Of a stretch of 64,000 nucleotides of DNA, positions 1-64,000 are shown one piece after another (the first letter of the stretch is position 1; every line of letters starts with the position of its first letter). The notes under the pieces were generated by a model. It was not told the DNA's origin. It saw only the letters and a program-made list of their open reading frames with translations, and did not search any database. Source of the DNA: Massilia polaris (GTDB lineage Bacteria; Pseudomonadota; Gammaproteobacteria; Burkholderiales; Burkholderiaceae_D). A program made the position numbers and the translations under genes. Where the stretch lies: contig NZ_JABBGG010000002.1 in the NCBI RefSeq assembly GCF_012927275.1, forward strand, positions 248,001 to 312,000, given 5' to 3'.

Positions 1-772
1 CGTTGTCGCTTGCCGACTTCATCGCCACCATGCGCGCCGATTGCTCGGACGCCAGGTTTTCTGCGACCGCCTGGTAAACCAGCGCTTCCACGTAACGCAC
101 CAGCAGTTCATCGATCACGGTCTGCGCTTCCGGCTCGTAGATATAGTCCCAGGAGAGACTATCCTTGTCAGCCTGCAGCTGCGCGGACGACAGCGGGAGC
201 AGTTGCTCGACCATCGCCTCTTGCTTCATCGTGTTGACGAACTTGGTATAGCAAACGTACACCGCGTCGAGCTCACCTGCCTCGTAGCGGTCGAGCATGA
301 CTTTTACAGGCCCGATCAGCTTGTCGAGGTGCGCGGTGTCGCCGATCTGGATCGCGTGCGATACCACCTTGACACCCACCCGGTTCATGAACCCCAAACC
401 CTTGTTGCCAATCGCAACAACTTCAATCTTGTTGCCAGCCGTTTCCAGCTCGCGCATCTTTTGCGTCACCAGGCGCAGCACGTTGGTGTTCATGCCGCCG
501 CACAGACCCTTGTCGGTCGTGACGACGATGAAGCCAACTGCCTTCGCGCGCACGCCCCTGGCTTGCGCCATGAACGGGTGCGTGTACTCTGGATTAGCAG
601 TAGCAAGGTTGGAGGTGATGTTACGAATCTTGTCACTGTAGGGACGGGCTGCACGCATCCGGTCCTGCGCCTTGCGCATTTTGGATGCGGCGACCATTTC
701 CATCGCCTTGGTGATCTTCTTCGTATTCTCTACGCTCTTGATCTTGCCACGTATCTCTTTGCCTACTGCCAT
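1..772 (-). CDS. atpG: F1Fo ATP synthase gamma subunit (3' end off window)
   Basis: Encodes the central rotor shaft of the F1 sector, which couples proton flow through Fo to catalysis in the alpha3-beta3 head. The reading frame starts at an ATG at 772 behind an AAGGA ribosome-binding site and runs off the left edge, so about 257 residues are visible and the C-terminus is missing. The N-terminus has the family pattern of basic [20 protein letters not shown] helices, and [10 protein letters not shown] occurs where expected. It is the seventh gene of the atp operon visible here, 56 bases after atpA. atpD and atpC are expected beyond the edge. Identification is secure. Confidence 0.97.
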
Positions 773-828
773 GAGTCCTTACTCCTTATGCATTTGGCGC
801 CGCGGTCACTTGCGGCGCCGAACCGCCA

Positions 829-2370
829 TTAAAATGCGCCGGATTTCTTGAAGTCGGCAATTGCGGCAGCCATGGCAGCTTCGCCATCTTTGTCCAGTTG
901 CTTGGTCTCTTCAATTTTGCTCAGGAGCGCAGCTTGCTTGGTCTTCATGTAGCCATGCAGGCCTGCTTCGAATGGCAGCACTTTCTTGACGTCGACGTCG
1001 TCGAGGTAGCCCTTGTTCACTGCGAACAGCGACACGGCCATCAGCGAAATCGGCAGCGGCGAGTACTGAGCCTGCTTCAGCAGTTCCATCACGCGGGCGC
1101 CGCGGTCCAGCTGCTTGCGGGTCGACTCGTCCAGGTCGGAAGCGAACTGCGCGAACGCAGCCAGTTCACGGTACTGCGCCAGGTCGGTACGGATACCGCC
1201 GGACAGGTTTTTGATGACCTTGGTCTGGGCGGCGCCACCGACGCGCGATACCGAGATACCTGCGTTAATCGCAGGACGGATACCGGCGTTGAACAGCGAG
1301 GTTTCCAGGAAGATCTGGCCGTCGGTAATCGAAATCACGTTGGTAGGAACGAACGCCGAAACGTCGCCTGCCTGGGTTTCAATGATCGGCAGTGCGGTCA
1401 GCGAGCCGGTCTTGCCGGTGACTGCGCCGTTGGTGAACTTCGACACGTAGTCGGCGTTCACGCGTGCTGCGCGCTCGAGCAGGCGGCTGTGCAGGTAGAA
1501 CACGTCGCCTGGATAAGCTTCGCGGCCCGGCGGGCGGCGCAGCAGCAGCGAAATTTGACGATAAGCGACAGCTTGCTTCGACAGGTCATCGTAGACGATC
1601 AGTGCGTCTTCGCCGCGGTCGCGGAAGTATTCGCCCATCGCGCAGCCCGAGTAGGCCGAGATGTATTGCATCGCTGCCGATTCCGACGCCGACGCTGCGA
1701 CAACAATGGTGTACTCCATCGCGCCGTGCTGTTCCAGGGAACGCACGATGTTCTTGATGGTCGATGCTTTCTGGCCGATCGCAACGTACACGCAGGTCAT
1801 GTTCTGACCCTTCTGGTTGATGATCGCGTCAACTGCCACAGCCGACTTGCCGGTCTGGCGGTCGCCAATGATCAGCTCGCGCTGGCCACGGCCGATCGGT
1901 ACCATCGCGTCGATCGACTTGAGGCCGGTCTGCATTGGCTGCGACACGGATTCACGGGCGATCACGCCCGGAGCGATCTTTTCGATCGGTGCGGTCAGGG
2001 TGGTGTTGATCGGACCCTTGCCGTCGATCGGCTGGCCCAGTGCATTGACCACGCGGCCACGCAGTTCAGGACCGATAGGTACTTCCAGGATGCGGCCGGT
2101 GGTCTTGACGACGTCGCCTTCCGAGATGTGCTCGTAAGCACCCAGGATGACGGAGCCGACCGAGTCGCGCTCGAGGTTCATCGCCAGGCCGAAGGTGTTG
2201 CCTGGGAATTCCAGCATCTCGCCCTGCATCACGTCCGACAGACCATGGATGCGGCAGATACCGTCAGCGACGGAGATAACCGTGCCTTGGTTGCGAACTT
2301 CAGCGGAACCTTCGAGGCCCTGGATGCGGCTCTTGATCAGTTCGCTGATTTCAGATGAATTAAGTTGCAT
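829..2370 (-). CDS. atpA: F1Fo ATP synthase alpha subunit
   Basis: Non-catalytic nucleotide-binding subunit of the F1 head. The 513-residue length is the normal size. It has an N-terminal beta-barrel, the Walker A motif GDRQTGKSA near residue 170, and the alpha-subunit signature around [17 protein letters not shown]. The start ATG at 2370 follows GGAG, and the product begins [12 protein letters not shown] as in other betaproteobacterial AtpA. It lies between atpH and atpG in the standard order. Nothing unusual is seen. Confidence 0.98.
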
Positions 2371-2439
2371 AATGCTAACTCCTAATAGTTTCTTGATGCG
2401 TAGGGCAAGGGCGTTGCCGTGGGCGAGTGCGAATGTCGG

Positions 2440-2973
2440 TCAGGCAGCCAGCGCAACGTGCATCTGTTGCAGCTTGGCGCGCACCGAGGTGTCGAGCACT
2501 TCATCGCCTACGACCACGCGCACGCCACCGATCAGTGCTGGATCCACGTTGACCGTTGGGTTGAGCTTGCGGCCGAATTTCTTTTCCAACAGAGCGACCA
2601 GCTGGGTTACCTGGGCATCCGAGATCTCGAATGCGCTGGTGATCTCAGCGTCAGCGGCGCCGGCGTCGGCATTTTTCAGTACCTGGAACTGCTCGCCGAT
2701 TTCCGGCAGCAGCGAGACGCGGCCGTTTTCAACCAGCATCTGGATGAAATTGGTCGCTTCAGGCGTCACTGGCGACTTGACCAGCGAGGCCAGGGTAGCG
2801 GCCATGACGGTGTCGGTGACGTTCGGGTTAGCCGCAAACGCCTGCACATCAGGGTTGGCGCCAACTTGCGCCAGTTCGGACACAAGTTCGGACCAGGCCG
2901 CCATGTTGCCTTGTTTGGCAACACGGAACAGCGCTTCGGCGTAGGGACGGGCGACGGTTGCGAGTTCAGCCAT
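2440..2973 (-). CDS. atpH: F1Fo ATP synthase delta subunit
   Basis: A 177-residue OSCP/delta subunit that joins the top of F1 to the peripheral stalk. The N-terminal helical domain ([19 protein letters not shown]) and the C-terminal segment with [20 protein letters not shown] are typical. Its ATG lies two bases after the atpF stop codon, so the two are probably translationally coupled. Length and position in the operon match the family. Confidence 0.97.
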
Positions 2974-2975
2974 GA

Positions 2976-3446
2976 TTACAGCTCGACAGACAGTTGCGAC
3001 AGCAGGTCGGCGTGGGCCGCTGCGTTCACTTCGCGCTTGAGGATCTGTTCGGCGCCACGGACCGCGAGGGTCGCGACCTGGCCGCGCAGTTCTTCGCGTG
3101 CACGTACTACCTGCTGCTCTGCTTCGGCTTTGGCGCTGGCCACGATGCGGGCAGCTTCTTCCGATGCGGTTTTCTTGGCTTCGTCGATGATCGCAGCGGC
3201 GCGCTTTTCAGCGTCGCCAATGCGCTTCTGGCCTTCGTCGCGTGCGGTCGCCAGTTCGGCTTGTGCGCGCTTCTCGGCTGCAGCCATTTCTGCCTTGCCA
3301 CGGTCTGCTGCGGCCAGGCCACTCGCGATCTTCTCTGCACGCTCGTCGAGCGCTTTCATCAGTGGAGGCCACACGAATTTCATCGTGAAGCCCGCCAGGA
3401 TGAAGAAGACCACGAACTGGGCAAACAAGGTTGCGTTTAAGTTCAC
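2976..3446 (-). CDS. atpF: F1Fo ATP synthase b subunit
   Basis: Membrane-anchored peripheral stalk subunit of 156 residues. It has a single N-terminal transmembrane helix (about residues 5-25, [20 protein letters not shown]) followed by a long charged, alanine-rich helix expected to form the b-b' dimer. The start codon is GTG at 3446, chosen because AAGGA lies at the right distance and because the next residues, NLNATL, are the usual b-subunit beginning. Confidence 0.97.
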
Positions 3447-3519
3447 GGTATTTTCCTTCTCACAAAAACGGATGCCGAACCGCGATGGTTCGGCTATTCA
3501 GGCAAAACGGTGCGCGGAC

Positions 3520-3798
<279 letters not shown>

Positions 3799-3867
3799 TT
3801 AAAAATTTTGATTAAAAAACTACAACTTCGTTACAACCACTATCTTTCGATTCTTTTGCAGCGTCGA

Positions 3868-4707
3868 TCAGTGGCCTTCATGAGCCTGACCGATGTAGAC
3901 CAGCGTCAGCATCATGAAAATGAATGCCTGCAGGAACACGATCAGGATGTGGAAGATCGCCCAAATCGAACCTGCCACCACATGGCCGAGGAAGCCGAAC
4001 GTGGTCGCCATGGAACCGAGCAGTGCAATCAACAGGAACAGCAGTTCGCCGGCGTACATGTTGCCGAAGAGTCGCATACCGAGCGACACCATTTTTGCTG
4101 CATATTCGATGATGTTCAGGAGCAGGTTGAACGGCGCCATCCAGATGCCGAACGGCGCGGTCAGCAGTTCCTTGACCCAGCCGCCGAAGCCTTTGATCTT
4201 GATGCCGTAGTAGATCATCAGGACGAACACGCCCAGCGAGATACCGAGGGTACCGTTCAGGTCGGCGGTAGGCACGACGCGGTGGTAGGCGATGACGCTA
4301 TCCCAACCCATCAGTGCGAAGAAGGACGAGAACATGTCGACTGGCAGGAAGTCCAGCGAGTTCATCAGGGCGACCCAGACGAACACGGTCAGTGCCAGCG
4401 GCGCGATGAAGCTGCGGTCGCCGTGCACGATGGCTTTCGACTGGTTTTCAACCATTTCGACCAGCAGTTCGACGGCAGCCTGGAAGCGGCCCGGCACGCC
4501 GGAAGTGGCGCGGCGCGCGGCCGACCACATGATCAGCGAACCGACCACGCCGGCGAAGATCGACCAGAAAATGGTATCGATGTTGAAGACGGTGAAGTCG
4601 ACGACGAAGGTCTGATGCTTGTTCGAAAGGTGGCCAAGGTGGTGGCTGATGTATTCTGATGCAGTCGGTGCATGTGCTGCCGCCGCGCCTTCAACTGGTG
4701 TGCTCAT
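3868..4707 (-). CDS. atpB: F1Fo ATP synthase a subunit
   Basis: Fo stator subunit forming the proton half-channels against the c ring. It is 279 residues with five to six hydrophobic helices. The essential arginine is visible in [17 protein letters not shown] near residue 200. The ATG at 4707 sits one base past the atpI stop codon, so the junction is tight. Confidence 0.97.
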
Positions 4708-4708
4708 G

Positions 4709-5047
4709 TCAGTGCCTAAATAATAAGATTATGTAACTTTTCAGCGCCACGATGAACCCGGCCAACATGGCCAGCCAGTTCAGATCGCGGTAGAGCAACG
4801 CGGTCGCCGCAAGGAGCGCCAGCGTTAATGCAATCTTTATAAATTCCCAGATAAAAAACGAGAACGGGTTGACCCCGCCTGGCGTTTTCGAATTGACGTA
4901 CAGGCGAAACGCCATCAATCCATTGGGCACGACACAACATAATCCGCCCAGCACAGCCGAAAACATCGCAGGCATTCCCCCGAGCAGTGCGGCGAAAGCG
5001 CCAGCGACTACCGTTACCATCAATTGCAGGGAGACTAAGCGCAACAT
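4709..5047 (-). CDS. atpI: ATP synthase protein I (assembly factor)
   Basis: Small membrane protein of 112 residues and four predicted helices that assists c-ring assembly. The chosen start is the ATG at 5047 ([16 protein letters not shown]), because homologues begin there and a purine-rich GAAGAAG stretch precedes it. A longer in-frame start at 5146 would add 33 polar residues with no match to the family. It is the first gene of the atp operon, so the operon promoter must lie in 5048-5240. Confidence 0.9.
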
Positions 5048-5240
5048 TTTTTCTTCTTCGCGCCAGCCGTTTGTGAAATGCCGTGTTTCGGGTCTAGGAT
5101 TACGTGAATCAGCGGGATTATAGCGGTTGATGATGAACTGAGTCAAATACAGCGGGTCATCAATATGGGGACAATTGTTGAAAAACCACGGTAAATCACG
5201 GGCTTAGACGCGCATTCACACCTGAAACGTCACCCGTGCG

Positions 5241-5273
5241 CAGCCCCGCTCCCGCGCGGGCGGGAGCGGGCTG
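5241..5273. terminator. GC-rich hairpin after parB
   Basis: Arms of 14 pairs with one bulged base (5241-5255 and 5260-5273) enclose a four-base loop, immediately 3' of the parB stop codon. No T-run follows on the minus strand, so it could be a Rho-assisted terminator or an mRNA 3' stabiliser between parB and the atp operon. Confidence 0.5.
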
Positions 5274-5276
5274 GAA

Positions 5277-6173
5277 TCAGGCGCGCAGGCGCGCCAGCAC
5301 GCCGTCGAGGATATCCAGATCGGCAAAGTCGATGATCATCTGGCCTTTGCCCTTGGCGCCCATCTTGAAGACGACCGGGGTGGCCAGCTTGTCCGACAGC
5401 TCTTCTTCGAGGCGGACGATGTCGCCCGACTTTTCCTTCTGGCGCGCTTCCGCCGGCGGCGCCGACTGTTCTTCCATCGTGCGGGTGACCAGCTTCTCGG
5501 TCTCGCGTACCGACAGGCGCTTGGCGATTACCTGGTTGGCCAGGTTGATCTGGCTGGCCGCGTCGACCGCCAGCAGCGCGCGCGCATGGCCCATGTCGAT
5601 ATCGCCCGCCATCAGCATGGTCTGCACCGGGCCGGCCAGGTTCATCAGGCGCAGCAGGTTCGACACCGCGCTGCGCGAGCGGCCGACCGCGTTGGCCGCC
5701 TGCTCATGCGTGAAGGCGAAATCGGAGATCAGGCGATGAATGCCCTGGGCTTCTTCCAGCGGGTTCAGGTCTTCGCGCTGGATGTTCTCGATCAGCGCCA
5801 TCGCGGCCGCGGCCTGGTCGTCGACGTCGCGCACCAGCACCGGCACTTCTTCCAGCCCTGCCAGCTGCGCCGCGCGGAAACGGCGCTCGCCGGCGATGAT
5901 CTCGTACTTCACCGCGCCGGTGACGCTGTCCTGCCCTACCGGACGCACCAGCACCGGCTGCATGATGCCCTGGGTCTTGATCGACGCGGCCAGTTCGGCC
6001 AGCGCGCCTTCGTCCATGCGGGTGCGCGGCTGATATTTACCGGCCTGCATCTGGCTCAGCGCCAGCACGGATGGCTGGCCCTGTTCGGCGGAGGCGCCGT
6101 TGCCATTGCCGTCAGCGCCGCCAAGCAGTGCGTCGAGGCCGCGGCCGAGGCCTTTGAGTTTTTTGGTAGCCAT
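5277..6173 (-). CDS. parB: Chromosome partitioning protein ParB
   Basis: CTP-dependent DNA clamp that loads at parS and spreads to form the segregation complex. It is 298 residues. The N-terminus MATKKLKGLGRGLDALLGG carries the ParA-interacting segment. The ParB/Srx CTPase domain contains GERRFRAAQLAG (C-motif region) and ENIQREDLNPLEEA. The helix-turn-helix follows (HEQAANAVGRSRSAVSNLLRL), and a C-terminal dimer domain ends the protein. The gene starts 19 bases after parA. Its likely targets, two parS sites, lie at 9750-9804. Confidence 0.97.
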   Translation of the reverse strand: MATKKLKGLGRGLDALLGGADGNGNGASAEQGQPSVLALSQMQAGKYQPRTRMDEGALAELAASIKTQGIMQPVLVRPVGQDSVTGAVKYEIIAGERRFRAAQLAGLEEVPVLVRDVDDQAAAAMALIENIQREDLNPLEEAQGIHRLISDFAFTHEQAANAVGRSRSAVSNLLRLMNLAGPVQTMLMAGDIDMGHARALLAVDAASQINLANQVIAKRLSVRETEKLVTRTMEEQSAPPAEARQKEKSGDIVRLEEELSDKLATPVVFKMGAKGKGQMIIDFADLDILDGVLARLRA

Positions 6174-6192
6174 GCGTTGTTACTCTCTCTGA

Positions 6193-6963
6193 TTACATTG
6201 TCTTGATACGTTTGACCATCTCGGCGCCGAAAGCGATGTACGCCTGCGCGCCTTTCGAGGCGGGGTCAAACACTACGCCAGGGATGCCGTACGACGGCGC
6301 CTCGGCGAGCCGCACATTGCGCGGGATGATGGTCTTGAATACCTTGTCGCCGAAGTGTTCCTCGAGCTGCGCCGAGACCTGCTGCGACAGCGTCATGCGC
6401 GGATCGAACATCACGCGCAGCAGGCCGATGATCTTCAGGTCGGTGTTCAAGTTGGCGTGCACCTTCTTGATCGTGTTGACCAGGTCGGACAGGCCTTCCA
6501 GTGCGTAGTACTCGCACTGCATCGGGATGATCACGCCGTGCGCGGCGCACAGGCCGTTCAGGGTCAGCATCGACAGGGCGGGCGGGCAGTCGATCAGCAC
6601 GAAGTCGTATTCGCTGTCGACGGCCGCCAGCGCATCCTTCAGGCGGCGCTCGCGCTGCTCCAGCTGGACCATTTCGACCTCGGCGCCGGCCAGCTCGCGG
6701 TTGGACGGCAGCACATCGAAACGGCCCGCCTCCGAACGCATGCGCGCGGTGTTGACGTCGGCCTCGCCGAGCAGCACTTCGTAGATCGATGATTTGAGGC
6801 CGGCCTTGTTGATGCCGGCGCCCATTGTCGCGTTGCCTTGAGGGTCAAGGTCGACCAGCAGCACGCGCTGGTCAAGCTTGGCCAGTCCCGCAGCCAGGTT
6901 CACGCTGGTCGTGGTCTTGCCTACCCCGCCCTTTTGGTTTGCAACGCAGAATATCTTTGCCAT
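6193..6963 (-). CDS. parA: Chromosome partitioning ATPase ParA (Soj)
   Basis: Deviant Walker-type ATPase of 256 residues that moves ParB-parS complexes over the nucleoid. It has the KGGVGKTTT motif at residues 11-19, the Walker A' LLVDLDPQGNAT, and Walker B VLIDCPPAL. There is no N-terminal DNA-binding extension, so it belongs to the short chromosomal (Soj) class. It lies between rsmG and parB. Its upstream gap contains AT-rich repeats that could be an autoregulatory operator. Confidence 0.97.
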   Translation of the reverse strand: MAKIFCVANQKGGVGKTTTSVNLAAGLAKLDQRVLLVDLDPQGNATMGAGINKAGLKSSIYEVLLGEADVNTARMRSEAGRFDVLPSNRELAGAEVEMVQLEQRERRLKDALAAVDSEYDFVLIDCPPALSMLTLNGLCAAHGVIIPMQCEYYALEGLSDLVNTIKKVHANLNTDLKIIGLLRVMFDPRMTLSQQVSAQLEEHFGDKVFKTIIPRNVRLAEAPSYGIPGVVFDPASKGAQAYIAFGAEMVKRIKTM

Positions 6964-6995
6964 GTATGTTCTTATCGTAGACGCAACAATAACGA

Positions 6996-7073
6996 TTTAT
7001 ACCGTTTATACTATCTAAACCGTTGATACGATTTATTCAGTATATCGGGTATAAACTATTTATACCGTTTATA
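6996..7073. repeat. AT-rich direct and inverted repeats upstream of parA
   Basis: The 15-base sequence TTTATACCGTTTATA occurs twice without change, at 6996-7010 and 7059-7073. An inverted repeat GGTATAAA-cta-TTTATACC lies at 7048-7066, and a degenerate copy (TAAACCGTTGATAC) lies between. The block fills the rsmG-parA gap and ends about 33 bases from the parA start. A regulatory role is inferred from position and symmetry only. Confidence 0.55.
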
Positions 7074-7077
7074 TGGT

Positions 7078-7725
7078 TTACTCGGATCGCTTGATGAAAA
7101 CGAGGTGCCGCTCCGCGTCCAGCCCCGGTACCTTCAAGGCCTGCAGCCCTGTCGTTTTCCACTCTGCCGGCAGCCTTTCCTGCTCCTCCGGCGGCGCCAC
7201 GCCTTTCAGCGCGATGAATTGCCCGCCCTGCGCCAGCAAATGCCCCGACCAGTTGACGAAATCGGACAGGTCGGCAAAGGCCCGCGATGTGATGACGTCA
7301 AAAAGCTGTTTCACCTGCAGTTCCTGCACCTTGGCCGTGTAGACCGTCACGTTGGCAAGTCCGAGCTCCGCCTTTACCTGGGTCAGGAACGCTGTTTTCT
7401 TATGCACCGTGTCGATCAGCGATACTTTCATGCCTGGACGAGCGATCGCCAGCACGATGCCCGGCAATCCGCCCCCTGCCCCGACGTCCAGCACGTTCTG
7501 CGCTTCGCTGAACGCAGGAACGGCGGTCAGCGAGTCGAGCAGGTGTAAGGTCACCATCTGCATCGGGTCGCGCAGCGACGTCAGGTTGTATACCGAATTC
7601 CATTTGAACAGCAGCGCAAGATAGTCGAGCAACTGTTCGTGCTGTGTCTCGTTCAGGTCAAGCTTGAGTTCCTTGATGCCATCGGCCAATACTTGCGCCA
7701 CTGCGGCGCGGTCGAAGAATTTCAT
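7078..7725 (-). CDS. rsmG: 16S rRNA (guanine527-N7)-methyltransferase
   Basis: SAM-dependent methyltransferase (GidB) that modifies G527 of 16S rRNA. It is about 215 residues. The SAM-binding loop reads VLDVGAGGGLPGIVLAIARP near residue 75. The ATG at 7725 overlaps the mnmG stop as TGATG, which favours it over the TTG one codon upstream. It is the second gene of the mnmG-rsmG-parAB cluster. Confidence 0.96.
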   Translation of the reverse strand: MKFFDRAAVAQVLADGIKELKLDLNETQHEQLLDYLALLFKWNSVYNLTSLRDPMQMVTLHLLDSLTAVPAFSEAQNVLDVGAGGGLPGIVLAIARPGMKVSLIDTVHKKTAFLTQVKAELGLANVTVYTAKVQELQVKQLFDVITSRAFADLSDFVNWSGHLLAQGGQFIALKGVAPPEEQERLPAEWKTTGLQALKVPGLDAERHLVFIKRSE

Positions 7726-9653
7726 CAAGCGAGCTCCTCGTTCAGCGAGGCAAAGCCTTTTGCTCCGCGCTTCTTCAAATGTACCAGCAAAAGTGAGATA
7801 GCGGCAGGTGTCACTCCGGAAATTCTTGATGCCTGGCCAAGAGTTTCGGGACGCTGCTTGTCCAGCTTCTGGCGCACTTCGATCGACAGCGCGGTCACGT
7901 CGAGATAATTGAAAGTCTCCGGCAGCTTCAGGTTTTCGTAGTGCTCGTGGCGTTCGACTTCCTTGGCCTGGCGGTCGATATAGCCGGCGTACTTCAACTG
8001 GATCTCGATCTGCTCCTTCACGGCCGGGTCCTCGACGCCCGGTCCGGCCAATGCCTGCCCTTCCGCGCCGACCATCCCCATCAGGGTGTCGTACTGCACG
8101 CCCGGACGGCGCAGCAGGTCCGCCAGCGAGTATTCGCGCTCGATGGCCTGGCCGATGACGCGCTCGGATTCCGCAGCCGCGAGGATGCGCGGGTTGACCC
8201 AGGTCGAGCGCAGGCGCTCGAGTTCACGTGCGACGGACTCGCGCTTGGTCTCGAATGCTTGCCACTGTGCATCGCCCACGCAGCCCAGCTTGCGGCCGAT
8301 TTCGGTCAGGCGCATGTCGGCATTGTCCTCACGCAGGCTCAGGCGGTACTCGGCACGGCTGGTGAACATGCGGTACGGCTCGGCGACGCCCTGGGTGGTC
8401 AGGTCGTCGACCAGCACGCCGAGGTAGGCGTCGGCACGGCCCGGCACCCATGCGTCGCGGCCCTTGCTCTGCAGCGCGGCGTTGATACCTGCCAGCATGC
8501 CCTGCGCGGCCGCTTCTTCGTAGCCGGTGGTGCCGTTGATCTGGCCGGCGAAGTACAGGCCTTTGATGGCCTTGGTTTCGAGCGACGCTTTCAGCCCGCG
8601 CGGGTCGAAATAATCGTATTCGATGGCGTAGCCCGGGCGCAGGATGAAGGCGTTTTCCATGCCCTTCATCGAGCGTACCAGCTCCAGCTGCACATCGAAT
8701 GGCAGGCTGGTCGAGATCCCGTTCGGGTAGAACTCGTTGGTCGTCAGGCCTTCCGGCTCGAGGAAAATCTGGTGCGATTCCTTCGCCGAGAAGCGATGGA
8801 TCTTGTCTTCGATCGACGGGCAGTAGCGCGGGCCGACGCCTTCGATGACGCCGGTGTACATCGGGCTGCGGTCGAGACCGGCGCGGATGATGTCATGGGT
8901 GCGCGCATTGGTGTGCGTAACCCAGCACGGGACCTGGCGCGGGTGCATCGCGGTGTTGCCCATGACCGAGAACACCGGCACCGGATCGAGGTCGCCCGGC
9001 TGCTCGGACATCGCGGAAAAATCGATACTGCGGCCATCGATGCGCGGCGGCGTACCGGTCTTCAGGCGGCCCTGAGGCAGCTTCAGCTCCTTCAATCGGG
9101 CCGACAGCGACATCGCTGGCGGATCTCCTGCCCTGCCCGCTGAATAGCTTTGCAGGCCCACGTGGATCTTCCCATCGAGGAAAGTACCCGCGGTCAGCAC
9201 GACTGCAGCCGCACGGAACTTGAGGCCGATCTGCGTGACGGCGCCGACGACACGGTCGCCCTCCACCATCAGGTCGTCCACCGCCTGCTGGAACAGCCAC
9301 AGGTTCGGCTGGTTTTCCAGGCGTGAACGGATCGCCTGCTTGTACAGGATGCGGTCAGCCTGGGCGCGGGTCGCGCGCACAGCGGGACCTTTCGACGAGT
9401 TCAGGATGCGGAACTGGATGCCGGCTTCGTCGGTGGCAATTGCCATCGCACCACCCATCGCATCGACTTCCTTGACCAGGTGGCCCTTGCCGATTCCGCC
9501 GATTGACGGGTTGCAAGACATAGCACCGAGCGTCTCGATGTTGTGGGTGAGCAGCAAGGTCTTCTGGCCCATACGGGCAGAAGCGAGTGCGGCTTCGGTA
9601 CCGGCATGGCCGCCGCCGACGACGATGACGTCGAATTCAGTTGGAAATAGCAT
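7725..9653 (-). CDS. mnmG: tRNA uridine-5-carboxymethylaminomethyl modification enzyme MnmG
   Basis: FAD-dependent subunit that works with MnmE to modify the wobble uridine of several tRNAs. It is 642 residues, close to the family norm. The N-terminal dinucleotide-binding motif is [21 protein letters not shown]. The GidA signature is represented by [15 protein letters not shown], and the catalytic-cysteine region by [10 protein letters not shown]. The start ATG at 9653 lies 97 bases from the nearest parS site, so ParB loading could affect its promoter. Confidence 0.97.
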
Positions 9654-9749
9654 GATGGAAAGCGCAATGCGAGGAGTGAGGCCAAATTATAGAGTCTTTT
9701 CGTATGGAAGACTCGGAATGGGCCGAATTACGACGGAAGAGTTGGAAAT

Positions 9750-9765
9750 TGTTTCACGTGGAACA
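9750..9765. other. parS centromere site 1
   Basis: TGTTTCACGTGGAACA is the exact reverse complement of the classical 16-base parS sequence bound by chromosomal ParB proteins. It lies in the mnmG upstream region, in the same cluster as parAB. Confidence 0.93.
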
Positions 9766-9788
9766 GTCGAGTGATCGCATCGGCGGTA

Positions 9789-9804
9789 TGTTCCACGTGA
9801 AACA
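9789..9804. other. parS centromere site 2
   Basis: TGTTCCACGTGAAACA is an exact classical parS. It is in mirror orientation to the site at 9750-9765, with 23 bases between them. It ends 10 bases before the stop codon of the TauE/SafE gene. Confidence 0.93.
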
Positions 9805-9814
9805 ATGAGCTACG

Positions 9815-10579
9815 TCACCACTTCACGAAGGCATCGTAAGCGGTTTTGAGGATGAGAACTGACACGACAACCAGGAACAGTCTCCGGACGAACGCACTGC
9901 CGTGCTTAATCGCGAGCTTGGTTCCGACCAGCGATCCTGCAACCTGGCAAGCCGCCATCATCAGGCCGAGCTGCCACAGCAGGTGGCCGCTGTAGCCGAA
10001 CCACATCAATGCCGACAAGTTACATGCGACGTTGACTACCTTGGCAGCAGCGGACGCACTCAGGAAGTCGAAGCCGAAGAAGCGGACAAACAGGAACATC
10101 AGGAAGCTACCGGTGCCGGGGCCAAAGAATCCGTCATAGAAACCGATCCCCGCCCCCATCGCCACCGCGAACATCCGTTCGGCATTGCCGCTGTGGACGG
10201 GTGCGTGAACGCTGCCGAAGTCCTTCTTCCTGAACGTGTAGACGGCTACCGCCACAAGAAGGATTGGCAGCAGGGCGCGGACAAAGTCGGCTGGAACCTT
10301 GGTGACGGTATAGGCGCCTGCGAACGACAATGCGAAGGCTGCCATGGCTGCAGGTGCCGCCGCGCTCCATGCGACCCGGACACGCCTCGCGTAATTGACC
10401 GCGGCGGCGCCGGTGCCAAAAATGCCGGCCAATTTACTGGTGCCAAGCAAGGTCGCGGGAACCTCTTTCGGAAAGAGGGAAAACATGACGGGCAGCTGGA
10501 TCAACCCGCCCCCGCCCACCACCGCATCCACCAGGCCGGCAAGGAAGGCCGCGCTTCCCAGCATCACCACATCGATCAT
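9815..10579 (-). CDS. TauE/SafE (TSUP) family membrane transporter
   Basis: A 254-residue integral membrane protein with about eight hydrophobic helices. It has the two TSUP half-motifs: GLVDAVVGGGGLIQLPVM near the N-terminus and GFYDGFFGPGTGSFLMF in the second half. Family members export or import sulfite, sulfoacetate or other small sulfur and organic anions. The substrate cannot be told from sequence. It is transcribed towards the parS sites, as a single gene. Confidence 0.85.
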   Translation of the reverse strand: MIDVVMLGSAAFLAGLVDAVVGGGGLIQLPVMFSLFPKEVPATLLGTSKLAGIFGTGAAAVNYARRVRVAWSAAAPAAMAAFALSFAGAYTVTKVPADFVRALLPILLVAVAVYTFRKKDFGSVHAPVHSGNAERMFAVAMGAGIGFYDGFFGPGTGSFLMFLFVRFFGFDFLSASAAAKVVNVACNLSALMWFGYSGHLLWQLGLMMAACQVAGSLVGTKLAIKHGSAFVRRLFLVVVSVLILKTAYDAFVKW

Positions 10580-10702
10580 TACCGCTCCAGCACGTCAAAA
10601 GCAATATTGTACGGAAGAACGTTTCGCACTGCCGGCAGCAGGATTTCCTCTTACGGTAGCATCGTGTAAGCTGAACATTCAACGCACCGGAGCCAGAAAT
10701 TC

Positions 10703-11869
10703 ATGACCGAGTTCAAAGCCTTCACCTTCATTACCGTTCCTCATATCGTGTCCGAGCCAGGCAGTGCCCGAGAGCTGGGCAAGCACATTGCCGCACGCTT
10801 CCCGGACGTCCGGCGTGCCTTGATCGTCACCGACCCGGGCTTCCTCCGGACCGGGTTGGTGGAAGCGCCGCGCGCGAGCCTGGAAAAGCAGGGGATAAGC
10901 GTCCAGGTCTTTTCGGACGTGGTGGCGGATCCACCGGAAGGCGTGGTCGTCAGCGCAGTGAATTTTGCACGCGCTCACGACACGGACATCGTGATCGGCC
11001 TGGGTGGCGGCAGCTCGATGGACGTCGCGAAACTGATCGCCGTCCTGGCGGGCAGCGACCAGCCGATTTCAGAAATCTACGGAATAGGGAACGTGAAGGG
11101 CGAGCGCCTTCCGCTGGTACAGGTTCCGACCACCGCAGGCACTGGCTCCGAAGTCACGAACATCGCCATCGTGACGACGGGGGAGACGACCAAAATGGGT
11201 GTGGTCGCGCCGCAGCTATATGCCGACCTCGCCCTCCTTGACGCGGAGTTGACTCTGGGCCTGCCGCCGCTCGTTACAGCGGCAACCGGCATCGATGCGA
11301 TGGTGCATGCGATCGAGGCGTTCACCAGTCGCCACAAAAAGAATCCGATGTCGGACAATCTGGCGCGTCAGGCATTGTCATTACTTTCTGGCAACTTAAT
11401 GACGGCCTGTGAGAACGGTGGAAACCTGCACGCCCGACAGGCGATGCTGCTTGGAGCTTGCTTCGCGGGCCAGGCATTTTCGAATGCCCCGGTCGCCGCG
11501 GTCCATGCACTCGCCTACCCTATCGGCGGAATCTTCCATGTGCCGCACGGTTTGTCCAACTCGCTGGTACTGCCGCATGTGTTGAGGTTCAACTTGCCGG
11601 AAGCAACGAGCCATTACGCGGAACTGGCGTCGGTCGTGGCACCGCATGTCAGCGGGAGCGAAGAGGCGCGGGCGGAGGCGCTGATTGCTGCGATGCAGCA
11701 AGTGGCGCGGATGACCGGGATAGAGACGGCGTTGAGGCAGGTGGGTATAGCGGAAGCGGACCTGGACAGGCTGGCCGATGATGCGATGTTGCAGACAAGG
11801 CTGCTTGGGAATAATCCGAGGGATGTGACGCGGGCGGATGCTTACGCGATCTACGCAGCCGCCCTTTAG
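10703..11869 (+). CDS. Iron-containing alcohol dehydrogenase
   Basis: Group III NAD(P)-dependent dehydrogenase of 388 residues. The nucleotide-binding loop is IGLGGGSSMDVAKLIAVL and PTTAGTGSEVTN follows. The metal ligands are visible as the aspartate in TGIDAMVHAIEAF plus its histidine, and as the two histidines of VHALAYPIGGIFHVPHG. GGAG precedes the ATG. It stands alone, with the TSUP gene diverging on the left and livM converging on the right. The substrate (ethanol, butanol, lactaldehyde or other) is not determined. Confidence 0.88.
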   Translation: MTEFKAFTFITVPHIVSEPGSARELGKHIAARFPDVRRALIVTDPGFLRTGLVEAPRASLEKQGISVQVFSDVVADPPEGVVVSAVNFARAHDTDIVIGLGGGSSMDVAKLIAVLAGSDQPISEIYGIGNVKGERLPLVQVPTTAGTGSEVTNIAIVTTGETTKMGVVAPQLYADLALLDAELTLGLPPLVTAATGIDAMVHAIEAFTSRHKKNPMSDNLARQALSLLSGNLMTACENGGNLHARQAMLLGACFAGQAFSNAPVAAVHALAYPIGGIFHVPHGLSNSLVLPHVLRFNLPEATSHYAELASVVAPHVSGSEEARAEALIAAMQQVARMTGIETALRQVGIAEADLDRLADDAMLQTRLLGNNPRDVTRADAYAIYAAAL

Positions 11870-11875
11870 AAACTC

Positions 11876-11908
11876 GTAGGGCGGATGCGCTTCGCTTATC
11901 CGCCCTAC
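11876..11908. repeat. GTAGGGCGGAT palindromic intergenic element
   Basis: Arms GTAGGGCGGAT and ATCCGCCCTAC (11 pairs) close around an 11-base centre, between the convergent alcohol dehydrogenase and livM genes. The same arms recur at 13839-13942. It may serve as a bidirectional transcription stop. Confidence 0.75.
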
Positions 11909-11921
11909 TTTTCCTTGCCGC

Positions 11922-12902
11922 TTAGGAAGGTCGCTTACGCCCTGCCGCGGCGATCGCCGCGCCAATCTCGCCAACAATCCCGCGGCGGAACAGCAACACG
12001 CAAGCAATAAAGATCAGACCGGTCACCATGCCAACCGACTCGCCCAGCGTACCGAACCACTCGATATTGGTCGCCTGCGCCAGGAACGTTCCCACATCGC
12101 CCAGCTTGTTCTCCAGCGTGATGATGATGAATGCGCCAAGGATCGGTCCGACCAAGGTTCCCATGCCGCCTACCAGCGTCATCAGGATCACCATGCCCGA
12201 CATGGTCCAGTGGACGTCAGTCAGCGTTTCAAAGCCCAGCACGACCGTTTTGGTGGCTCCTGCGAGGCCTGCCAGCGCTGCCGACAGCACGAAGGCCATC
12301 AGCTTGTAGCGGTCGACGTCGTAGCCCAGCGAAATGGCGCGCGGCTCGTTTTCCTTGATGGCCTTGAGCACCTGTCCGAACGGCGAGTGAACCGTGCGCA
12401 TGATCAGCGCGAAACCGCCAATCGCAATCGCCAGCACGAAGTAGTACATGGTCACGTCGTTGCTCAGGTCGATCACGCCCAGCAGCTTGCCGCGCGGTAC
12501 ACCCTGCAGGCCATCCTCGCCGCCCGTGAACGGGGCGCGAAGCGCTGCATACGAGACCATTTGCGCCAGTGCCAGCGTGATCATCGAGAAGTAGATGCCG
12601 GAACGGCGGATCGCCAGCGCGCCCATCACGAGGCCGATCAGCGCCCCGCCAGCGACGCCGGCCAGGATCGCCAGCTCAACCGGCAAGCCCATGTCGCGCA
12701 GCGCATAGCCGGCCATGTAGCCGGCGCCGCCGAAGAATGCCGCGTGGCCGAACGACAGCAAGCCGGTGTAGCCGATCAAGAGGTTGAACGCGCAGGCGAA
12801 CAGGCCGAAGCACAGCAGCTTCATCAGGAAGACCGGATACGCGAAGAATGGCATCGCAAGCGCAATGGCGAATGCGATCAGGTAAAGAATTTTTCTGTTC
12901 AT
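11922..12902 (-). CDS. livM: Branched-chain amino-acid ABC transporter permease LivM-like
   Basis: Inner-membrane permease of the HAAT family, 326 residues with about ten hydrophobic segments. The family hallmark GYTGLLSFGHAAFFGGAGYMAGY is near residue 50. It pairs with the LivH-like permease encoded 21 bases upstream and is the last gene of the operon. The substrate could be leucine, isoleucine and valine, or another amide or small organic acid, since HAAT specificity follows the binding protein. Confidence 0.9.
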   Translation of the reverse strand: MNRKILYLIAFAIALAMPFFAYPVFLMKLLCFGLFACAFNLLIGYTGLLSFGHAAFFGGAGYMAGYALRDMGLPVELAILAGVAGGALIGLVMGALAIRRSGIYFSMITLALAQMVSYAALRAPFTGGEDGLQGVPRGKLLGVIDLSNDVTMYYFVLAIAIGGFALIMRTVHSPFGQVLKAIKENEPRAISLGYDVDRYKLMAFVLSAALAGLAGATKTVVLGFETLTDVHWTMSGMVILMTLVGGMGTLVGPILGAFIIITLENKLGDVGTFLAQATNIEWFGTLGESVGMVTGLIFIACVLLFRRGIVGEIGAAIAAAGRKRPS

Positions 12903-12923
12903 GATTTGCTCGTATCTTCTCGG

Positions 12924-13808
12924 TTACTTTTCTTTGCCGAACAAACCGGCGGGACGCAGCAGAAGGACGACCACCATGACGACGAACACGACTACCTCAG
13001 AACCTTGCGGATAGAACACGCGCGTCAGGCCTTCGATGATGCCCAGCCCGAGGCCGGTAAGGATCGAGCCCATGATGGAACCCATGCCGCCGATCACCAC
13101 AACCGCGAACACGACGATAATCAGGTGCGAACCCATCAGTGGGGTCACATTGATGATCGGCGCCGCCAGCACCCCTGCAAAGCCCGCCAAAGCGACGCCG
13201 AAGCCGTAGGTCAGCGTGACCATCAGCGGAACGTTGATGCCGAACGCTTCAACCAGCTTCGGGTTCTCGGTGCCGGCACGCAGGTACGAGCCGAGTTTGG
13301 TTTTTTCGATCACGAACCAGGTCGCCAGGCAGACCACCAGCGAAGCGAACACGACGAAGCCGCGGTAGTTCGGCAGGATCATGAAGCCCAGGTCGGTCGC
13401 GCCGGCCAGTGCGTCAGGCACTGGGTAAGGCTGGCCGGAGACGCCGTAGAACGAGCGGAAGATACCTTCAAGCAGCAGTGTGATGCCGAAGGTCAGCAGC
13501 AGGCCGTACAGGTGGTCCAGCTTGTAGAGCCAGCGCAGCATGGTCTTTTCGATGACGATGCCGAACAGGCCAACCAGCAGGGGCGCCACGATCAGCATGA
13601 CCCAGTAGTTGACCTCGAAATAGGAGAGTCCCATCCACGCAAGGAAGGCGCCCATCATATAGAGCGCGCCGTGGGAAAAGTTAATTACATTGAGCAGGCC
13701 GAAAATGACGGCAAGGCCGAGCGACAGCATCGCGTAGAACGAGCCGTTCACGAGGCCCAGCAGGAGCTGGCTCATCATTGCCTGCAAGGGGACGCCGAAA
13801 ATTTCCAT
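12924..13808 (-). CDS. livH: Branched-chain amino-acid ABC transporter permease LivH-like
   Basis: Second HAAT permease, 294 residues and about eight helices. It contains the LivH pattern LSLGLAVIFGLLNVINFSHGALYMMGA near residue 30 and a GLALAGFAGVLAAP-like segment in the second half. It is separated from the binding-protein gene by 156 bases that contain a long palindrome, unlike the tight spacing elsewhere in the operon. Confidence 0.92.
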   Translation of the reverse strand: MEIFGVPLQAMMSQLLLGLVNGSFYAMLSLGLAVIFGLLNVINFSHGALYMMGAFLAWMGLSYFEVNYWVMLIVAPLLVGLFGIVIEKTMLRWLYKLDHLYGLLLTFGITLLLEGIFRSFYGVSGQPYPVPDALAGATDLGFMILPNYRGFVVFASLVVCLATWFVIEKTKLGSYLRAGTENPKLVEAFGINVPLMVTLTYGFGVALAGFAGVLAAPIINVTPLMGSHLIIVVFAVVVIGGMGSIMGSILTGLGLGIIEGLTRVFYPQGSEVVVFVVMVVVLLLRPAGLFGKEK

Positions 13809-13838
13809 GGATTATGTCTGCAAAGAGGGAATGCGGAC

Positions 13839-13942
13839 GTAGGGCGGATAAGCGTGGCTGCCGCCGAGGACGCGCGCATCCGCCGAGGACGCGGTGACGC
13901 ATGCGTTCGGCGGATGCGGGGCAAGCCCCTTATCCGCCCTAC
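13839..13942. repeat. Long palindromic element inside the liv operon
   Basis: Outer arms of 14 perfect pairs (GTAGGGCGGATAAG at 13839-13852 and its complement at 13929-13942) enclose about 76 bases with smaller internal repeats such as CCGCCGAGGACGCG. It shares its outer arms with the element at 11876. It lies between the binding-protein gene and livH, where a stable hairpin could protect the upstream mRNA or reduce permease expression. Confidence 0.75.
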
Positions 13943-13964
13943 GATGATGCTTGAGATTAAACGA

Positions 13965-15170
13965 TTACTTCCAGGCCGCGCACTTGGTTTCCGCCTTGGT
14001 GGCGTAGGCCTGGTCGCCTGGGATGGTCTGGACGACCTTGTAGTAATCCCATGGGTATTTCGACTCGGATGGCTTCTTGACTTCCATCAGGTACATGTCG
14101 TGCACCATGCGGCCGTCGCCACGGATCACGCCGTTCTTGGCGAACATGTCGTTGATCTTGGTCTTCTTCAGGTGAGCCATGACCACGTCGGAGCCGTCGG
14201 TCTTGGTCGCCTTGACCGCGTTCAGGTAGTTCATGGTCGCCGAGTAGTCAGCCGCTTGCAGCATCGATGGCATCTTCTTCATCTTGGCGAAGTAGCGCTT
14301 CGACCAGGCGCGGGATTCCGCGTTCTGGTCCCAGTACCAGCCGTCGGTCAGGTACATGCCCTGAGTCATGTTCAGGCCGAGCGTGTGCACGTCGTTGATG
14401 AACATCAGCAGGCCGGCCAGCTTCATCTTCTTGTTGATGCCGAATTCAGCAGCTGCCTTGATCGAGTTGATCGCGTCGCCGCCGGCGTTGGCCAGGCCGA
14501 GGATCTGGGCCTTCGAGTTTTGCGCCTGCAGCAGGAAGGACGAGAAGTCCGATGCCGACAGCGGGTGCTTGACGTTGCCAACCACCGTGCCGCCGCTCTT
14601 CTTGATGACGTCGGTGGTGTCGTTCTCGAGCGATGCGCCGAACGCGTAGTCGGCGGTCAGGAAGAACCACGACTTGCCGCCCTGCTTGACGATCGCGCCG
14701 CCGGTGCCGCGCGCCAGCGCGATGGTGTCATACGCATAGTGCACAGTGTACGGCGAGCATTCTTCATTGGTCAGGCGGGCCGAGCCGGCGCCGATCGAGA
14801 TGAAGACCTTCTTCTTTTCCGCAGCGACTTTGGCCATCGCCAGGTTGGCGCCGGAGTTGGTGCCGCCGATCAGCATGTCGACGCCCTGCTGGTCGAACCA
14901 TTCGCGCGCCTTGCTGGCGGCGATGTCTGCCTTGTTCTGGTGGTCGGCCGATACGAATTCGATTTTCTTGCCGGCGATGTTGCCGCCCGCATCCGCAATC
15001 GCCATCTTGACGGCTTCCGCGCCGCCGACGCCGTCGATGTCGGAGTAGACGCCCGACATGTCGGTCAGCATGCCAATCTTGATGGTGTCGCCGGACACCT
15101 GCGCTGCCGCAGGCAGGGAAAAGCCGATGGCACAGGTGGCGGCGGCGATGGCGATAGCTTTACGTTTCAT
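13965..15170 (-). CDS. ABC transporter periplasmic amino-acid-binding protein (LivK-like)
   Basis: Periplasmic type I binding protein of about 401 residues. The signal peptide MKRKAIAIAAATCAIGFSLP ends at AAAQ. The mature region opens with VSGDTIKIGMLTDMSGVYSD and contains GGTNSGANLAMAKVAAEKK. The start was set at the ATG at 15170 because GGAGA lies just upstream; a longer frame to 15212 lacks this. It determines substrate choice for the neighbouring LivH/M/G/F proteins. Confidence 0.92.
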   Translation of the reverse strand: MKRKAIAIAAATCAIGFSLPAAAQVSGDTIKIGMLTDMSGVYSDIDGVGGAEAVKMAIADAGGNIAGKKIEFVSADHQNKADIAASKAREWFDQQGVDMLIGGTNSGANLAMAKVAAEKKKVFISIGAGSARLTNEECSPYTVHYAYDTIALARGTGGAIVKQGGKSWFFLTADYAFGASLENDTTDVIKKSGGTVVGNVKHPLSASDFSSFLLQAQNSKAQILGLANAGGDAINSIKAAAEFGINKKMKLAGLLMFINDVHTLGLNMTQGMYLTDGWYWDQNAESRAWSKRYFAKMKKMPSMLQAADYSATMNYLNAVKATKTDGSDVVMAHLKKTKINDMFAKNGVIRGDGRMVHDMYLMEVKKPSESKYPWDYYKVVQTIPGDQAYATKAETKCAAWK

Positions 15171-15215
15171 TTTGTCTCCGTTTTTGGATATAAGTATCAG
15201 TAATGAAAGCACTTC

Positions 15216-15923
15216 TCAGACACCAAGCAGCTCGGTAAGTACCGGCATCTTGGCGTCCAATTCGGATGAGGCGAAGGTCTCGACGATCTGACCGTGCTCC
15301 ACCACATAAAACCGATCCGCCAGCGGTGCGGCGAAGCGGAAATTCTGTTCCACCATGACGATGGTGTAGCCCTTGGCCTTGAGCGTGGTAATCATGCGGG
15401 CCAGGCCCTGCACGATGACCGGCGCGAGGCCTTCGGAAATTTCATCCAGCAGCAGCAGGCGCGCGCCGGTGCGCAGGATGCGCGCGACGGCCAGCATCTG
15501 CTGTTCGCCGCCCGACAGGCGGGTGCCCTGGCTGTTGCGGCGCTCCTTCAGGTTCGGGAACATCTCGTAGATCTCGTCGACCGACATGCCCTTGCCGCTG
15601 TCCAGGGTTGGCGGCAGCATCAGGTTTTCTTCGGCCGACAGCGACGAGAAAATGCCACGCTCTTCCGGGCAGTAACCGACGCCGAGGTGGGCGATCTTGT
15701 GCGTTGGCATTCCGATCGCTTCGACACCGTTGATCTTGATCGAGCCCTGGCGTGCGCCGGTCAGGCCCATGATCGCGCGCAGCGTGGTGGTGCGGCCGGC
15801 GCCGTTACGGCCCAGCAGTGTCACAACTTCGCCTTGATTGACCGACAGATTCACGTTGTGGAGGATGTGCGACTCGCCGTACCAGGCCTGCAGGTTGGTG
15901 ATTGCTAGCGCAGCCGTCATCAA
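15216..15923 (-). CDS. livF: ABC transporter ATP-binding protein LivF-like (Walker A Lys to Arg)
   Basis: One of the two HAAT ATPases, 235 residues. The signature SGGEQQMLAVARIL, Walker B LLLLDEISEGLAP and the switch region VMVEQNF are intact. The Walker A loop reads GRNGAGRTTT, so the usual invariant lysine is arginine (codon CGC read directly). Its ATG overlaps the livG stop by four bases. Either the site is impaired and LivG does most of the hydrolysis, or arginine is tolerated in this LivF lineage. Confidence 0.9.
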   Translation of the reverse strand: MMTAALAITNLQAWYGESHILHNVNLSVNQGEVVTLLGRNGAGRTTTLRAIMGLTGARQGSIKINGVEAIGMPTHKIAHLGVGYCPEERGIFSSLSAEENLMLPPTLDSGKGMSVDEIYEMFPNLKERRNSQGTRLSGGEQQMLAVARILRTGARLLLLDEISEGLAPVIVQGLARMITTLKAKGYTIVMVEQNFRFAAPLADRFYVVEHGQIVETFASSELDAKMPVLTELLGV

Positions 15924-16690
15924 TGCGCTCCTTCCAGCTCGACGTTCGTGGTACCCATGTAGGCTTCCATCACTTGTGGATTCTTCGAAACTTCTGCATA
16001 CGTTCCTTCGGCCAGCATGGCGCCGCGCTGGAGCACGGAGATCTTGTCGCAGATGCCGGACACGACGTTCATGTTGTGCTCCACCATCAGGATGGTGCGC
16101 CCTGCCGATACTTTTTTGATCAGTTCGGTCACGCGGTGCACGTCTTCGTGGCCCATGCCCTGGGTCGGCTCGTCGAGCAGCATCAGTTCAGGTTCCATCG
16201 CCAGGGTGGTGGCGATCTCGAGCGCGCGCTTGCGGCCGTACGGCATGTCGATCGTGACGGTGTCGGCGAAGCTTTCGAGGTCGACTTCCTTCAGCAACTG
16301 CATGGCGCGGTCGTTGAGGCGGTCGAGTCCGCGTTCGCTTTCCCAGAAGTTGAACGTGTTGCCGAGTCCGCGTTGTAGTCCAATGCGCACGTTTTGCAGC
16401 ACGGTCAGGTGCGGGAACACGGCCGAGATCTGGAACGACCGGATGATGCCCATGCGGGCGATCTGCGCAGGTTTCGCGCGCGTGATGTCCTTGCCGTTGA
16501 ACAGGATTTCGCCCGAGGTCGGCACCAGGAATTTGGTGAGCAGATTGAAGCAAGTGGTTTTGCCGGCGCCGTTAGGGCCGATGAGCGCGTGAATGTGTCC
16601 ACGCTCGACTTTCAGGTTCACGTCACTTACCGCCGTGAACCCTTTGAACTCCTTGGTCAAGCTTTTTGTTTCCAGAATGACGTCTGTCAT
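15920..16690 (-). CDS. livG: ABC transporter ATP-binding protein LivG-like
   Basis: Second HAAT ATPase, 256 residues. It has a canonical Walker A GPNGAGKTT, the long LivG insertion with FPHLTVLQNVRIG, Walker B LMLLDEPTQGM and the switch histidine in MVEHNMNV. The signature region is unusual: the expected LSGGQ is replaced by MPYGRKRALEIATTLA, although LivG proteins commonly show LPYGxQR here. It is the first gene of the operon, so the promoter should lie in 16691-16850. Confidence 0.92.
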   Translation of the reverse strand: MTDVILETKSLTKEFKGFTAVSDVNLKVERGHIHALIGPNGAGKTTCFNLLTKFLVPTSGEILFNGKDITRAKPAQIARMGIIRSFQISAVFPHLTVLQNVRIGLQRGLGNTFNFWESERGLDRLNDRAMQLLKEVDLESFADTVTIDMPYGRKRALEIATTLAMEPELMLLDEPTQGMGHEDVHRVTELIKKVSAGRTILMVEHNMNVVSGICDKISVLQRGAMLAEGTYAEVSKNPQVMEAYMGTTNVELEGAH

Positions 16691-16851
16691 TGGGTCTCCA
16701 GTATTCTGTTTTCATACCGTTTTGCAAGCTTTTATTTGGATAATACACACATTAGTTTTCTGTCACAACATAGTATAACTACCATGTGTGCAGATAGGCC
16801 CGCCCGTCAAAAACGCTCTTTTTTGGGGCAACCACCAGCCTGCAATGTAGT

Positions 16852-18477
16852 CTAAGTACTCTTCTGGAGGATCATCACGGCGGCTTTCTCCGCGATCATC
16901 AAGGTCGGTGAGTTCGTGTTGCCGGACGTTATGTACGGCATGACCGAGGCGTCGACGACGCGCAGGCCCTGCACATTTTTTACGCAGAGGCGGCTGTCGA
17001 CAACCGACCCGGGGTCGTCCGCACGGCCCATCTTGCAGGTGCCGACCGGGTGGAAGATCGTCGTGCCGATGAGACCGGCGGCTTCGGCCAGCTCGTCCTC
17101 GGTCTGGTAGTGGACGCCGGGACGGTATTCTTCCGGCTCATATTTCGCCAGCGCGGGCGAGGCAACGATCTTGCGCGTCACGCTGAGCGCAGCCGCGGCG
17201 ACTTTCCGGTCCTCTGGCGTGCTGAGATAGTTGGGCGTGATTTTGGGCGGCGCATACGAATCGTTCGATGCGATCCGCACATGGCCGCGCGAGGTCGGGC
17301 GCAAGTTGCACACACTTGCAGTAAATGCCGGGAACGGATGGAGCGGGTCGCCGAATTTTTCCAGCGACAAAGGCTGCACGTGATACTGGAGGTTCGGCGT
17401 CACCTGGCTGTCATCCGACTTGGCGAAAGCGCCCAGCTGCGACGGCGCCATCGACATCGGCCCGCTCTGGAACAGCGCGTATTCCATGCCGATCTTCATG
17501 CGCCCTACCCAGCTGGCCGCACGGGTGTTCAGTGTCGGGGCGCCATTGATCTTGTAAATCATCCGAAGCTGCAAGTGATCCTGCAGGTTCTCGCCGACGC
17601 CGGGCAGGTCGACCTGCGGGGTAATGCCAAGCGCATGCAGCGCGCTCGCCGGCCCGATCCCCGATAGCTGAAGGATCTGCGGCGAACCGATCGCGCCCGC
17701 AGCGAGCAAGGTTTCCTTTACTGCAGTTGCACGCCAGGCTTTGCCGCCGCCGGTAAATTCGACGCCGCGGCAAACCTTGCCTTGTTCGGTGCTTTCGATG
17801 ATCAGCCGTTCGACGTGGCAGCCGGTCATGATGGTCAGGTTCGGGCGCTTGGAAGCAGGCCGCAGGAAAGCCTTGGCCGTGTTCCAGCGGACGCCGCGCT
17901 TCTGGTTGACGTCGAAATACGCGCAACCGCTGTTGTCGCCGCCGTTGAAATCAGTGGTTTTCGGGATGCCTGCCTGTTCGGCGGCGTCGCGGAAGGCGTC
18001 GAGGATCTGCCATGACAAGCGCGGCTTTTCCACGCGCCATTCGCCACCGCTGCCATGGACCGGCCCGGCGCCGCCGTGGTAATTCTCGCTCTTCTTGAAC
18101 AGGGGAAGCACCTCGTCCCATGCCCAAGACGGATCGCCGGTCAGCTCGGCCCAGCGGTCGTAATCGGCCGACTGGCCGCGCATGTAGATCATGCCGTTGA
18201 TCGAGGAACTGCCACCGAGGACTTTGCCGCGCGGATAGATCAGCGCCCTGCCGCCCAGGCCGGCGTCGAGCTCGGTCTTGTAGAGCCAGTCGGTGCGGGG
18301 ATTGTTGATGCAGTACAGGTAGCCGACCGGGATGTGAATCCACATGTAGTCGTCGCGACCGCCGGCTTCGATCAGCAATACCTGGTTGTCGGGATTCCTG
18401 GTAAGACGGTTGGCAAGAACGCAGCCTGCGGTTCCTGCCCCAACGATGATGTAGTCGTATTCCCCAGCCGGTTCCAA
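16852..18477 (-). CDS. GMC-family FAD-dependent oxidoreductase
   Basis: Choline dehydrogenase-like flavoenzyme of 541 residues. The FAD-binding motif YIIVGAGTAGCVLANRL is at residues 8-24. The GMC signatures GGSSSINGMIYMRG and GAIGSPQILQLSGIGP are present, and the C-terminus has the catalytic His region TIFHPVGTCKMG and the closing NTNSPTLMIAEKAA. The substrate is some alcohol; choline is not assured. It lies 11 bases after the nitronate monooxygenase gene and is probably cotranscribed with it. Confidence 0.88.
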   Translation of the reverse strand: MEPAGEYDYIIVGAGTAGCVLANRLTRNPDNQVLLIEAGGRDDYMWIHIPVGYLYCINNPRTDWLYKTELDAGLGGRALIYPRGKVLGGSSSINGMIYMRGQSADYDRWAELTGDPSWAWDEVLPLFKKSENYHGGAGPVHGSGGEWRVEKPRLSWQILDAFRDAAEQAGIPKTTDFNGGDNSGCAYFDVNQKRGVRWNTAKAFLRPASKRPNLTIMTGCHVERLIIESTEQGKVCRGVEFTGGGKAWRATAVKETLLAAGAIGSPQILQLSGIGPASALHALGITPQVDLPGVGENLQDHLQLRMIYKINGAPTLNTRAASWVGRMKIGMEYALFQSGPMSMAPSQLGAFAKSDDSQVTPNLQYHVQPLSLEKFGDPLHPFPAFTASVCNLRPTSRGHVRIASNDSYAPPKITPNYLSTPEDRKVAAAALSVTRKIVASPALAKYEPEEYRPGVHYQTEDELAEAAGLIGTTIFHPVGTCKMGRADDPGSVVDSRLCVKNVQGLRVVDASVMPYITSGNTNSPTLMIAEKAAVMILQKST

Positions 18478-18488
18478 TCAAGTCTCCT

Positions 18489-19526
18489 CTACTCGGTTCG
18501 CATCTCTGCTATCAGCGTTTGCATCAGTTTCGCCGCCGGCATGGCCCGCGCGCGCCGCACTTCCGCTCCTGCCCACAACGACATCAGTTCGGTATCACCC
18601 TTGGCGGAAGCTGCCGCCCGGATGCTTGTTGTTAATGCATTTTGTACAGGATACGCCGGAAGTTGTTTCTCAACATCTACTAATTGCTTCATGAAACGAT
18701 TTTCAAGGCCGCGGGCGTAGCGCCCGGAGAAAGCACGGGTCAGCCGGGTGGGTGTATCGCCCGCATTGATGAGGCGGAATTTATATTCGGGTGAAATGCC
18801 CGTTTCGTCGCAGACCAGGAAGGCGGTGCCCATCTGGACTGCTGTCGCCCCTGCCGCGAGGGCTTCGTTGATGTCGATGCCGGTCATGATCCCGCCCGCG
18901 GCGATCACCGGAATCTCGACGGCCCGCGCAACCTTTGGCCAGAGGACCCGTGCTTCAAGCGTCGCATCCTCCTGGGCGCCGATGAACGTGCCGCGATGTC
19001 CGCCTGCTTCGACACCCGATGCGATCACGGCATCGGCTCCAACCTCTTCCCAGGCCTCGGCTTCTTCAACCGTCGTCACGGTGCCGATCACAAAGATGCC
19101 GGCGTCATGCAAGCGCTCGACCTGGGTGGCCGTGAGAATGTCGAAGGTAAAACTGGCGGCCGCGGGACGCAGCTCGATCAAGGTGTCGAACTGGGCTTCG
19201 AAGTCCTGGCACCACTGCGCAGGCGTCGGCAGCTCGGTCCAGCCCAGGCCTTCCCAAATGGGGCGCATCAGTTCTGCGGCCCGGTCGATTTCTTCCCGGC
19301 TTGGTTGCGGTGTCTTCAGGACGAACAGGTTAATCAGGAAAGGCCGGTCGGTCAGCTGCCGGACTCTGGCGGCCTGATCGCGAATGGCATCTGGCGCGAG
19401 CAGCGAACCAGGCAATGAACCCAGTCCACCAGCGTTCGATACCGCTGCGATAAGTTCAGGTGTGCAAGAACCGCCTGCCATCGGCCCCTGGATGATCGGA
19501 AACTTGAACAGCGACTGCAAATCCAT
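18489..19526 (-). CDS. Nitronate monooxygenase family protein
   Basis: FMN-dependent TIM-barrel enzyme of 345 residues that oxidises alkyl nitronates such as propionate-3-nitronate. It has the N-terminal IIQGPMAGG loop and the class I motif SGVEAGGHRGTF near residue 175, followed by VIAAGGIMTG. It is the first gene of a two-gene unit with the GMC oxidoreductase. Its start lies at the edge of the DnaA-box-rich region. Confidence 0.88.
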   Translation of the reverse strand: MDLQSLFKFPIIQGPMAGGSCTPELIAAVSNAGGLGSLPGSLLAPDAIRDQAARVRQLTDRPFLINLFVLKTPQPSREEIDRAAELMRPIWEGLGWTELPTPAQWCQDFEAQFDTLIELRPAAASFTFDILTATQVERLHDAGIFVIGTVTTVEEAEAWEEVGADAVIASGVEAGGHRGTFIGAQEDATLEARVLWPKVARAVEIPVIAAGGIMTGIDINEALAAGATAVQMGTAFLVCDETGISPEYKFRLINAGDTPTRLTRAFSGRYARGLENRFMKQLVDVEKQLPAYPVQNALTTSIRAAASAKGDTELMSLWAGAEVRRARAMPAAKLMQTLIAEMRTE

Positions 19527-19755
19527 GGCTCCTCCCCCGTCTGAAATGCCAGATTAACAGAAGCTTTGGCGCTTGGGCAGGGGGGTGGCCGGGCAGGGTG
19601 TGGATAACTCTATGAATATCCACAGGTACGGTTTGTGGATAAGCCCAACTTTATACACAAGCTGATTTTTGTCCAGAATTGGTACCAGCCACATACAGAG
19701 TTGGCAACCGGCTTATAAAATTCGTAAACGCATGATTGTAGAGCGAATTATGGCC

Positions 19756-19817
19756 TTATCCACAGGAAAGTGCCCGCGTTAACTATTACTACTATGCTTG
19801 TATACATACCTTTTAAG
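19756..19817 (+). repeat. Candidate basal unwinding element, copy 1
   Basis: An exact DnaA box (19756-19764) is followed by a GC-richer spacer and then AACTATTACTACTATG, after which TTGTATACATAC opens an AT-rich stretch. The complement of TACTACTA reads 3'-GAT-5' repeats, as in DnaA-trios. It shares a long segment with copy 2 at 20183-20250. Confidence 0.6.
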
Positions 19818-19989
19818 TAAACAAGAAACGAAAAGAAAACCCTCGCGGCGTCGCCTGCGATGCAAAAACCACACACCAGGTCTCGTTTTGAAAAACTTGG
19901 GGTAAAAGAAATTTTCTGATGGCCTGAAAAAAAACGAAGGCTCGTGTTTTTCTGGACGCTCGAACTTTGCAAGCGCACAGGTCAACTTG

Positions 19990-20019
19990 AAAAACAAAAA
20001 ACCGGCGCGTAGCGCCGGT
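19990..20019 (-). terminator. Intrinsic terminator reading leftward within the origin region
   Basis: On the minus strand ACCGGCGC-tac-GCGCCGGT (8 perfect pairs, 20001-20019) is followed by TTTTTTGTTTTTC. No coding gene lies upstream of it on that strand, so it would end a non-coding transcript starting in roughly 20020-20330, or shield the left part of the origin from transcription. Confidence 0.7.
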
Positions 20020-20182
20020 CCTTGTGTGGATAAGTCACTGCATATCCACAGGATGAGATGTGCAAAAGCGACCTGCTTGTGCAAAACTCGGTTTTTATCC
20101 ACCATCCGTCCTTGCTAGATACAATCATTGTCCAGCAGTTTACAAATCGCCTAAGTCGATGATCGTAAAGATGTAAACAGAC

Positions 20183-20250
20183 TTATCCACAAAAATAAGC
20201 CTCGTTTACTACTACTACTATTTTTGTATACATACTTACTATGTAAACCA
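20183..20250 (+). repeat. Candidate basal unwinding element, copy 2
   Basis: An exact DnaA box (20183-20191) is followed after 14 bases by TTTACTACTACTACTATTTT and then TTGTATACATACTTAC and ATGTAAAC. This copy has four uninterrupted TAC triplets. It has the same orientation as copy 1, about 427 bases away. Confidence 0.65.
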
Positions 20251-20340
20251 AAAGAACAGCGGAAGTTCGGGGATAACCCCTGCACAGGCCACTGTTCACC
20301 GCAAAACCCCGTCTTCCAGACTGAAAAACACGGACAAAAT

Positions 20341-21132
20341 ATGCGTTTAGGTATCATCAGCGCCCTCCACGAAGAACAGCAGGGCCTAGTGGAAGCCATG
20401 CAAGGGGCCTCCAGGCTCATCCATGGCATGCGGGACTACACCCAGGGGAGACTCTTTGGAATCGACGCTGTGTGCGTCCTGTCGCGTATTGGGAAGGTTG
20501 CAGCAGCCACTACCGCCACCATGCTTGTGGAGAAGTTCGGAGTTACCCACATCCTGTTTACCGGGGTTGCAGGTGCAGGAGACGCACGGGTGGCTGTTGG
20601 CGACATCGTGGTGGCCGATTCACTGGTCCAGTACGACATGGATGCCAGTCCGCTGTTTCCAAAGTTTGAAGTGCCGCTGACAGGCTTGTCGCACTTCCCT
20701 TCCGATGTACACATCAGCAATGTGGTCGCCGATGCAGCACATCAGTTCCTGGCGCATGACTTCGAAGAATCCATCGACGACAAGGAACGCGCGGTATTCC
20801 GCCTTGAGCGCCCACGGGTTCACCGTGGACTCATCGGAAGCGGTGATCGCTTTGTCAGCTGCGGCGTGCACATGTCGCAGCTCAACGAATCTTTATCGGG
20901 TTTGCTGGCTGTGGAAATGGAGGGGGCGGCGGTCGCCCAGGTCTGCTTCGAGCTGGGCGTGCCATTTGCTGTCATCCGGACGATTTCGGACAACGCAAAC
21001 GAAGACGCGGCCACCGATTTCATGCGTTTCGTGAAATCGGTAGCCGCGCGTTATGCGTTCCATATCGTCCGGCGCTACTGCCAGACGACGTACGGAGGTT
21101 ATCAGCCAAGCATGGAGTCTGCCGGCGCGTAG
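20341..21132 (+). CDS. mtnN: 5'-methylthioadenosine/S-adenosylhomocysteine nucleosidase
   Basis: Hydrolyses methylthioadenosine and S-adenosylhomocysteine to adenine and the thioribose product, recycling methionine and removing methylation inhibitors. The 263-residue product starts [13 protein letters not shown], with the catalytic glutamate region at the N-terminus. [16 protein letters not shown] and the general-acid motif IRTISDNAN follow near residues 200-225. The ATG at 20341 was chosen because upstream in-frame codons run into the origin region. Its 3' end overlaps the convergent ald gene by about 31 bases. Confidence 0.88.
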
Positions 21133-22217
21133 TCGTAGCCCAGCGCCTGCGCCACTGCGGCGTAGGTGACCTTCCCTTTGCAGACGTTCAGGCCGTCCTT
21201 GAGATGAGGATCGTCGATCAGCGCCTGCTTCCAGCCTTTGCTCGCCAGGGCGACTGCATGGCCGATGGTGGCGTTATTCAGCGCGAAGGTGGATGTGCGT
21301 GCAACCGCGCCCGGCATGTTGGCCACGCAGTAGTGGATGACACCATCGACAACGAACGTCGGATCGGCATGGGTGGTTGGATGCGAGGTTTCAAAGCAGC
21401 CGCCCTGGTCGATCGCCACGTCGACGACCACGGCGCCCTTCTTCATCTTTGAGATCATGTCGCGCGTGACCAGCTTCGGCGCCGCGGCGCCTGGTACCAG
21501 CACGCCGCCGATCACCAGGTCGGCCGACAGCACGGCTTCCTCAATCGAGTGTGCATTCGAGTACTGGGTCAAGATGCGGTTACCGTAAATGAGGTCGAGC
21601 TGGCGCAGGCGGTCGACATTCTTGTCGAGGACCGTGACGCGCGCCCCGGTACCAATCGCCATCTGCATTGCGTTGGCGCCAACCACGCCGGCGCCAATGA
21701 TCACGACGTGGCCAGCCGCCACGCCTGGAACGCCGCCAAGCAGCAGCCCCATTCCACCCTTTGATTTTTCGAGATGCGCAGCGCCGGCCTGGATGGCCAT
21801 GCGTCCCGCGACTTCGCTCATTGGCGCGAGCAGGGGCAGGCCGCCGCCTGGGCCGGTGATGGTTTCGTAAGCGATGCAAACGGCGCCCGACTTGACCAGC
21901 GCCGCGGTCTGCTCCGGATCGGGAGCGAGGTGGAGATAGGTGTAGAGGATCTGGCCTTCGCCCAGCATTGCGCATTCGCCCGGCTGCGGTTCCTTGACCT
22001 TGACGATCATTTCGGCACGCGCGAAGATTTCCTTTGCCGTGTCGACCATGGTTGCGCCGGCGGCGACGTACTGCTCATCGAACAGCCCGATTTCGGCGCC
22101 AGCGTTTTTCTCGACCAGCACCTGATGCCCGCGCTGTGTCAGTTCGCGGACACTTGGTGGCGTAAGGCCAACCCGATACTCGTTATTCTTAATCTCTTTT
22201 GGAACGCCTACTATCAT
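21102..22217 (-). CDS. ald: Alanine dehydrogenase
   Basis: NAD-dependent enzyme interconverting L-alanine and pyruvate plus ammonia, 371 residues, the usual family length. It starts [20 protein letters not shown]. It has the substrate-binding lysine in VKVKEPQ, the histidine in TYLHLAPD, and the Rossmann motif [14 protein letters not shown]. The ATG at 22217 follows GGAGG by five bases, which rules out the TTG upstream. It is transcribed after putA on the same strand with a gap of 66 bases. Confidence 0.96.
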
Positions 22218-22283
22218 GTGAACCTCCAAGTTTATTAATGCAACGGCTCGGGTTGTCCCCGTTTTTTTTACATCCTAATACTA

Positions 22284-25200
22284 TTACAAACCCAATGTCA
22301 TCAGGCTTGCGTTACCGCCAGCCGCAGTTGTGTTGACGCAAACCGCGCGCTCAGCGACCAAACGCCACAGCGGAATCGCGGTGTCGCTTGAGGTCTCGAT
22401 CACGCCGACAATCGCGCCGGTGAAGGCAGCGAATGCAGGACGCAGGCTTGGCGCCAGCTGCGCTTCGACCAGCGCGATCTGGTAATCGTATTTGCAGTTC
22501 TCGACGCTGCCGACAACCTCGATGCGATCCGATACTTCTGGCGGCAAGCCTTCAAGAATCAGCTCCTTCGAAGGCGCAACGACGACGACGCGGTTACCGG
22601 TGGCCAGCGCAGCCGCCAGCTGGTTGACCAGTGCGCCAGCGCTGCTTGCTGCGCACAGCACCACGCCGCGTGGGACGAAGGCCAGCGAATTGCGTTCGCC
22701 TGTAGGTCCTGGCAATGCCAGGGTCGAACCGAGCAAGGTGGTGCGCATGTATTCGGTGCCGAGTTCGACGACGCGGTCAATGCCATTGCCTTTAGCCCAT
22801 ACCATCAGCGCGTCGAGGCCAGGCGTCGGCTGGCGTTCGTGCTGCAGCAGCGGAGGCGCGCCGCGCTGGAGGCGCTTGACGTACAGCGGGCCGCCGGCTT
22901 TCGGGCCGGTGCCCGATTTGCCTTCGCCGCCGAACGGCTGCACGCCGACCACTGCGCCAACGATATTCCGGTTCACGTAGATATTGCCGACGTGTGCGCG
23001 CGAGACGATGTAGTCGATCGTTTCGTCGATGCGCGAATGGATACCGAGCGTCAGGCCGTAACCGGTGGCGTTGATCGACTCGATCACCTTCGGCAGGTCG
23101 GCGCGGCGGTAGCGGATCACGTGCAGCACAGGGCCGAAGACTTCATGCGTCAGTTCCGACAGCGAGCCGATTTCGAGCACGGTCGGCGGAACGAAGGTAC
23201 CGGCAGCTGCTGCCGCTGGCGACAGTGGCAGCGAGTAGTGGGCGGTGGCTTTTCCCTTCATGCGATCGATGTGCGCCAGCAGGTTGCCTTGTGCTTCGCT
23301 GTCGATCACCGGGCCGATGTCGGTCGACAGGCGGTCCGGCGAACCGACGCGCAGTTCCAGCATCGCGCCCTTGAGCATCTTGATGGTCTTGTCGGCGATT
23401 TCTTCTTGCAGGAACAGCACGCGCAGCGCCGAGCAGCGCTGGCCGGCGCTGTCGAAGGCCGAGGTCATCACGTCCTGCACCACTTGTTCCGGCAGCGCGG
23501 AAGAATCGACGATCAGCGCGTTCTGGCCGCCGGTTTCGGCGATCAGCGCGATGTCGCAGGACTCGCGCACCGAACGTTCCGCCAGCGTCTTGTTAATCAG
23601 TTGCGCGACTTCGGTGGAGCCGGTGAAGATTACGCCTTTGACGCGCGCATCGTTGCACAGTCCAGCGCCGACGACTTCACCGCGGCCCGGCAGGAACTGC
23701 AGCGCCGCTTTCGGAATGCCCGCTTCGTGGAACAGCTCCACGGCGCGGTGCGCGATGATCGGCGTCTGTTCCGCAGGCTTGGCCAGCACCACGTTGCCCG
23801 CTGCGAGTGCAGCGGCGACCTGGCCGGTGAAGATCGCCAGCGGGAAGTTCCATGGGCTGATGCAGGTAACCGGACCAAGCGCCTGGATATTCTTCGAGCC
23901 ATGAACCTGCGCAGCGTAATAGCGCAGGAAGTCGACCGCTTCGCGGATCTCGGCGATTGCGTTCGGCAGCGATTTGCCGGCTTCGCGCACGGCCAGCGCC
24001 ATCAGCTCGTCGCGGTTTTCCTCGAACAGGTCGGCGACGCGCGCGATGATGTCGGCGCGTTGCGCTGGCGGCGTCGCCTGCCAGTCGCTTGCAAAGGCAT
24101 CGGCGCGTGCGAGCGCGGTTTCGACGTCGGCGGCAGTAGCTTCGCTGACGCGGCCGACGATGTCCTGGCGGTTGGCCGGGTTGACGATATCGGCCCACGC
24201 CGACGTGGCGGCTGCGCCATCGATCAACGGTGCGGCGTTGTAGTTGCGCGGCGCGGCGAGCGTTTCGGATACGCCGCGCAGCACGTTTTCATCGGTCAGG
24301 TCGATACCGGCGGAGTTCTTGCGCTCGAGGCCGAACAGCTCCAGCGGCAGCGGGATGCCAGGGTGCGCCACGCCGCCCTGCTTGCGCGACGCTTCGAACG
24401 GATCTGCGATCAAGGTGTCGATGGCCACCTTGGCGTCGACGATCTGGTTGACGAACGACGAGTTGGCGCCGTTTTCCAGCAGTCGGCGCACCAGGTAGGC
24501 CAGCAGCGTTTCGTGCGAACCGACCGGCGCGTAGATGCGGCAAGGCTTGTTCAGGTTCTCGGCGCCGACGACCTGGTCGTACAGCGTTTCGCCCATGCCG
24601 TGCAGGCACTGGAACTCGTAGTCTTCGATGCCCTTCTCTTTCGCCCACGTGTAGATGACCGACAGCGTGTGCGCGTTGTGGGTGGCGAACTGCGAATAGA
24701 TCGAAGCGGACGCGCCAAGCAGCTTCAGCGCGCAGGTCAGGTAGGAGACGTCGGTGTAGACCTTGCGGGTGTAGACCGGATAGCCCGGCATGCCGTCGAC
24801 CTGGGCGCGCTTGATCTCGGCGTCCCAATAGGCGCCCTTCACCAGGCGCACCATGAATTTGCGGCCGCTGCGCCTGGCCAGGTCGATCAGGTAATCGAGC
24901 ACGAACGGGCAGCGCTTCTGGTAAGCCTGCACCACGAAGCCGATGCCGTCGAAGCCAGCCAGTTCAGGGTCGAACGCCATCGCTTCCATCATGTCGAGCG
25001 AGATTTCGAGGCGGTCGGCTTCCTCGGCGTCGATGTTCAGGCCGATGTTGTACTGCTTGGCCAGCAGGACCAGGCTGCGCACGCGCGGCAGCAGTTCTTC
25101 CATCACGCGGGCGTGCTGCGCGCGGCTGTAGCGCGGGTGCAGCGCCGACAGCTTGATCGAGATGCCCGGGCCATCCTTGATGCCGCGGCCATTCGAGGCT

Positions 25201-25916
25201 TTGCCGATCGCGTGGATCGCCGTTTCATACGAAGCGTAGTAGTTTTTTGCATCGGCTTCGGTCAGCGCGGCTTCGCCGAGCATGTCGTACGAATAGCGGT
25301 AGCCGCGCGCCTCGTTGTCGCGGCTGTTCTTGAGTGCTTCGCCGATGGTCTGGCCGGTGACGAACTGGTTACCCAGCATGCGCATCGCCATGTCCACGCC
25401 TTTGCGGATCAGCGGCTCGCCGCCCTTGCCGATCAGGCGGGTCAGGGCCGAGCCGAGGGTGTTTTCGCTGCTGGTCGAGACCAGTTTGCCGGTGATGAGC
25501 AGGCCCCAGGTCGCCGCGTTGACAAACAGCGATGGCGATTCGCCGAGGTGTTTGCGCCAGTCGCCCTTGCTGATTTTGTCGGCAATCAGGCGGTCGGCGG
25601 TCTGACTGTCGGGAATGCGCAACAGTGCTTCGGCCAGGCACATCAGCGCCACCCCCTCTTCCGACGACAGCGAAAACTCGTGCATCAGCGCGTCGACACC
25701 GGACGAACGGGTGCGTTTTTCACGTACCGCGGACACCAGGCGGTGGGCCAGCGGAGCGGCCTCAGGCGACGGTTTTGCACCCTGCGCCAGCAGCCAGTCG
25801 ACAGCCTCGGTTTCCTCGCGGCGATAGGCGCCCGTAATGGCGGCGCGTAATGACGATTGCTCACGCTTGATTTCAGACTGGAGTGCAGCGAAGGGGAGGG
25901 ATGGCGCAGTAGACAT
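22284..25916 (-). CDS. putA: Bifunctional proline dehydrogenase / P5C dehydrogenase PutA
   Basis: Converts proline to glutamate in two coupled steps at the membrane. It is 1210 residues. The N-terminal arm leads into a PRODH barrel around residues 180-480, with the FAD-site sequence VRLVKGAYWDAEIKRAQ. The aldehyde dehydrogenase part has catalytic Glu in IAETGGQNALIV and Cys in SAGQRCSALRVL. A C-terminal conserved domain follows. The ribbon-helix-helix repressor domain of enterobacterial PutA is absent, so regulation probably falls to the divergent Lrp-type gene at 26131. The start is ATG 25916. Confidence 0.95.
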   Translation of the reverse strand: MSTAPSLPFAALQSEIKREQSSLRAAITGAYRREETEAVDWLLAQGAKPSPEAAPLAHRLVSAVREKRTRSSGVDALMHEFSLSSEEGVALMCLAEALLRIPDSQTADRLIADKISKGDWRKHLGESPSLFVNAATWGLLITGKLVSTSSENTLGSALTRLIGKGGEPLIRKGVDMAMRMLGNQFVTGQTIGEALKNSRDNEARGYRYSYDMLGEAALTEADAKNYYASYETAIHAIGKASNGRGIKDGPGISIKLSALHPRYSRAQHARVMEELLPRVRSLVLLAKQYNIGLNIDAEEADRLEISLDMMEAMAFDPELAGFDGIGFVVQAYQKRCPFVLDYLIDLARRSGRKFMVRLVKGAYWDAEIKRAQVDGMPGYPVYTRKVYTDVSYLTCALKLLGASASIYSQFATHNAHTLSVIYTWAKEKGIEDYEFQCLHGMGETLYDQVVGAENLNKPCRIYAPVGSHETLLAYLVRRLLENGANSSFVNQIVDAKVAIDTLIADPFEASRKQGGVAHPGIPLPLELFGLERKNSAGIDLTDENVLRGVSETLAAPRNYNAAPLIDGAAATSAWADIVNPANRQDIVGRVSEATAADVETALARADAFASDWQATPPAQRADIIARVADLFEENRDELMALAVREAGKSLPNAIAEIREAVDFLRYYAAQVHGSKNIQALGPVTCISPWNFPLAIFTGQVAAALAAGNVVLAKPAEQTPIIAHRAVELFHEAGIPKAALQFLPGRGEVVGAGLCNDARVKGVIFTGSTEVAQLINKTLAERSVRESCDIALIAETGGQNALIVDSSALPEQVVQDVMTSAFDSAGQRCSALRVLFLQEEIADKTIKMLKGAMLELRVGSPDRLSTDIGPVIDSEAQGNLLAHIDRMKGKATAHYSLPLSPAAAAAGTFVPPTVLEIGSLSELTHEVFGPVLHVIRYRRADLPKVIESINATGYGLTLGIHSRIDETIDYIVSRAHVGNIYVNRNIVGAVVGVQPFGGEGKSGTGPKAGGPLYVKRLQRGAPPLLQHERQPTPGLDALMVWAKGNGIDRVVELGTEYMRTTLLGSTLALPGPTGERNSLAFVPRGVVLCAASSAGALVNQLAAALATGNRVVVVAPSKELILEGLPPEVSDRIEVVGSVENCKYDYQIALVEAQLAPSLRPAFAAFTGAIVGVIETSSDTAIPLWRLVAERAVCVNTTAAGGNASLMTLGL

Positions 25917-26035
25917 GGGAAAAGCTCTTAACAAAGGAATCGGAAATACTTGAACCCGCGCAGCATCCGCTCCTGCTTTTGATCAAAGAAACGAGGGGAA
26001 ATTGCGCGAAAAGATGATTCGATTGTAGAGCGAAA

Positions 26036-26066
26036 TCTTCTGGATTAATTCTGGTAATACAGAAGA
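26036..26066. promoter_or_regulatory. Inverted repeat in the putA-lrp intergenic region
   Basis: TCTTCTG and CAGAAGA face each other across 17 bases in the AT-rich 214-base divergent region. Lrp-family proteins commonly bind such degenerate palindromes. That this one binds the adjacent regulator is inferred from position. Confidence 0.4.
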
Positions 26067-26130
26067 CTAGCCATAGATAGTTTTTGGTGAGAGAATTTAA
26101 CCAAATAATATTAATTAGGAGACGATTCAC

Positions 26131-26586
26131 ATGCTGGATAAGATTAGCAAAAAAATTCTTTCAGAGCTACAAAATGATGGCCGCATCAGCAATGTGGAAC
26201 TTGCCGCACGTGTCAACTTGTCACCTGCAGCCTGCCTGGAGCGGGTGCGGAAATTGCATGAGTCTGGCTACATCATGGGCTACACGGCGCAGCTGAATCC
26301 TCAGCTGCTGGATGTGTCGCTGCTGGTGTTCATTGAAGTTGTGCTCGATCGAACCACGCCGGAAGTGTTCGATTCGTTCAAGAGCAGCGTGCAGATGATT
26401 CCGGAAGTGCTGGAGTGCCACATGGTGGCGGGCGGGTTCGACTACCTGGTCAAGGCGCGCGTGAAGGATATGGCGGCGTACCGGGAGTTCCTGGGCAAGA
26501 CGCTGCTGCAGAAGGGTGTGCGGGAGACGCACACGTACGCGGTGATGGAAGAAGTGAAAAACTCGACCAAGCTGCCGATCAAGTAA
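26131..26586 (+). CDS. Lrp/AsnC family regulator, putative PutR-type activator of putA
   Basis: A 151-residue feast/famine regulator. The N-terminal HTH covers about residues 2-55 (LDKISKKILSELQNDGRISNVELAARVNLSPAACLERV, given in pieces by its key helices). The C-terminal RAM domain ends ETHTYAVMEEVKNSTKLPI, which is close to Lrp itself. GGAG precedes the ATG. It diverges from putA, an arrangement common for proline-responsive Lrp activators in proteobacteria, so control of putA is likely but not shown. Confidence 0.9.
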   Translation: MLDKISKKILSELQNDGRISNVELAARVNLSPAACLERVRKLHESGYIMGYTAQLNPQLLDVSLLVFIEVVLDRTTPEVFDSFKSSVQMIPEVLECHMVAGGFDYLVKARVKDMAAYREFLGKTLLQKGVRETHTYAVMEEVKNSTKLPIK

Positions 26587-26589
26587 GCA

Positions 26590-26633
26590 CCGTCGTTCCC
26601 GCGGGGCCGCCGAGGCTTTCGCGGGAACGACGG
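26590..26633. repeat. CCGTCGTTCCCGCG inverted repeat
   Basis: Fourteen perfect pairs (26590-26603 with 26620-26633) enclose a 16-base loop between convergent lrp and lysR genes. It could end transcription from both sides. This type of CGTCGTTCCCGCG palindrome is often dispersed in Burkholderiales genomes, but only one copy is seen here. Confidence 0.65.
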
Positions 26634-26662
26634 ATCAAAGGTCTCGGGGTCGATCGACGATG

Positions 26663-27613
26663 TTAGTCGCTCTCCATCCCCGACTTGATCGACGTGGCAT
26701 TCATGCTTTCCAGGTGCTTGCGCAGCCACTTGTGCGCGGGGCTGCGGGCGTCGCGTTCGTGCCACAGCATGTCGAGGTGAACCGCCGGCATCGGGAACGG
26801 CAACTCGCGCCATACCAGCGCATTCGTCATACCCGTCGACGCGATCAGGTGCTTCGGCAACACCGTAATCAGATCCGAGTTCGCCACTACCTTACCTGCC
26901 GTGAAGAACTGGTTCACCGTCAGCCAGATCCTGCGCTCACGCCCCAGCTGCGCCAGCGCCTCGTCGACCAGGCCGTGCGCCCGTCCCGAGAAACTGACCA
27001 GCAAGTGATTCGCCTTGCAGTAATTGTCCAGTGTCAGCTCGCCCTTGGCCAGCGGGTGATCCTTGCGCATCACCGACACATACTTCCCTGAGTAAAGACG
27101 TTCGTGCCGGATCGGCGAGCTCATTTCGCTCGACAATTGCGCTGCGACGCCGGGGAAGAATCCCACCGCCAGGTCGATATCGCCACGCAACAGCATCGGC
27201 CGCGGCTCGCGCGTGGTCAGCGGCACCATGCGCACGTTGACTTTCGGCGCCTCGCTCTCGATCGAACGCATCAGCGACGGCAGCCACAGCACGGCGGTCG
27301 CGTCGGCCATCGCCATCCGGAAGGTGGCGTGCGCTTGCGACACGTCGAAGGTTTCCGGCATCACGGCCGCTTCCAGCCCGGCAAGGGCCGAGCGCACCGC
27401 CGGCCACAAGGCCTCGGCGCGCGGAGTCGGCTTGACGCCGTAGGCGGTGCGGATCAGGAGTTCGTCCCCGAGGCTCTCGCGCAAGCGCTTGATGGCGTTC
27501 GAGACGGCCGGCTGCGTCATCGCCAGGTGGCCGGCGGCGCGGGTGAGGTTTTGCTCCGTCATCACTGCGTCGAAAACGCGCAGCAGGTTCAAGTCAAGCG
27601 TCAGGAAGCTCAT
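26663..27613 (-). CDS. LysR family transcriptional regulator
   Basis: A 316-residue LysR protein. The winged HTH is at residues 8-66 (NLLRVFDAVMTEQNLTRAAG, then TQPAVSNAIKRLRESLGDEL), and the effector domain covers the rest. The start was placed at ATG 27613 (MSFLTLDLNLLRVF), because the longer frame to 27658 adds residues unlike the family. Target and inducer are unknown. It diverges from the small membrane-protein gene at 27756, with 142 bases between. Confidence 0.87.
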   Translation of the reverse strand: MSFLTLDLNLLRVFDAVMTEQNLTRAAGHLAMTQPAVSNAIKRLRESLGDELLIRTAYGVKPTPRAEALWPAVRSALAGLEAAVMPETFDVSQAHATFRMAMADATAVLWLPSLMRSIESEAPKVNVRMVPLTTREPRPMLLRGDIDLAVGFFPGVAAQLSSEMSSPIRHERLYSGKYVSVMRKDHPLAKGELTLDNYCKANHLLVSFSGRAHGLVDEALAQLGRERRIWLTVNQFFTAGKVVANSDLITVLPKHLIASTGMTNALVWRELPFPMPAVHLDMLWHERDARSPAHKWLRKHLESMNATSIKSGMESD

Positions 27614-27755
27614 GGGAAACCGAAATAAAGGTGAGTGCCAAATAGTACCGCAAACCATTCACGATTCGCATAATGGTTATCGGAAACTGAAATTGGCATG
27701 ATATGTTGCGGTGCAGTATAGTTCTGCATAACGAAAATTGGCTTTAGGAAATATC

Positions 27756-28043
27756 TTGTCGACTACCGCTACACTACTTCAAACCGCTGCCGGCGTGCAG
27801 GTATTTCCACTGGTGCGTGGCGTGTTCAGCTTCGCCGCCGTTGCAGGCCTGCTGGTGTTTTTCAAGCCGCTGCTGGTTGGCATCGCGCGCGCCATGCTCC
27901 TGGTCGTCAGCCCACGCCTGACCAAGGAACAGCGTCAGGCGCGCCGCCATATGCGCGACGCCCAGATGCTGCAACGCATGATCAACGCCTCGCACGGCCC
28001 GAGCCACGCGGCCGAACTGCGCGCCCTCGCAGCACGCGCTTAA
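27756..28043 (+). CDS. Small membrane protein, hypothetical
   Basis: Not recognised as a named family. A 95-residue product is predicted from the TTG at 27756, which follows AGGAAAT at a suitable distance; a TTG at 27738 would add six residues and lacks this. Residues 20-65 form two hydrophobic stretches (FSFAAVAGLLVFF and LLVGIARAMLLVV). They are followed by a strongly basic, amphipathic tail with RQARRHMRDAQMLQRM. An inner-membrane location is inferred. A terminator follows at 28196. Confidence 0.65.
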   Translation: MSTTATLLQTAAGVQVFPLVRGVFSFAAVAGLLVFFKPLLVGIARAMLLVVSPRLTKEQRQARRHMRDAQMLQRMINASHGPSHAAELRALAARA

Positions 28044-28050
28044 AAAGCAC

Positions 28051-28165
28051 GCACCCCAAATTCGCGCACCCCAAATTCGGCGCACCCCAAATTCGGCGCA
28101 CCCCAAATTCGGCGCACCCCAAATTCGCGCACCCCAAATTCGGGGTCCGTCCCCGGGGACGGACC
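28051..28165. repeat. Six tandem CACCCCAAATTCG units plus a GGGGTCCG palindrome
   Basis: The core ACCCCAAATTC occurs six times with a period of 15-16 bases between 28051 and 28143. The last copy runs into a GC-rich palindrome (GGGGTCCGTCCCC and its mirror, 28142-28165). A related palindrome with a similar left flank occurs at 34728-34778. There are no unique spacers, so this is not a CRISPR array. Confidence 0.85.
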
Positions 28166-28195
28166 GGGTCACGTTGACCCCGAAGTGCTACACAG

Positions 28196-28237
28196 AAAAA
28201 ACGCGGCGTCCGGATTGCCGGCGCCGCGTTTTTTTAT
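28196..28237. terminator. Bidirectional intrinsic terminator
   Basis: CGCGGCG and CGCCGCG arms, extended by CCGG pairs, enclose a short loop. AAAAAA lies on the left and TTTTTTT on the right, so it can act on both strands. It sits between the convergent small membrane-protein gene and the chalcone isomerase-like gene. Confidence 0.85.
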
Positions 28238-28247
28238 GCGTGCTTGC

Positions 28248-28847
28248 TTAGCTGCGCGCGCCCAGCAGGGCTGGCTTGAGCGAGCTGTCGGCCGGCTTGT
28301 CGCCGATCCAGATGCGCAGGATCGCATTGTAGAATGCCAGGTCAGGTACGGACTCGCCGACCTTTTTGCCGTTCAGTTCGGTCTGGGTGCCGGTGCCCGG
28401 GATCCAGTCGATGTGCAGGACGTCGCCCTTCTTCAGGCTTTCGATGCTGGCGAAGATCTCGCCGAACTTGCTGATCTGGCTGACGATCTTCGACTTTTCG
28501 GCCTGGCTCAGGTTGTTGTTCAGGCCGGTCATGAAGGCGTTGCCGAATTCCTCGGAGGTCAGGTCGCGCATCATCACCAGGGTGACGCGGCGCGGGCCCT
28601 GGACCATCATGATGTCCGCCGGGGTGGTCTTCTTCTCGGTCAGGTACAGGCCGGCCGCATACACCTTGAACACGACTTTGGTGCGCATGCCCAGGCCGTT
28701 GAGCTTGAGGTCGCTGCCGCCGACCTTGACGGTATCGGCGAACTTGACGCCGTTGATCTCGGCAGCCATCGCCGGCAGGGTCAGTGAGCAGGCAATCGCC
28801 AGGCCGGCCAGCAAGCCCTTGATACCGAGGTTTTTCGTAGCAATCAT
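28248..28847 (-). CDS. Chalcone isomerase-like domain protein, exported
   Basis: A 199-residue protein with a signal peptide ending PAMAAEI around residue 30. It carries the chalcone isomerase-like fold typical of bacterial periplasmic proteins: VGGSDLKLNGLGMRTKVVFKVYAAGLYL, and later GDVLHIDWIPGTGTQ. Bacterial members are not known to isomerise chalcones and probably bind fatty acids or other small ligands. It starts 36 bases before the chemoreceptor gene's 3' end region and is on the same strand, downstream of neither in a clear operon. Function is unknown. Confidence 0.8.
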   Translation of the reverse strand: MIATKNLGIKGLLAGLAIACSLTLPAMAAEINGVKFADTVKVGGSDLKLNGLGMRTKVVFKVYAAGLYLTEKKTTPADIMMVQGPRRVTLVMMRDLTSEEFGNAFMTGLNNNLSQAEKSKIVSQISKFGEIFASIESLKKGDVLHIDWIPGTGTQTELNGKKVGESVPDLAFYNAILRIWIGDKPADSSLKPALLGARS

Positions 28848-28883
28848 GGTGTCTCCATTGTTGAAAATATTAGTGGACCGGGT

Positions 28884-30569
28884 TTAGCACTCTTCAGTAG
28901 CGACCAGTTCAGGTTCCTGCCTTACTACCCGCTTCGCCTTCGGCGCCGCGGCAATCTGTTTCCTTAACGCAGGCGGACGCCGAACGGTAGACACGGGGGC
29001 GTGAATCGCTGCCTGCGCCCCGCCCGCCTCGACCTTGAAGATGCTGACCACGCGCGCCAGGTTGGCCGCCTGGTCCTGCATCGACGCCGCCGCCGCGGCC
29101 GCCTCCTCGACCAGCGCTGCATTCTGCTGGGTTGTCTCGTCCATTTCAAGGATCGTCTGCTTCACCTCGGCAATGCCGCTGCTTTGCTCCTGGCTGGCCG
29201 CGGTGATCTCGGCCATGATATCGGTCACATGGCGAACGCTGGCGACCACCTCCTGCATGGTCGCGCCGGCCTGCTCGACCAGGCTGCTGCCCTCGCGCAC
29301 CTTGTCGACCGAGTCGCCGATCAGCGCCTTGATTTCCTTGGCCGCCGCCGCCGAGCGCTGGGCCAGGTTGCGCACTTCCGCCGCCACCACGGCAAAGCCG
29401 CGGCCCTGCTCGCCTGCGCGCGCCGCCTCGACGGCGGCATTCAGCGCCAGGATATTGGTCTGGAACGCGATGCCATCGATGACCGAAATGATATCGACGA
29501 TCTTCTTCGACGAATCGGTGATCGAGCCCATCGTGAACACGACCTTCGACACCACCGCGCCGCCGCGCACCGCCACTTCCGACGCGTTCGCCGCCAGCTG
29601 GTTGGCCTGGCGCGCGTTGTCGGCGTTCTGCTGCACGGTCTCGGTCAGCGCCCGCATCGCACCGGAGGTCTGGCCGAGCGAGGCGGCCTGCTGTTCGGTC
29701 CGCGACGACAGGTCGAGGTTGCCGCTGGCGATTTGACCCGATGCCGAAGAAATTGATTCGGTACCCAGGCGGACATCGCCCACAATCTCGACCAGGCTCG
29801 CGTTCATATGGTTGAGCGCTTCGAGCATCTGGCCCATTTCGTCGCGGCTGGTGACGTTGATGACGCTGGTAAGGTCGCCTTCGGCCACGCGGCGCGCCAC
29901 TTTGACGGCGTAGCCGATCGGCCCGGTGATGCCGCGCGTGGTGACCACGGCGATGCCGACCGAGATCGCCGCCGCCACGCCTGCCAGCACCAAAATCAGG
30001 AACTGGGTACGGCTGCTGACCGCGGCCGCTTCGGCGCCGGCCTTGGCCATCACGCCATCCTGGTAAGCGATGAACTGGTCGAGCTGGGCGAAATACCTGG
30101 CCTGCTGCGGGCGCAGCGAGAACATGAATTTCATCATCGCGTCATCCCTCAGGTCATCATTGATGAGCTTGATGAAGGCGGCTTGCGCGGGCAGGAACTT
30201 GGCCCGGCTGGCAGCGATTTCCTTCAATATCTCCGTGCCGCGCGCGTCGGTGGTGCTGTCGGCCAGCGCCTCGATCGCCGCAGTGGCGCTGGTGTTGCGC
30301 GCTTCCACGTTCGCCAGCTCTTTCCTGACCTGGTCCGGATCGCTCATCACCAGCACGCTCAGCATGCTGCGGGTGGCCTCGTTGACGTCGGCCTTGACCT
30401 GGTTGGCGGCGACGGTCTTCGGATAGCGCTGCTCGACCATCGCGGATACTTCCTTGTTCAGGCTGGTAATCCGCTGATAGGAAATCCCGGCAAGCATCAC
30501 CAGCAAGGCGATGACAATACCAAACCCGATGGCCAGGCGCTGGCCAATACTCATGTCTCTGATTCTCAT
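28884..30569 (-). CDS. Methyl-accepting chemotaxis protein
   Basis: Transmembrane chemoreceptor of 561 residues. TM1 is at about 12-30 and a four-helix-bundle type periplasmic domain spans about 35-185. TM2 is near 190-210, then HAMP, then the cytoplasmic signalling domain with the conserved hairpin [37 protein letters not shown] (key residues only cited here). The C-terminus [10 protein letters not shown] is not an obvious NWETF-type CheR tether. No che genes are adjacent, so it feeds a system elsewhere. The ligand is unknown. Confidence 0.92.
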
Positions 30570-30758
30570 TTGTCCGTTGGCCTCTAAAAGAATGGGCGTG
30601 CTAATTTATTATCAACAAATATAGCATTCATTAATTCAAAGAAAGTAACCAGATGGCACTTTTTCCATGCTGCAGAGCCGCATCGGTTTCCGAGCGGCGT
30701 GGGGAAACCGCGCACAAGGTCGCGTGGAGCGCGGTAAAGAAGAAGTACGGGAGGGATT

Positions 30759-30783
30759 AAAAAAGCGGCAAGTGGGAGCTTGC
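30759..30783 (-). terminator. Intrinsic terminator after the ferredoxin gene
   Basis: On the minus strand GCAAG and CTTGC pair around a six-base loop and are followed by CGCTTTTTTAAT. It lies 20 bases past the ferredoxin stop codon. The short stem makes it modest. Confidence 0.55.
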
Positions 30784-30803
30784 GGACTGACGGTGAGGGC
30801 TGT

Positions 30804-31070
<267 letters not shown>

Positions 31071-31074
31071 CTAC

Positions 31075-31572
31075 TTAAGCCGTTGGCGGCGCCAACGTCG
31101 CGATTTTCTTCTGCAACCAGCGGTCGACCGACGGGAACACGAATTTCGACACATCGCCGCCCAGCATGGCGATCTCGCGCACGATGGTCCCGGAGATGAA
31201 CTGGTACTGGTCGGACGGCGTCAGGAACATGGTTTCGACATCCGGCAGCAGGTAGCGGTTCATGCCCGCCATCTGGAACTCGTATTCGAAGTCGGACACG
31301 GCGCGCAGGCCGCGCACGATCACGCGCGCATCATGCTTGCGCACGAAATCCTTGAGCAGGCCCGAGAAACTCTCGACCCGCACGTTCGGATAATGGCCAA
31401 GGACTTCATTGGCGATTTCGAGGCGTTCGTCGAGGGAAAAGAACGGTTTCTTGTTCTTGCTGTCGGCCACGCCGACGACCAGGTCGTCGAAAAGACCGGA
31501 TGCGCGGCGCACCAAATCTTCATGACCGCGGGTAAGCGGATCGAACGTTCCCGGATAGACGGCTACAACCAT
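31075..31572 (-). CDS. coaD: Phosphopantetheine adenylyltransferase
   Basis: Catalyses the fourth step of coenzyme A synthesis, forming dephospho-CoA. The 165-residue product starts [20 protein letters not shown], containing the nucleotidyltransferase TxGH-type motif. It also has [19 protein letters not shown] and the final [19 protein letters not shown]. The ATG at 31572 follows GGGAG; the longer frame to 31596 does not. Confidence 0.96.
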
Positions 31573-31658
31573 TTCGGCTCCCTTGCGATGCACCAATTTA
31601 AACGCGCATTATGCCTGAATTCAGCCAGCCTACCCTTGTTGGGTCATTGACCACACTG

Positions 31659-32330
31659 TTAAGCACTCATCTGTGGCGTTTCCGCCGACTTTTCGTGCAG
31701 TTTGAGCAGATGATAGAACACGATGCCCGCTTTGTCAGCGCGCACTTGCTCCCACGGGGCCAGCCAGTCCGGCATCGCGCCCTGTTCTGGTGAAAATGGC
31801 AAGGCGTCGCCGGCTTCGGCATAGACCAGACCGCCTTCATTCAACAAGCCTTCGCACAGCGGCAAGGCCTTGGCCAGGAAATCCTGGCCGTACGGCGGGT
31901 CGAGGAAGATCAGGTCGAAACGCTGGCCGCGCTGCGCCATGCCCTGCGCGGTAACGAAGGCGTCGCCGCGCATGATCGTCACGGCTTCCGCCTTCAATTT
32001 GTCCTTGATGACTTCAAGCTGGCGCACGACCGGGGTGTGGCTGTCGAGCATGAGTACCGAGCGGGCGCCACGGCTGGCCGCCTCGAAACCGAGCGCGCCG
32101 CTGCCGGCGAACAGGTCGAGCACGGTCGCATGGTGCCATTCGGCGCCGCGTAAATGGTTTATCCAGTTAAACACCGTTTCGCGAACCCGGTCCGGGGTCG
32201 GGCGCAGGCCAAGGGCGTCGAGCACCGGCAGCGGCGTGCGTTTCCATTCGCCGCCGATGATGCGCACCTGCTGTGGCGGCGGGGCGCGGTGGACCGGGAC
32301 TTTGGCGGGCTTGGCTGGTTTCTTAGGCAT
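31659..32330 (-). CDS. rsmD: 16S rRNA (guanine966-N2)-methyltransferase
   Basis: SAM-dependent methyltransferase of 223 residues. It has RIIGGEWKRTPLPV, the SAM loop VLDLFAGSGALGFEAASRG, and the catalytic DPPY motif in LIFLDPPYGQDF. It precedes coaD on the same strand with an 86-base gap, a common pairing in bacteria. Confidence 0.95.
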   Translation of the reverse strand: MPKKPAKPAKVPVHRAPPPQQVRIIGGEWKRTPLPVLDALGLRPTPDRVRETVFNWINHLRGAEWHHATVLDLFAGSGALGFEAASRGARSVLMLDSHTPVVRQLEVIKDKLKAEAVTIMRGDAFVTAQGMAQRGQRFDLIFLDPPYGQDFLAKALPLCEGLLNEGGLVYAEAGDALPFSPEQGAMPDWLAPWEQVRADKAGIVFYHLLKLHEKSAETPQMSA

Positions 32331-32393
32331 CGGATATCAGGTGAAATTGAGCGGCGCGACTATACCACGCGCCATCCTGCCCAGCCGGCCGCG

Positions 32394-33293
32394 CTACTGC
32401 TGCCGGGCGGCCGCCAGCACGTTGAAGTCGTCGATCCAGCCCTGCATGCGCTTGTGCGCATGGGCTTTTTGCTCAGGCGTGGCAATCTTTACGGCGGTCA
32501 GGATCATCCTGGCCGTGCCGTCGGCCGATGCGTCGTAGAACGCCTTGCGCTCAGGCGAGTCCATGCGCGCGAAGACGTCGCGCACCAGGCCCTGGACCAG
32601 CGGTATCGCCGCCTCGCGGCTCAATTTCTGGTCGTGCACTTTGCGCAGCAGCGCCAGGATCATTTGCTGGCGGCGCATGCGCTCATCCAGCCAGGTTTCA
32701 TTGTCGAGCGGACGGGCGTCGGAAGCCTTGCGCAGCGTCTTTTCCTGGTCACGGCTGAAGTCGCCGAACCACAGGTCGAACTGCTCCATCGCCTTCTTGA
32801 AGCGCACCTTGTTGCGATCGTCGGTATCGCCACGCAGGAACTTCTTGCGGTACTTGTCGTTGTTGGACTCGAACTTGCGCGCCAGGGTGTCGATCTGGTC
32901 CGGCTTGAGGGAGATCGCCAGCTCGGCCAGGTCCGGCACCGCCTTGTTGGCCAGCTTCTCGGAACGCGCGCGGATCTCGCGGTAATCGGCCAGCAGGTCG
33001 GCCTGGGTCAGGTTGCCGGCCAGCTGGCGCTGCCCTTTCTGCAGCAACTGCACATAATCCTTCAGCTGGGTGCTGCGGTGCCATTGGAACAGGTCGTCGA
33101 TATCCTTCTTCACCCAGTCGGACTGGTCGGTATCGATGTCGACGTAGGCGTTCAGCCAGTAATAAAGCAGCGTATCGCCGTTGTTGTAGGTAAAACGGAC
33201 GCTGCTGCAGGCGGCGACGGCCAGCATGAGGGCGATCACGCACAGCAATTGAATCCGATGGAATAAGGTATCTTGCGTGTTAAACTTTTTCAT
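32394..33293 (-). CDS. DUF6279-type lipoprotein
   Basis: A 299-residue exported protein. The N-terminal signal ends with the lipobox-like LAVAACSS, predicting a diacylated cysteine near residue 29. The rest is helical and charged, opening with [20 protein letters not shown], which is characteristic of this uncharacterised lipoprotein family. The function is unknown. It starts 35 bases from the divergent glmU gene. Confidence 0.8.
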
Positions 33294-33328
33294 CTTTTCA
33301 TCTTTTCAACTTTTCTGAACGACTGCTC

Positions 33329-34705
33329 ATGAATGTAGTGATACTCGCCGCTGGCATGGGGAAGCGGATGCAATCCGCGCTGCCGAAAGTACTGCACCCG
33401 CTCGCTGGCAAGCCGCTGCTGGCGCACGTGATCGACACCGCGCGTGGGCTGTCGCCGAGCAAATTATGCGTGATTTACGGACACGGCGGCGCAGCGGTGC
33501 CGGAGATGATTGCCAAGCAGAATAACGGCACATACACCAACATCGATACCGCCCTGCAAGAGCCGCAACTCGGCACCGGCCACGCGTTCATGCAAGCGCT
33601 GCCGCATATCGACGACGATGCGCCGACCCTGGTGCTGTACGGCGACGTGCCGCTCACCACACTTGACTCGCTCAAGCGCCTGGTCGAGGTCGCAGGAACG
33701 GACAAGCTCGCGATCCTGACGGTCGCGCAGCAGAACCCGTTCGGGCTGGGCCGCATCATCCGCGAAGGCGGCAAGATTGTGCGCATCGTCGAGGAAAAGG
33801 ACGCCAACGAAGCCGAGCGCGCGATCCGCGAAATCAACAGCGGCATCATGGTGGTGCCGACGCGCCACCTGACGCAATGGCTGTCCTCGCTCCAGAACAA
33901 CAACGCGCAAGGCGAGTACTACCTGACCGACATCGTTGCCCGCGCGGTAGCGGACGGCGTGCCGGTGGTGTCAAGCCAGCCATCGGGCGAGTGGGAAGTT
34001 GCCGGCGTCAACAGCAAGGTCCAACTGGCCGAGCTCGAGCGCCGCCACCAGCTCAACATCGCCAATGCCCTGCTGGAAAAAGGCGTGACATTGATGGACC
34101 CGGCGCGCATTGACATCCGTGGCGAGCTGATCTGCGGCCGCGACGTCACGATCGACGTCGGCTGCGTGTTCGAAGGCCGGGTTGAACTGGCGGACGGCGT
34201 CACGGTCGGCGCGCACAGCGTCATCGTCAATGCGAAGATCGCCGCCGGCGCCCAGATCAAGCCGTTCTGCCACATTGAAGACGCGCTGGTCGGCGCCAAG
34301 TCGATGATTGGTCCGTATGCGCGGCTGCGGCCTGGAACGGAGCTCGCCGAAGACGTCCACATCGGCAACTTCGTGGAAATCAAGAACAGCCAGATCGCCG
34401 CGCACAGCAAGGCCAACCATCTGGCGTATGTCGGTGATGCAACGGTCGGGTCGCGTGTGAACATTGGCGCCGGCACGATCACCTGCAATTACGACGGCGC
34501 CAACAAGTTCCGCACCGTCATCGGCGACGACGCCTTCATCGGCAGCGACAGCCAGCTGGTCGCGCCGGTCACGGTCGGCGCTGGCGCCACGCTGGGCGCC
34601 GGCACGACGCTGACCAAGGACGCCCCCGCCGGCCAGCTGACGATCTCGCGTTCCAAGCAAATGACGATCGAAGGCTGGACGCGCCCGGTCAAGGTCAAGA
34701 AATAA
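33329..34705 (+). CDS. glmU: Bifunctional N-acetylglucosamine-1-P uridyltransferase / acetyltransferase
   Basis: Carries out the last two steps to UDP-GlcNAc for peptidoglycan and lipopolysaccharide. It is 458 residues. The uridyltransferase half has [25 protein letters not shown] and a central GEWEVAGVN. The C-terminal left-handed beta-helix acetyltransferase contains [11 protein letters not shown] and [17 protein letters not shown]. It acts in the same pathway as glmS, 2.8 kb downstream on the same strand. Confidence 0.97.
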
Positions 34706-34727
34706 CGCAAATCGTCTAAAAAGGCGG

Positions 34728-34778
34728 CACCCAAAAATCGGGGTCCGTCCCCGGGGACGGACCCCGGGGACGGACCCC
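34728..34778. repeat. Second copy of the GGGGTCCG palindromic element
   Basis: A perfect 26-base palindrome at 34740-34765 (GGGGTCCGTCCCC and its mirror) plus a further half-copy to 34778. It is preceded by GCACCCAAAAATC, resembling the unit next to the palindrome at 28142. It lies between the convergent glmU and ABC permease genes. Confidence 0.85.
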
Positions 34779-34791
34779 GATATGCGCGTCG

Positions 34792-35976
34792 TTAAGTTAG
34801 GGCTTCGGCGATGCCGCCGCGGGCGGCTTTGAAGGCGGGGACCAGCGCCGCAAGCAGGGCGACGGCCATCGCCGTCACCACCGCCATCGTCATTCGGTTG
34901 AGGTCGAGCTCGACCAGCATCGGCGCCGGCCGCAGCGCATGATGCGCGGAATAGGATAGCGCCGCGCGGTTCACTACCCACGCGATCAGACCGCTTGCGA
35001 CCAGGCTGACCACCACGCCGATCGCGGCCATCCATAGCGCTTCGGCCGCAAACATCAAAAATACCGACACGTTGCGCATGCCCAACGCGCGCAGCGTGCC
35101 GACTTCGCGCCGGCGTTCCAACGCATTCATCGAAATCGTCGCGGCAATCGCGGCGGCGATCGCCGCGAACGCCATCCCCGCCACGCAGTCGAACGAGATC
35201 CTGGCAGTTTTTTCTTCGACGATGAAGGATGGCGACTGCTCTTGCCAGCTGCGGATATCCGCCGCCACGCCGCCCCGCTTGAGCGCGCGCCGCAGCTGGT
35301 CGCGCTTTGCTTCCATCGCGGCAGGATCGGTCAGAAACACAACAATGCGTTCGGTGCGCTGGGTGTCGAGCAGGCTCTGCGCCAGTTCGAACGGCATCAG
35401 CACCGAACGCGCGTCAGCGCTCAGGCCGCTGGTGCTGAAGATATCGACCACCTCGGCGCTCAGGGGCCGGGTTTCCGCATCCTCGGCGGCGCCGGTCAGG
35501 GTCACGTTGCTGCCGTTGCGCAAGCCCAGCGTTCGCGCCTGGCCCACGCTCACCGCGATGCCGTTGCGCACGCCAGCCTTGAGCTTTCCTGGCGCTTCGG
35601 CGGGCGCATCGGCGGCGATGCCTTCGCCGCGGAACAAGGCCGAACGCTCGCCGGTCGATGCCATTCCGCCCACGCTCATCTGCGGCAACACCAGCGCGAC
35701 ACCGGGCATGGCCTCGGCAATTTGCCGGATGCGCGCCGCTTCATCGCGGTCGAACATCGGCGCGCCTTCATTTTGCTTGCCGCGCGTACGCTGGATGGCC
35801 AGGTGGCCGAGCCGCTCGCCGATGACGGCGCGGTATTCGAGCCGGGCGCGGTCGCTGGCGATGTGGCCGGCGAACAGGTCGAGCGCGGACAGGCTGGCCG
35901 CAATGACCAGCACGGCCAGCACGGTGCGCGGGCGGCCGAGCAGCACCGTGCGCAGCGCCAGCCGCTGCGGGCTCAC
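34792..35976 (-). CDS. FtsX/MacB-type ABC transporter permease
   Basis: A 394-residue permease. It has one N-terminal helix (residues 15-35), a periplasmic domain of about 200 residues, and three C-terminal helices in the FtsX pattern. NALERRREVGTLRALGMRNVSVFLMFAAEAL is the conserved cytoplasmic loop (key residues RREVGTLRALG). The gene overlaps the upstream ATPase by four bases. Such pairs export or extract lipids, peptides or lipoproteins. The substrate is not evident. Confidence 0.85.
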   Translation of the reverse strand: MSPQRLALRTVLLGRPRTVLAVLVIAASLSALDLFAGHIASDRARLEYRAVIGERLGHLAIQRTRGKQNEGAPMFDRDEAARIRQIAEAMPGVALVLPQMSVGGMASTGERSALFRGEGIAADAPAEAPGKLKAGVRNGIAVSVGQARTLGLRNGSNVTLTGAAEDAETRPLSAEVVDIFSTSGLSADARSVLMPFELAQSLLDTQRTERIVVFLTDPAAMEAKRDQLRRALKRGGVAADIRSWQEQSPSFIVEEKTARISFDCVAGMAFAAIAAAIAATISMNALERRREVGTLRALGMRNVSVFLMFAAEALWMAAIGVVVSLVASGLIAWVVNRAALSYSAHHALRPAPMLVELDLNRMTMAVVTAMAVALLAALVPAFKAARGGIAEALT

Positions 35977-36743
35977 AGCTGCACCCTGAGCGGTCGACGG
36001 CGTGTTTTCGATGGCGCCGCCGAGAGCCGCCCTTCGCTCAGCTGCAAGGTACGGTTGACCCTGCTGAACTGGCGCTGGTCGCGCGTCGACAGCACAAACG
36101 CGGTGCCGTGTTCATATTGGTAGCGCGCGAACAGGTCCATCACCAGCCGCACGCAGCCGTTGTCGAGGCGCGATGTCGGTTCGTCGGCCACCACCAGGCG
36201 CGGATGGGCTACCAGCGCGCGCGCAATGGCGACGCGCTGGCTCTGGCTGGCGTCGAGGCGGACCGGGTAGTGACGCATCTGCGTCGCCAGGCCGAGCCGC
36301 GACAGAAGCTCGGCGGCGCGCTGCTCGGCTTGCTCAAGGGCGGCGGCGTCGAGATGGCCGCGCAGCATCAACGGCAGCAGGACGTTTTCATGCGCGGTCA
36401 TCACCGGAATCAGGCTGTACGACTGGAACACGAAGCCGATCATTTCATTGCGCAAGTCGGCCCGGGCCTGGTCGGACATCCTGGAGACCAGCAGCCGCGC
36501 AACGATGACGCTGCCTTCGCTGGCCGTGTCGAGCATGCCGATGATGTTGAGCAGGCTGGTCTTGCCGCTGCCCGAGGGGCCGCAGATCGCCACCATCTCG
36601 CCCTGCGCCAGGGTCAGGTCGATGTCGTGCAGCGCATGCAGGCCGGAAAGCCCATGCCCGTGGCGCTTGTGCACGCCCTTCAATTCCACCGGGTCGGGCG
36701 CCTCAGCCGGCGGCCCGGATTTCAAGTTCTGGATGACGTCCAT
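35973..36743 (-). CDS. ABC transporter ATP-binding protein with altered signature and switch motifs
   Basis: LolD/MacB-like ATPase of 256 residues partnering the permease downstream. Walker A GPSGSGKTS and Walker B LVVADEPTS are intact. The signature LSGGQ is replaced by LDASQ (LDASQSQRVAIARAL), and the switch histidine is missing (VLSTRDQRQF, where VTHD is expected). Both changes hit residues needed for normal hydrolysis, so it may be weak, regulatory or decaying. The reading frame is otherwise intact. About 100 bases separate it from the Lrp-type gene upstream. Confidence 0.87.
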   Translation of the reverse strand: MDVIQNLKSGPPAEAPDPVELKGVHKRHGHGLSGLHALHDIDLTLAQGEMVAICGPSGSGKTSLLNIIGMLDTASEGSVIVARLLVSRMSDQARADLRNEMIGFVFQSYSLIPVMTAHENVLLPLMLRGHLDAAALEQAEQRAAELLSRLGLATQMRHYPVRLDASQSQRVAIARALVAHPRLVVADEPTSRLDNGCVRLVMDLFARYQYEHGTAFVLSTRDQRQFSRVNRTLQLSEGRLSAAPSKTRRRPLRVQL

Positions 36744-36845
36744 CGCAATCTCGCCTCGCCGCGTACCGGCCAGCAGGGCGCCGGCTCATCTATTGCCAGT
36801 AGACACTATTTATATGCGGAACAAGTTGCGGAGCGTCAATTGCAC

Positions 36846-37319
36846 TCAGACGGCGATGCGGGTTTCGAATTTGCTGCGGAAAGTGGAAAAATAGGTTTTC
36901 ACATTCCGCACGTTGGCGTGCGCGGCGAACAGGCGGTGCGCCAGCGCGTGGTAGGCCGGCATGTCGGCGACCTGGACGATCAGCACGAAATCCGGCCCCG
37001 GCGCCACGCGGTAGCATTGCATCACCGCAGCTTCCCCGGCAACATGGCGTTCGAACTCATCCATGCGCTCGGCGGCCTGGACGTCGAGCGTGATCTCGAC
37101 GATCGCAGTCAGGCGCGCGCCGACTTTTTCCGGCGCGACAATCGTTACCTGGCGCTCGATGATGCCTGCCTCATGCATCTGCTTGACCCGCCGCAGGCAG
37201 GTGGGCGGCGAAACATGCACCAGTTCTGCAAGCTCAGCATTGGTATGCGATGAGTCAAGCTGCAGCGTATTTAAGATGCGACGATCCAAATCGTCCATCT
37301 GGTACTGTTGTTCTGTCAT
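36846..37319 (-). CDS. Lrp/AsnC family transcriptional regulator
   Basis: A 157-residue regulator with an N-terminal HTH (MDDLDRRILNTLQLD, then NAELAELVHVSPPTCLRRVKQM) and a C-terminal RAM domain. It diverges from glmS across 165 bases containing AT-rich palindromes. It is distinct from the putA-linked Lrp and closer to the AsnC-like group. Effector and targets are unknown. Control of its own promoter is likely for this family. Confidence 0.9.
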   Translation of the reverse strand: MTEQQYQMDDLDRRILNTLQLDSSHTNAELAELVHVSPPTCLRRVKQMHEAGIIERQVTIVAPEKVGARLTAIVEITLDVQAAERMDEFERHVAGEAAVMQCYRVAPGPDFVLIVQVADMPAYHALAHRLFAAHANVRNVKTYFSTFRSKFETRIAV

Positions 37320-37355
37320 GGGATGTGGAATAAAAATCCATTAATTATATTCAAA

Positions 37356-37395
37356 TGAAATAATATTTCATCGTTCGTGTTTGATGAAATAATAT
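37356..37395. promoter_or_regulatory. AT-rich operator-like repeats between lrp and glmS
   Basis: The palindrome TGAAATAATATTTCA (37356-37370) is followed by a direct repeat of its left part, TGAAATAATAT (37385-37395). The composition suits an Lrp-family operator. Binding is inferred. Confidence 0.45.
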
Positions 37396-37484
37396 AACGA
37401 TTTACATGAGATTTAGAAAGCATATTTCACAAACTCTGATCTAGTATTTACCTATTGTTAATTTTCCCAACAGCAGAGGTCTTT

Positions 37485-39314
37485 ATGTGCGGCATCGTCG
37501 GAGCAGTAGCGCAGCGTAACATCACCCCGATCCTGATCGAAGGACTGAAGCGCCTCGAGTACCGCGGCTACGACTCCTGCGGCGTCGCGCTGTACGTCGA
37601 TGGCCGCCTCAAGCGTTCGCGCAGCACCTCGCGCGTGGCCGACCTCGAAAGCCAGGTCGCCGAAGCCCACCTTGCCGGCTTCACCGGCATCGCCCACACC
37701 CGCTGGGCCACGCATGGCGCGCCCGCATCCCACAATGCCCACCCGCACTTCTCGCCGACCGAAGAAGCGGCCCGCATCGCGCTGGTCCATAACGGCATCA
37801 TCGAAAACCACGACGAACTGCGCGACGAACTGACCGGCCTCGGCTACGTGTTCCAGAGCCAGACCGACACCGAAGTAATCGCTCACTTAGTCGATCACAT
37901 GTACAACGGCGACCTGTTCGAGACCGTCCAGCAAGCGGTCAAGCGCCTGCACGGCGCCTACGCGATTGCCGTGTTCAGCCGCGAAGAGCCGCATCGCGTG
38001 GTCGCCGCGCGCCAGGGTTCGCCGCTGATCCTCGGCGTCGGCGAAGGCGAAAACTTCGTCGCGTCGGACGCGATGGCGCTGGCCGGCACCACCAACCGCA
38101 TCATTTACCTGGAAGAAGGCGACGTTGTCGACCTGCAGATCGGCAAATACTGGATCGTCGACAGCGAAGGCCGCGCCGCGAACCGCGAAGTCAAAATCGT
38201 GCACGCGCACACCGGCGCGGCCGAGCTTGGCCCGTACCGCCACTATATGCAAAAGGAAATCTTCGAGCAGCCGCGCGTGGTCGGCGACACCCTCGAAGGC
38301 GTCACCGGCATCATGCCGGAGCTGTTTGGCGACAACGCCTACAAGGTCTTCAAGCAAATCGACCGCGTGCTGATCCTGGCCTGCGGCACCAGCTACTACG
38401 CGGGCCTGACTGCCAAGTACTGGATCGAATCGATCGCCAAAGTCCCTGTCAACGTCGAAATCGCCAGCGAATACCGCTACCGCGACAGCGTGCCGAACCC
38501 GAACACCCTGGTCGTCACGATCTCGCAGAGCGGCGAAACCGCCGACACCCTGGCCGCGCTGAAGCACGCGCGCAGCCTTGGCATGGAACACACGCTGACC
38601 ATCTGCAATGTGTCGACCAGCGCGATGGTGCGCGAATGCGCGCTGTCGTACATCACGCGCGCCGGCGTCGAAGTCGGCGTTGCCTCGACCAAAGCATTCA
38701 CCACCCAGCTGGCCGCGCTGTTCCTGCTGACCCTGACCCTGGCGCAAGTCAACGGCCGCCTTAGCGACGAAGAGGAAGCAACTTACCTGAAGCAGATGCG
38801 CCACCTGCCGGTCGCCATCGCCGCCGTACTGGCGCTGGAACCGCAGATCATCGCCTGGGCGGAAGAATTCGCGCGCAAGGAACATGCCCTGTTCCTCGGC
38901 CGCGGCCTGCACTATCCGATCGCCCTCGAAGGCGCGCTGAAGCTGAAGGAAATTTCGTACATCCACGCCGAAGCCTACCCAGCGGGCGAACTGAAGCACG
39001 GCCCACTGGCGCTGGTCACCGATGAGATGCCGGTGGTCACCATCGCACCGAACGATGCGTTGCTGGAAAAGCTGAAGTCCAACATGCAGGAAGTGCGCGC
39101 CCGAGGCGGCCAGCTGTACGTGTTCGCCGACGTCGACTCGCGCATCAATTCGGGCGACGGCGTCCACGTGATCCGCCTGCCGGAACACTACGGCCAGCTC
39201 TCGCCGATCCTGCACGTCGCCGCGCTGCAATTGCTGGCGTACCACACCGCGCTGGCGCGCGGCACCGACGTCGACAAGCCACGTAACCTGGCGAAGTCGG
39301 TTACGGTCGAGTAA
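37485..39314 (+). CDS. glmS: Glutamine-fructose-6-phosphate aminotransferase
   Basis: First committed enzyme of the hexosamine pathway, 609 residues. The start ATG at 37485 after AGAGG gives MCGIVGAV, with Cys2 as the N-terminal nucleophile after methionine removal. The glutaminase domain has HTRWATHG. Two SIS isomerase domains contain [17 protein letters not shown] and STKAFTTQ. The C-terminus [12 protein letters not shown] is the sequence recognised by Tn7 TnsD at the DNA level. No glmS ribozyme-like structure was found in the short leader. Confidence 0.97.
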
Positions 39315-39345
39315 GCCTCACCAGATCTGCCATAACGTCTGAGGC
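39280..39345. other. attTn7: attTn7 region (glmS 3' end)
   Basis: The conserved last codons of glmS and the ~25 bases after the stop codon form the standard Tn7 attachment site in proteobacteria. No Tn7 end sequence or tns gene is seen here. A small GCCTCA/TGAGGC inverted repeat lies at 39315-39345. Confidence 0.55.
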
Positions 39346-39503
39346 TGGAACATATCCGTTTAATTTTTTTTCGTCGACCGTGATGGGGCCGGTTACCGCT
39401 ACTGCTGAGCGGGGATGGAAGCGCCGGTTTACTGGACATGCTGCGACTACGAGTCTGACGACAGGTCGTTTACCCAGTTTCTTTTCGCCCGTGTATCGGC
39501 GTA

Positions 39504-41297
39504 TTATCGGCTATTGAAAATCAAGTCGCGAAGGGTAAGATTTTCTACAATCGTGTCTGCTACCTGCGAGCCGTTAAGTAGTTCTATAACTTTAGTTGAC
39601 GGCATTGCTTTGCCAAAGTACCAGCCCTGAACCAGTGGCATGCCTTGCTCTGAAAGCCATCGTACATCGTTGGCATCTTCGACACCCTCGCATAGAAGTT
39701 CAAGCTGAAAGAGCTTGGCGATATCGCCTAAGGTACGCATCAAACCGGCCAGGATAGGATTGCAACTCACGCCGTGGACAAATTGACGGTCTATCTTTAT
39801 GCGGTCGCAAGGTACTTGGCGCACGGTTTCCAAATTAGCGTATCCCGTACCGAAGTCGTCTATGGCGATTCGCCAGTTCAGTTCGCGGAATCGCGTGACT
39901 ACATGCGCTAGCGCGGGAAGGTCTGAACATTGTGTTTCAGTAACCTCGCACTCCAGATACGCACCGGATATTTCGTATTGTTCCATTAATGCGATGACAG
40001 AACGCATGAGGTCGGTGTGGAAGAGCGTGTCGCGAGAAAAGTTGAGAGCCACGGGTGGTACAGCTAGGCCCAAGTCGAGCCAGCTCCGCAGGTCTTGGCA
40101 GACCTGTCCCAGGACGAGGATATCCAGCGCGGCGATTTCGCCGGCTTGCTCTGCTAGCGGTATGAAGGCGCCTGGCAAGATGAGTCCGTGCTGAGGATGC
40201 CGCCATCTAACTAACGCCTCCCACCCAACTATGGCGCCGCGAGCGACGTCAACTTGGGGTTGGTAGTGAACCTCGAGCGCTCCGAACTCCGCGTTATTGC
40301 GAACGACTTTACACAGCTGCGACAATAACTTTGCCTCGTCGAAGCGGGCTGTGTCATAGTGGCGAATGGTCCAACCTTGGCAAGCCAGCGCTGCGCTGCT
40401 GGCGTTTTGGAGTAACTCTGAAGCCGTCTGGCCATTGAGCTCGCCACTTTTTACTCCGATTCGCACTCTTGGCCAATGGTCCCGCCCGCCCGGTAGCTCC
40501 ACTGGCATCTGGAGGATATCCGTAAGAGCATCTATTCGTTCGTCTGCTGCCGGGCTACCCGACAGCAGCGCGAAGGCAAAACGGTCGCCGCCTAAGTGGC
40601 TTACTAACGCGCCCCCTCCCGCCCAGGCCTCCAGCCGCTTTCCGATGGTACGAACAAGAGTCTGTGACGCGTCTTCGCCTAGGGCACTGCGTAACTGATT
40701 GGACGCTTTGATGTTGATGTAGCCTACTGTTACGTGCATCAATCCCGCATCCATCAGGCTCTGGAGTTGATGCTCGAAGAAAGTACGATTGCACATTCCG
40801 GTTATCTCGTCAAAATATCGGACTTCGAGCGCTTCGGTGGCCAAGTCGGCCAAGTCGACCAGTGCTTGGCGCTGTGCCATGGTCATTTGTCCTGCCCTCT
40901 TGCGCATCACCCACAGTGTGCCTTGGAGAGGAGTAGAGCCAAGGACTAAGGGAACAGCAGCGTAATGCCGGAACGCGCAAAGCTCCACGAGGGGATTACG
41001 CGAAAACTCCTCTGTCACGCAGGCATCGCCAACTTCAAACCAGCGCTCCTTTGCTTGGATTGCAGATGAGCAAAATGAACCCGAAGTTTCGATGACGTTT
41101 CTAACTGGGCCGACATGAGATGGTAGCCAGATGCGGTCTGAATGGACGATACTAATTCCGCCGATATCGGCATCGAGGCTATGGATGGCGAGTGATGTCA
41201 ACCGCTTAAGTCGACGGTCATCGATGGAGATGGCGGCATCGCCGAGGGAGCGCTTGTCCGCGCTTTCGAATATTTCGACGGTGGGTTGATTGTTCAT
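39504..41297 (-). CDS. GAF-GGDEF-EAL cyclic-di-GMP protein (degenerate GGDEF)
   Basis: A cytoplasmic signalling protein of about 597 residues with no membrane segment. A GAF-like sensor fills residues 30-165. The GGDEF domain has LGGDRFAFA, so its catalytic glutamate is replaced and cyclase activity is unlikely. The EAL domain keeps WEALVRW, ECEVTETQ, AIDDFGTGYANL, KIDRQFV and EGVEDA, consistent with an active phosphodiesterase. The start is ATG 41297. Base composition is lower in GC than glmS next door, fitting acquisition downstream of attTn7. Confidence 0.9.
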   Translation of the reverse strand: MNNQPTVEIFESADKRSLGDAAISIDDRRLKRLTSLAIHSLDADIGGISIVHSDRIWLPSHVGPVRNVIETSGSFCSSAIQAKERWFEVGDACVTEEFSRNPLVELCAFRHYAAVPLVLGSTPLQGTLWVMRKRAGQMTMAQRQALVDLADLATEALEVRYFDEITGMCNRTFFEHQLQSLMDAGLMHVTVGYINIKASNQLRSALGEDASQTLVRTIGKRLEAWAGGGALVSHLGGDRFAFALLSGSPAADERIDALTDILQMPVELPGGRDHWPRVRIGVKSGELNGQTASELLQNASSAALACQGWTIRHYDTARFDEAKLLSQLCKVVRNNAEFGALEVHYQPQVDVARGAIVGWEALVRWRHPQHGLILPGAFIPLAEQAGEIAALDILVLGQVCQDLRSWLDLGLAVPPVALNFSRDTLFHTDLMRSVIALMEQYEISGAYLECEVTETQCSDLPALAHVVTRFRELNWRIAIDDFGTGYANLETVRQVPCDRIKIDRQFVHGVSCNPILAGLMRTLGDIAKLFQLELLCEGVEDANDVRWLSEQGMPLVQGWYFGKAMPSTKVIELLNGSQVADTIVENLTLRDLIFNSR

Positions 41298-41696
41298 GAA
41301 ATGGTCGTCCAACGAAAATCGTCGTGTATTTATATCACCTCGTTGGGCCCAGGGGAAACGAATTGTGCGTCCGCTTCCCTATGCAAGGTGGTAGCGGAAG
41401 GACAGCTCCTCGGTCCGAAGACTCGTGTGCGGCGCTGCCGTAAGTGTCGACATCTTCTCTGACCGTCAGAGGTTCTGACACTGAATTCGAAACCAAAACG
41501 ATTGGGGGAGCTCGCCCGCATTTTGGTGGCGGTAAGGCGGGAGGATTCCAAAAATTCACATTCATTCAAGCCCTAATAAATGGCTGGCCGTCTTGCGAGC
41601 GGCAGCTAGAGCTCCACATGGCGCTGCGTCTTTGGCACTTGCAGGTTAGCGCGCAAGCTTAGGTATCGATGAAAGTCGCCTTCGAAGAGCGGACTT
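41298..41696. other. Intergenic stretch without a recognisable gene
   Basis: About 400 bases between the EAL gene and the LysR gene. Short open frames on both strands (the longest 72-79 codons) have no family resemblance and overlap each other. No terminator, tRNA or clear promoter is evident. Confidence 0.6.
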
Positions 41697-42620
41697 CTAT
41701 TGTGCTGAAAATCGTTTGGACAAGTTCTGGGTCTCAAAGGCGGCGGTGACGAAGTCTACGAAAGCACGGGTTTTTGACGGCAACAACTTTTGGCTGGGAA
41801 AATAGAGCGAAATTTGCCCAGCGTCGACGCACCAGTCAGGGAGAAGGCGCGTGAGCTCACCTCGCTCTATTTCGGCAAGAACATCGGAGAGCGCGACTAG
41901 GCCCACGCCCATGCCTGCTATTACTGCGCTGCAGATAGCATCCGGGTCATTGAGGACGATATGGGGATGTTGCTGGGCAGGCATTTCGGCGCCACTGGCG
42001 TGCCGCATTGTCCAGAGCCTGATGCGGCGTGTTTCGGGGGAGCGCATTACGACGCCTGCCAGTCCGCCCAAGTCCGCTGGCGAACGTGGCGCCCGTTTGT
42101 TGCTCATGAATGCTGGTGATGCAACCGCGATGACATGTGCTGGCGCAAGCTTTCGGGCCACAACGCCGGGAGACAAGTCGAAGCCGCCACCGATTGACGC
42201 GTCGAAGCCGTCGGCGATTAAATCCACCTGGCGGTTATCGAAGTTCCAGTCGGGTAGGACAGAGGGATAAAGGGCGAGAAAATCTGTCATGAGTGGGAGC
42301 ACATGGCTGCGTCCGAAACGCGGTGCAGCGCCAAGCTTCAGCACCCCATGTGGCACGCCCATGTTCGCCGTCACATCGGCGATGGCACCTTGAATCATGT
42401 CTAGCCCGCCGCTGACCGATGCCAGGAAGCGTTCGCCTTCCTCCGTCAGCTTTAGCCCGCGCGTACTGCGCTGGAATAGGCGAACGCCAAGGTTGCGTTC
42501 GAGCTGAGCGACGTTTCGGCTGATAGCCGCCGGCGTGAGCGCAAGTCGCCGTGCGGCGGCGGAAAAGCTAGCGGATTCAGCGCTACGTACGAAGGATTCC
42601 AAGTTCGATAAGGTTTCCAT
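41697..42620 (-). CDS. LysR family transcriptional regulator
   Basis: A 307-residue LysR protein of the CrgA-like group. The HTH is at residues 1-60 (METLSNLESFVRSAESASFS, then TPAAISRNVAQLERNLGVRLF), followed by the effector domain. The start was put at ATG 42620 behind GAAGGCGAG; the frame extends upstream to 42710 into the divergent promoter. It diverges from the SDR gene by 111 bases, the classical arrangement for a LysR regulator and its target. Confidence 0.9.
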   Translation of the reverse strand: METLSNLESFVRSAESASFSAAARRLALTPAAISRNVAQLERNLGVRLFQRSTRGLKLTEEGERFLASVSGGLDMIQGAIADVTANMGVPHGVLKLGAAPRFGRSHVLPLMTDFLALYPSVLPDWNFDNRQVDLIADGFDASIGGGFDLSPGVVARKLAPAHVIAVASPAFMSNKRAPRSPADLGGLAGVVMRSPETRRIRLWTMRHASGAEMPAQQHPHIVLNDPDAICSAVIAGMGVGLVALSDVLAEIERGELTRLLPDWCVDAGQISLYFPSQKLLPSKTRAFVDFVTAAFETQNLSKRFSAQ

Positions 42621-42731
42621 ATTCTCGCCTTCAACAGTTGCTTGAAGATGATTATAGCCAGCATCTACTACCGATGCTAAGCCTCGGTTCCCATAATGAG
42701 AGTTCCCCACCTACCTTTACGGAGAAATTCC

Positions 42732-43595
42732 ATGAACACGACAATTCGACTCAACGGCAAAATTGCAATCGTTACCGGCGGCTCGCGTAGCATCGGCGCC
42801 GCCATCGCCAAGCGTCTTGCCGCCGAAGGCGCCATCGTCGCTCTGACCTACAACGCGTCCCCTGAAAAAGCGAACGCTGTCGTCGCCGCCATTGAAGCGG
42901 CGGGGGGACGCGCTATCGCAATCGCGGCAGATGCCGGCAACCCAGAAGCAGTTCGCGCGGCGGTAGCCGACGTAGCAAAGCGTTACGGCAAAATCGATAT
43001 CCTGGTCAATAACGCCGGCATCAGCGTGCTGGGCGCACCGCAGGACATCAAGTTCGACGACTTTGAGCGCATTTTGGCAGTCAACGTCACTGGCGTTTTC
43101 GTCGCGACGCAAGAAGCGCTTCGCCATATGGGCCAAGGTGGTCGCGTGATTCACATCGGTAGCTCAATGACCCAGTACGCGGCTTTCCCAACCGCGTCTG
43201 CCTATACGTTGACCAAAGGCGCCGTTTCCGGCTTCATGCGCGGCCTCGTGCGGGACCTGGGCCCGCTGGGCATTACCGTGAATACCATCCACCCAGGACC
43301 AACCGATAGTGATATGAACCCAGCCGACGGCCCCATCGCCGACTTCGTCAAGCCTGGTATCGCTGTTGGTCGCTATGGCGTTGGAGCGGATATCGCCGGT
43401 GCTGTGGCCTACCTTGCGAGCGATGACGGCGCATTCGCAGTTCCCAGGCGGACCGTTGCCAACTCTGAACTTGGTCAAGTTCGGATAACAGCCGCTGTTC
43501 CCCTCAAGTATGGGAGCTCATGTACGCATGGGCTCTTTTTTTATTGGATTTTGGCACTTGGTATACAAATCGGGGAAAGTTCCACTCGGCGATAG
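42732..43595 (+). pseudogene. SDR family oxidoreductase with a disrupted 3' end
   Basis: Short-chain dehydrogenase starting at ATG 42732 after GGAG. The cofactor motif TGGSRSIGAAIA, the NNAG motif, catalytic Ser in HIGSS and the YTLTK pair are all present. The usual C-terminal TGxxxxVDGG segment is missing. After LASDDGAFA the open frame continues with about 50 unrelated residues, passing through a strong terminator at 43514-43542. In the +1 frame a short tail with PGG ends at a TAA at 43486-43488, before that terminator. A small frameshifting deletion near 43435-43455 is inferred. Residual activity is uncertain. Confidence 0.7.
43514..43542 (+). terminator. Intrinsic terminator after the SDR gene
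   Basis: GAGCTCATG pairs with CATGGGCTC (nine pairs, one G-T) around TACG, followed by seven T residues. It lies inside the extended SDR frame, which argues that the original stop codon was upstream. Confidence 0.88.
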
Positions 43596-43680
43596 GTAGA
43601 AGATTTCCCCTATGAAGACGCCGAAAATTCATCGATATTTATGACAGATTAAACGGATATGTTTCGGGCTCAGATAACGA

Positions 43681-43718
43681 AAAAACGGCTGCGCGCTGTA
43701 TGCTCGCAGCCGTTTTCC
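43681..43718. terminator. Intrinsic terminator downstream of the KfrA-like gene
   Basis: AAAACGGCTGCG and CGCAGCCGTTTT pair around a 12-base loop, with A- and T-runs on each side. It serves the minus-strand KfrA-like gene and could also act on plus-strand transcripts. Confidence 0.85.
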
Positions 43719-43743
43719 GTTGGGATATTGCTCTGCAGCCGAC

Positions 43744-44487
43744 TTAGGCAGCCGTGCCTGGTTTGACGCGCCGCACCTGTTCGCGCAAGGCGTTGCGCTC
43801 GGACTTGGCAGCGTCGAGCTGGGCGCGCAGTTCCGTAATCTCCGCGGCGAAGTTGTCCCGCGCGGTGACAGCACCGACCAGATCCATCTCGGCGGCAAGC
43901 CGCGCGTCGGACTCCGCCGCCAACGACGCCACATGGCGCTCGATCTGAGTGCGCAGGGTCGTCAATTGGGCATCCTTGCCGTCAATCGCCAGCTGGTCTT
44001 TTGCCTTTCCGACCAGGGCATCGGTGGCGATCCGCCGTGCGTCGCGCAGCTCAGTGGTCAGTCGCTCGATCTCTTCACTGCGCTCAATTGCCGTTGCCGT
44101 AGCCTGATCGCGCTCAGCCGCGACAGTATCGACCTCGGCCAGCAGTTCCTCGCGCTCAGCTTCTAGCTGCTCACCTGACTTAAGCAGGGCGTCCATGTCG
44201 TTTTCGGACTGCGCCAGCGCCTCGCGAATGCCGGCCCCGGCCTCTTGCGCAAATTGCTGCGCCCAGACACCTAGTGCGGCAACAATCGCATCCGGAAGCT
44301 CGACCTTCGGCGCTTCGGCCGGCTTGGCCTGGCCAGCGCGCCATGTAAGCAGGTGCTTGTGGATCGTGTGTGGGGAACCGATGGCGAGAATCTCGCGCAC
44401 CGAATCGATGGTTACCTGCTTGCCGTCGTTCTGTAAGCCGATGGCCGCCGCCGTAACCTCGTCAAATGTGACTTCCTGGCGTGCCAT
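43744..44487 (-). CDS. KfrA-like DNA-binding coiled-coil protein
   Basis: A 247-residue protein. Residues 1-60 (ARQEVTFDEVTAAAIGLQ, then IDSVREILAIGSPHTIHKHL) match the KfrA N-terminal DNA-binding domain described for plasmid regulators. Residues 95-240 are a long heptad-type coiled coil rich in E, A, L and R (REELLAEVDTVAAERDQ and so on). In plasmid RK2, KfrA is an autorepressor that helps stable inheritance. Here there is no replication or partition gene next to it. It stands alone between the SDR and ABC genes. Confidence 0.82.
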   Translation of the reverse strand: MARQEVTFDEVTAAAIGLQNDGKQVTIDSVREILAIGSPHTIHKHLLTWRAGQAKPAEAPKVELPDAIVAALGVWAQQFAQEAGAGIREALAQSENDMDALLKSGEQLEAEREELLAEVDTVAAERDQATATAIERSEEIERLTTELRDARRIATDALVGKAKDQLAIDGKDAQLTTLRTQIERHVASLAAESDARLAAEMDLVGAVTARDNFAAEITELRAQLDAAKSERNALREQVRRVKPGTAA

Positions 44488-44665
44488 GTCGTCTCCAGTA
44501 GGGTGTCGTTGTGGGGATTTCGTATGATACGCGACGAACTAGCATTGCCCATACGCAATAACCAGATTCCCACCAAGCCCTCGTTGGAACGTTGTGATTT
44601 AAAGACGGCCTGCCGTACCGCTGCCACTTTCAATAGCAGACAGCGGTCCGCGCCCGACAGTTCAA

Positions 44666-47113
44666 CTACACCCGTAGCGCTTCCGCCGGCATCATGCGCA
44701 TCGCAATCCAGGCCTGCCGTGCCACAGCGATCATCGCCACTGCAAGCGTCGAAGCCAGCGCAAACAACATCGTCCAATAGCCGATTGGCGCGTGTTCGAC
44801 GTAGGTGGCAAGGTAACGCTCGATGGCGACGGCGGCGAGCGGCAACCCGATCAGTGCGGATACAAGCGTCAGCGCACCAATCTCACGCAGCACTAGCTTT
44901 CCGATATCCCGGCGCCTCGCCCCGTGCAACTTACGCAGCACAATTTCCTTCGCGCGCCGCTGCACGGTGTGTGCCGACAACACGTAAGTGCCGAATGCCG
45001 CGATGGCCAAGGCGATGCAGGTTGCTACGGCGAGCAGCTTCGCCATCCGCGCATCGTCCGCGTAGTTCAGCGCCAGGACGTCCCCTGCGTGATGCATTTT
45101 CAGGATCGCGTCAGGAAAGTACTTCGGCCAAATTTCCCGCAGCGCGCGTTCCGCATCTGCCACCGTGCCTGCCGCTCGCACGCTCAGGATCGTGCTGGCC
45201 GTCGACAGTTCATACCCCATCGCCCGTGGCGCCTCGCGCAAGGAATGGAACCTGACCTCCGGCGCGATACCGACAACGCGCTTGTGCACCGGTTTGCCTT
45301 CGGGGCCGGGATACACCAGCGTATGCCCGACAGCCGCCGACGGCGTGGCAAATCCAAGCTCGCGCGCGGCAATCGCATTGATGACGAGCGGAACCGGATC
45401 ATCTTCCTTATCGATCCTGGAATTGAACAGCCTGCCCGCCTCCGGTTTAATGCGGTAGTGCTCGAAGAAGCCTGGGCTGACCCATTTCATTTCCGTGGAC
45501 GCCACGCCACCTTCCGGCCGCTTCAGTTCGCGATGGTAGATGCCGTTCTTCCTGCCGATCGCGTCTTCCGATACCGCATAGCCGGCAATCGCCGGGTGCG
45601 CCGACAAGGCAGTCAAAAGATTCCGCGCCGCAGGGCCCGAATTCATCGCTTCGAAAGGCAGGTCGATCACCAGCATCGGCGCCGCATCGAAGCCCGGGTC
45701 CACCCGCATCGCAAACTCGGTCTGCCAGGCGACGGCAAGGGTAATGCTGGCAAACCCCATCGCCGTCGACACCTGCAATACCGTCATCGCACGGCGCAAC
45801 TGCATGCCGCGCGGCGACTCGGTACCAGCCCGCCCCGCCAGCGCTTCGCCTGGACGCACGTGCACCGCAATCCATGCTGGCCAGATGGCCGTCACCACGC
45901 CAAGCAGCGCGCCAATGGCCAGCGCCGCCGCGATATTGCCTGTCGAGAGTATGCCGTCGAGATCGCGGTTGACCAGGTCGGAAAACATCGGCAACGCCAT
46001 CCATGCCAGCAGCAGTCCCAGTCCTGTCGCGACCATGGAGACCAGCATCGACTCGGCCAGCAATTGCAGGACGATCTGCCGCATGCTCGCGCCCAGCACT
46101 TTTCGCATCGCCACTTCACGCTGGCGCCGAAGTACGCGCACCGCCGCCAGGTTGACGTAGTTCATTGCCGCCAGCGCCAGGATGAGCACGGCGATCGCAC
46201 CCAGTCCGGCCACCACCGCGCGATTGGCGCGGTCGCCCGTGCCTGCGATGAAGTTGCCTTCCACTTCCTGGTCGAAATAAGCATCGCGCAGCGGCGACAG
46301 GGCGATGTCCATCACCTTGCGTTTTCCGAGCCGCTGTTTCACGTCCGGCGGCAGCTTCTGCAATTGCGGCGCGCTATCGAGCGCTTGCTGCAAGGATCCG
46401 GTGATGGTAGTGAGCGATACACCTGGATGCGTGCGAACCAGCAGCTTGGCGGGCCAGCCCTGCTCGCCGGTTTGCATTTCATCGCGAACATTTTTGTCCA
46501 TCAGCACTGAATTAACACCCAGTAGCATCTCAAACGGGATGGTCGTGTTCGCCTCGGACCTTCGCACCACGGCGCCCACGCGTGCGACCTTACCTTCGAT
46601 CTGAACCGAGCGGCCCACGACATCCGGCCTGGCAAAAAGGCGTACCGCAGCTTCCTCACTGAGGACGATGGTGTCAGGATTTTCAAGCGCGGCATTGAGA
46701 TTGCCGCGGATCGCCTGCAGCCCAAGCATTTCCGCGAACCCCGGCGTCGCCGTCAGGCTGACCAACTGGGATAATTTGCCGTCGATACTGACCGTGAAGC
46801 CCGTTTCATTCGGGCGCGACGGAAGGTAGGCCACCGCCGCCGCAACGCCCTGCGTTTTCTGCGCGGCAGGCCGCAGGAACAGCGGTACTTGGTCATACCA
46901 CGGCGCCCTCGGGTCCATGTTCGCGCGGTGCTTGACGACATACACGTTGCCGACATCAGGCACGGTGGCGTTGTACTGCCACGAATACTGGACGAAGCCG
47001 AACAGTAGCAGCGATGCTGCAAGGCCAACACCCAGCCCAAGTATGACAACCAGCGAGTACGCCGGTTCCTGCACCAGCGTGCGCCAGCCGATACGAAAAT
47101 CTTTAAGTCTCAT
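44666..47113 (-). CDS. MacB/FtsX-type ABC efflux permease
   Basis: An 815-residue permease in the eight-helix arrangement of two MacB-like halves. It begins MRLKDFRIGWRTLVQEPAYS. The first FtsX block (REVAMRKVLGASMRQIVLQLLAESM) is near residue 330, and the second (RRAKEIVLRKLHGARRRDIGKLVL) is near 720. The start is ATG 47113 after GGAG. The same frame stays open upstream to 47683, but that part is antisense-frame shadow of the ATPase gene. It is the last gene of a three-gene efflux operon. Confidence 0.9.
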   Translation of the reverse strand: MRLKDFRIGWRTLVQEPAYSLVVILGLGVGLAASLLLFGFVQYSWQYNATVPDVGNVYVVKHRANMDPRAPWYDQVPLFLRPAAQKTQGVAAAVAYLPSRPNETGFTVSIDGKLSQLVSLTATPGFAEMLGLQAIRGNLNAALENPDTIVLSEEAAVRLFARPDVVGRSVQIEGKVARVGAVVRRSEANTTIPFEMLLGVNSVLMDKNVRDEMQTGEQGWPAKLLVRTHPGVSLTTITGSLQQALDSAPQLQKLPPDVKQRLGKRKVMDIALSPLRDAYFDQEVEGNFIAGTGDRANRAVVAGLGAIAVLILALAAMNYVNLAAVRVLRRQREVAMRKVLGASMRQIVLQLLAESMLVSMVATGLGLLLAWMALPMFSDLVNRDLDGILSTGNIAAALAIGALLGVVTAIWPAWIAVHVRPGEALAGRAGTESPRGMQLRRAMTVLQVSTAMGFASITLAVAWQTEFAMRVDPGFDAAPMLVIDLPFEAMNSGPAARNLLTALSAHPAIAGYAVSEDAIGRKNGIYHRELKRPEGGVASTEMKWVSPGFFEHYRIKPEAGRLFNSRIDKEDDPVPLVINAIAARELGFATPSAAVGHTLVYPGPEGKPVHKRVVGIAPEVRFHSLREAPRAMGYELSTASTILSVRAAGTVADAERALREIWPKYFPDAILKMHHAGDVLALNYADDARMAKLLAVATCIALAIAAFGTYVLSAHTVQRRAKEIVLRKLHGARRRDIGKLVLREIGALTLVSALIGLPLAAVAIERYLATYVEHAPIGYWTMLFALASTLAVAMIAVARQAWIAMRMMPAEALRV

Positions 47114-47124
47114 GGTCGCTCCGG

Positions 47125-47835
47125 TCACGCGGCTTGCAGTGCGTCGACCAGGATGCGGCCGTCCAGCAGGCGCAAAGTGCGCGACGCCTGTGCCGCATGC
47201 GCGGGCGAGTGGGTGACCATCACGATGGTCGTACCCTCGGCGTTTATCTGGCGCAGGATGCGCATGACTTCGTCGCCGTGGGCGGTGTCGAGATTGCCGG
47301 TCGGCTCGTCGGCCAGCAGCATCGCTGGATTCGACACCAGTGCGCGGGCAATTGCCACGCGCTGTTGCTGCCCGCCGGACAGCTGCGATGGACGATGCTT
47401 CGCGCGATGCGCCACGCCAAGCTTGTCGAGCATGGCCGCAACGCGATCGCGCCTTTCCTTCGCAGGCACGTCCATGTATTCCAGCGCCAGCTCGACATTC
47501 TCGGCAACCGACAATTCCTCGATCAGGTTGAAGCTCTGGAAAATGAAGCCGACCCGCCCACGCCGCAACTGGTTCAGCTGCGCTTCGCTCCAGCCCGCCA
47601 CATTCTGGCCGTCGAACCAGTACTCGCCGCTGTCGGGCGTATCGAGCAGGCCGAGCATCGACAGCAAGGTCGACTTGCCGCATCCCGACGGGCCGGTGAT
47701 GGCGACATATTCGCCGGCATCGATGTCGAGGTTGATGCGGTCGAGCGCCGTCGTACGCACTTCGCCGCCTTGGTAGGTCTTGCTGACGTTCAGGAGCTTG
47801 AGCATGCCTGCTTGTGGGTCTGATATCGAGTTCAT
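47125..47835 (-). CDS. ABC efflux ATP-binding protein (MacB/LolD type)
   Basis: A 236-residue ATPase. Motifs are canonical: GPSGCGKSTLLSMLGLLD, Q-loop FIFQSFNLI, signature LSGGQQQRVAIARAL, Walker B LLADEPTGNLD and switch MVTHS. The ATG at 47835 follows GGAGG by ten bases. It lies between the adaptor and permease genes and completes a MacAB-like tripartite exporter with them. The outer-membrane channel is not encoded here. Confidence 0.95.
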   Translation of the reverse strand: MNSISDPQAGMLKLLNVSKTYQGGEVRTTALDRINLDIDAGEYVAITGPSGCGKSTLLSMLGLLDTPDSGEYWFDGQNVAGWSEAQLNQLRRGRVGFIFQSFNLIEELSVAENVELALEYMDVPAKERRDRVAAMLDKLGVAHRAKHRPSQLSGGQQQRVAIARALVSNPAMLLADEPTGNLDTAHGDEVMRILRQINAEGTTIVMVTHSPAHAAQASRTLRLLDGRILVDALQAA

Positions 47836-47871
47836 TATTGTGTCACCTCCAGGAAAATGTTCTAGAAAAAT

Positions 47872-49116
47872 CTATTGTGTAAATTGCAGCCGTTCGGCCT
47901 TGCCGTAATGCGCATACGACGACACGATCACCCGTTCGCCGGCCTCGAGGCCCGCCATCACCTCCACCTGGCTGTTATTCCTGCGCCCGGTACGCAGCGC
48001 GCGCCGTTGGGCCGTCGCGCCGCCGCGGTCCAGTACGAATACCCAGGCGCCGCCGCTGTCGTTCATGAAGGCATCGTTGGGAAGCAGCAGCGCCGGTGTC
48101 GCGCCGCCCAGCGTGACCAGCACCTCCACGCCCTGCCCCGGGTTCATCGCGCCCGGCTGGCCTTGTTCGAAAGCTAGTTCCACAGCGAAGCGCCCATCGT
48201 TGATCTGCGGGTACACGCGGCTGAGCTTCACGGGATGGCGCCGCCCGCCAATCGCCGCCACGCCTTGCCGTCCCGGCACCAGCCGGTTGAGGTAATACTC
48301 GTCGACCTGGGCAGTCAGCTTGAACCGGGCAACGTCGTCGATGCGGCCGAGATGCTGGTCCGGTTTGACGGTCTCGCCGACTTGCAGGCGGAAATCCGTC
48401 AGCCGTCCCGCGACCGGCGCACGCACAGCCAGCGCCTCGACGGTCGCATTTGCCAGGCGCATGCCGGCTTCCACACGCGCAATGGCTTGCTCCATCTGCC
48501 GGACGGCATCGAGCTGGGTGGCGCTTTCGATTGCATCGCTGGCCTTGTCCGATTCCAGCAGGCGCTGCTGCTGCGCGGCCCTGTCTGCCGACTCTTCCAG
48601 CACCGCGCTGGAAATAAATCCCTTCTGCGCGAGCGCCAGGTTGCGGCCGTGCTGTTTCTGCGCCTGCATCAGCGCGAACGCCACGTCCGACGCGCGGCGC
48701 TGCCGCTGGCCGCGGCTCGCTTCGAGCGACACGCGCAGGTTGGTCAGGTTCGAAATCTGTTGTGCGTGCTCGGCCTCGCGCGCCAGCAGCTCCAGCCTGC
48801 GCTGCGGATTCGACAGGCGGAACAGCACGTCGCCACGCGCCACCAGCGCGCCATCGGCAGCGAACACTTCTTCCACGCGGCCCGTTTCCACCGCATCGAG
48901 CATGACCGAATGGAGTGGCGCCGCAATCGCGCGCAGCGCCACATCGTCGAGGAACATGCCGCGCTCGACGGTCGCGACTCGCGCGCTCGCTAAAGGCACT
49001 TGCAGCCCGCGCGGAGCGAGTTGCCACAGCGCCGTCGCCAGCGCGATCACGGCGGCAACGATGGCGGCTGCGGCGACGGCGCGGCGGCCCCGCCGCTGCG
49101 GCAGCGGCTGGTCCAT
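47872..49116 (-). CDS. Periplasmic adaptor (HlyD/MacA-type) of the ABC efflux system
   Basis: A membrane-fusion adaptor of about 414 residues. A single N-terminal helix is followed by the biotinyl-lipoyl half-motif EEVFAADGALVARGDVLFRL. A helical hairpin covers about residues 100-210, and VRAPVAGRLTDFRLQVGETV is the second lipoyl half. The frame is open to an ATG at 49164. However, a sigma-54 promoter at 49177-49191 predicts transcription starting near 49165, which would leave that ATG leaderless. The ATG at 49116 (MDQPLPQRRGRRA) is preferred. First gene of the operon. Confidence 0.9.
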   Translation of the reverse strand: MDQPLPQRRGRRAVAAAAIVAAVIALATALWQLAPRGLQVPLASARVATVERGMFLDDVALRAIAAPLHSVMLDAVETGRVEEVFAADGALVARGDVLFRLSNPQRRLELLAREAEHAQQISNLTNLRVSLEASRGQRQRRASDVAFALMQAQKQHGRNLALAQKGFISSAVLEESADRAAQQQRLLESDKASDAIESATQLDAVRQMEQAIARVEAGMRLANATVEALAVRAPVAGRLTDFRLQVGETVKPDQHLGRIDDVARFKLTAQVDEYYLNRLVPGRQGVAAIGGRRHPVKLSRVYPQINDGRFAVELAFEQGQPGAMNPGQGVEVLVTLGGATPALLLPNDAFMNDSGGAWVFVLDRGGATAQRRALRTGRRNNSQVEVMAGLEAGERVIVSSYAHYGKAERLQFTQ

Positions 49117-49176
49117 CGCGGCGCCGGTCGGACGTTCGGGCAATCGGGGGAATGGCAGAGTCATGTGCTTTTAATC

Positions 49177-49191
49177 GCAACTTCCATGCCA
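49177..49191 (-). promoter_or_regulatory. Sigma-54 promoter of the ABC efflux operon
   Basis: On the minus strand TGGCAT-GGAAG-TTGC gives the GG/GC pair with exact -24/-12 spacing (consensus TGGCAC-N5-TTGC). It directs transcription into the adaptor gene. The divergent gene encodes a sigma-54-dependent activator, which strengthens the call. Confidence 0.82.
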
Positions 49192-49232
49192 CGCCCGTGT
49201 CGGTGCGAATTCGTCGTTCGCCACGCAGCGAA

Positions 49233-49271
49233 TGTCCAGTAACGGACGATCCAGGTGTTCGCTTCCGGACA
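49233..49271. promoter_or_regulatory. Two TGTCC-N6-GGACA palindromes, putative activator sites
   Basis: TGTCC-N6-GGACG at 49233-49248 and TGTTC-N6-GGACA at 49256-49271 share one pattern and are 23 bases apart. They lie 68-106 bases upstream of the predicted sigma-54 start site, where NtrC-type activators bind. Confidence 0.68.
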
Positions 49272-49354
49272 CTCCGCCGCAAACCCGGCTATGTGATTGC
49301 TGGCAACCGGACGCTGCTGCTAGAATCGGCGCACCGCTTCCCACCCCACTCCCC

Positions 49355-50701
49355 ATGCCCGGCATCCCAGCGCAGATCCTGATCCTCGACGACGATGCCG
49401 ATGTGGCCTACGCCGCGAAACTGCTGCTGCGTCGCGCCGGACAGGTCACCACGCTGGGCGATCCCTCGCAGGTCGCGCGTTACCTGCAGCACAGCGCGCC
49501 TGATGTGGTGCTGCTCGATTTCAATTTCACGCCGGGACGGACCGATGGCGCGCAGGGATTGAAGGTGCTGGACCAGTTGCAAGCCTTGCCCAATCCGCCC
49601 GCCGTGATCGCCATGACGGCGTATGCCGACGTCCCGCTGGCGGTTGCCGCGATGAAGCGCGGCGCCTGCGACTTCATCACCAAGCCGTGGGACAATGCGC
49701 GCCTGGCTGCCACCGTCGATGCGGCATTGGCGCGCCGCGCCGCTGCCGCATCGCCACCGCCGCCGGCCACATCCGCCCTGCTCGGCGACTCGGTCGCCAT
49801 GCGCGCACTGCGCGCGGCGATTGCCAATGTGGGACCGACCGAGGCCAATGTCATGGTGCTCGGCGAGAACGGCGTGGGCAAGGAACTGGTGGCGCGCGGC
49901 GTCCATCTCGCGTCGCGCCGCGCCGCCGGGCAATTCCTCGCCGTCGATATGGGAAGCTTGCCGGAATCGATGCTCGAAAGTGAGCTGTTTGGCCACCGCA
50001 AAGGCGCGTTCACGGATGCGCGCAACGACCGTGCGGGGCGATTCCAGTCCGCCTCGGGAGGCACGCTGTTCCTCGACGAGATCGGCAACCTGGCGCTGGC
50101 CGCACAATCGAAGCTGCTGACTGCGCTGGAACGCCGCGAAGTCACGCCGCTGGGAGCCGATCGCCCGCAAACAATTGACGTGCGCATCATCAGCGCCACC
50201 AACCTCGATGAAGCAAGGCTGTATGACGCGCAAGGCTTCCGTCCCGACTTGCTGTTCCGCCTGAACACGATCGTCATCCGCGTGCCGCCCTTGCGCGAGC
50301 GGCCCGGCGACATTCCCCAGCTGCTGACGCATTACCTGGCGCTGTACCAAAATCAATACGGCAGGCCCGGGCGCGCCATCGCGCCTTCCGCATTCGATGC
50401 GCTGTGTTCGCATGCATGGCCGGGCAATGTGCGCGCGCTGCGCCATGCCTGCGAGCGCGCCGTGATCCTGTCCGAGTCGGAGCTCTACTCCCTCGCGGAT
50501 TTCGGCTTGCATAGCGCCGACCCGGTTCCAGTCCCTGCGCCATCGGCCTCCACGGCCACTGCCCTCAAGCTCGACGCGCTCGAACGCGACGCGGTCGCCG
50601 CTTCGCTGGAACAAGCGCAGGGCAACATCAGCCATGCGGCGAAACTGCTCGGCATCAGCCGCGCCGCCTTGTACCGGAAGCTGGAAAAACATGGACTCTG
50701 A
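49355..50701 (+). CDS. Sigma-54-dependent NtrC-type response regulator
   Basis: A 448-residue regulator. The receiver domain (residues 5-120) has the acidic cluster DDD, Asp55 as phosphorylation site (VVLLDFNF) and the conserved Lys in TKPW. The AAA+ domain has Walker A GENGVGKE, the sigma-54 loop GAFTDA (a variant of GAFTGA) and GGTLFLDEIGN. A Fis-type HTH ends the protein (GNISHAAKLLGISRAALYRKL). The ATG at 49355 was chosen over an upstream frame to 49232, since receiver homology begins there. It diverges from the ABC operon, its probable target. Confidence 0.92.
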   Translation: MPGIPAQILILDDDADVAYAAKLLLRRAGQVTTLGDPSQVARYLQHSAPDVVLLDFNFTPGRTDGAQGLKVLDQLQALPNPPAVIAMTAYADVPLAVAAMKRGACDFITKPWDNARLAATVDAALARRAAAASPPPPATSALLGDSVAMRALRAAIANVGPTEANVMVLGENGVGKELVARGVHLASRRAAGQFLAVDMGSLPESMLESELFGHRKGAFTDARNDRAGRFQSASGGTLFLDEIGNLALAAQSKLLTALERREVTPLGADRPQTIDVRIISATNLDEARLYDAQGFRPDLLFRLNTIVIRVPPLRERPGDIPQLLTHYLALYQNQYGRPGRAIAPSAFDALCSHAWPGNVRALRHACERAVILSESELYSLADFGLHSADPVPVPAPSASTATALKLDALERDAVAASLEQAQGNISHAAKLLGISRAALYRKLEKHGL

Positions 50702-51914
50702 CCCGCGCCCGAAACGCCTCGTGTACGGTGGCGCGTTGCTGTTGGCGATGGCAGCGTGGGGCGCTGGTTCGGCACCAACAGATTCCGCGCGTCTCGGTGC
50801 CAGCGCGGTTGCCGCGACCGTGGCGATCATGCTGTTCCGCCGTGGCCTGGCCGCAGCGGAACAATTGCCGCCGCTTGAGGTCGCGGTTGGATTGCCACCC
50901 GACCAGGCCATGCTTGCGACGCGCGCGCTTGGCCTTGAGTCGCAGCTGGAACACGCGCCCATCGCGCTGTTTCGTATTCTTCCCTCGCGCCTGGACGCGG
51001 TCGAACCAGTCAACGCCAGCGCGCGCCGCCTGCTGGCGCCGGGCCGCGCATCGGATGTGCCAGCGGTGCACCGCGCGCTGGCGGAACTGGCGGTCGGCCA
51101 GCGCCGCGTCATCGATTTCGATACCGAGCGCGGCACCGAACGCGCGCTCGCCACCGCCAACGCGATGACGGTCGATGGCGAGCCGCAGCGCCTGGTGGCG
51201 CTGATGCCGATGGAAGACGAGCTCGAAGCCGAAGCCATGCAGGCATGGCAAAAGCTGGTCCATGTGCTGACCCATGAAATCATGAATTCGCTGACGCCGG
51301 TGGCATCGCTGTCGCAGACCTCGCGCGAGTTGCTGCGCGGCGCCAGCGCCAGCCTGCCGGCAGACATCGCCGGCGATCTCGACATCGCACTCGATGCGAT
51401 CAGCCGCCGCGCCGACAGCCTGACGCAGTTCGTCAGCGGCTACCGCACCCTGGCGAGCGTGCCGGAAGCCCGTCCGCAGCGGATCGCCGTGTCGCGGATG
51501 TTCGCCGGGTTGTCCGCCCTGGTGGGCCCGGCGTGGCAGGCCCGTGGCGGTCGCGCCATCTTTGTCGTCGAGCCCGATTCCCTTGAACTGATGGCCGACC
51601 CGGGGCAACTGGAGCAGGCACTGGTCAACCTGATCAAGAACGCGGCCGAAGCAAGCGCAGGACAGGCGGTGCCGGAAGTGCGGATCAGCGCCAGGCTCGC
51701 ACGCGGCGGGCGCCTGCATATCGCCGTAAGCGACAACGGTCCCGGCGTGCCGGACGACCTGATCGCCGCCATCTTCACGCCCTTCTTCTCGACGCGGGAG
51801 AAAGGCAGCGGCATCGGCCTGGCCATGGTGCGCCAGCTGGTGCACCGCAATGGCGGCGCGGTTCGCTATGCCAGGTCGCTTGGCGGCGGGGCGCGCTTCA
51901 TCATTACCTTCTGA
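50691..51914 (+). CDS. Sensor histidine kinase
   Basis: A 407-residue kinase with two short N-terminal membrane helices (about residues 10-26 and 33-50) and hardly any periplasmic loop, so an internal or membrane signal is likely. A PAS-like segment fills 70-175. The phospho-accepting His195 is in VLTHEIMNSLTPV. The ATPase domain has NLIKNAAEAS, DNGPGVPDD and GSGIGLAMVRQLV. The gene overlaps the response regulator by 11 bases, so the pair is coupled. Confidence 0.93.
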   Translation: MDSDPRPKRLVYGGALLLAMAAWGAGSAPTDSARLGASAVAATVAIMLFRRGLAAAEQLPPLEVAVGLPPDQAMLATRALGLESQLEHAPIALFRILPSRLDAVEPVNASARRLLAPGRASDVPAVHRALAELAVGQRRVIDFDTERGTERALATANAMTVDGEPQRLVALMPMEDELEAEAMQAWQKLVHVLTHEIMNSLTPVASLSQTSRELLRGASASLPADIAGDLDIALDAISRRADSLTQFVSGYRTLASVPEARPQRIAVSRMFAGLSALVGPAWQARGGRAIFVVEPDSLELMADPGQLEQALVNLIKNAAEASAGQAVPEVRISARLARGGRLHIAVSDNGPGVPDDLIAAIFTPFFSTREKGSGIGLAMVRQLVHRNGGAVRYARSLGGGARFIITF

Positions 51915-51977
51915 TTTTTCTATCCTGCATGGCTGAGCCGATATATAGTTAAAAGATTAACTCTTTGTCAGGGAATC

Positions 51978-53027
51978 ATGCGCGCCATCGTCCGACTCTG
52001 TCTCATCCCGTTGTTTCTCTTTCCATTAGCGGCATCCGCCGCAGCGCCGGTCGTGGAAACGCATGAGTGCGCCCGCAAAGGCGGCGGCATTGCCGAACAA
52101 CGTTACGTGTCGATCGGCGGCATCGAGCAATGGATGACGATCAGGGGCGCCAGCTGCGCCAATCCTGTCGTGCTGATCGTGCATGGCGGGCCTGGAAATC
52201 CGATGACGCCTTACGCGAGCAAGCTCTACGGAGCTTGGGAGAAGGAGTTCACGCTCGTCCAGTGGGACCAGCGCGGCGCCGGCCGGACCTTCGGTCGCAA
52301 TAAAGGCAGCGCGGACGAGACCCTGACGGTCGAGCGCATGGCGAAGGATGGCGTCGAGGTGGCGGAATACCTGACGCACCGCCTCGGCAAGCAGAAAGTG
52401 ATCCTCAAGGGCGGATCGTGGGGTTCGGTGCTGGCGGTGCACATGGCGAAGATGCGGCCGGACCTGTTCGCCGCCTACGTCGGCACCAGCCAGCTCATCA
52501 GCAATCGCGACAATTCACTGGCCAGCTACACCAAGGTTCTGGAGCGCGCCCGTGCCGCCGGCGACAGCAAAACCGTCGCTACCATCGAAGCGCTGGGACC
52601 GCCGCCATGGAAGAACCCGCGCAACTTCGGCATCCTGCGGCGTGCGACGCGGCTATACGAAGCAAAGGTGACGGATCCGGCGCCAGCCGCCTGGTGGACG
52701 CGCGCGCCCGAGTACGCCACGGCGCAGGCGGCAGCCGAATACGAGGCGGGCGAGGATTACGCCTACCTGCAGTTCGTCGGCATGGAAGGCGACGGCATGC
52801 TCCGCACGATCGACCTGCCGAAGCTTGGCACGCGGTTCGACATGCCGGTGTACCTGATCCAGGGCGCTGAAGACCTGGTGACGACGAAGGAAGTGACGAA
52901 GGCGTATTTCGACAGCATCGTCGCGCCGCACAAGGACCATATCCTGCTCGAACGTGTCGGCCACGATCCGAACACTGCCATGCTCGACGCGCAGTACAAA
53001 GTGCTCAAAAGCATCCGCGCGCGCTGA
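51978..53027 (+). CDS. Alpha/beta hydrolase, exported, proline iminopeptidase-like
   Basis: A 349-residue hydrolase with a signal peptide ending at SAAAP near residue 22. The oxyanion motif HGGPG is near residue 72, and the nucleophile elbow GGSWGS holds the catalytic serine near 150. The aspartate of GAEDLVT and the histidine of RVGHDPN complete the triad. HGGPG and the overall form place it with prolyl aminopeptidase-type enzymes. Periplasmic location is inferred. The substrate is unknown. Confidence 0.87.
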   Translation: MRAIVRLCLIPLFLFPLAASAAAPVVETHECARKGGGIAEQRYVSIGGIEQWMTIRGASCANPVVLIVHGGPGNPMTPYASKLYGAWEKEFTLVQWDQRGAGRTFGRNKGSADETLTVERMAKDGVEVAEYLTHRLGKQKVILKGGSWGSVLAVHMAKMRPDLFAAYVGTSQLISNRDNSLASYTKVLERARAAGDSKTVATIEALGPPPWKNPRNFGILRRATRLYEAKVTDPAPAAWWTRAPEYATAQAAAEYEAGEDYAYLQFVGMEGDGMLRTIDLPKLGTRFDMPVYLIQGAEDLVTTKEVTKAYFDSIVAPHKDHILLERVGHDPNTAMLDAQYKVLKSIRAR

Positions 53028-53249
53028 TCAGGCCATGCGCGGGCCACCCTTGCCGCGGCCGTCGAACAGGACGTCGCGCCGCAGCCGGATGCCGCTCGAC
53101 CGGATGCCGCTGACCACTCCCCACGCGGCAGCCCAGCGCTTCGCGCGTTCCTGTTCCTGCGCTGACTCGGACCGGATCGCACGTCCGATCGCCTCCGCCA
53201 TGCGATGCATGGCGTAAGCTTTTCGTTGTTCCCTGGGACGGTGATTCAT
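53028..53249 (-). CDS. Small uncharacterised protein, paralogue A
   Basis: A 73-residue basic protein without membrane segment or signal. It is not recognised as a named family. It aligns without gaps to the protein at 53541-53783 over 61 residues with 30 identities. Shared features are RK-Y-M-RM, AI-RAI, EQ, RW-AAWG, GIRS and RLR. The pattern suggests a short helical fold with a conserved tryptophan pair. Conservation between two copies in the predicted frames supports real coding. The two genes diverge across 291 bases. Confidence 0.72.
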   Translation of the reverse strand: MNHRPREQRKAYAMHRMAEAIGRAIRSESAQEQERAKRWAAAWGVVSGIRSSGIRLRRDVLFDGRGKGGPRMA

Positions 53250-53540
53250 AAATTACCCGCTACTTGTCCGCTCTTGTAACCACACTAGCGTCCGCCCCCC
53301 TTGCGGACAGTGCGTGAACGTACGATCAGCGGCGGCAATCGTCGTTGTTCGCGCTATTCGTGCGATCACGCAATCAATCTGAATTCCTGCGGAAACGTTT
53401 CGTCGCAAATTCGACAACATACCTTGTTCCAGCCAAAGAAATGCAGGGATCATTTGTTCAACTGTACAAGCGCCCAGTAGTTTTGACCGCGCTCAGCCGT
53501 AAAATATGAACGATAAAATATTTGCAACTCCTCATACGAC
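53250..53540. other. Divergent intergenic region between the small paralogues
   Basis: These 291 bases hold no supported gene. They become AT-rich towards the right (AAAATATGAACGATAAAATATT), where a promoter for paralogue B is likely. No clear operator was identified. Confidence 0.5.
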
Positions 53541-53783
53541 ATGACACGAACTGACCGCCAGGAGCGAAAAAGCTACGGCATGCTGCGCATGAGCCGGGCG
53601 ATCAGCCGCGCCATCAGCGCGCCGACGCCGAATGAGCAGGACAAGGCGATCCGCTGGGTCGCGGCATGGGGATTGATCGGTGGAATTCGCTCGGACACGG
53701 TCCGCCTGCGCAATCCCGAACTGATCCAGCCGGTTCCGGCGCAGCAGGAGCACACCTACGCCGAAACGGCGCAGTCGGGCTGA
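53541..53783 (+). CDS. Small uncharacterised protein, paralogue B
   Basis: An 80-residue protein starting MTRTDRQERKSYGMLRM. It is homologous along its first 61 residues to the product at 53028-53249. The C-terminal 19 residues (LIQPVPAQQEHTYAETAQSG, in part) are unrelated to paralogue A. No known domain is recognised. It ends 10 bases before the convergent aquaporin gene's stop codon. Function is unknown. Confidence 0.72.
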   Translation: MTRTDRQERKSYGMLRMSRAISRAISAPTPNEQDKAIRWVAAWGLIGGIRSDTVRLRNPELIQPVPAQQEHTYAETAQSG

Positions 53784-53793
53784 CCGCCAGGTT

Positions 53794-54528
53794 TCAGGCC
53801 TGGCCGGCGGTACTGTCGAAATCGCCCGGTGCGACTGTGCCGGCGATGGTCGCGTCTTTCGGCGCGGCCGGATACAGCCAGCAGAACACCATCGTCGCGG
53901 CCGCGGCGCCAGCCAGTTGGGCAAGGATGAATCCGGGCGCGTCGACCGGACGGATGCCGGCAAAGGTATCGCTGGCGGCACGCGCCAGCGTAACGGCCGG
54001 GTTGGCGAACGACGTCGACGCGGTGAACCAGTAGGCGGCGGTGATGTAGGCGGCCACGGCAAACGGCGTGATTGCCGGCCGGCTGCGCGAACAGCCGATG
54101 ATGACCGCCAGCAACCCGAACGTGGCGACGAACTCGCTCCACCATTGCGCAGGCCCGCTGCGCTCGTGCGCCGAGGCGAACAGCAAGGGCGCCTCGAACA
54201 TCAGGTGCGCCGCCATCACGCCGGCGAAGGCGCCGATAAGCTGCACGGCAATATACGGCAGCACTTCGCGCGCCGGCATGTTGCGTTGCCACGCCTCGGA
54301 CAATGTCACCGCCGGGTTGAAGTGCGCGCCAGAAATCGGGCCGAAGGTCAGGATCAGCGCGGCCAGGCCGGCGCCGGTGGCAATCGTATTGGCCAGCAAG
54401 GCGATTGCGACATTGCCGCCAGCAAGGCGTTCGGCCATGATGCCCGAACCGACCACGACCGCCAGCAGGAAGGCCGTCCCCAGTCCTTCCGCGACCAGCC
54501 TTCTTGCCGTGTTACTTCGACTGTTCAT
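53794..54528 (-). CDS. Aquaporin-type channel (AqpS-like, arsenic-associated)
   Basis: MIP-family channel of 244 residues and six helices. The two pore motifs are NPAVTLSEA near residue 65 and NPAVTLARA near 190, the second preceded by STSFA. The ATG at 54528 overlaps the acetyltransferase stop codon as ATGA. A longer frame to 54570 exists but ignores this coupling. Its place in an arsR-arsN2 operon points to conduction of arsenite or methylarsenite, as for AqpS of rhizobia. This is inferred from context. Confidence 0.85.
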   Translation of the reverse strand: MNSRSNTARRLVAEGLGTAFLLAVVVGSGIMAERLAGGNVAIALLANTIATGAGLAALILTFGPISGAHFNPAVTLSEAWQRNMPAREVLPYIAVQLIGAFAGVMAAHLMFEAPLLFASAHERSGPAQWWSEFVATFGLLAVIIGCSRSRPAITPFAVAAYITAAYWFTASTSFANPAVTLARAASDTFAGIRPVDAPGFILAQLAGAAAATMVFCWLYPAAPKDATIAGTVAPGDFDSTAGQA

Positions 54529-54983
54529 TCGCCTGCCTTGGTCGCCTGTGTCAGGTCTTTTTCCATGCACACGGCGCTGGCCGGGCAGAATTTTGAAAAC
54601 TGGGTGCTGTGGCGCAGTGCCTCAGGCGCATCCTCGCGAGCGATTGCGCGGTAACCATGGTCCTCGAAGAAGCCGGAGGCGCTGGTTGTCAGCAGGAACA
54701 GGCGCGCAATGCCGGACTGGCGCGCGTGCGCTTCAATCGCCTCGACCAGGTGGCGTCCTTGTCCGACGCCCTGGCGCGACGCATCGACCGCCAGCGAACG
54801 CAGCAGCGCATCGCGGCCGTAGCGTTCGATGCCGACACAGCCAACCACCGCGCTGTCTTTCTCGACGACGAGGAAATCGGGCAGATGCGACGGCCCGATG
54901 TCGGAAAACGGCAGTCCGGCGTTCTCGAGAATCTGCCCAATCTCAGGCAGGTCGGCGGTTGTTGCTTGTCGTATTGTTGCCAT
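54525..54983 (-). CDS. arsN2: Arsenic-associated GNAT acetyltransferase ArsN2-like
   Basis: A 152-residue GNAT protein. The acetyl-CoA loop is RQGVGQGRHLVEAIEAHARQ. The end SKFCPASAVCMEKDL, with its two cysteines, is characteristic of the ArsN2 group in ars operons. The related ArsN1 acetylates arsinothricin; the substrate of ArsN2 is not established. It lies 12 bases after arsR and overlaps the aquaporin gene. Confidence 0.83.
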   Translation of the reverse strand: MATIRQATTADLPEIGQILENAGLPFSDIGPSHLPDFLVVEKDSAVVGCVGIERYGRDALLRSLAVDASRQGVGQGRHLVEAIEAHARQSGIARLFLLTTSASGFFEDHGYRAIAREDAPEALRHSTQFSKFCPASAVCMEKDLTQATKAGE

Positions 54984-54995
54984 GACTTATCCTTT

Positions 54996-55307
54996 TCAGC
55001 AGGGCTGGCCAGCACAGCAATTCTCGGTCAGAAAACCGATCAGCCCGTTGACGGTTGCGAAATTCGCCGCATACAGCAGGAAGCGGCCATCCTGGGTTGC
55101 CGTAATCAGCTGGGCGTGAACCAGCTCCTTCAAATGGAATGATAGCGAAGATGACGGGATGCCGAGCTCCGCCGCGATCTTGCCGGGCGTCATCCCTCCG
55201 GGGCCAGCTTGCACGAGCAGGCGGTAGACGGCCAGGCGCGACTCCTGCGCCAGGGCGGCGAGGGCGGCGATGACAGGTTTGGTGTCCAGTGGGTTAGGTT
55301 CGATCAT
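54996..55307 (-). CDS. arsR: ArsR family metalloregulator
   Basis: A 103-residue winged-helix repressor. The recognition helix reads GIPSSSLSFHLKELVHAQLI. A C-terminal cysteine cluster, Cys97, Cys98 and Cys103 (ENCCAGQPC), matches the arsenite site described for Acidithiobacillus ferrooxidans ArsR rather than the CVC site of plasmid R773. It should repress its own operon (arsR-arsN2-aquaporin) until As(III) or methylarsenite binds. Confidence 0.92.
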   Translation of the reverse strand: MIEPNPLDTKPVIAALAALAQESRLAVYRLLVQAGPGGMTPGKIAAELGIPSSSLSFHLKELVHAQLITATQDGRFLLYAANFATVNGLIGFLTENCCAGQPC

Positions 55308-55309
55308 AT

Positions 55310-55325
55310 TTCTATGATATTAGAA
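55310..55325. promoter_or_regulatory. Inverted repeat at the arsR start, putative operator
   Basis: TTCTA-N6-TAGAA begins three bases upstream of the arsR start codon, in the AT-rich leader. The position is right for ArsR autorepression. The arms are short, so this is tentative. Confidence 0.45.
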
Positions 55326-55416
55326 TTGTCGAACAAGAGCAATTGATTGGTCGGCAAGGCGGAATACGGATCGTGAACCGGTCGGGGAAGTGGTATGGCG
55401 GAATGCTGATGCAGAA

Positions 55417-55455
55417 AAACACAGGGTGGCAAGCGCCGCGGCGCCCGCCACCCTG
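55417..55455 (-). terminator. Intrinsic terminator of the TonB receptor gene
   Basis: CAGGGTGGC and GCCACCCTG (nine pairs) enclose a GC-rich loop and are followed on the minus strand by TGTTTTTC. It lies 8 bases past the receptor stop codon. Confidence 0.75.
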
Positions 55456-55462
55456 CTTCAGC

Positions 55463-57949
55463 TTAGAAGCTGTACGAAGCGCGGGCGTAGATGAAGCGGC
55501 CCGAACGTCCGAACGGCGCGTAGTTGGCGAACGCCGCGTTGCCGGTCGTGTTCAGCGCCGGCGGCAGCGACTCAGGATACTCGTCGAAGACGTTGTCCGC
55601 CCCGACCGCCACATTCAGCTTCGGCGTCACCGCGTAGCGCGCTTCGAGGTCGACCACGGTCTGGGCGCCCATCGTGAAGTCCAGCGCGGCGGTGGTGCCA
55701 GGCGACAGCACCTTGCCGTAACGCGTGGCGCGGAAGGTTGCGCCCCACTGGCCAAGCTTCCAGTTCACGTTCGCGTTGATCTTGTTCTCCGGCTGGCCCT
55801 GCTCGAGCGACAGCACGTTGAGGCGATCGAACAACGATGGCGCCGGACTCAGCGCGGACAGCTGGGCGGTCACCGGTACCTTGGTCACTTCGGTGTCGGT
55901 AAAGTTGCCGGCCACGGTGAAGTCGAACTTGCCGGCTTCGCCCAAGTTCATCGGCCAGTTGAAGACCACGTCCACGCCGCGGGTGCTGGTATCCACACCG
56001 TTGATGAAGAAGCGGCCGCCGCCCACACCGATGAAGCCTTGCGCACGGATGAAGTCGCGCACATTGGTCGCCGTCAGGTTTTCCGACAGGATGATGCGGT
56101 CGTCGATATCGATGCGGTAGGCATCCACCGTCACGTTCAGGCCGCCGAAGCGCATCACCGCGCCGAGCGAGACGTTGAGCGATTTTTCCGCGTCCAATGG
56201 CTTGGCGCCGAGGGCCACCGCGACCGGATCATTCGGCTTGAAGGTGGTGATCTCGAACGGCACGCCGTTGATGAAGTTGGTCGACGTCGTCGTGAAGTTC
56301 TGCTGCTGCGGCGACGGTGCGCGGAAGCCGTTCTGCACCGAACCGCGCAGCGCGAACGCCTTGTTGAAGTCGTAGCGCATCGCAAACTTTCCGGCCAGGC
56401 TTTCGCCGAAGTCGGAGTAATGCTCGCCGCGTACCGCGACCGAGGCCAGCAGTTCCTTGGTCAGGTTCGCTTCCAGGTCGACGAAGGCGCCGATCGCGGT
56501 GCGGTGCGTGTTGCTTTCGTTGGCCGGGCGGAAGCCAGGGAACACCTGCGCACCCGGAGGCGCTGGCGTGCCATTGGCCAGGGTGACGCCGCCGTGACGG
56601 TACGAATCCGGCTCGCCGGCAAACAGCTCGTAGCCCTCGCGGCGCGCCTCGGCGCCCACGGCCACGTTCAGCGGCGAGGCCAGGCTGGCCACCGGCACCG
56701 AACGCACGCCGGTCAGGTTCAAGACCAGCTGGTCGTAGGAGAAGCCGCCAGCTTCGAACTCGGTCTTGCTGGACGGGCCGATCGAACGGTTCAGCGTGTT
56801 CTCGATGGTGAACGCCATCTTGTTCTTGCCGTAGCCGAGCGACGCGTCCATGTCCCACTCGCCCATGATCCATGAAACGCCGCCGGTCGCGCTGTAGTCG
56901 TCAACCGATGGGGCGATGATCGGCAGGTAGCCGTTCGGATAGATCGAGATGATGTTCTGGTCCTGCAAGGCGCGGCGGAAGAAGCCGGCCGAACGGGCAT
57001 CGCGCTTTTGGTAGCTGGCCCAGCCGTACAGCTTGACGTTGCTGCCGAGGTTGTAGCCGGCGTTGGCGAACACGGTCGCCTGCTCCATTTCCGGTTCGCC
57101 GTACCAGGCGTTGAAGCGGTTGATCGTGGCTTCACGCGGATCGAAGGCGCCGTTTACCAGCGGATATTGCTGGCGGAAATCCCAGCCGCCGCGCTCGGTG
57201 CGCTTCTGGTCCTTGACTTCCGCGGCAAGGGTCAGGTAGCCGTCTTCGCCGAGGCTCAGGCCCTTCCACAGGCTGACGGTCAGGGTCTCGCCGTCGGAGC
57301 GCTTGCGCGAGGCAGGCGGGGCCCAGGTGGCCCCGGCAGGCGTCGGGCTGGCCACGATATCGTATTCGCTCTCGCGCGCGCCATAGGAAACGGTGGCCTC
57401 GCCGCCATCGCGGTTGGTGCGCAGGCGGATGTTGACCACGCCCGAAATCGCATCCGAGCCGTACTGGGCGGCGGCGCCGTCACGCAGCACCTCGATGGTA
57501 CGGACCATCGCGGTAGGGATCGTGTTCATGTCGACGGCAGCCGAGCCGCGGCCGATCGTACCGTTCACGTTCACCAGCGCCGACGCATGGCGGCGCTTCG
57601 AGTTGACCAGCACCAGGGTCTGGTCCGGCGCCATGCCGCGCAGGGTGGCAGGACGGATGGTGTCGGTACCGTCGGCAAGGCCGGGGCGTGGGAAATTCAG
57701 CGAAGGCAGCGCCACCGACAGCGCCTGGTTCATCTCGGTGCTGCCGCTGGCTTTGAGCGTATCGGCGGAAATGATGTCGACCGGGGCGGCGGTATCGAGC
57801 GCGGTGCGGTTCGCAACGCGGGTACCGGTCACGACGACAGTGGCGGAGGGGTCGTTGGACACTGTCTGCGCCACGGAAGCGCTTGATGCGAACAGCGAAG
57901 CGATGGTTAAGGCGAGAAACTGTTTCTTGGGTGCGAACGTTCTATGCAT
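55463..57949 (-). CDS. TonB-dependent outer-membrane receptor
   Basis: An 828-residue receptor. The signal peptide ends near SASVAQT (residue 28). The plug domain has VVVTGTRVANRTALDTAAPV, a segment resembling a TonB box, and IEVLRDGAAAQYGSDAISGVVNI. The barrel ends with RFIYARASYSF and a terminal aromatic. No siderophore synthesis or sigma/anti-sigma genes are adjacent, so the substrate is unknown. The plug with ALPSLNFPRPG resembles the group that takes up organic compounds and not only iron chelates. Confidence 0.92.
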   Translation of the reverse strand: MHRTFAPKKQFLALTIASLFASSASVAQTVSNDPSATVVVTGTRVANRTALDTAAPVDIISADTLKASGSTEMNQALSVALPSLNFPRPGLADGTDTIRPATLRGMAPDQTLVLVNSKRRHASALVNVNGTIGRGSAAVDMNTIPTAMVRTIEVLRDGAAAQYGSDAISGVVNIRLRTNRDGGEATVSYGARESEYDIVASPTPAGATWAPPASRKRSDGETLTVSLWKGLSLGEDGYLTLAAEVKDQKRTERGGWDFRQQYPLVNGAFDPREATINRFNAWYGEPEMEQATVFANAGYNLGSNVKLYGWASYQKRDARSAGFFRRALQDQNIISIYPNGYLPIIAPSVDDYSATGGVSWIMGEWDMDASLGYGKNKMAFTIENTLNRSIGPSSKTEFEAGGFSYDQLVLNLTGVRSVPVASLASPLNVAVGAEARREGYELFAGEPDSYRHGGVTLANGTPAPPGAQVFPGFRPANESNTHRTAIGAFVDLEANLTKELLASVAVRGEHYSDFGESLAGKFAMRYDFNKAFALRGSVQNGFRAPSPQQQNFTTTSTNFINGVPFEITTFKPNDPVAVALGAKPLDAEKSLNVSLGAVMRFGGLNVTVDAYRIDIDDRIILSENLTATNVRDFIRAQGFIGVGGGRFFINGVDTSTRGVDVVFNWPMNLGEAGKFDFTVAGNFTDTEVTKVPVTAQLSALSPAPSLFDRLNVLSLEQGQPENKINANVNWKLGQWGATFRATRYGKVLSPGTTAALDFTMGAQTVVDLEARYAVTPKLNVAVGADNVFDEYPESLPPALNTTGNAAFANYAPFGRSGRFIYARASYSF

Positions 57950-58077
57950 TGTTTTTTTTCCTCGTTGATGGAATTACGACCGGCAAAAGCTGCGAACCTG
58001 CTTTTGATACTCGTACTTACATGCAACAAAGTCAATTCTGCAACACTCGATCTGGTGCAGATAACAACAGATAAAAT

Positions 58078-58110
58078 TTTCGCGTCAGTTTCGCGTCAGT
58101 TTCGCGTAAG
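58078..58110. repeat. Three tandem TTTCGCGTCAG units
   Basis: An 11-base unit occurs three times in succession (58078-58088, 58089-58099, 58100-58110, the last with one change). It is in the 220-base gap upstream of the TonB receptor gene. One-helical-turn spacing would suit a DNA-binding protein, but no function is shown. Confidence 0.6.
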
Positions 58111-58170
58111 GCACGCTTCGCCGAAGCCGCATTCCGTCATTTTTTCGAGGACGCGAACAACGACTGCGCC

Positions 58171-59109
<939 letters not shown>

Positions 59110-59306
59110 GGGTACTGCTCCGTATGAATGTCGAAGACACACATCTTACCTGACGGCGCGCTCCCGCTGCATGCGCAAAAAAGCACCGCATTTTGGCAGT
59201 TCAGGCCGCAAAAACTGCATCTCGTCGCTTTGTTCGTATTTTCCCGCGCGCCCGCCGTATAGTTGGATGCATCAACAGGCTGCCTGACTTTCCAGCGAGG
59301 TTCTTT

Positions 59307-59525
59307 ATGAATACCGAATACGATTTCTCGACCACCGTCACCCGCGGCGCGGCGCGCCCTGTCAAGCGCAAGACCCGCATCACGATTTACCTCGACGACG
59401 AGGTGCTGGAAGAGTTCCGTTCATTGTCCGAACGCTGCGGTACCGGCTACCAGACCCTGATCAATGCTGCGCTGCGCACACGGCTGGCCCCTGCCGGCAA
59501 GGGCCAGCCGGCGCTCGCCGACTAA
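59307..59525 (+). CDS. BrnA-like antitoxin / RHH DNA-binding protein, orphan
   Basis: A 72-residue basic protein. Residues 28-65 (KTRITIYLDDEVLEEFRSL, then GTGYQTLINAALRTRL) match the C-terminal ribbon-helix-helix of BrnA antitoxins. The ATG at 59307 follows GCGAGG. No BrnT toxin gene is found on either side: upstream is the DUF808 gene, downstream is HU. It may therefore act as a stand-alone regulator or be a remnant. Confidence 0.78.
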   Translation: MNTEYDFSTTVTRGAARPVKRKTRITIYLDDEVLEEFRSLSERCGTGYQTLINAALRTRLAPAGKGQPALAD

Positions 59526-59678
59526 GCGGAACGGTCGCATTGCGGCATCCCCCGCAATGCACCAAAGCCGTCGCAGGCCAGTCACAGCAGGGCTTACTTT
59601 TGCATCGCCGCCTTAGAATTTATTACACACGGCAATATTTATGCTAATCTTCCCGCTCTTTTAACCCCGGAGGATAGT

Positions 59679-59963
59679 ATGAAAAAAGGCGAACTGATTG
59701 CAGAATTTGCGAAGCGTACGGAAATGTCCGGCGCAGCCGCGAACGGCGCTGTCAACACCATCATCGACATCATCACCGAGCGCCTGAAAAAGGGTGACAC
59801 GGTAGGTATCACCGGCTTCGGCACCTTTTCCGTCGCCAAGCGCGCTGCACGCAAGGGCCGCAATCCATCGACCGGCGAAGCGATCAAGATCGCTGCTTCG
59901 AAGACGCCAAAATTCTCGGCTGGCGCGACCCTGAAGTCGGCGGTCAACCCAAAGAAGAAGTAA
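59679..59963 (+). CDS. HU family DNA-binding protein
   Basis: A 94-residue nucleoid protein. It starts MKKGELIAEFAKRTEMSGAA and contains the DNA-binding arm region GFGTFSVAKRAARKGRNPSTGE, with the intercalating proline in RNPSTGE. A lysine-rich tail ends the protein (NPKKK). GGAGG lies 7 bases upstream of the ATG. Likely a homodimeric HU-like protein and one of several in the genome. Confidence 0.93.
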   Translation: MKKGELIAEFAKRTEMSGAAANGAVNTIIDIITERLKKGDTVGITGFGTFSVAKRAARKGRNPSTGEAIKIAASKTPKFSAGATLKSAVNPKKK

Positions 59964-60051
59964 GCAGCACCCCGCGTGCCCGCAGCGGCCCCGGCATACC
60001 GGGCGCCGCAGCGTGGCGCCGCGTCATTTCCCCCTCCCCAGAATTCCCCCC

Positions 60052-60699
60052 ATGAGCTTCGCCACCTGGATTGCCTTCGTCTTCGCCGCTTCGATCATCG
60101 CCGTGTCGCCTGGCTCCGGCGCCGTGCTCGCGATGTCGCAAGGGCTGTCGTATGGCGTGAAGAAGGCCGGGGCCACCGTGTTCGGCCTCCAGCTTGGCTT
60201 GCTGCTGGTGCTCGCCATCGCCGGCGCCGGTGTCGGCTCGCTGCTGCTGGCCTCCGAGCTGGCCTTTAACATCGTCAAGACCGTCGGCGCGCTCTACCTG
60301 ATCTGGCTTGGCCTCGCGCAGTGGCGCTCGAAGGTCGAGATCATGCCCGGCGACGCCACCGCGCCGGCGCAGGTCCTGGCGCCGGCCTTCGGCAAGCGCG
60401 TGCTGACCGGCTTCCTGACCAATGCGACCAACCCGAAAGGGATCATCTTCATGGTCGCGGTGCTGCCGCAGTTCATCTCGAAAGCCGCGCCGCTGCTGCC
60501 GCAGCTGGGCATCCTGGCCATCACCATGGTCGTCGTCGATTCGATCGTCATGAACGGCTACGCCTTCCTGGCCTCGTCGATGCAGCGCTTCTTCCGCGAC
60601 GCGCGCGCCGTCAAAAAGCAGAACCGCTTCTTCGGCGGCGTGCTGATGCTGGTCGGCGGCGCCCTGTTCTTCGTCAAGCGCGGCGCAACGGCCGCCTGA
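60052..60699 (+). CDS. LysE/RhtB family amino-acid exporter
   Basis: A 215-residue membrane protein with six hydrophobic segments. The N-terminal motif SPGSGAVLAMSQGLSYGVKKAG is the RhtB signature, and TNATNPKGIIFMVAVLPQF follows near residue 125. The ATG at 60052 was chosen because family similarity starts with MSFATWIAF; the frame to 60013 adds only an arginine/proline tail. The substrate (homoserine, threonine, lysine or other) is unknown. Confidence 0.9.
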   Translation: MSFATWIAFVFAASIIAVSPGSGAVLAMSQGLSYGVKKAGATVFGLQLGLLLVLAIAGAGVGSLLLASELAFNIVKTVGALYLIWLGLAQWRSKVEIMPGDATAPAQVLAPAFGKRVLTGFLTNATNPKGIIFMVAVLPQFISKAAPLLPQLGILAITMVVVDSIVMNGYAFLASSMQRFFRDARAVKKQNRFFGGVLMLVGGALFFVKRGATAA

Positions 60700-60809
60700 G
60701 TTTCCCTTTTCGGGCGGATTGCAACCGTTTGTAACGCTTGTGGTCCGTTCGCCGTCGTGCCGCGTTTTATACTTGGCAGATGCCCTAATCCAAATCCCTG
60801 GAGAACACC

Positions 60810-62711
60810 ATGCGTAGTCCCTTTATGAGAGTCGCGGCCGTGCTGGCGCTGATGGCTTGCTCCGTCCTCGCCCAGGCCCAGTCCGAAGCGCCTGCGCGCG
60901 TGGGCCGCGTGTCGCTGGTCCAGGGACCGGTCACCATCAGCAGCGAGGACGGCGACCAGCCCGAAGGCGCACTGGTGAACTGGCCGGTGACCAGCGATAA
61001 CCGCATTACCACCGAACGTAACGCCCGCACCGAGATCCGCATCGGCTCGACCGCCGTGCGCCTCGACGGCGACTCGTCGCTTGAAGTGCTTGAGCTGGAC
61101 GACGACCGCCTCCAGCTGCTGCTCCATTACGGCAGCGCGAACATCCGCGTCCGCAACACCGAGGTACTGGACGGCTTCTCGATCGAGACGCCGCAGGGCC
61201 GCGTGCGCATGCGCGAAGCAGGCCGCATCCGCATCGATGCCGATCGCGACGCCAGCGTGGTCGACGTGTTCGACGGCGTCGCGCTGGTCGATTCGGACGG
61301 CTCGACCATCTCGGTTCGTCCCGGCCGCCGCGTCGAGATGCGCCAGGGCGACCTGCTGACCGCACTGGCGGTACGCACCAGCTTCGACGACTGGGCGCGC
61401 CTGCGCGACTTGCAGGACGACCGCGTGGTCTCGGACCGCTACGTCACCACCGAGATGACCGGCTACGAAGAACTCGACCGCTACGGCAGCTGGAGCGACA
61501 ACAGCGAATACGGCCCGGTATGGCTGCCACGCCACGTATCGGCTGGCTGGGCGCCCTACCGCGACGGCCGCTGGACCTGGGTCTCGCCATGGGGCTGGAC
61601 CTGGATCGACAACGCGCCATGGGGCTACGCGCCATCGCACTACGGCCGCTGGGTGATGGTCAACCAGCGCTGGGGCTGGGCGCCGGGCCGCCACACCGGC
61701 CGTCCTGTCTGGGCGCCTGCGCTGGTCGGCTGGGTTGGCGGCAGCGGATGGAACCTGGCGTTCAACAGCGGCTCGATGCACCGTTCCGCTCCGGCGCAAG
61801 GCTGGTACCCGCTCGGATTCGGCGAGCACTACACTCCTGGCTACCGTGTGAAGAACGACCACCTCCGTTATATCAACCGGCACGCGCGTCCGCATGACGG
61901 CCGCCGTCGCAACGACGACCATCGCCGCCATGGCCTGACCGTGGTCCCGCATGACCAGTTCAATCGCCGTGCGCCGATTGTGGTGCCGTCCGCGCCGCGT
62001 GGCGTCGTCACCCCGCTGGCGCTGCAAAACGCGCCGGTGGCTGCGCCGCAGAGGCCCTCGTGGAGCAGGGGTGAGCGTGTCCGTCGTCCGCGTGACGGAG
62101 CGGTCGAAGCCGATGGCGTGTCCTACCGCGTTCGCCGTCCGGTGCAGGCAGCACCTGCGCCAACGGTCCAGCCGCAGGTACAGGCGCCTGTAGCGGCCCC
62201 GGTGCAGGTCCAGCCAGCGCCGCGCCGCGAGGGTCGGGCTGGAAACGACGAGCGCCGGGAAGCGCGCGGCGCCGACGACCCGCGTCCCCGCTGGGGCGAC
62301 GAACGTCGCGAACAGATGGAAGCGGCACGGCGCGAACAGGCGGATGCCGCTCGCCGCAGCCAGCTGGACCAGATGCGGCAGGCGCAGATCGAAGAGGCTC
62401 GCCGCGGGCAGGCCGACCAGATGCGCCGCATGCAAATGGACGAGCGGCGCAGCCAGATGGACGAGATGCGGCGTGCGCGCCAGGGCCAGGTGCAGGCAGC
62501 GCCTGCGGCAGTCCAGCAGCAGCCGGCGCCGCAGCAGATGCCGCAAGCGCAGCCAGAACGGCGCCGAATCGCGCCCCAGCCGCAGGTGCAGGCGCCAGCA
62601 GCGGCTCCGGCCGCCCAGGACGTCAATCCGGTGGTCCAGCAGGAGCGCCGCGCCCGCGAAGAGCCGCAGCAGCGCCGCGGCAACCGTCCTGACCTAACCC
62701 AGGAACACTAA
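60810..62711 (+). CDS. FecR/DUF6600 domain exported protein with Q/R-rich tail
   Basis: A 633-residue secreted or envelope protein. A signal peptide ends near AQAQS (residue 24). A FecR-like beta domain covers about 30-180, and a tryptophan-rich DUF6600 region (about 215-330) has repeats such as GRWTWVSPWGWTWID. From about residue 430 it is low complexity: alternating PQVQAP segments and charged helices with repeated RRxQxDQMRxAQ units. GGAG precedes the ATG. The function is unknown. The tail may interact with cell-wall or nucleic-acid polymers. Confidence 0.87.
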   Translation: MRSPFMRVAAVLALMACSVLAQAQSEAPARVGRVSLVQGPVTISSEDGDQPEGALVNWPVTSDNRITTERNARTEIRIGSTAVRLDGDSSLEVLELDDDRLQLLLHYGSANIRVRNTEVLDGFSIETPQGRVRMREAGRIRIDADRDASVVDVFDGVALVDSDGSTISVRPGRRVEMRQGDLLTALAVRTSFDDWARLRDLQDDRVVSDRYVTTEMTGYEELDRYGSWSDNSEYGPVWLPRHVSAGWAPYRDGRWTWVSPWGWTWIDNAPWGYAPSHYGRWVMVNQRWGWAPGRHTGRPVWAPALVGWVGGSGWNLAFNSGSMHRSAPAQGWYPLGFGEHYTPGYRVKNDHLRYINRHARPHDGRRRNDDHRRHGLTVVPHDQFNRRAPIVVPSAPRGVVTPLALQNAPVAAPQRPSWSRGERVRRPRDGAVEADGVSYRVRRPVQAAPAPTVQPQVQAPVAAPVQVQPAPRREGRAGNDERREARGADDPRPRWGDERREQMEAARREQADAARRSQLDQMRQAQIEEARRGQADQMRRMQMDERRSQMDEMRRARQGQVQAAPAAVQQQPAPQQMPQAQPERRRIAPQPQVQAPAAAPAAQDVNPVVQQERRAREEPQQRRGNRPDLTQEH

Positions 62712-62741
62712 GACCGGGCGGCATTTCGGTCGGCCTTTTTT
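62712..62741 (+). terminator. Possible intrinsic terminator after the FecR/DUF6600 gene
   Basis: GACCG and CGGTC pair directly after the stop codon, and six T residues follow at 62735. The stem is short, so confidence is moderate. Confidence 0.5.
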
Positions 62742-62744
62742 GCA

Positions 62745-62912
62745 TCGCAGGCCCCGAATCGCGCCGTCCGTCGCATCCACCGTACGGCGCGCGGGGGAAA
62801 TCGGTACTGTGGCATTACTCGGTAGCGCGATCCGCTACCGACTTTGTCCTCCGCTATTTTCCCCCTACGATGGAAGTAGTTTATGGCCAGCCTCGAGCTG
62901 GCCTCTTTTTTT
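62745..62912 (+). ncRNA. Candidate structured RNA ending in an intrinsic terminator
   Basis: Between two coding genes lies a stretch with a GGTAGCG/CGCTACC hairpin near 62820-62838. It is followed by GGCCAGC-ctcga-GCTGGCC (62885-62903) and a T-run to 62912. The second terminator has no coding gene of its own, so a short non-coding transcript or a leader attenuator of the DUF493-lipB operon is possible. No known RNA family was recognised. Confidence 0.35.
62885..62912 (+). terminator. Intrinsic terminator upstream of the DUF493 gene
   Basis: Seven perfect pairs (GGCCAGC with GCTGGCC) around CTCGA, followed by TC and seven T residues. It precedes the DUF493 start by 68 bases. Confidence 0.8.
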
Positions 62913-62980
62913 GGCCATTCTGGCTAAACGCGAAACATTGGCTACAATGTGCCTTTGAACGCGTTTGAACTGGACCTGGT

Positions 62981-63250
62981 ATGACCACGACCCCTGAATC
63001 CCTCATCGAATACCCGAGCGACTTTCCGATCAAGGTGATGGGCGCGACGCATGTGGATTTCGCCGCCACCATCGTCGATGTCGTCCTCGAATTCGACCCG
63101 ACCTTCCACATCGGCCGCCTCGAAGAGCGTCCTTCGGCCAAAGGCAACTACACCGGCCTGACGGTCACCGTGCGCGCCACCAGCCGCGTCCAGCTCGACG
63201 ACTTGTACCGCGCCCTGTCGGCGCACCCGATGGTCAAGATTGTCATGTAA
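62981..63250 (+). CDS. DUF493 (YbeD-like) protein
   Basis: A small 89-residue cytosolic protein. [20 protein letters not shown] and the final [18 protein letters not shown] are typical of the YbeD family, an ACT-like fold of uncertain role. It lies 83 bases before lipB, and the same pairing is conserved in many proteobacteria. Confidence 0.92.
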
Positions 63251-63333
63251 GCCACACCTGGGCCCGCGCTGGCAGCAAGCTGGCGCTGGCTTATAATGGC
63301 GGGTGCCGTAAAGAACCCGCCACCACTATCCTC

Positions 63334-64000
63334 ATGCCCTCCAACAGCCCCGCGCCGGCGATCATCCGCGATCTCGGCCGCGCCGATTACGAACCCGTGT
63401 TCGCCGCGATGCGCGCCTTTACCGACGCGCGCGACACCGCCACGCCGGACGAATTGTGGATCGTCGAGCATCCGCCGGTGTTCACGCTGGGGCTGGGCGC
63501 CGACCGCGGCCACCTGCTGGCCGGGCCGGGCGTGCCGGCCAACGATGTGCCAGTGGTGCAGACCGATCGTGGCGGCGAAGTCACCTTCCACGGACCCGGG
63601 CAGGTGGTCATCTACCTGCTGATCGACCTGCGCCGCAATAAACCGGGCGGCAAGCTGTATGCGCGCCAGTTTGTGACTAAAATCGAACAGGCGATCATCA
63701 ACGTGCTGCAGGCGTATAATCTTGAAGGTGAGCGCATCGCGGGCGCGCCTGGCATCTACATCGCCGCAGGCCCGCGCAAAGGCGACAAGATCGCCGCGCT
63801 CGGCCTCAAGGTGCGCGGCAACGGATGCACTTATCACGGCGTGTCGCTGAATGTCGCGATGGACCTGACGCCGTTTTCATGGATTAACCCGTGCGGCTAT
63901 TCCGGCCTTGCCACCGTCGACATGCGCACCATGGGCGTGCATGCCGCGCTGGCCGCCGTACAACAGCAACTGGCGGCCGAACTGGTTCGCCAGCTGGCCG
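63334..64000 (+). CDS. lipB: Octanoyl-[acyl-carrier-protein]:protein transferase (3' end off window)
   Basis: Transfers octanoyl groups from acyl carrier protein to lipoyl domains, the first step of lipoate synthesis. The frame opens at ATG 63334 ([20 protein letters not shown]) and runs off the right edge after about 222 residues. Family motifs are [14 protein letters not shown], the catalytic lysine in [15 protein letters not shown] and the catalytic cysteine in INPCGYSGL. lipA is expected just beyond the window. Confidence 0.96.

Follow-up and report, generated by a model that had tools for sequence, protein, structure and literature searches.

The gene-free gap between a nitronate monooxygenase (NMO) family gene and mtnN in Massilia polaris is very probably the chromosomal origin of replication (oriC), judging from its sequence content and its counterparts in relatives, and it would represent a tandem, multimodule variant that lies away from dnaA. 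An origin away from dnaA had been proposed in the initial annotation, and the proposal gains strength from the combined box and DnaA-trio architecture and from conservation in the family at distances from dnaA that vary from ~6 to 719 kb, and it is further borne out by a skew switch in one relative (G017) and by the orientation of rRNA operons in another (G033). The window, that is, the whole stretch of DNA analyzed, comprises 64,000 nucleotides and contains the following features.

5277 to 6173, minus strand: parB
6193 to 6963, minus strand: parA-like gene
9750 to 9804, plus strand: near-exact parS pair, with sites at 9750 and 9789, 9.8 kb from module 1
18489 to 19526, minus strand: NMO family gene (PF03060), left flank of the gap
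19527 to 20340: gap without genes, between the NMO start (19526) and the mtnN start (20341)
19588 to 19832, plus strand: candidate origin module 1 (class "first"), with reverse boxes at 19599 to 19607 and 19634 to 19642, inner sites ATATCCACA at 19616 to 19624 and TTATACACA at 19651 to 19659, and the forward box at 19756 to 19764
19783 to 19794, plus strand: DnaA-trio run of module 1, CTATTACTACTA, 18 nt past the forward box
19795 to 19832, plus strand: AT-rich tract of module 1, the presumed melting tract, with TGTATACATAC and GTAAAC
20014 to 20258, plus strand: candidate origin module 2 (class "last"), with the reverse box at 20025 to 20033, inner sites ATATCCACA at 20042 to 20050, TTTTGCACA at 20059 to 20067 and 20078 to 20086 (minus strand), and TTATCCACC at 20095 to 20103, and the forward box at 20183 to 20191
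20206 to 20220, plus strand: DnaA-trio run of module 2, TTACTACTACTACTA, 14 nt past the forward box
20221 to 20258, plus strand: AT-rich tract of module 2, the presumed melting tract, with TGTATACATAC and GTAAAC
20341 to 21132, plus strand: mtnN, MTA/SAH nucleosidase, right flank of the gap

The gap carries five exact TTATCCACA DnaA boxes, at 19599 (-), 19634 (-), 19756 (+), 20025 (-), and 20183 (+), which together span 593 bp (19599 to 20191). Beyond the exact boxes, the pattern TTWTNCACA fits at 19651 (+), 20059 (-), and 20078 (-), and additional sites with one mismatch to the DnaA box are present at 19616, 20042, and 20095; a recount recovered the same five, three, and three sites that had been reported initially. 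The claim that this density is unique in the window also stands, with all eight TTWTNCACA sites of the 64 kb falling inside the cluster, compared with 2.17 sites on average and at most 6 in 100 shuffles of the window. The DNA is gene free, as described, but AT rich only relative to its surroundings, the AT content being 0.55 in the gap and the surroundings having ~60% GC. The M. polaris genome (G000) contains 21 exact boxes in its 4.52 Mb, 5 of which lie within the 593 bp of the cluster. Nowhere else in this genome do five exact boxes occur within 600 bp, the runner-up being a group of three (C28:97868 to 98187), and the Poisson expectation for a group such as that in the gap is ~4e-11, indicating a clustering far above chance. 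The MtnN protein of the window matches those of M. agrisoli and M. soli at 95% and 94%, respectively, in a comparison from which records of the M. polaris genome itself may be absent.

What the initial annotation overlooked is the tandem structure of the cluster, a duplication whose diverged copies repeat at 426 bp and carry DnaA-trio runs. The two diverged direct repeats, 426 bp apart, have the same order of elements, i.e., a reverse box, ATATCCACA starting at +17 bp, weaker boxes, a forward box, trios, and an AT-rich tract, and the distance from the reverse to the forward box is 157 to 158 bp. The AT content is 0.74 over positions 19780 to 19832 in module 1 and 0.76 over positions 20205 to 20258 in module 2. 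The DnaA box, the spacer, and the 3'-GAT-5' trios correspond to the published parts of the basal unwinding system (BUS), for which the spacer between box and trios was searched within a limit of 0 to 16 nt and peaked at 10 to 13 nt (PMC8287927); the spacer of module 2 (14 nt) is inside this limit, and that of module 1 (18 nt) is two nucleotides beyond it. As in the oriC of Bacillus subtilis with its BUS, a forward box is separated by a short spacer from 3'-GAT-5' trios, which are repeated and read CTA on the top strand, and these lead into an AT-rich tract; upstream boxes are present as well (PMC6669920, PMC8287927, PMC10721633). Unlike in B. subtilis, the whole unit occurs twice here, and in many relatives two to three times, the copies being arranged in tandem and in the same direction, with a fixed inverted box frame of 157 to 159 bp and away from dnaA.

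This anatomy suggests a mode of initiation in which DnaA would bind the left box group (the reverse box plus ATATCCACA), the weaker inner boxes, and the forward box, which would be held 157 to 158 bp, or ~15 helical turns, from the reverse box on the left. From the forward box, DnaA-ATP would then extend onto the adjoining DnaA-trios, and, in keeping with the BUS literature, the AT-rich tract past the trios would be opened and the helicase loaded there. The left box group, 15 turns off, may deliver or stabilize DnaA, a role that has been proposed for the upstream boxes of B. subtilis (PMC6669920), whose bipartite origin has two halves that are both essential in vivo, only one of them being required for unwinding in vitro (PMC6669920). 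The bipartite oriC of Helicobacter pylori likewise has more than one box-bearing part (PMC8235120, PMC6669920), of which one part only is required for unwinding in vitro (PMC6669920), whereas both modules carry trios here.

An exact parS pair and parAB had been placed 10 to 14 kb from the cluster in the initial annotation. Their nearness was borne out, both parS and parAB lying within 15 kb of the gap, a usual situation near an origin, but the parS sites are not exact, each having one mismatch to the 16-bp consensus.

Matches to the cluster DNA were obtained in 27 of 60 genomes: that of M. polaris itself, all 16 of the same genus, and 10 others of the family. The exact spaced pair of boxes was found in 199 of 294 family genomes and in 26 of 44 genera, with one to three pairs per positive genome, and the backwards control for the spaced pair gave 0 in every row listed of this family genome search. 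Among 120 genomes of the order, the pair was present in three of the four family members and in 1 of the 116 genomes outside the family; this sole pair outside the family (L281, in G385) lies in a matched stretch with several more boxes. Eighty named loci were fetched, of which 56 were used for spacing and 29 for a module tree; the 24 that were omitted comprised 23 in which the 3 kb preceding mtnN contain no exact box and one locus (L216) with 8. In the 56 loci, the spacing is 157, 158, or 159 bp in 82 of the 96 exact reverse-to-forward pairs that are less than 400 bp apart. L193 is without a spaced pair, and 53 loci have the pair followed by GTT[AT]AC, which served as the working mark of a module. 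When one mismatch per box was allowed, 126 pairs at 156 to 160 bp were obtained, 117 of which are followed by GTT[AT]AC. An unbroken run of at least three [CT]TA triplets occurs in 64 of these 117 modules, and one of at least two occurs in 107, indicating that the trio run is often broken in relatives; the two nearest named species likewise show such a break in their module 2.

The modules also tend to have the same neighbors. Thirty module loci, taken from 27 genomes, were inspected over flanks of ~1.5 kb: NMO is beside the module in 20 and mtnN in 21, and 27 have at least one of betA, NMO, and mtnN there; none of the three genes was found within 1.5 kb of the modules of G017 (locus L035). 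In several Duganella genomes (L185, L186, L188, L194, L196 to L198, and L200), two modules lie ~3 kb apart upstream of mtnN, so that genes may lie inside the origin. Other box-rich surroundings of mtnN were observed in Undibacterium terreum (L213), with 26 exact boxes in 20.7 kb, and in a betaproteobacterial metagenome-assembled genome (MAG) (L216), with 16 exact boxes in 8.4 kb. In L215, another of the 24 omitted loci, a group of five boxes lies 8.8 kb on the other side of mtnN.

The module tree, which included 75 modules from the window and the 29 named loci, bears on the age of the duplication. In every record named Massilia, Janthinobacterium, Pseudoduganella, or Duganella, the leftmost module belongs to one group (local support, 0.90; 28 members), which also includes two M. 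psychrophila modules and one Oxalobacteraceae MAG module. The rightmost modules sit outside this group. Those of Duganella join the Janthinobacterium modules of the middle class, as does the leftmost module of the Burkholderiaceae MAG ES-bin-46. When a module is matched to its nearest counterpart in a different genus, the two have the same position class in 57 of 58 cases (first or last; middle modules were not counted). Because the first and last copies are orthologous across genera, the duplication is old, and it may predate the split of Massilia, Janthinobacterium, and Duganella, the first, middle, and last classes having perhaps been kept distinct since. The inner ATATCCACA, which was not used in picking modules, has a mean majority share of 0.99, compared with 0.63 for columns outside the boxes and trios; the conservation of the outer boxes and of GTT[AT]AC is not evidence, because both were used in picking modules. 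The two same-direction unwinding modules would derive from one ancient duplication, and their long separate retention argues against simple redundancy. Tentatively, the oriC of the family might be an array of two to three complete unwinding modules, each in a 15-turn frame of 157 to 159 bp, which divide the work, and it could then count as a multisite bacterial origin, as opposed to a single melting site to which accessory boxes are added. The division, itself a possibility that we put forward with some reserve, might consist of separate helicase-loading sites for each fork or of separate responses to DnaA levels, for example.

The initial annotation had remarked on the absence of dnaA, dnaN, and gyrB next to the cluster, and indeed, the dnaA-dnaN-gyrB group lies 235 kb away on the same contig (C12), with the modules at 268 kb and dnaA at 504 kb. 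An rnpA-like gene is also near this group, and the dnaA region is flanked by an IS110 transposase gene and, on the opposite side, by a recombinase-like gene that scores below the curated cutoff (L004:148 to 1284 and 10634 to 11914), which would fit a rearranged region around dnaA. The arrangement had been called nonstandard, which is true relative to the textbook but not within the family, where separation from dnaA is common. The distance between the modules and dnaA is ~6 kb in G163, G234, G263, and G292; 19 kb in G072; 31 to 46 kb in G029, G030, and G034; 48 to 70 kb in G067, G092, G132, G147, G152, G164, G185, and G243; 235 to 418 kb, on one contig, in Massilia (G000, G003, G005, G006, G009, G011, and G012); 345 kb in G033; and 719 kb in G017, with a closed circle assumed for G017, G067, G152, G163, G164, G185, G234, and G292. 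The four genomes with modules ~6 kb from dnaA are a helpful comparison set. The simplest account, in which the order of change is not read from a tree, is that dnaA moved and the modules kept their neighbors; dnaA-dnaN-gyrB would have been parted from the origin by rearrangement in Massilia-type lineages. The flanks of dnaA, where a competing box cluster might have been expected, have none: the dnaA loci, read for up to 1.5 kb in either direction, contain 0 to 3 exact boxes in all 33 genomes, 9 of these loci being cut at a contig start with the upstream side unread. In three outgroups from the order that were meant as positive controls for an origin at dnaA (G039, G049, and G056), 1, 1, and 0 exact boxes, respectively, were found at dnaA, the last locus being cut by a contig start, and a box cluster at dnaA was thus lacking in G039 and G049 as well.

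Strand signals separate the modules from dnaA in two genomes. In G017, for which 20 stretches totaling 400 kb were sampled with the modules at the right end of the seventh, GC skew is negative in 7/7 stretches up to and including the module stretch and positive in 12/13 beyond it. The best split is at 5.415 Mb (support, 5.410 to 5.420 Mb) and the modules are at 5.4175 to 5.4180 Mb; they are 1.3 lnL units under the best split, and dnaA is 17.0 units under it, so dnaA is excluded as the origin in this genome. The motif polarity of G017 is weak, and its gene-orientation bias favors dnaA (0.62, versus 0.54 for the modules). In G033, the interval from the modules (1.854 Mb) to dnaA (2.2006 Mb) contains two of the seven rRNA operons (2.056 and 2.075 Mb), both on the plus strand, and they are codirectional with replication only if it starts at the modules, because a start at dnaA would make both head-on. 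The rRNA operons all fit the leading strand about the modules in G006, G009, G011, G012, G017, and G033, as do all of the placeable ones (three of five) in G030; the single operon of G000 is on another contig. G033 is the only one of the eight genomes in which rRNA orientation distinguishes the modules from dnaA.

The strand signals of Massilia are weak and conflicting and were therefore not used for the M. polaris genome, and several of the results count against an origin exactly at the modules. The measures run were GC skew, TA skew, fourfold-site skew, GGGNAGGG polarity, and a three-motif set, which is not wholly independent because it was learned on far stretches sorted by assumed arms. 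The skew minimum at the gap that the initial annotation had looked for did not appear in M. polaris: GC skew on C12 has no switch here (z = 0.0 at the modules) and leans weakly to the dnaA side, preferring 312 to 489 kb by just 2.3 lnL units over no switch. Cumulative GGGNAGGG reaches its minimum at 431 kb of C12 and, in G012, at 1.532 Mb; the minimum of G011, at 2.221 Mb, adjoins dnaA (2.2155 Mb). When gene direction is taken into account, GGGNAGGG prefers 243 to 444 kb in G000 (modules, -1.7; dnaA, -5.9). In G011, GGGNAGGG is slightly for dnaA (-3.3, versus -4.4 for the modules), and GC skew is for the modules (-1.3, versus -2.9 for dnaA). In G012, GC skew prefers 1.35 to 1.48 Mb (modules, -7.2; dnaA, -2.3), and three-motif polarity prefers 1.515 to 1.865 Mb (modules, -0.9; dnaA, -7.4). 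Between the modules and dnaA, the forward/reverse counts of GGGNAGGG are 5/6 in G000, 11/18 in G011, and 20/24 in G012. Fourfold-site skew corrected for gene strand was null in all four genomes, including G017, and the leading-strand share of genes on C12, 0.55 for the modules and 0.57 for dnaA, does not decide between them.

Whole-genome lists of exact boxes place the modules among the other box groups. The modules are the group with the most exact boxes in G000, G006, G009, G012, and G033, and another group has as many boxes as they do in G011 (three) and in G017 (four), the modules being the tighter group in G017. The exception is G030, in which the module has two exact boxes and a site at 3.359 Mb, 37 kb away, has three within 534 bp. 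The stretch G030:C1:3359128 to 3363932 lies on the side of the module that faces away from dnaA, and its 4.8 kb contain five exact boxes, all on the same strand. In M. polaris, C28:97537 to 98187 (L005:7537 to 8187), upstream of a MotA/TolQ/ExbB family gene, has three exact boxes in one orientation, 139 and 172 bp apart, and several near boxes, and it may be a site of DnaA titration or control; G006, G009, G011, G012, and G033 likewise have groups of three or four boxes on one strand. Two exact and several near boxes lie between URO-D family and priA-like (primosome helicase) genes at 425.9 to 426.5 kb in C12 (L006:7903 to 8489). In addition, a uvrD-like helicase gene on C1 is bracketed by two pairs of boxes (L007:2034 to 2054 and 5431 to 5451) that are separated by 3.4 kb; the boxes of a pair are 12 bp apart, one pair being exact and the other near, and exact pairs 3.4 to 3.6 kb apart are also found in G006, G009, and G012.

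Box clusters without origin function exist, such as datA and DARS of Escherichia coli, and the gap might be a comparable titration or control site, with the true origin on the dnaA side. The gap resembles datA and DARS in being a DnaA-box cluster away from dnaA, and the skew and polarity of Massilia are compatible with the dnaA side, to which the GC skew of G012 and the GGGNAGGG minimum of G011 lean. This alternative, already raised in the initial annotation, is unlikely, as a titration site is defined as a box cluster without an unwinding tract, and a trio-bearing melting tract is not part of the definition of datA or DARS, whereas the locus here has two, with trio runs and AT-rich tracts after the forward boxes of both modules. 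It is also opposed by the few exact boxes at the dnaA loci, by the neighbors that the module keeps while its distance from dnaA changes, and by the rejection of dnaA by G017 skew and G033 rRNA orientation, and the same-strand C28 group resembles a titration site more closely. Two active origins, one on the dnaA side and one in the gap, both of them used, would explain the mixed GGGNAGGG polarity between modules and dnaA in Massilia (G000, G011, and G012), but no box cluster adjoins dnaA, the mean GC skew of G017 is positive from the modules through dnaA, and past rearrangements or a weak near-origin signal are simpler causes of mixed polarity, all of which makes this explanation very improbable. 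DnaA can regulate promoters, and the gap does lie between divergent genes, but a DnaA-regulated promoter region of NMO and mtnN that has no origin function is scarcely credible given the modules ~3 kb apart in Duganella, the G017 modules without these genes or betA within 1.5 kb, and a fixed spacing of 157 to 159 bp with trios that is unexpected of promoters.

A box cluster far from dnaA and dnaN has also been predicted as the oriC of Synechococcus lividus PCC 6715 (DoriC 10.0, PMC6323995); the tandem origin proposed here differs in recurring across a family, with a measured range of distances and a conserved multimodule anatomy. For two members of the family, Janthinobacterium sp. strain HH01 (PMC3566124) and Herbaspirillum seropedicae (PMC3093359), the origin was assigned by skew together with the positions of dnaA, dnaN, and gyrB, and for H. 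seropedicae, the possible locations named were dnaA-dnaN and the upstream side of dnaA, which was found to carry DnaA-binding sequences (PMC3093359). Eight closed-looking genomes of the family begin at dnaA. No description of the arrangement in this family was found among the titles and abstract openings of open-license PubMed Central articles, and an automatic DoriC prediction of this site may exist.

If the origin does lie at the modules, origin-to-terminus analyses in Massilia-type genera would be off by hundreds of kilobases. The family would also offer a natural series of distances, from ~6 to 719 kb, for asking what follows when dnaA leaves the origin, and the retained duplicate melting modules would make it testable why an origin keeps two or three of them.
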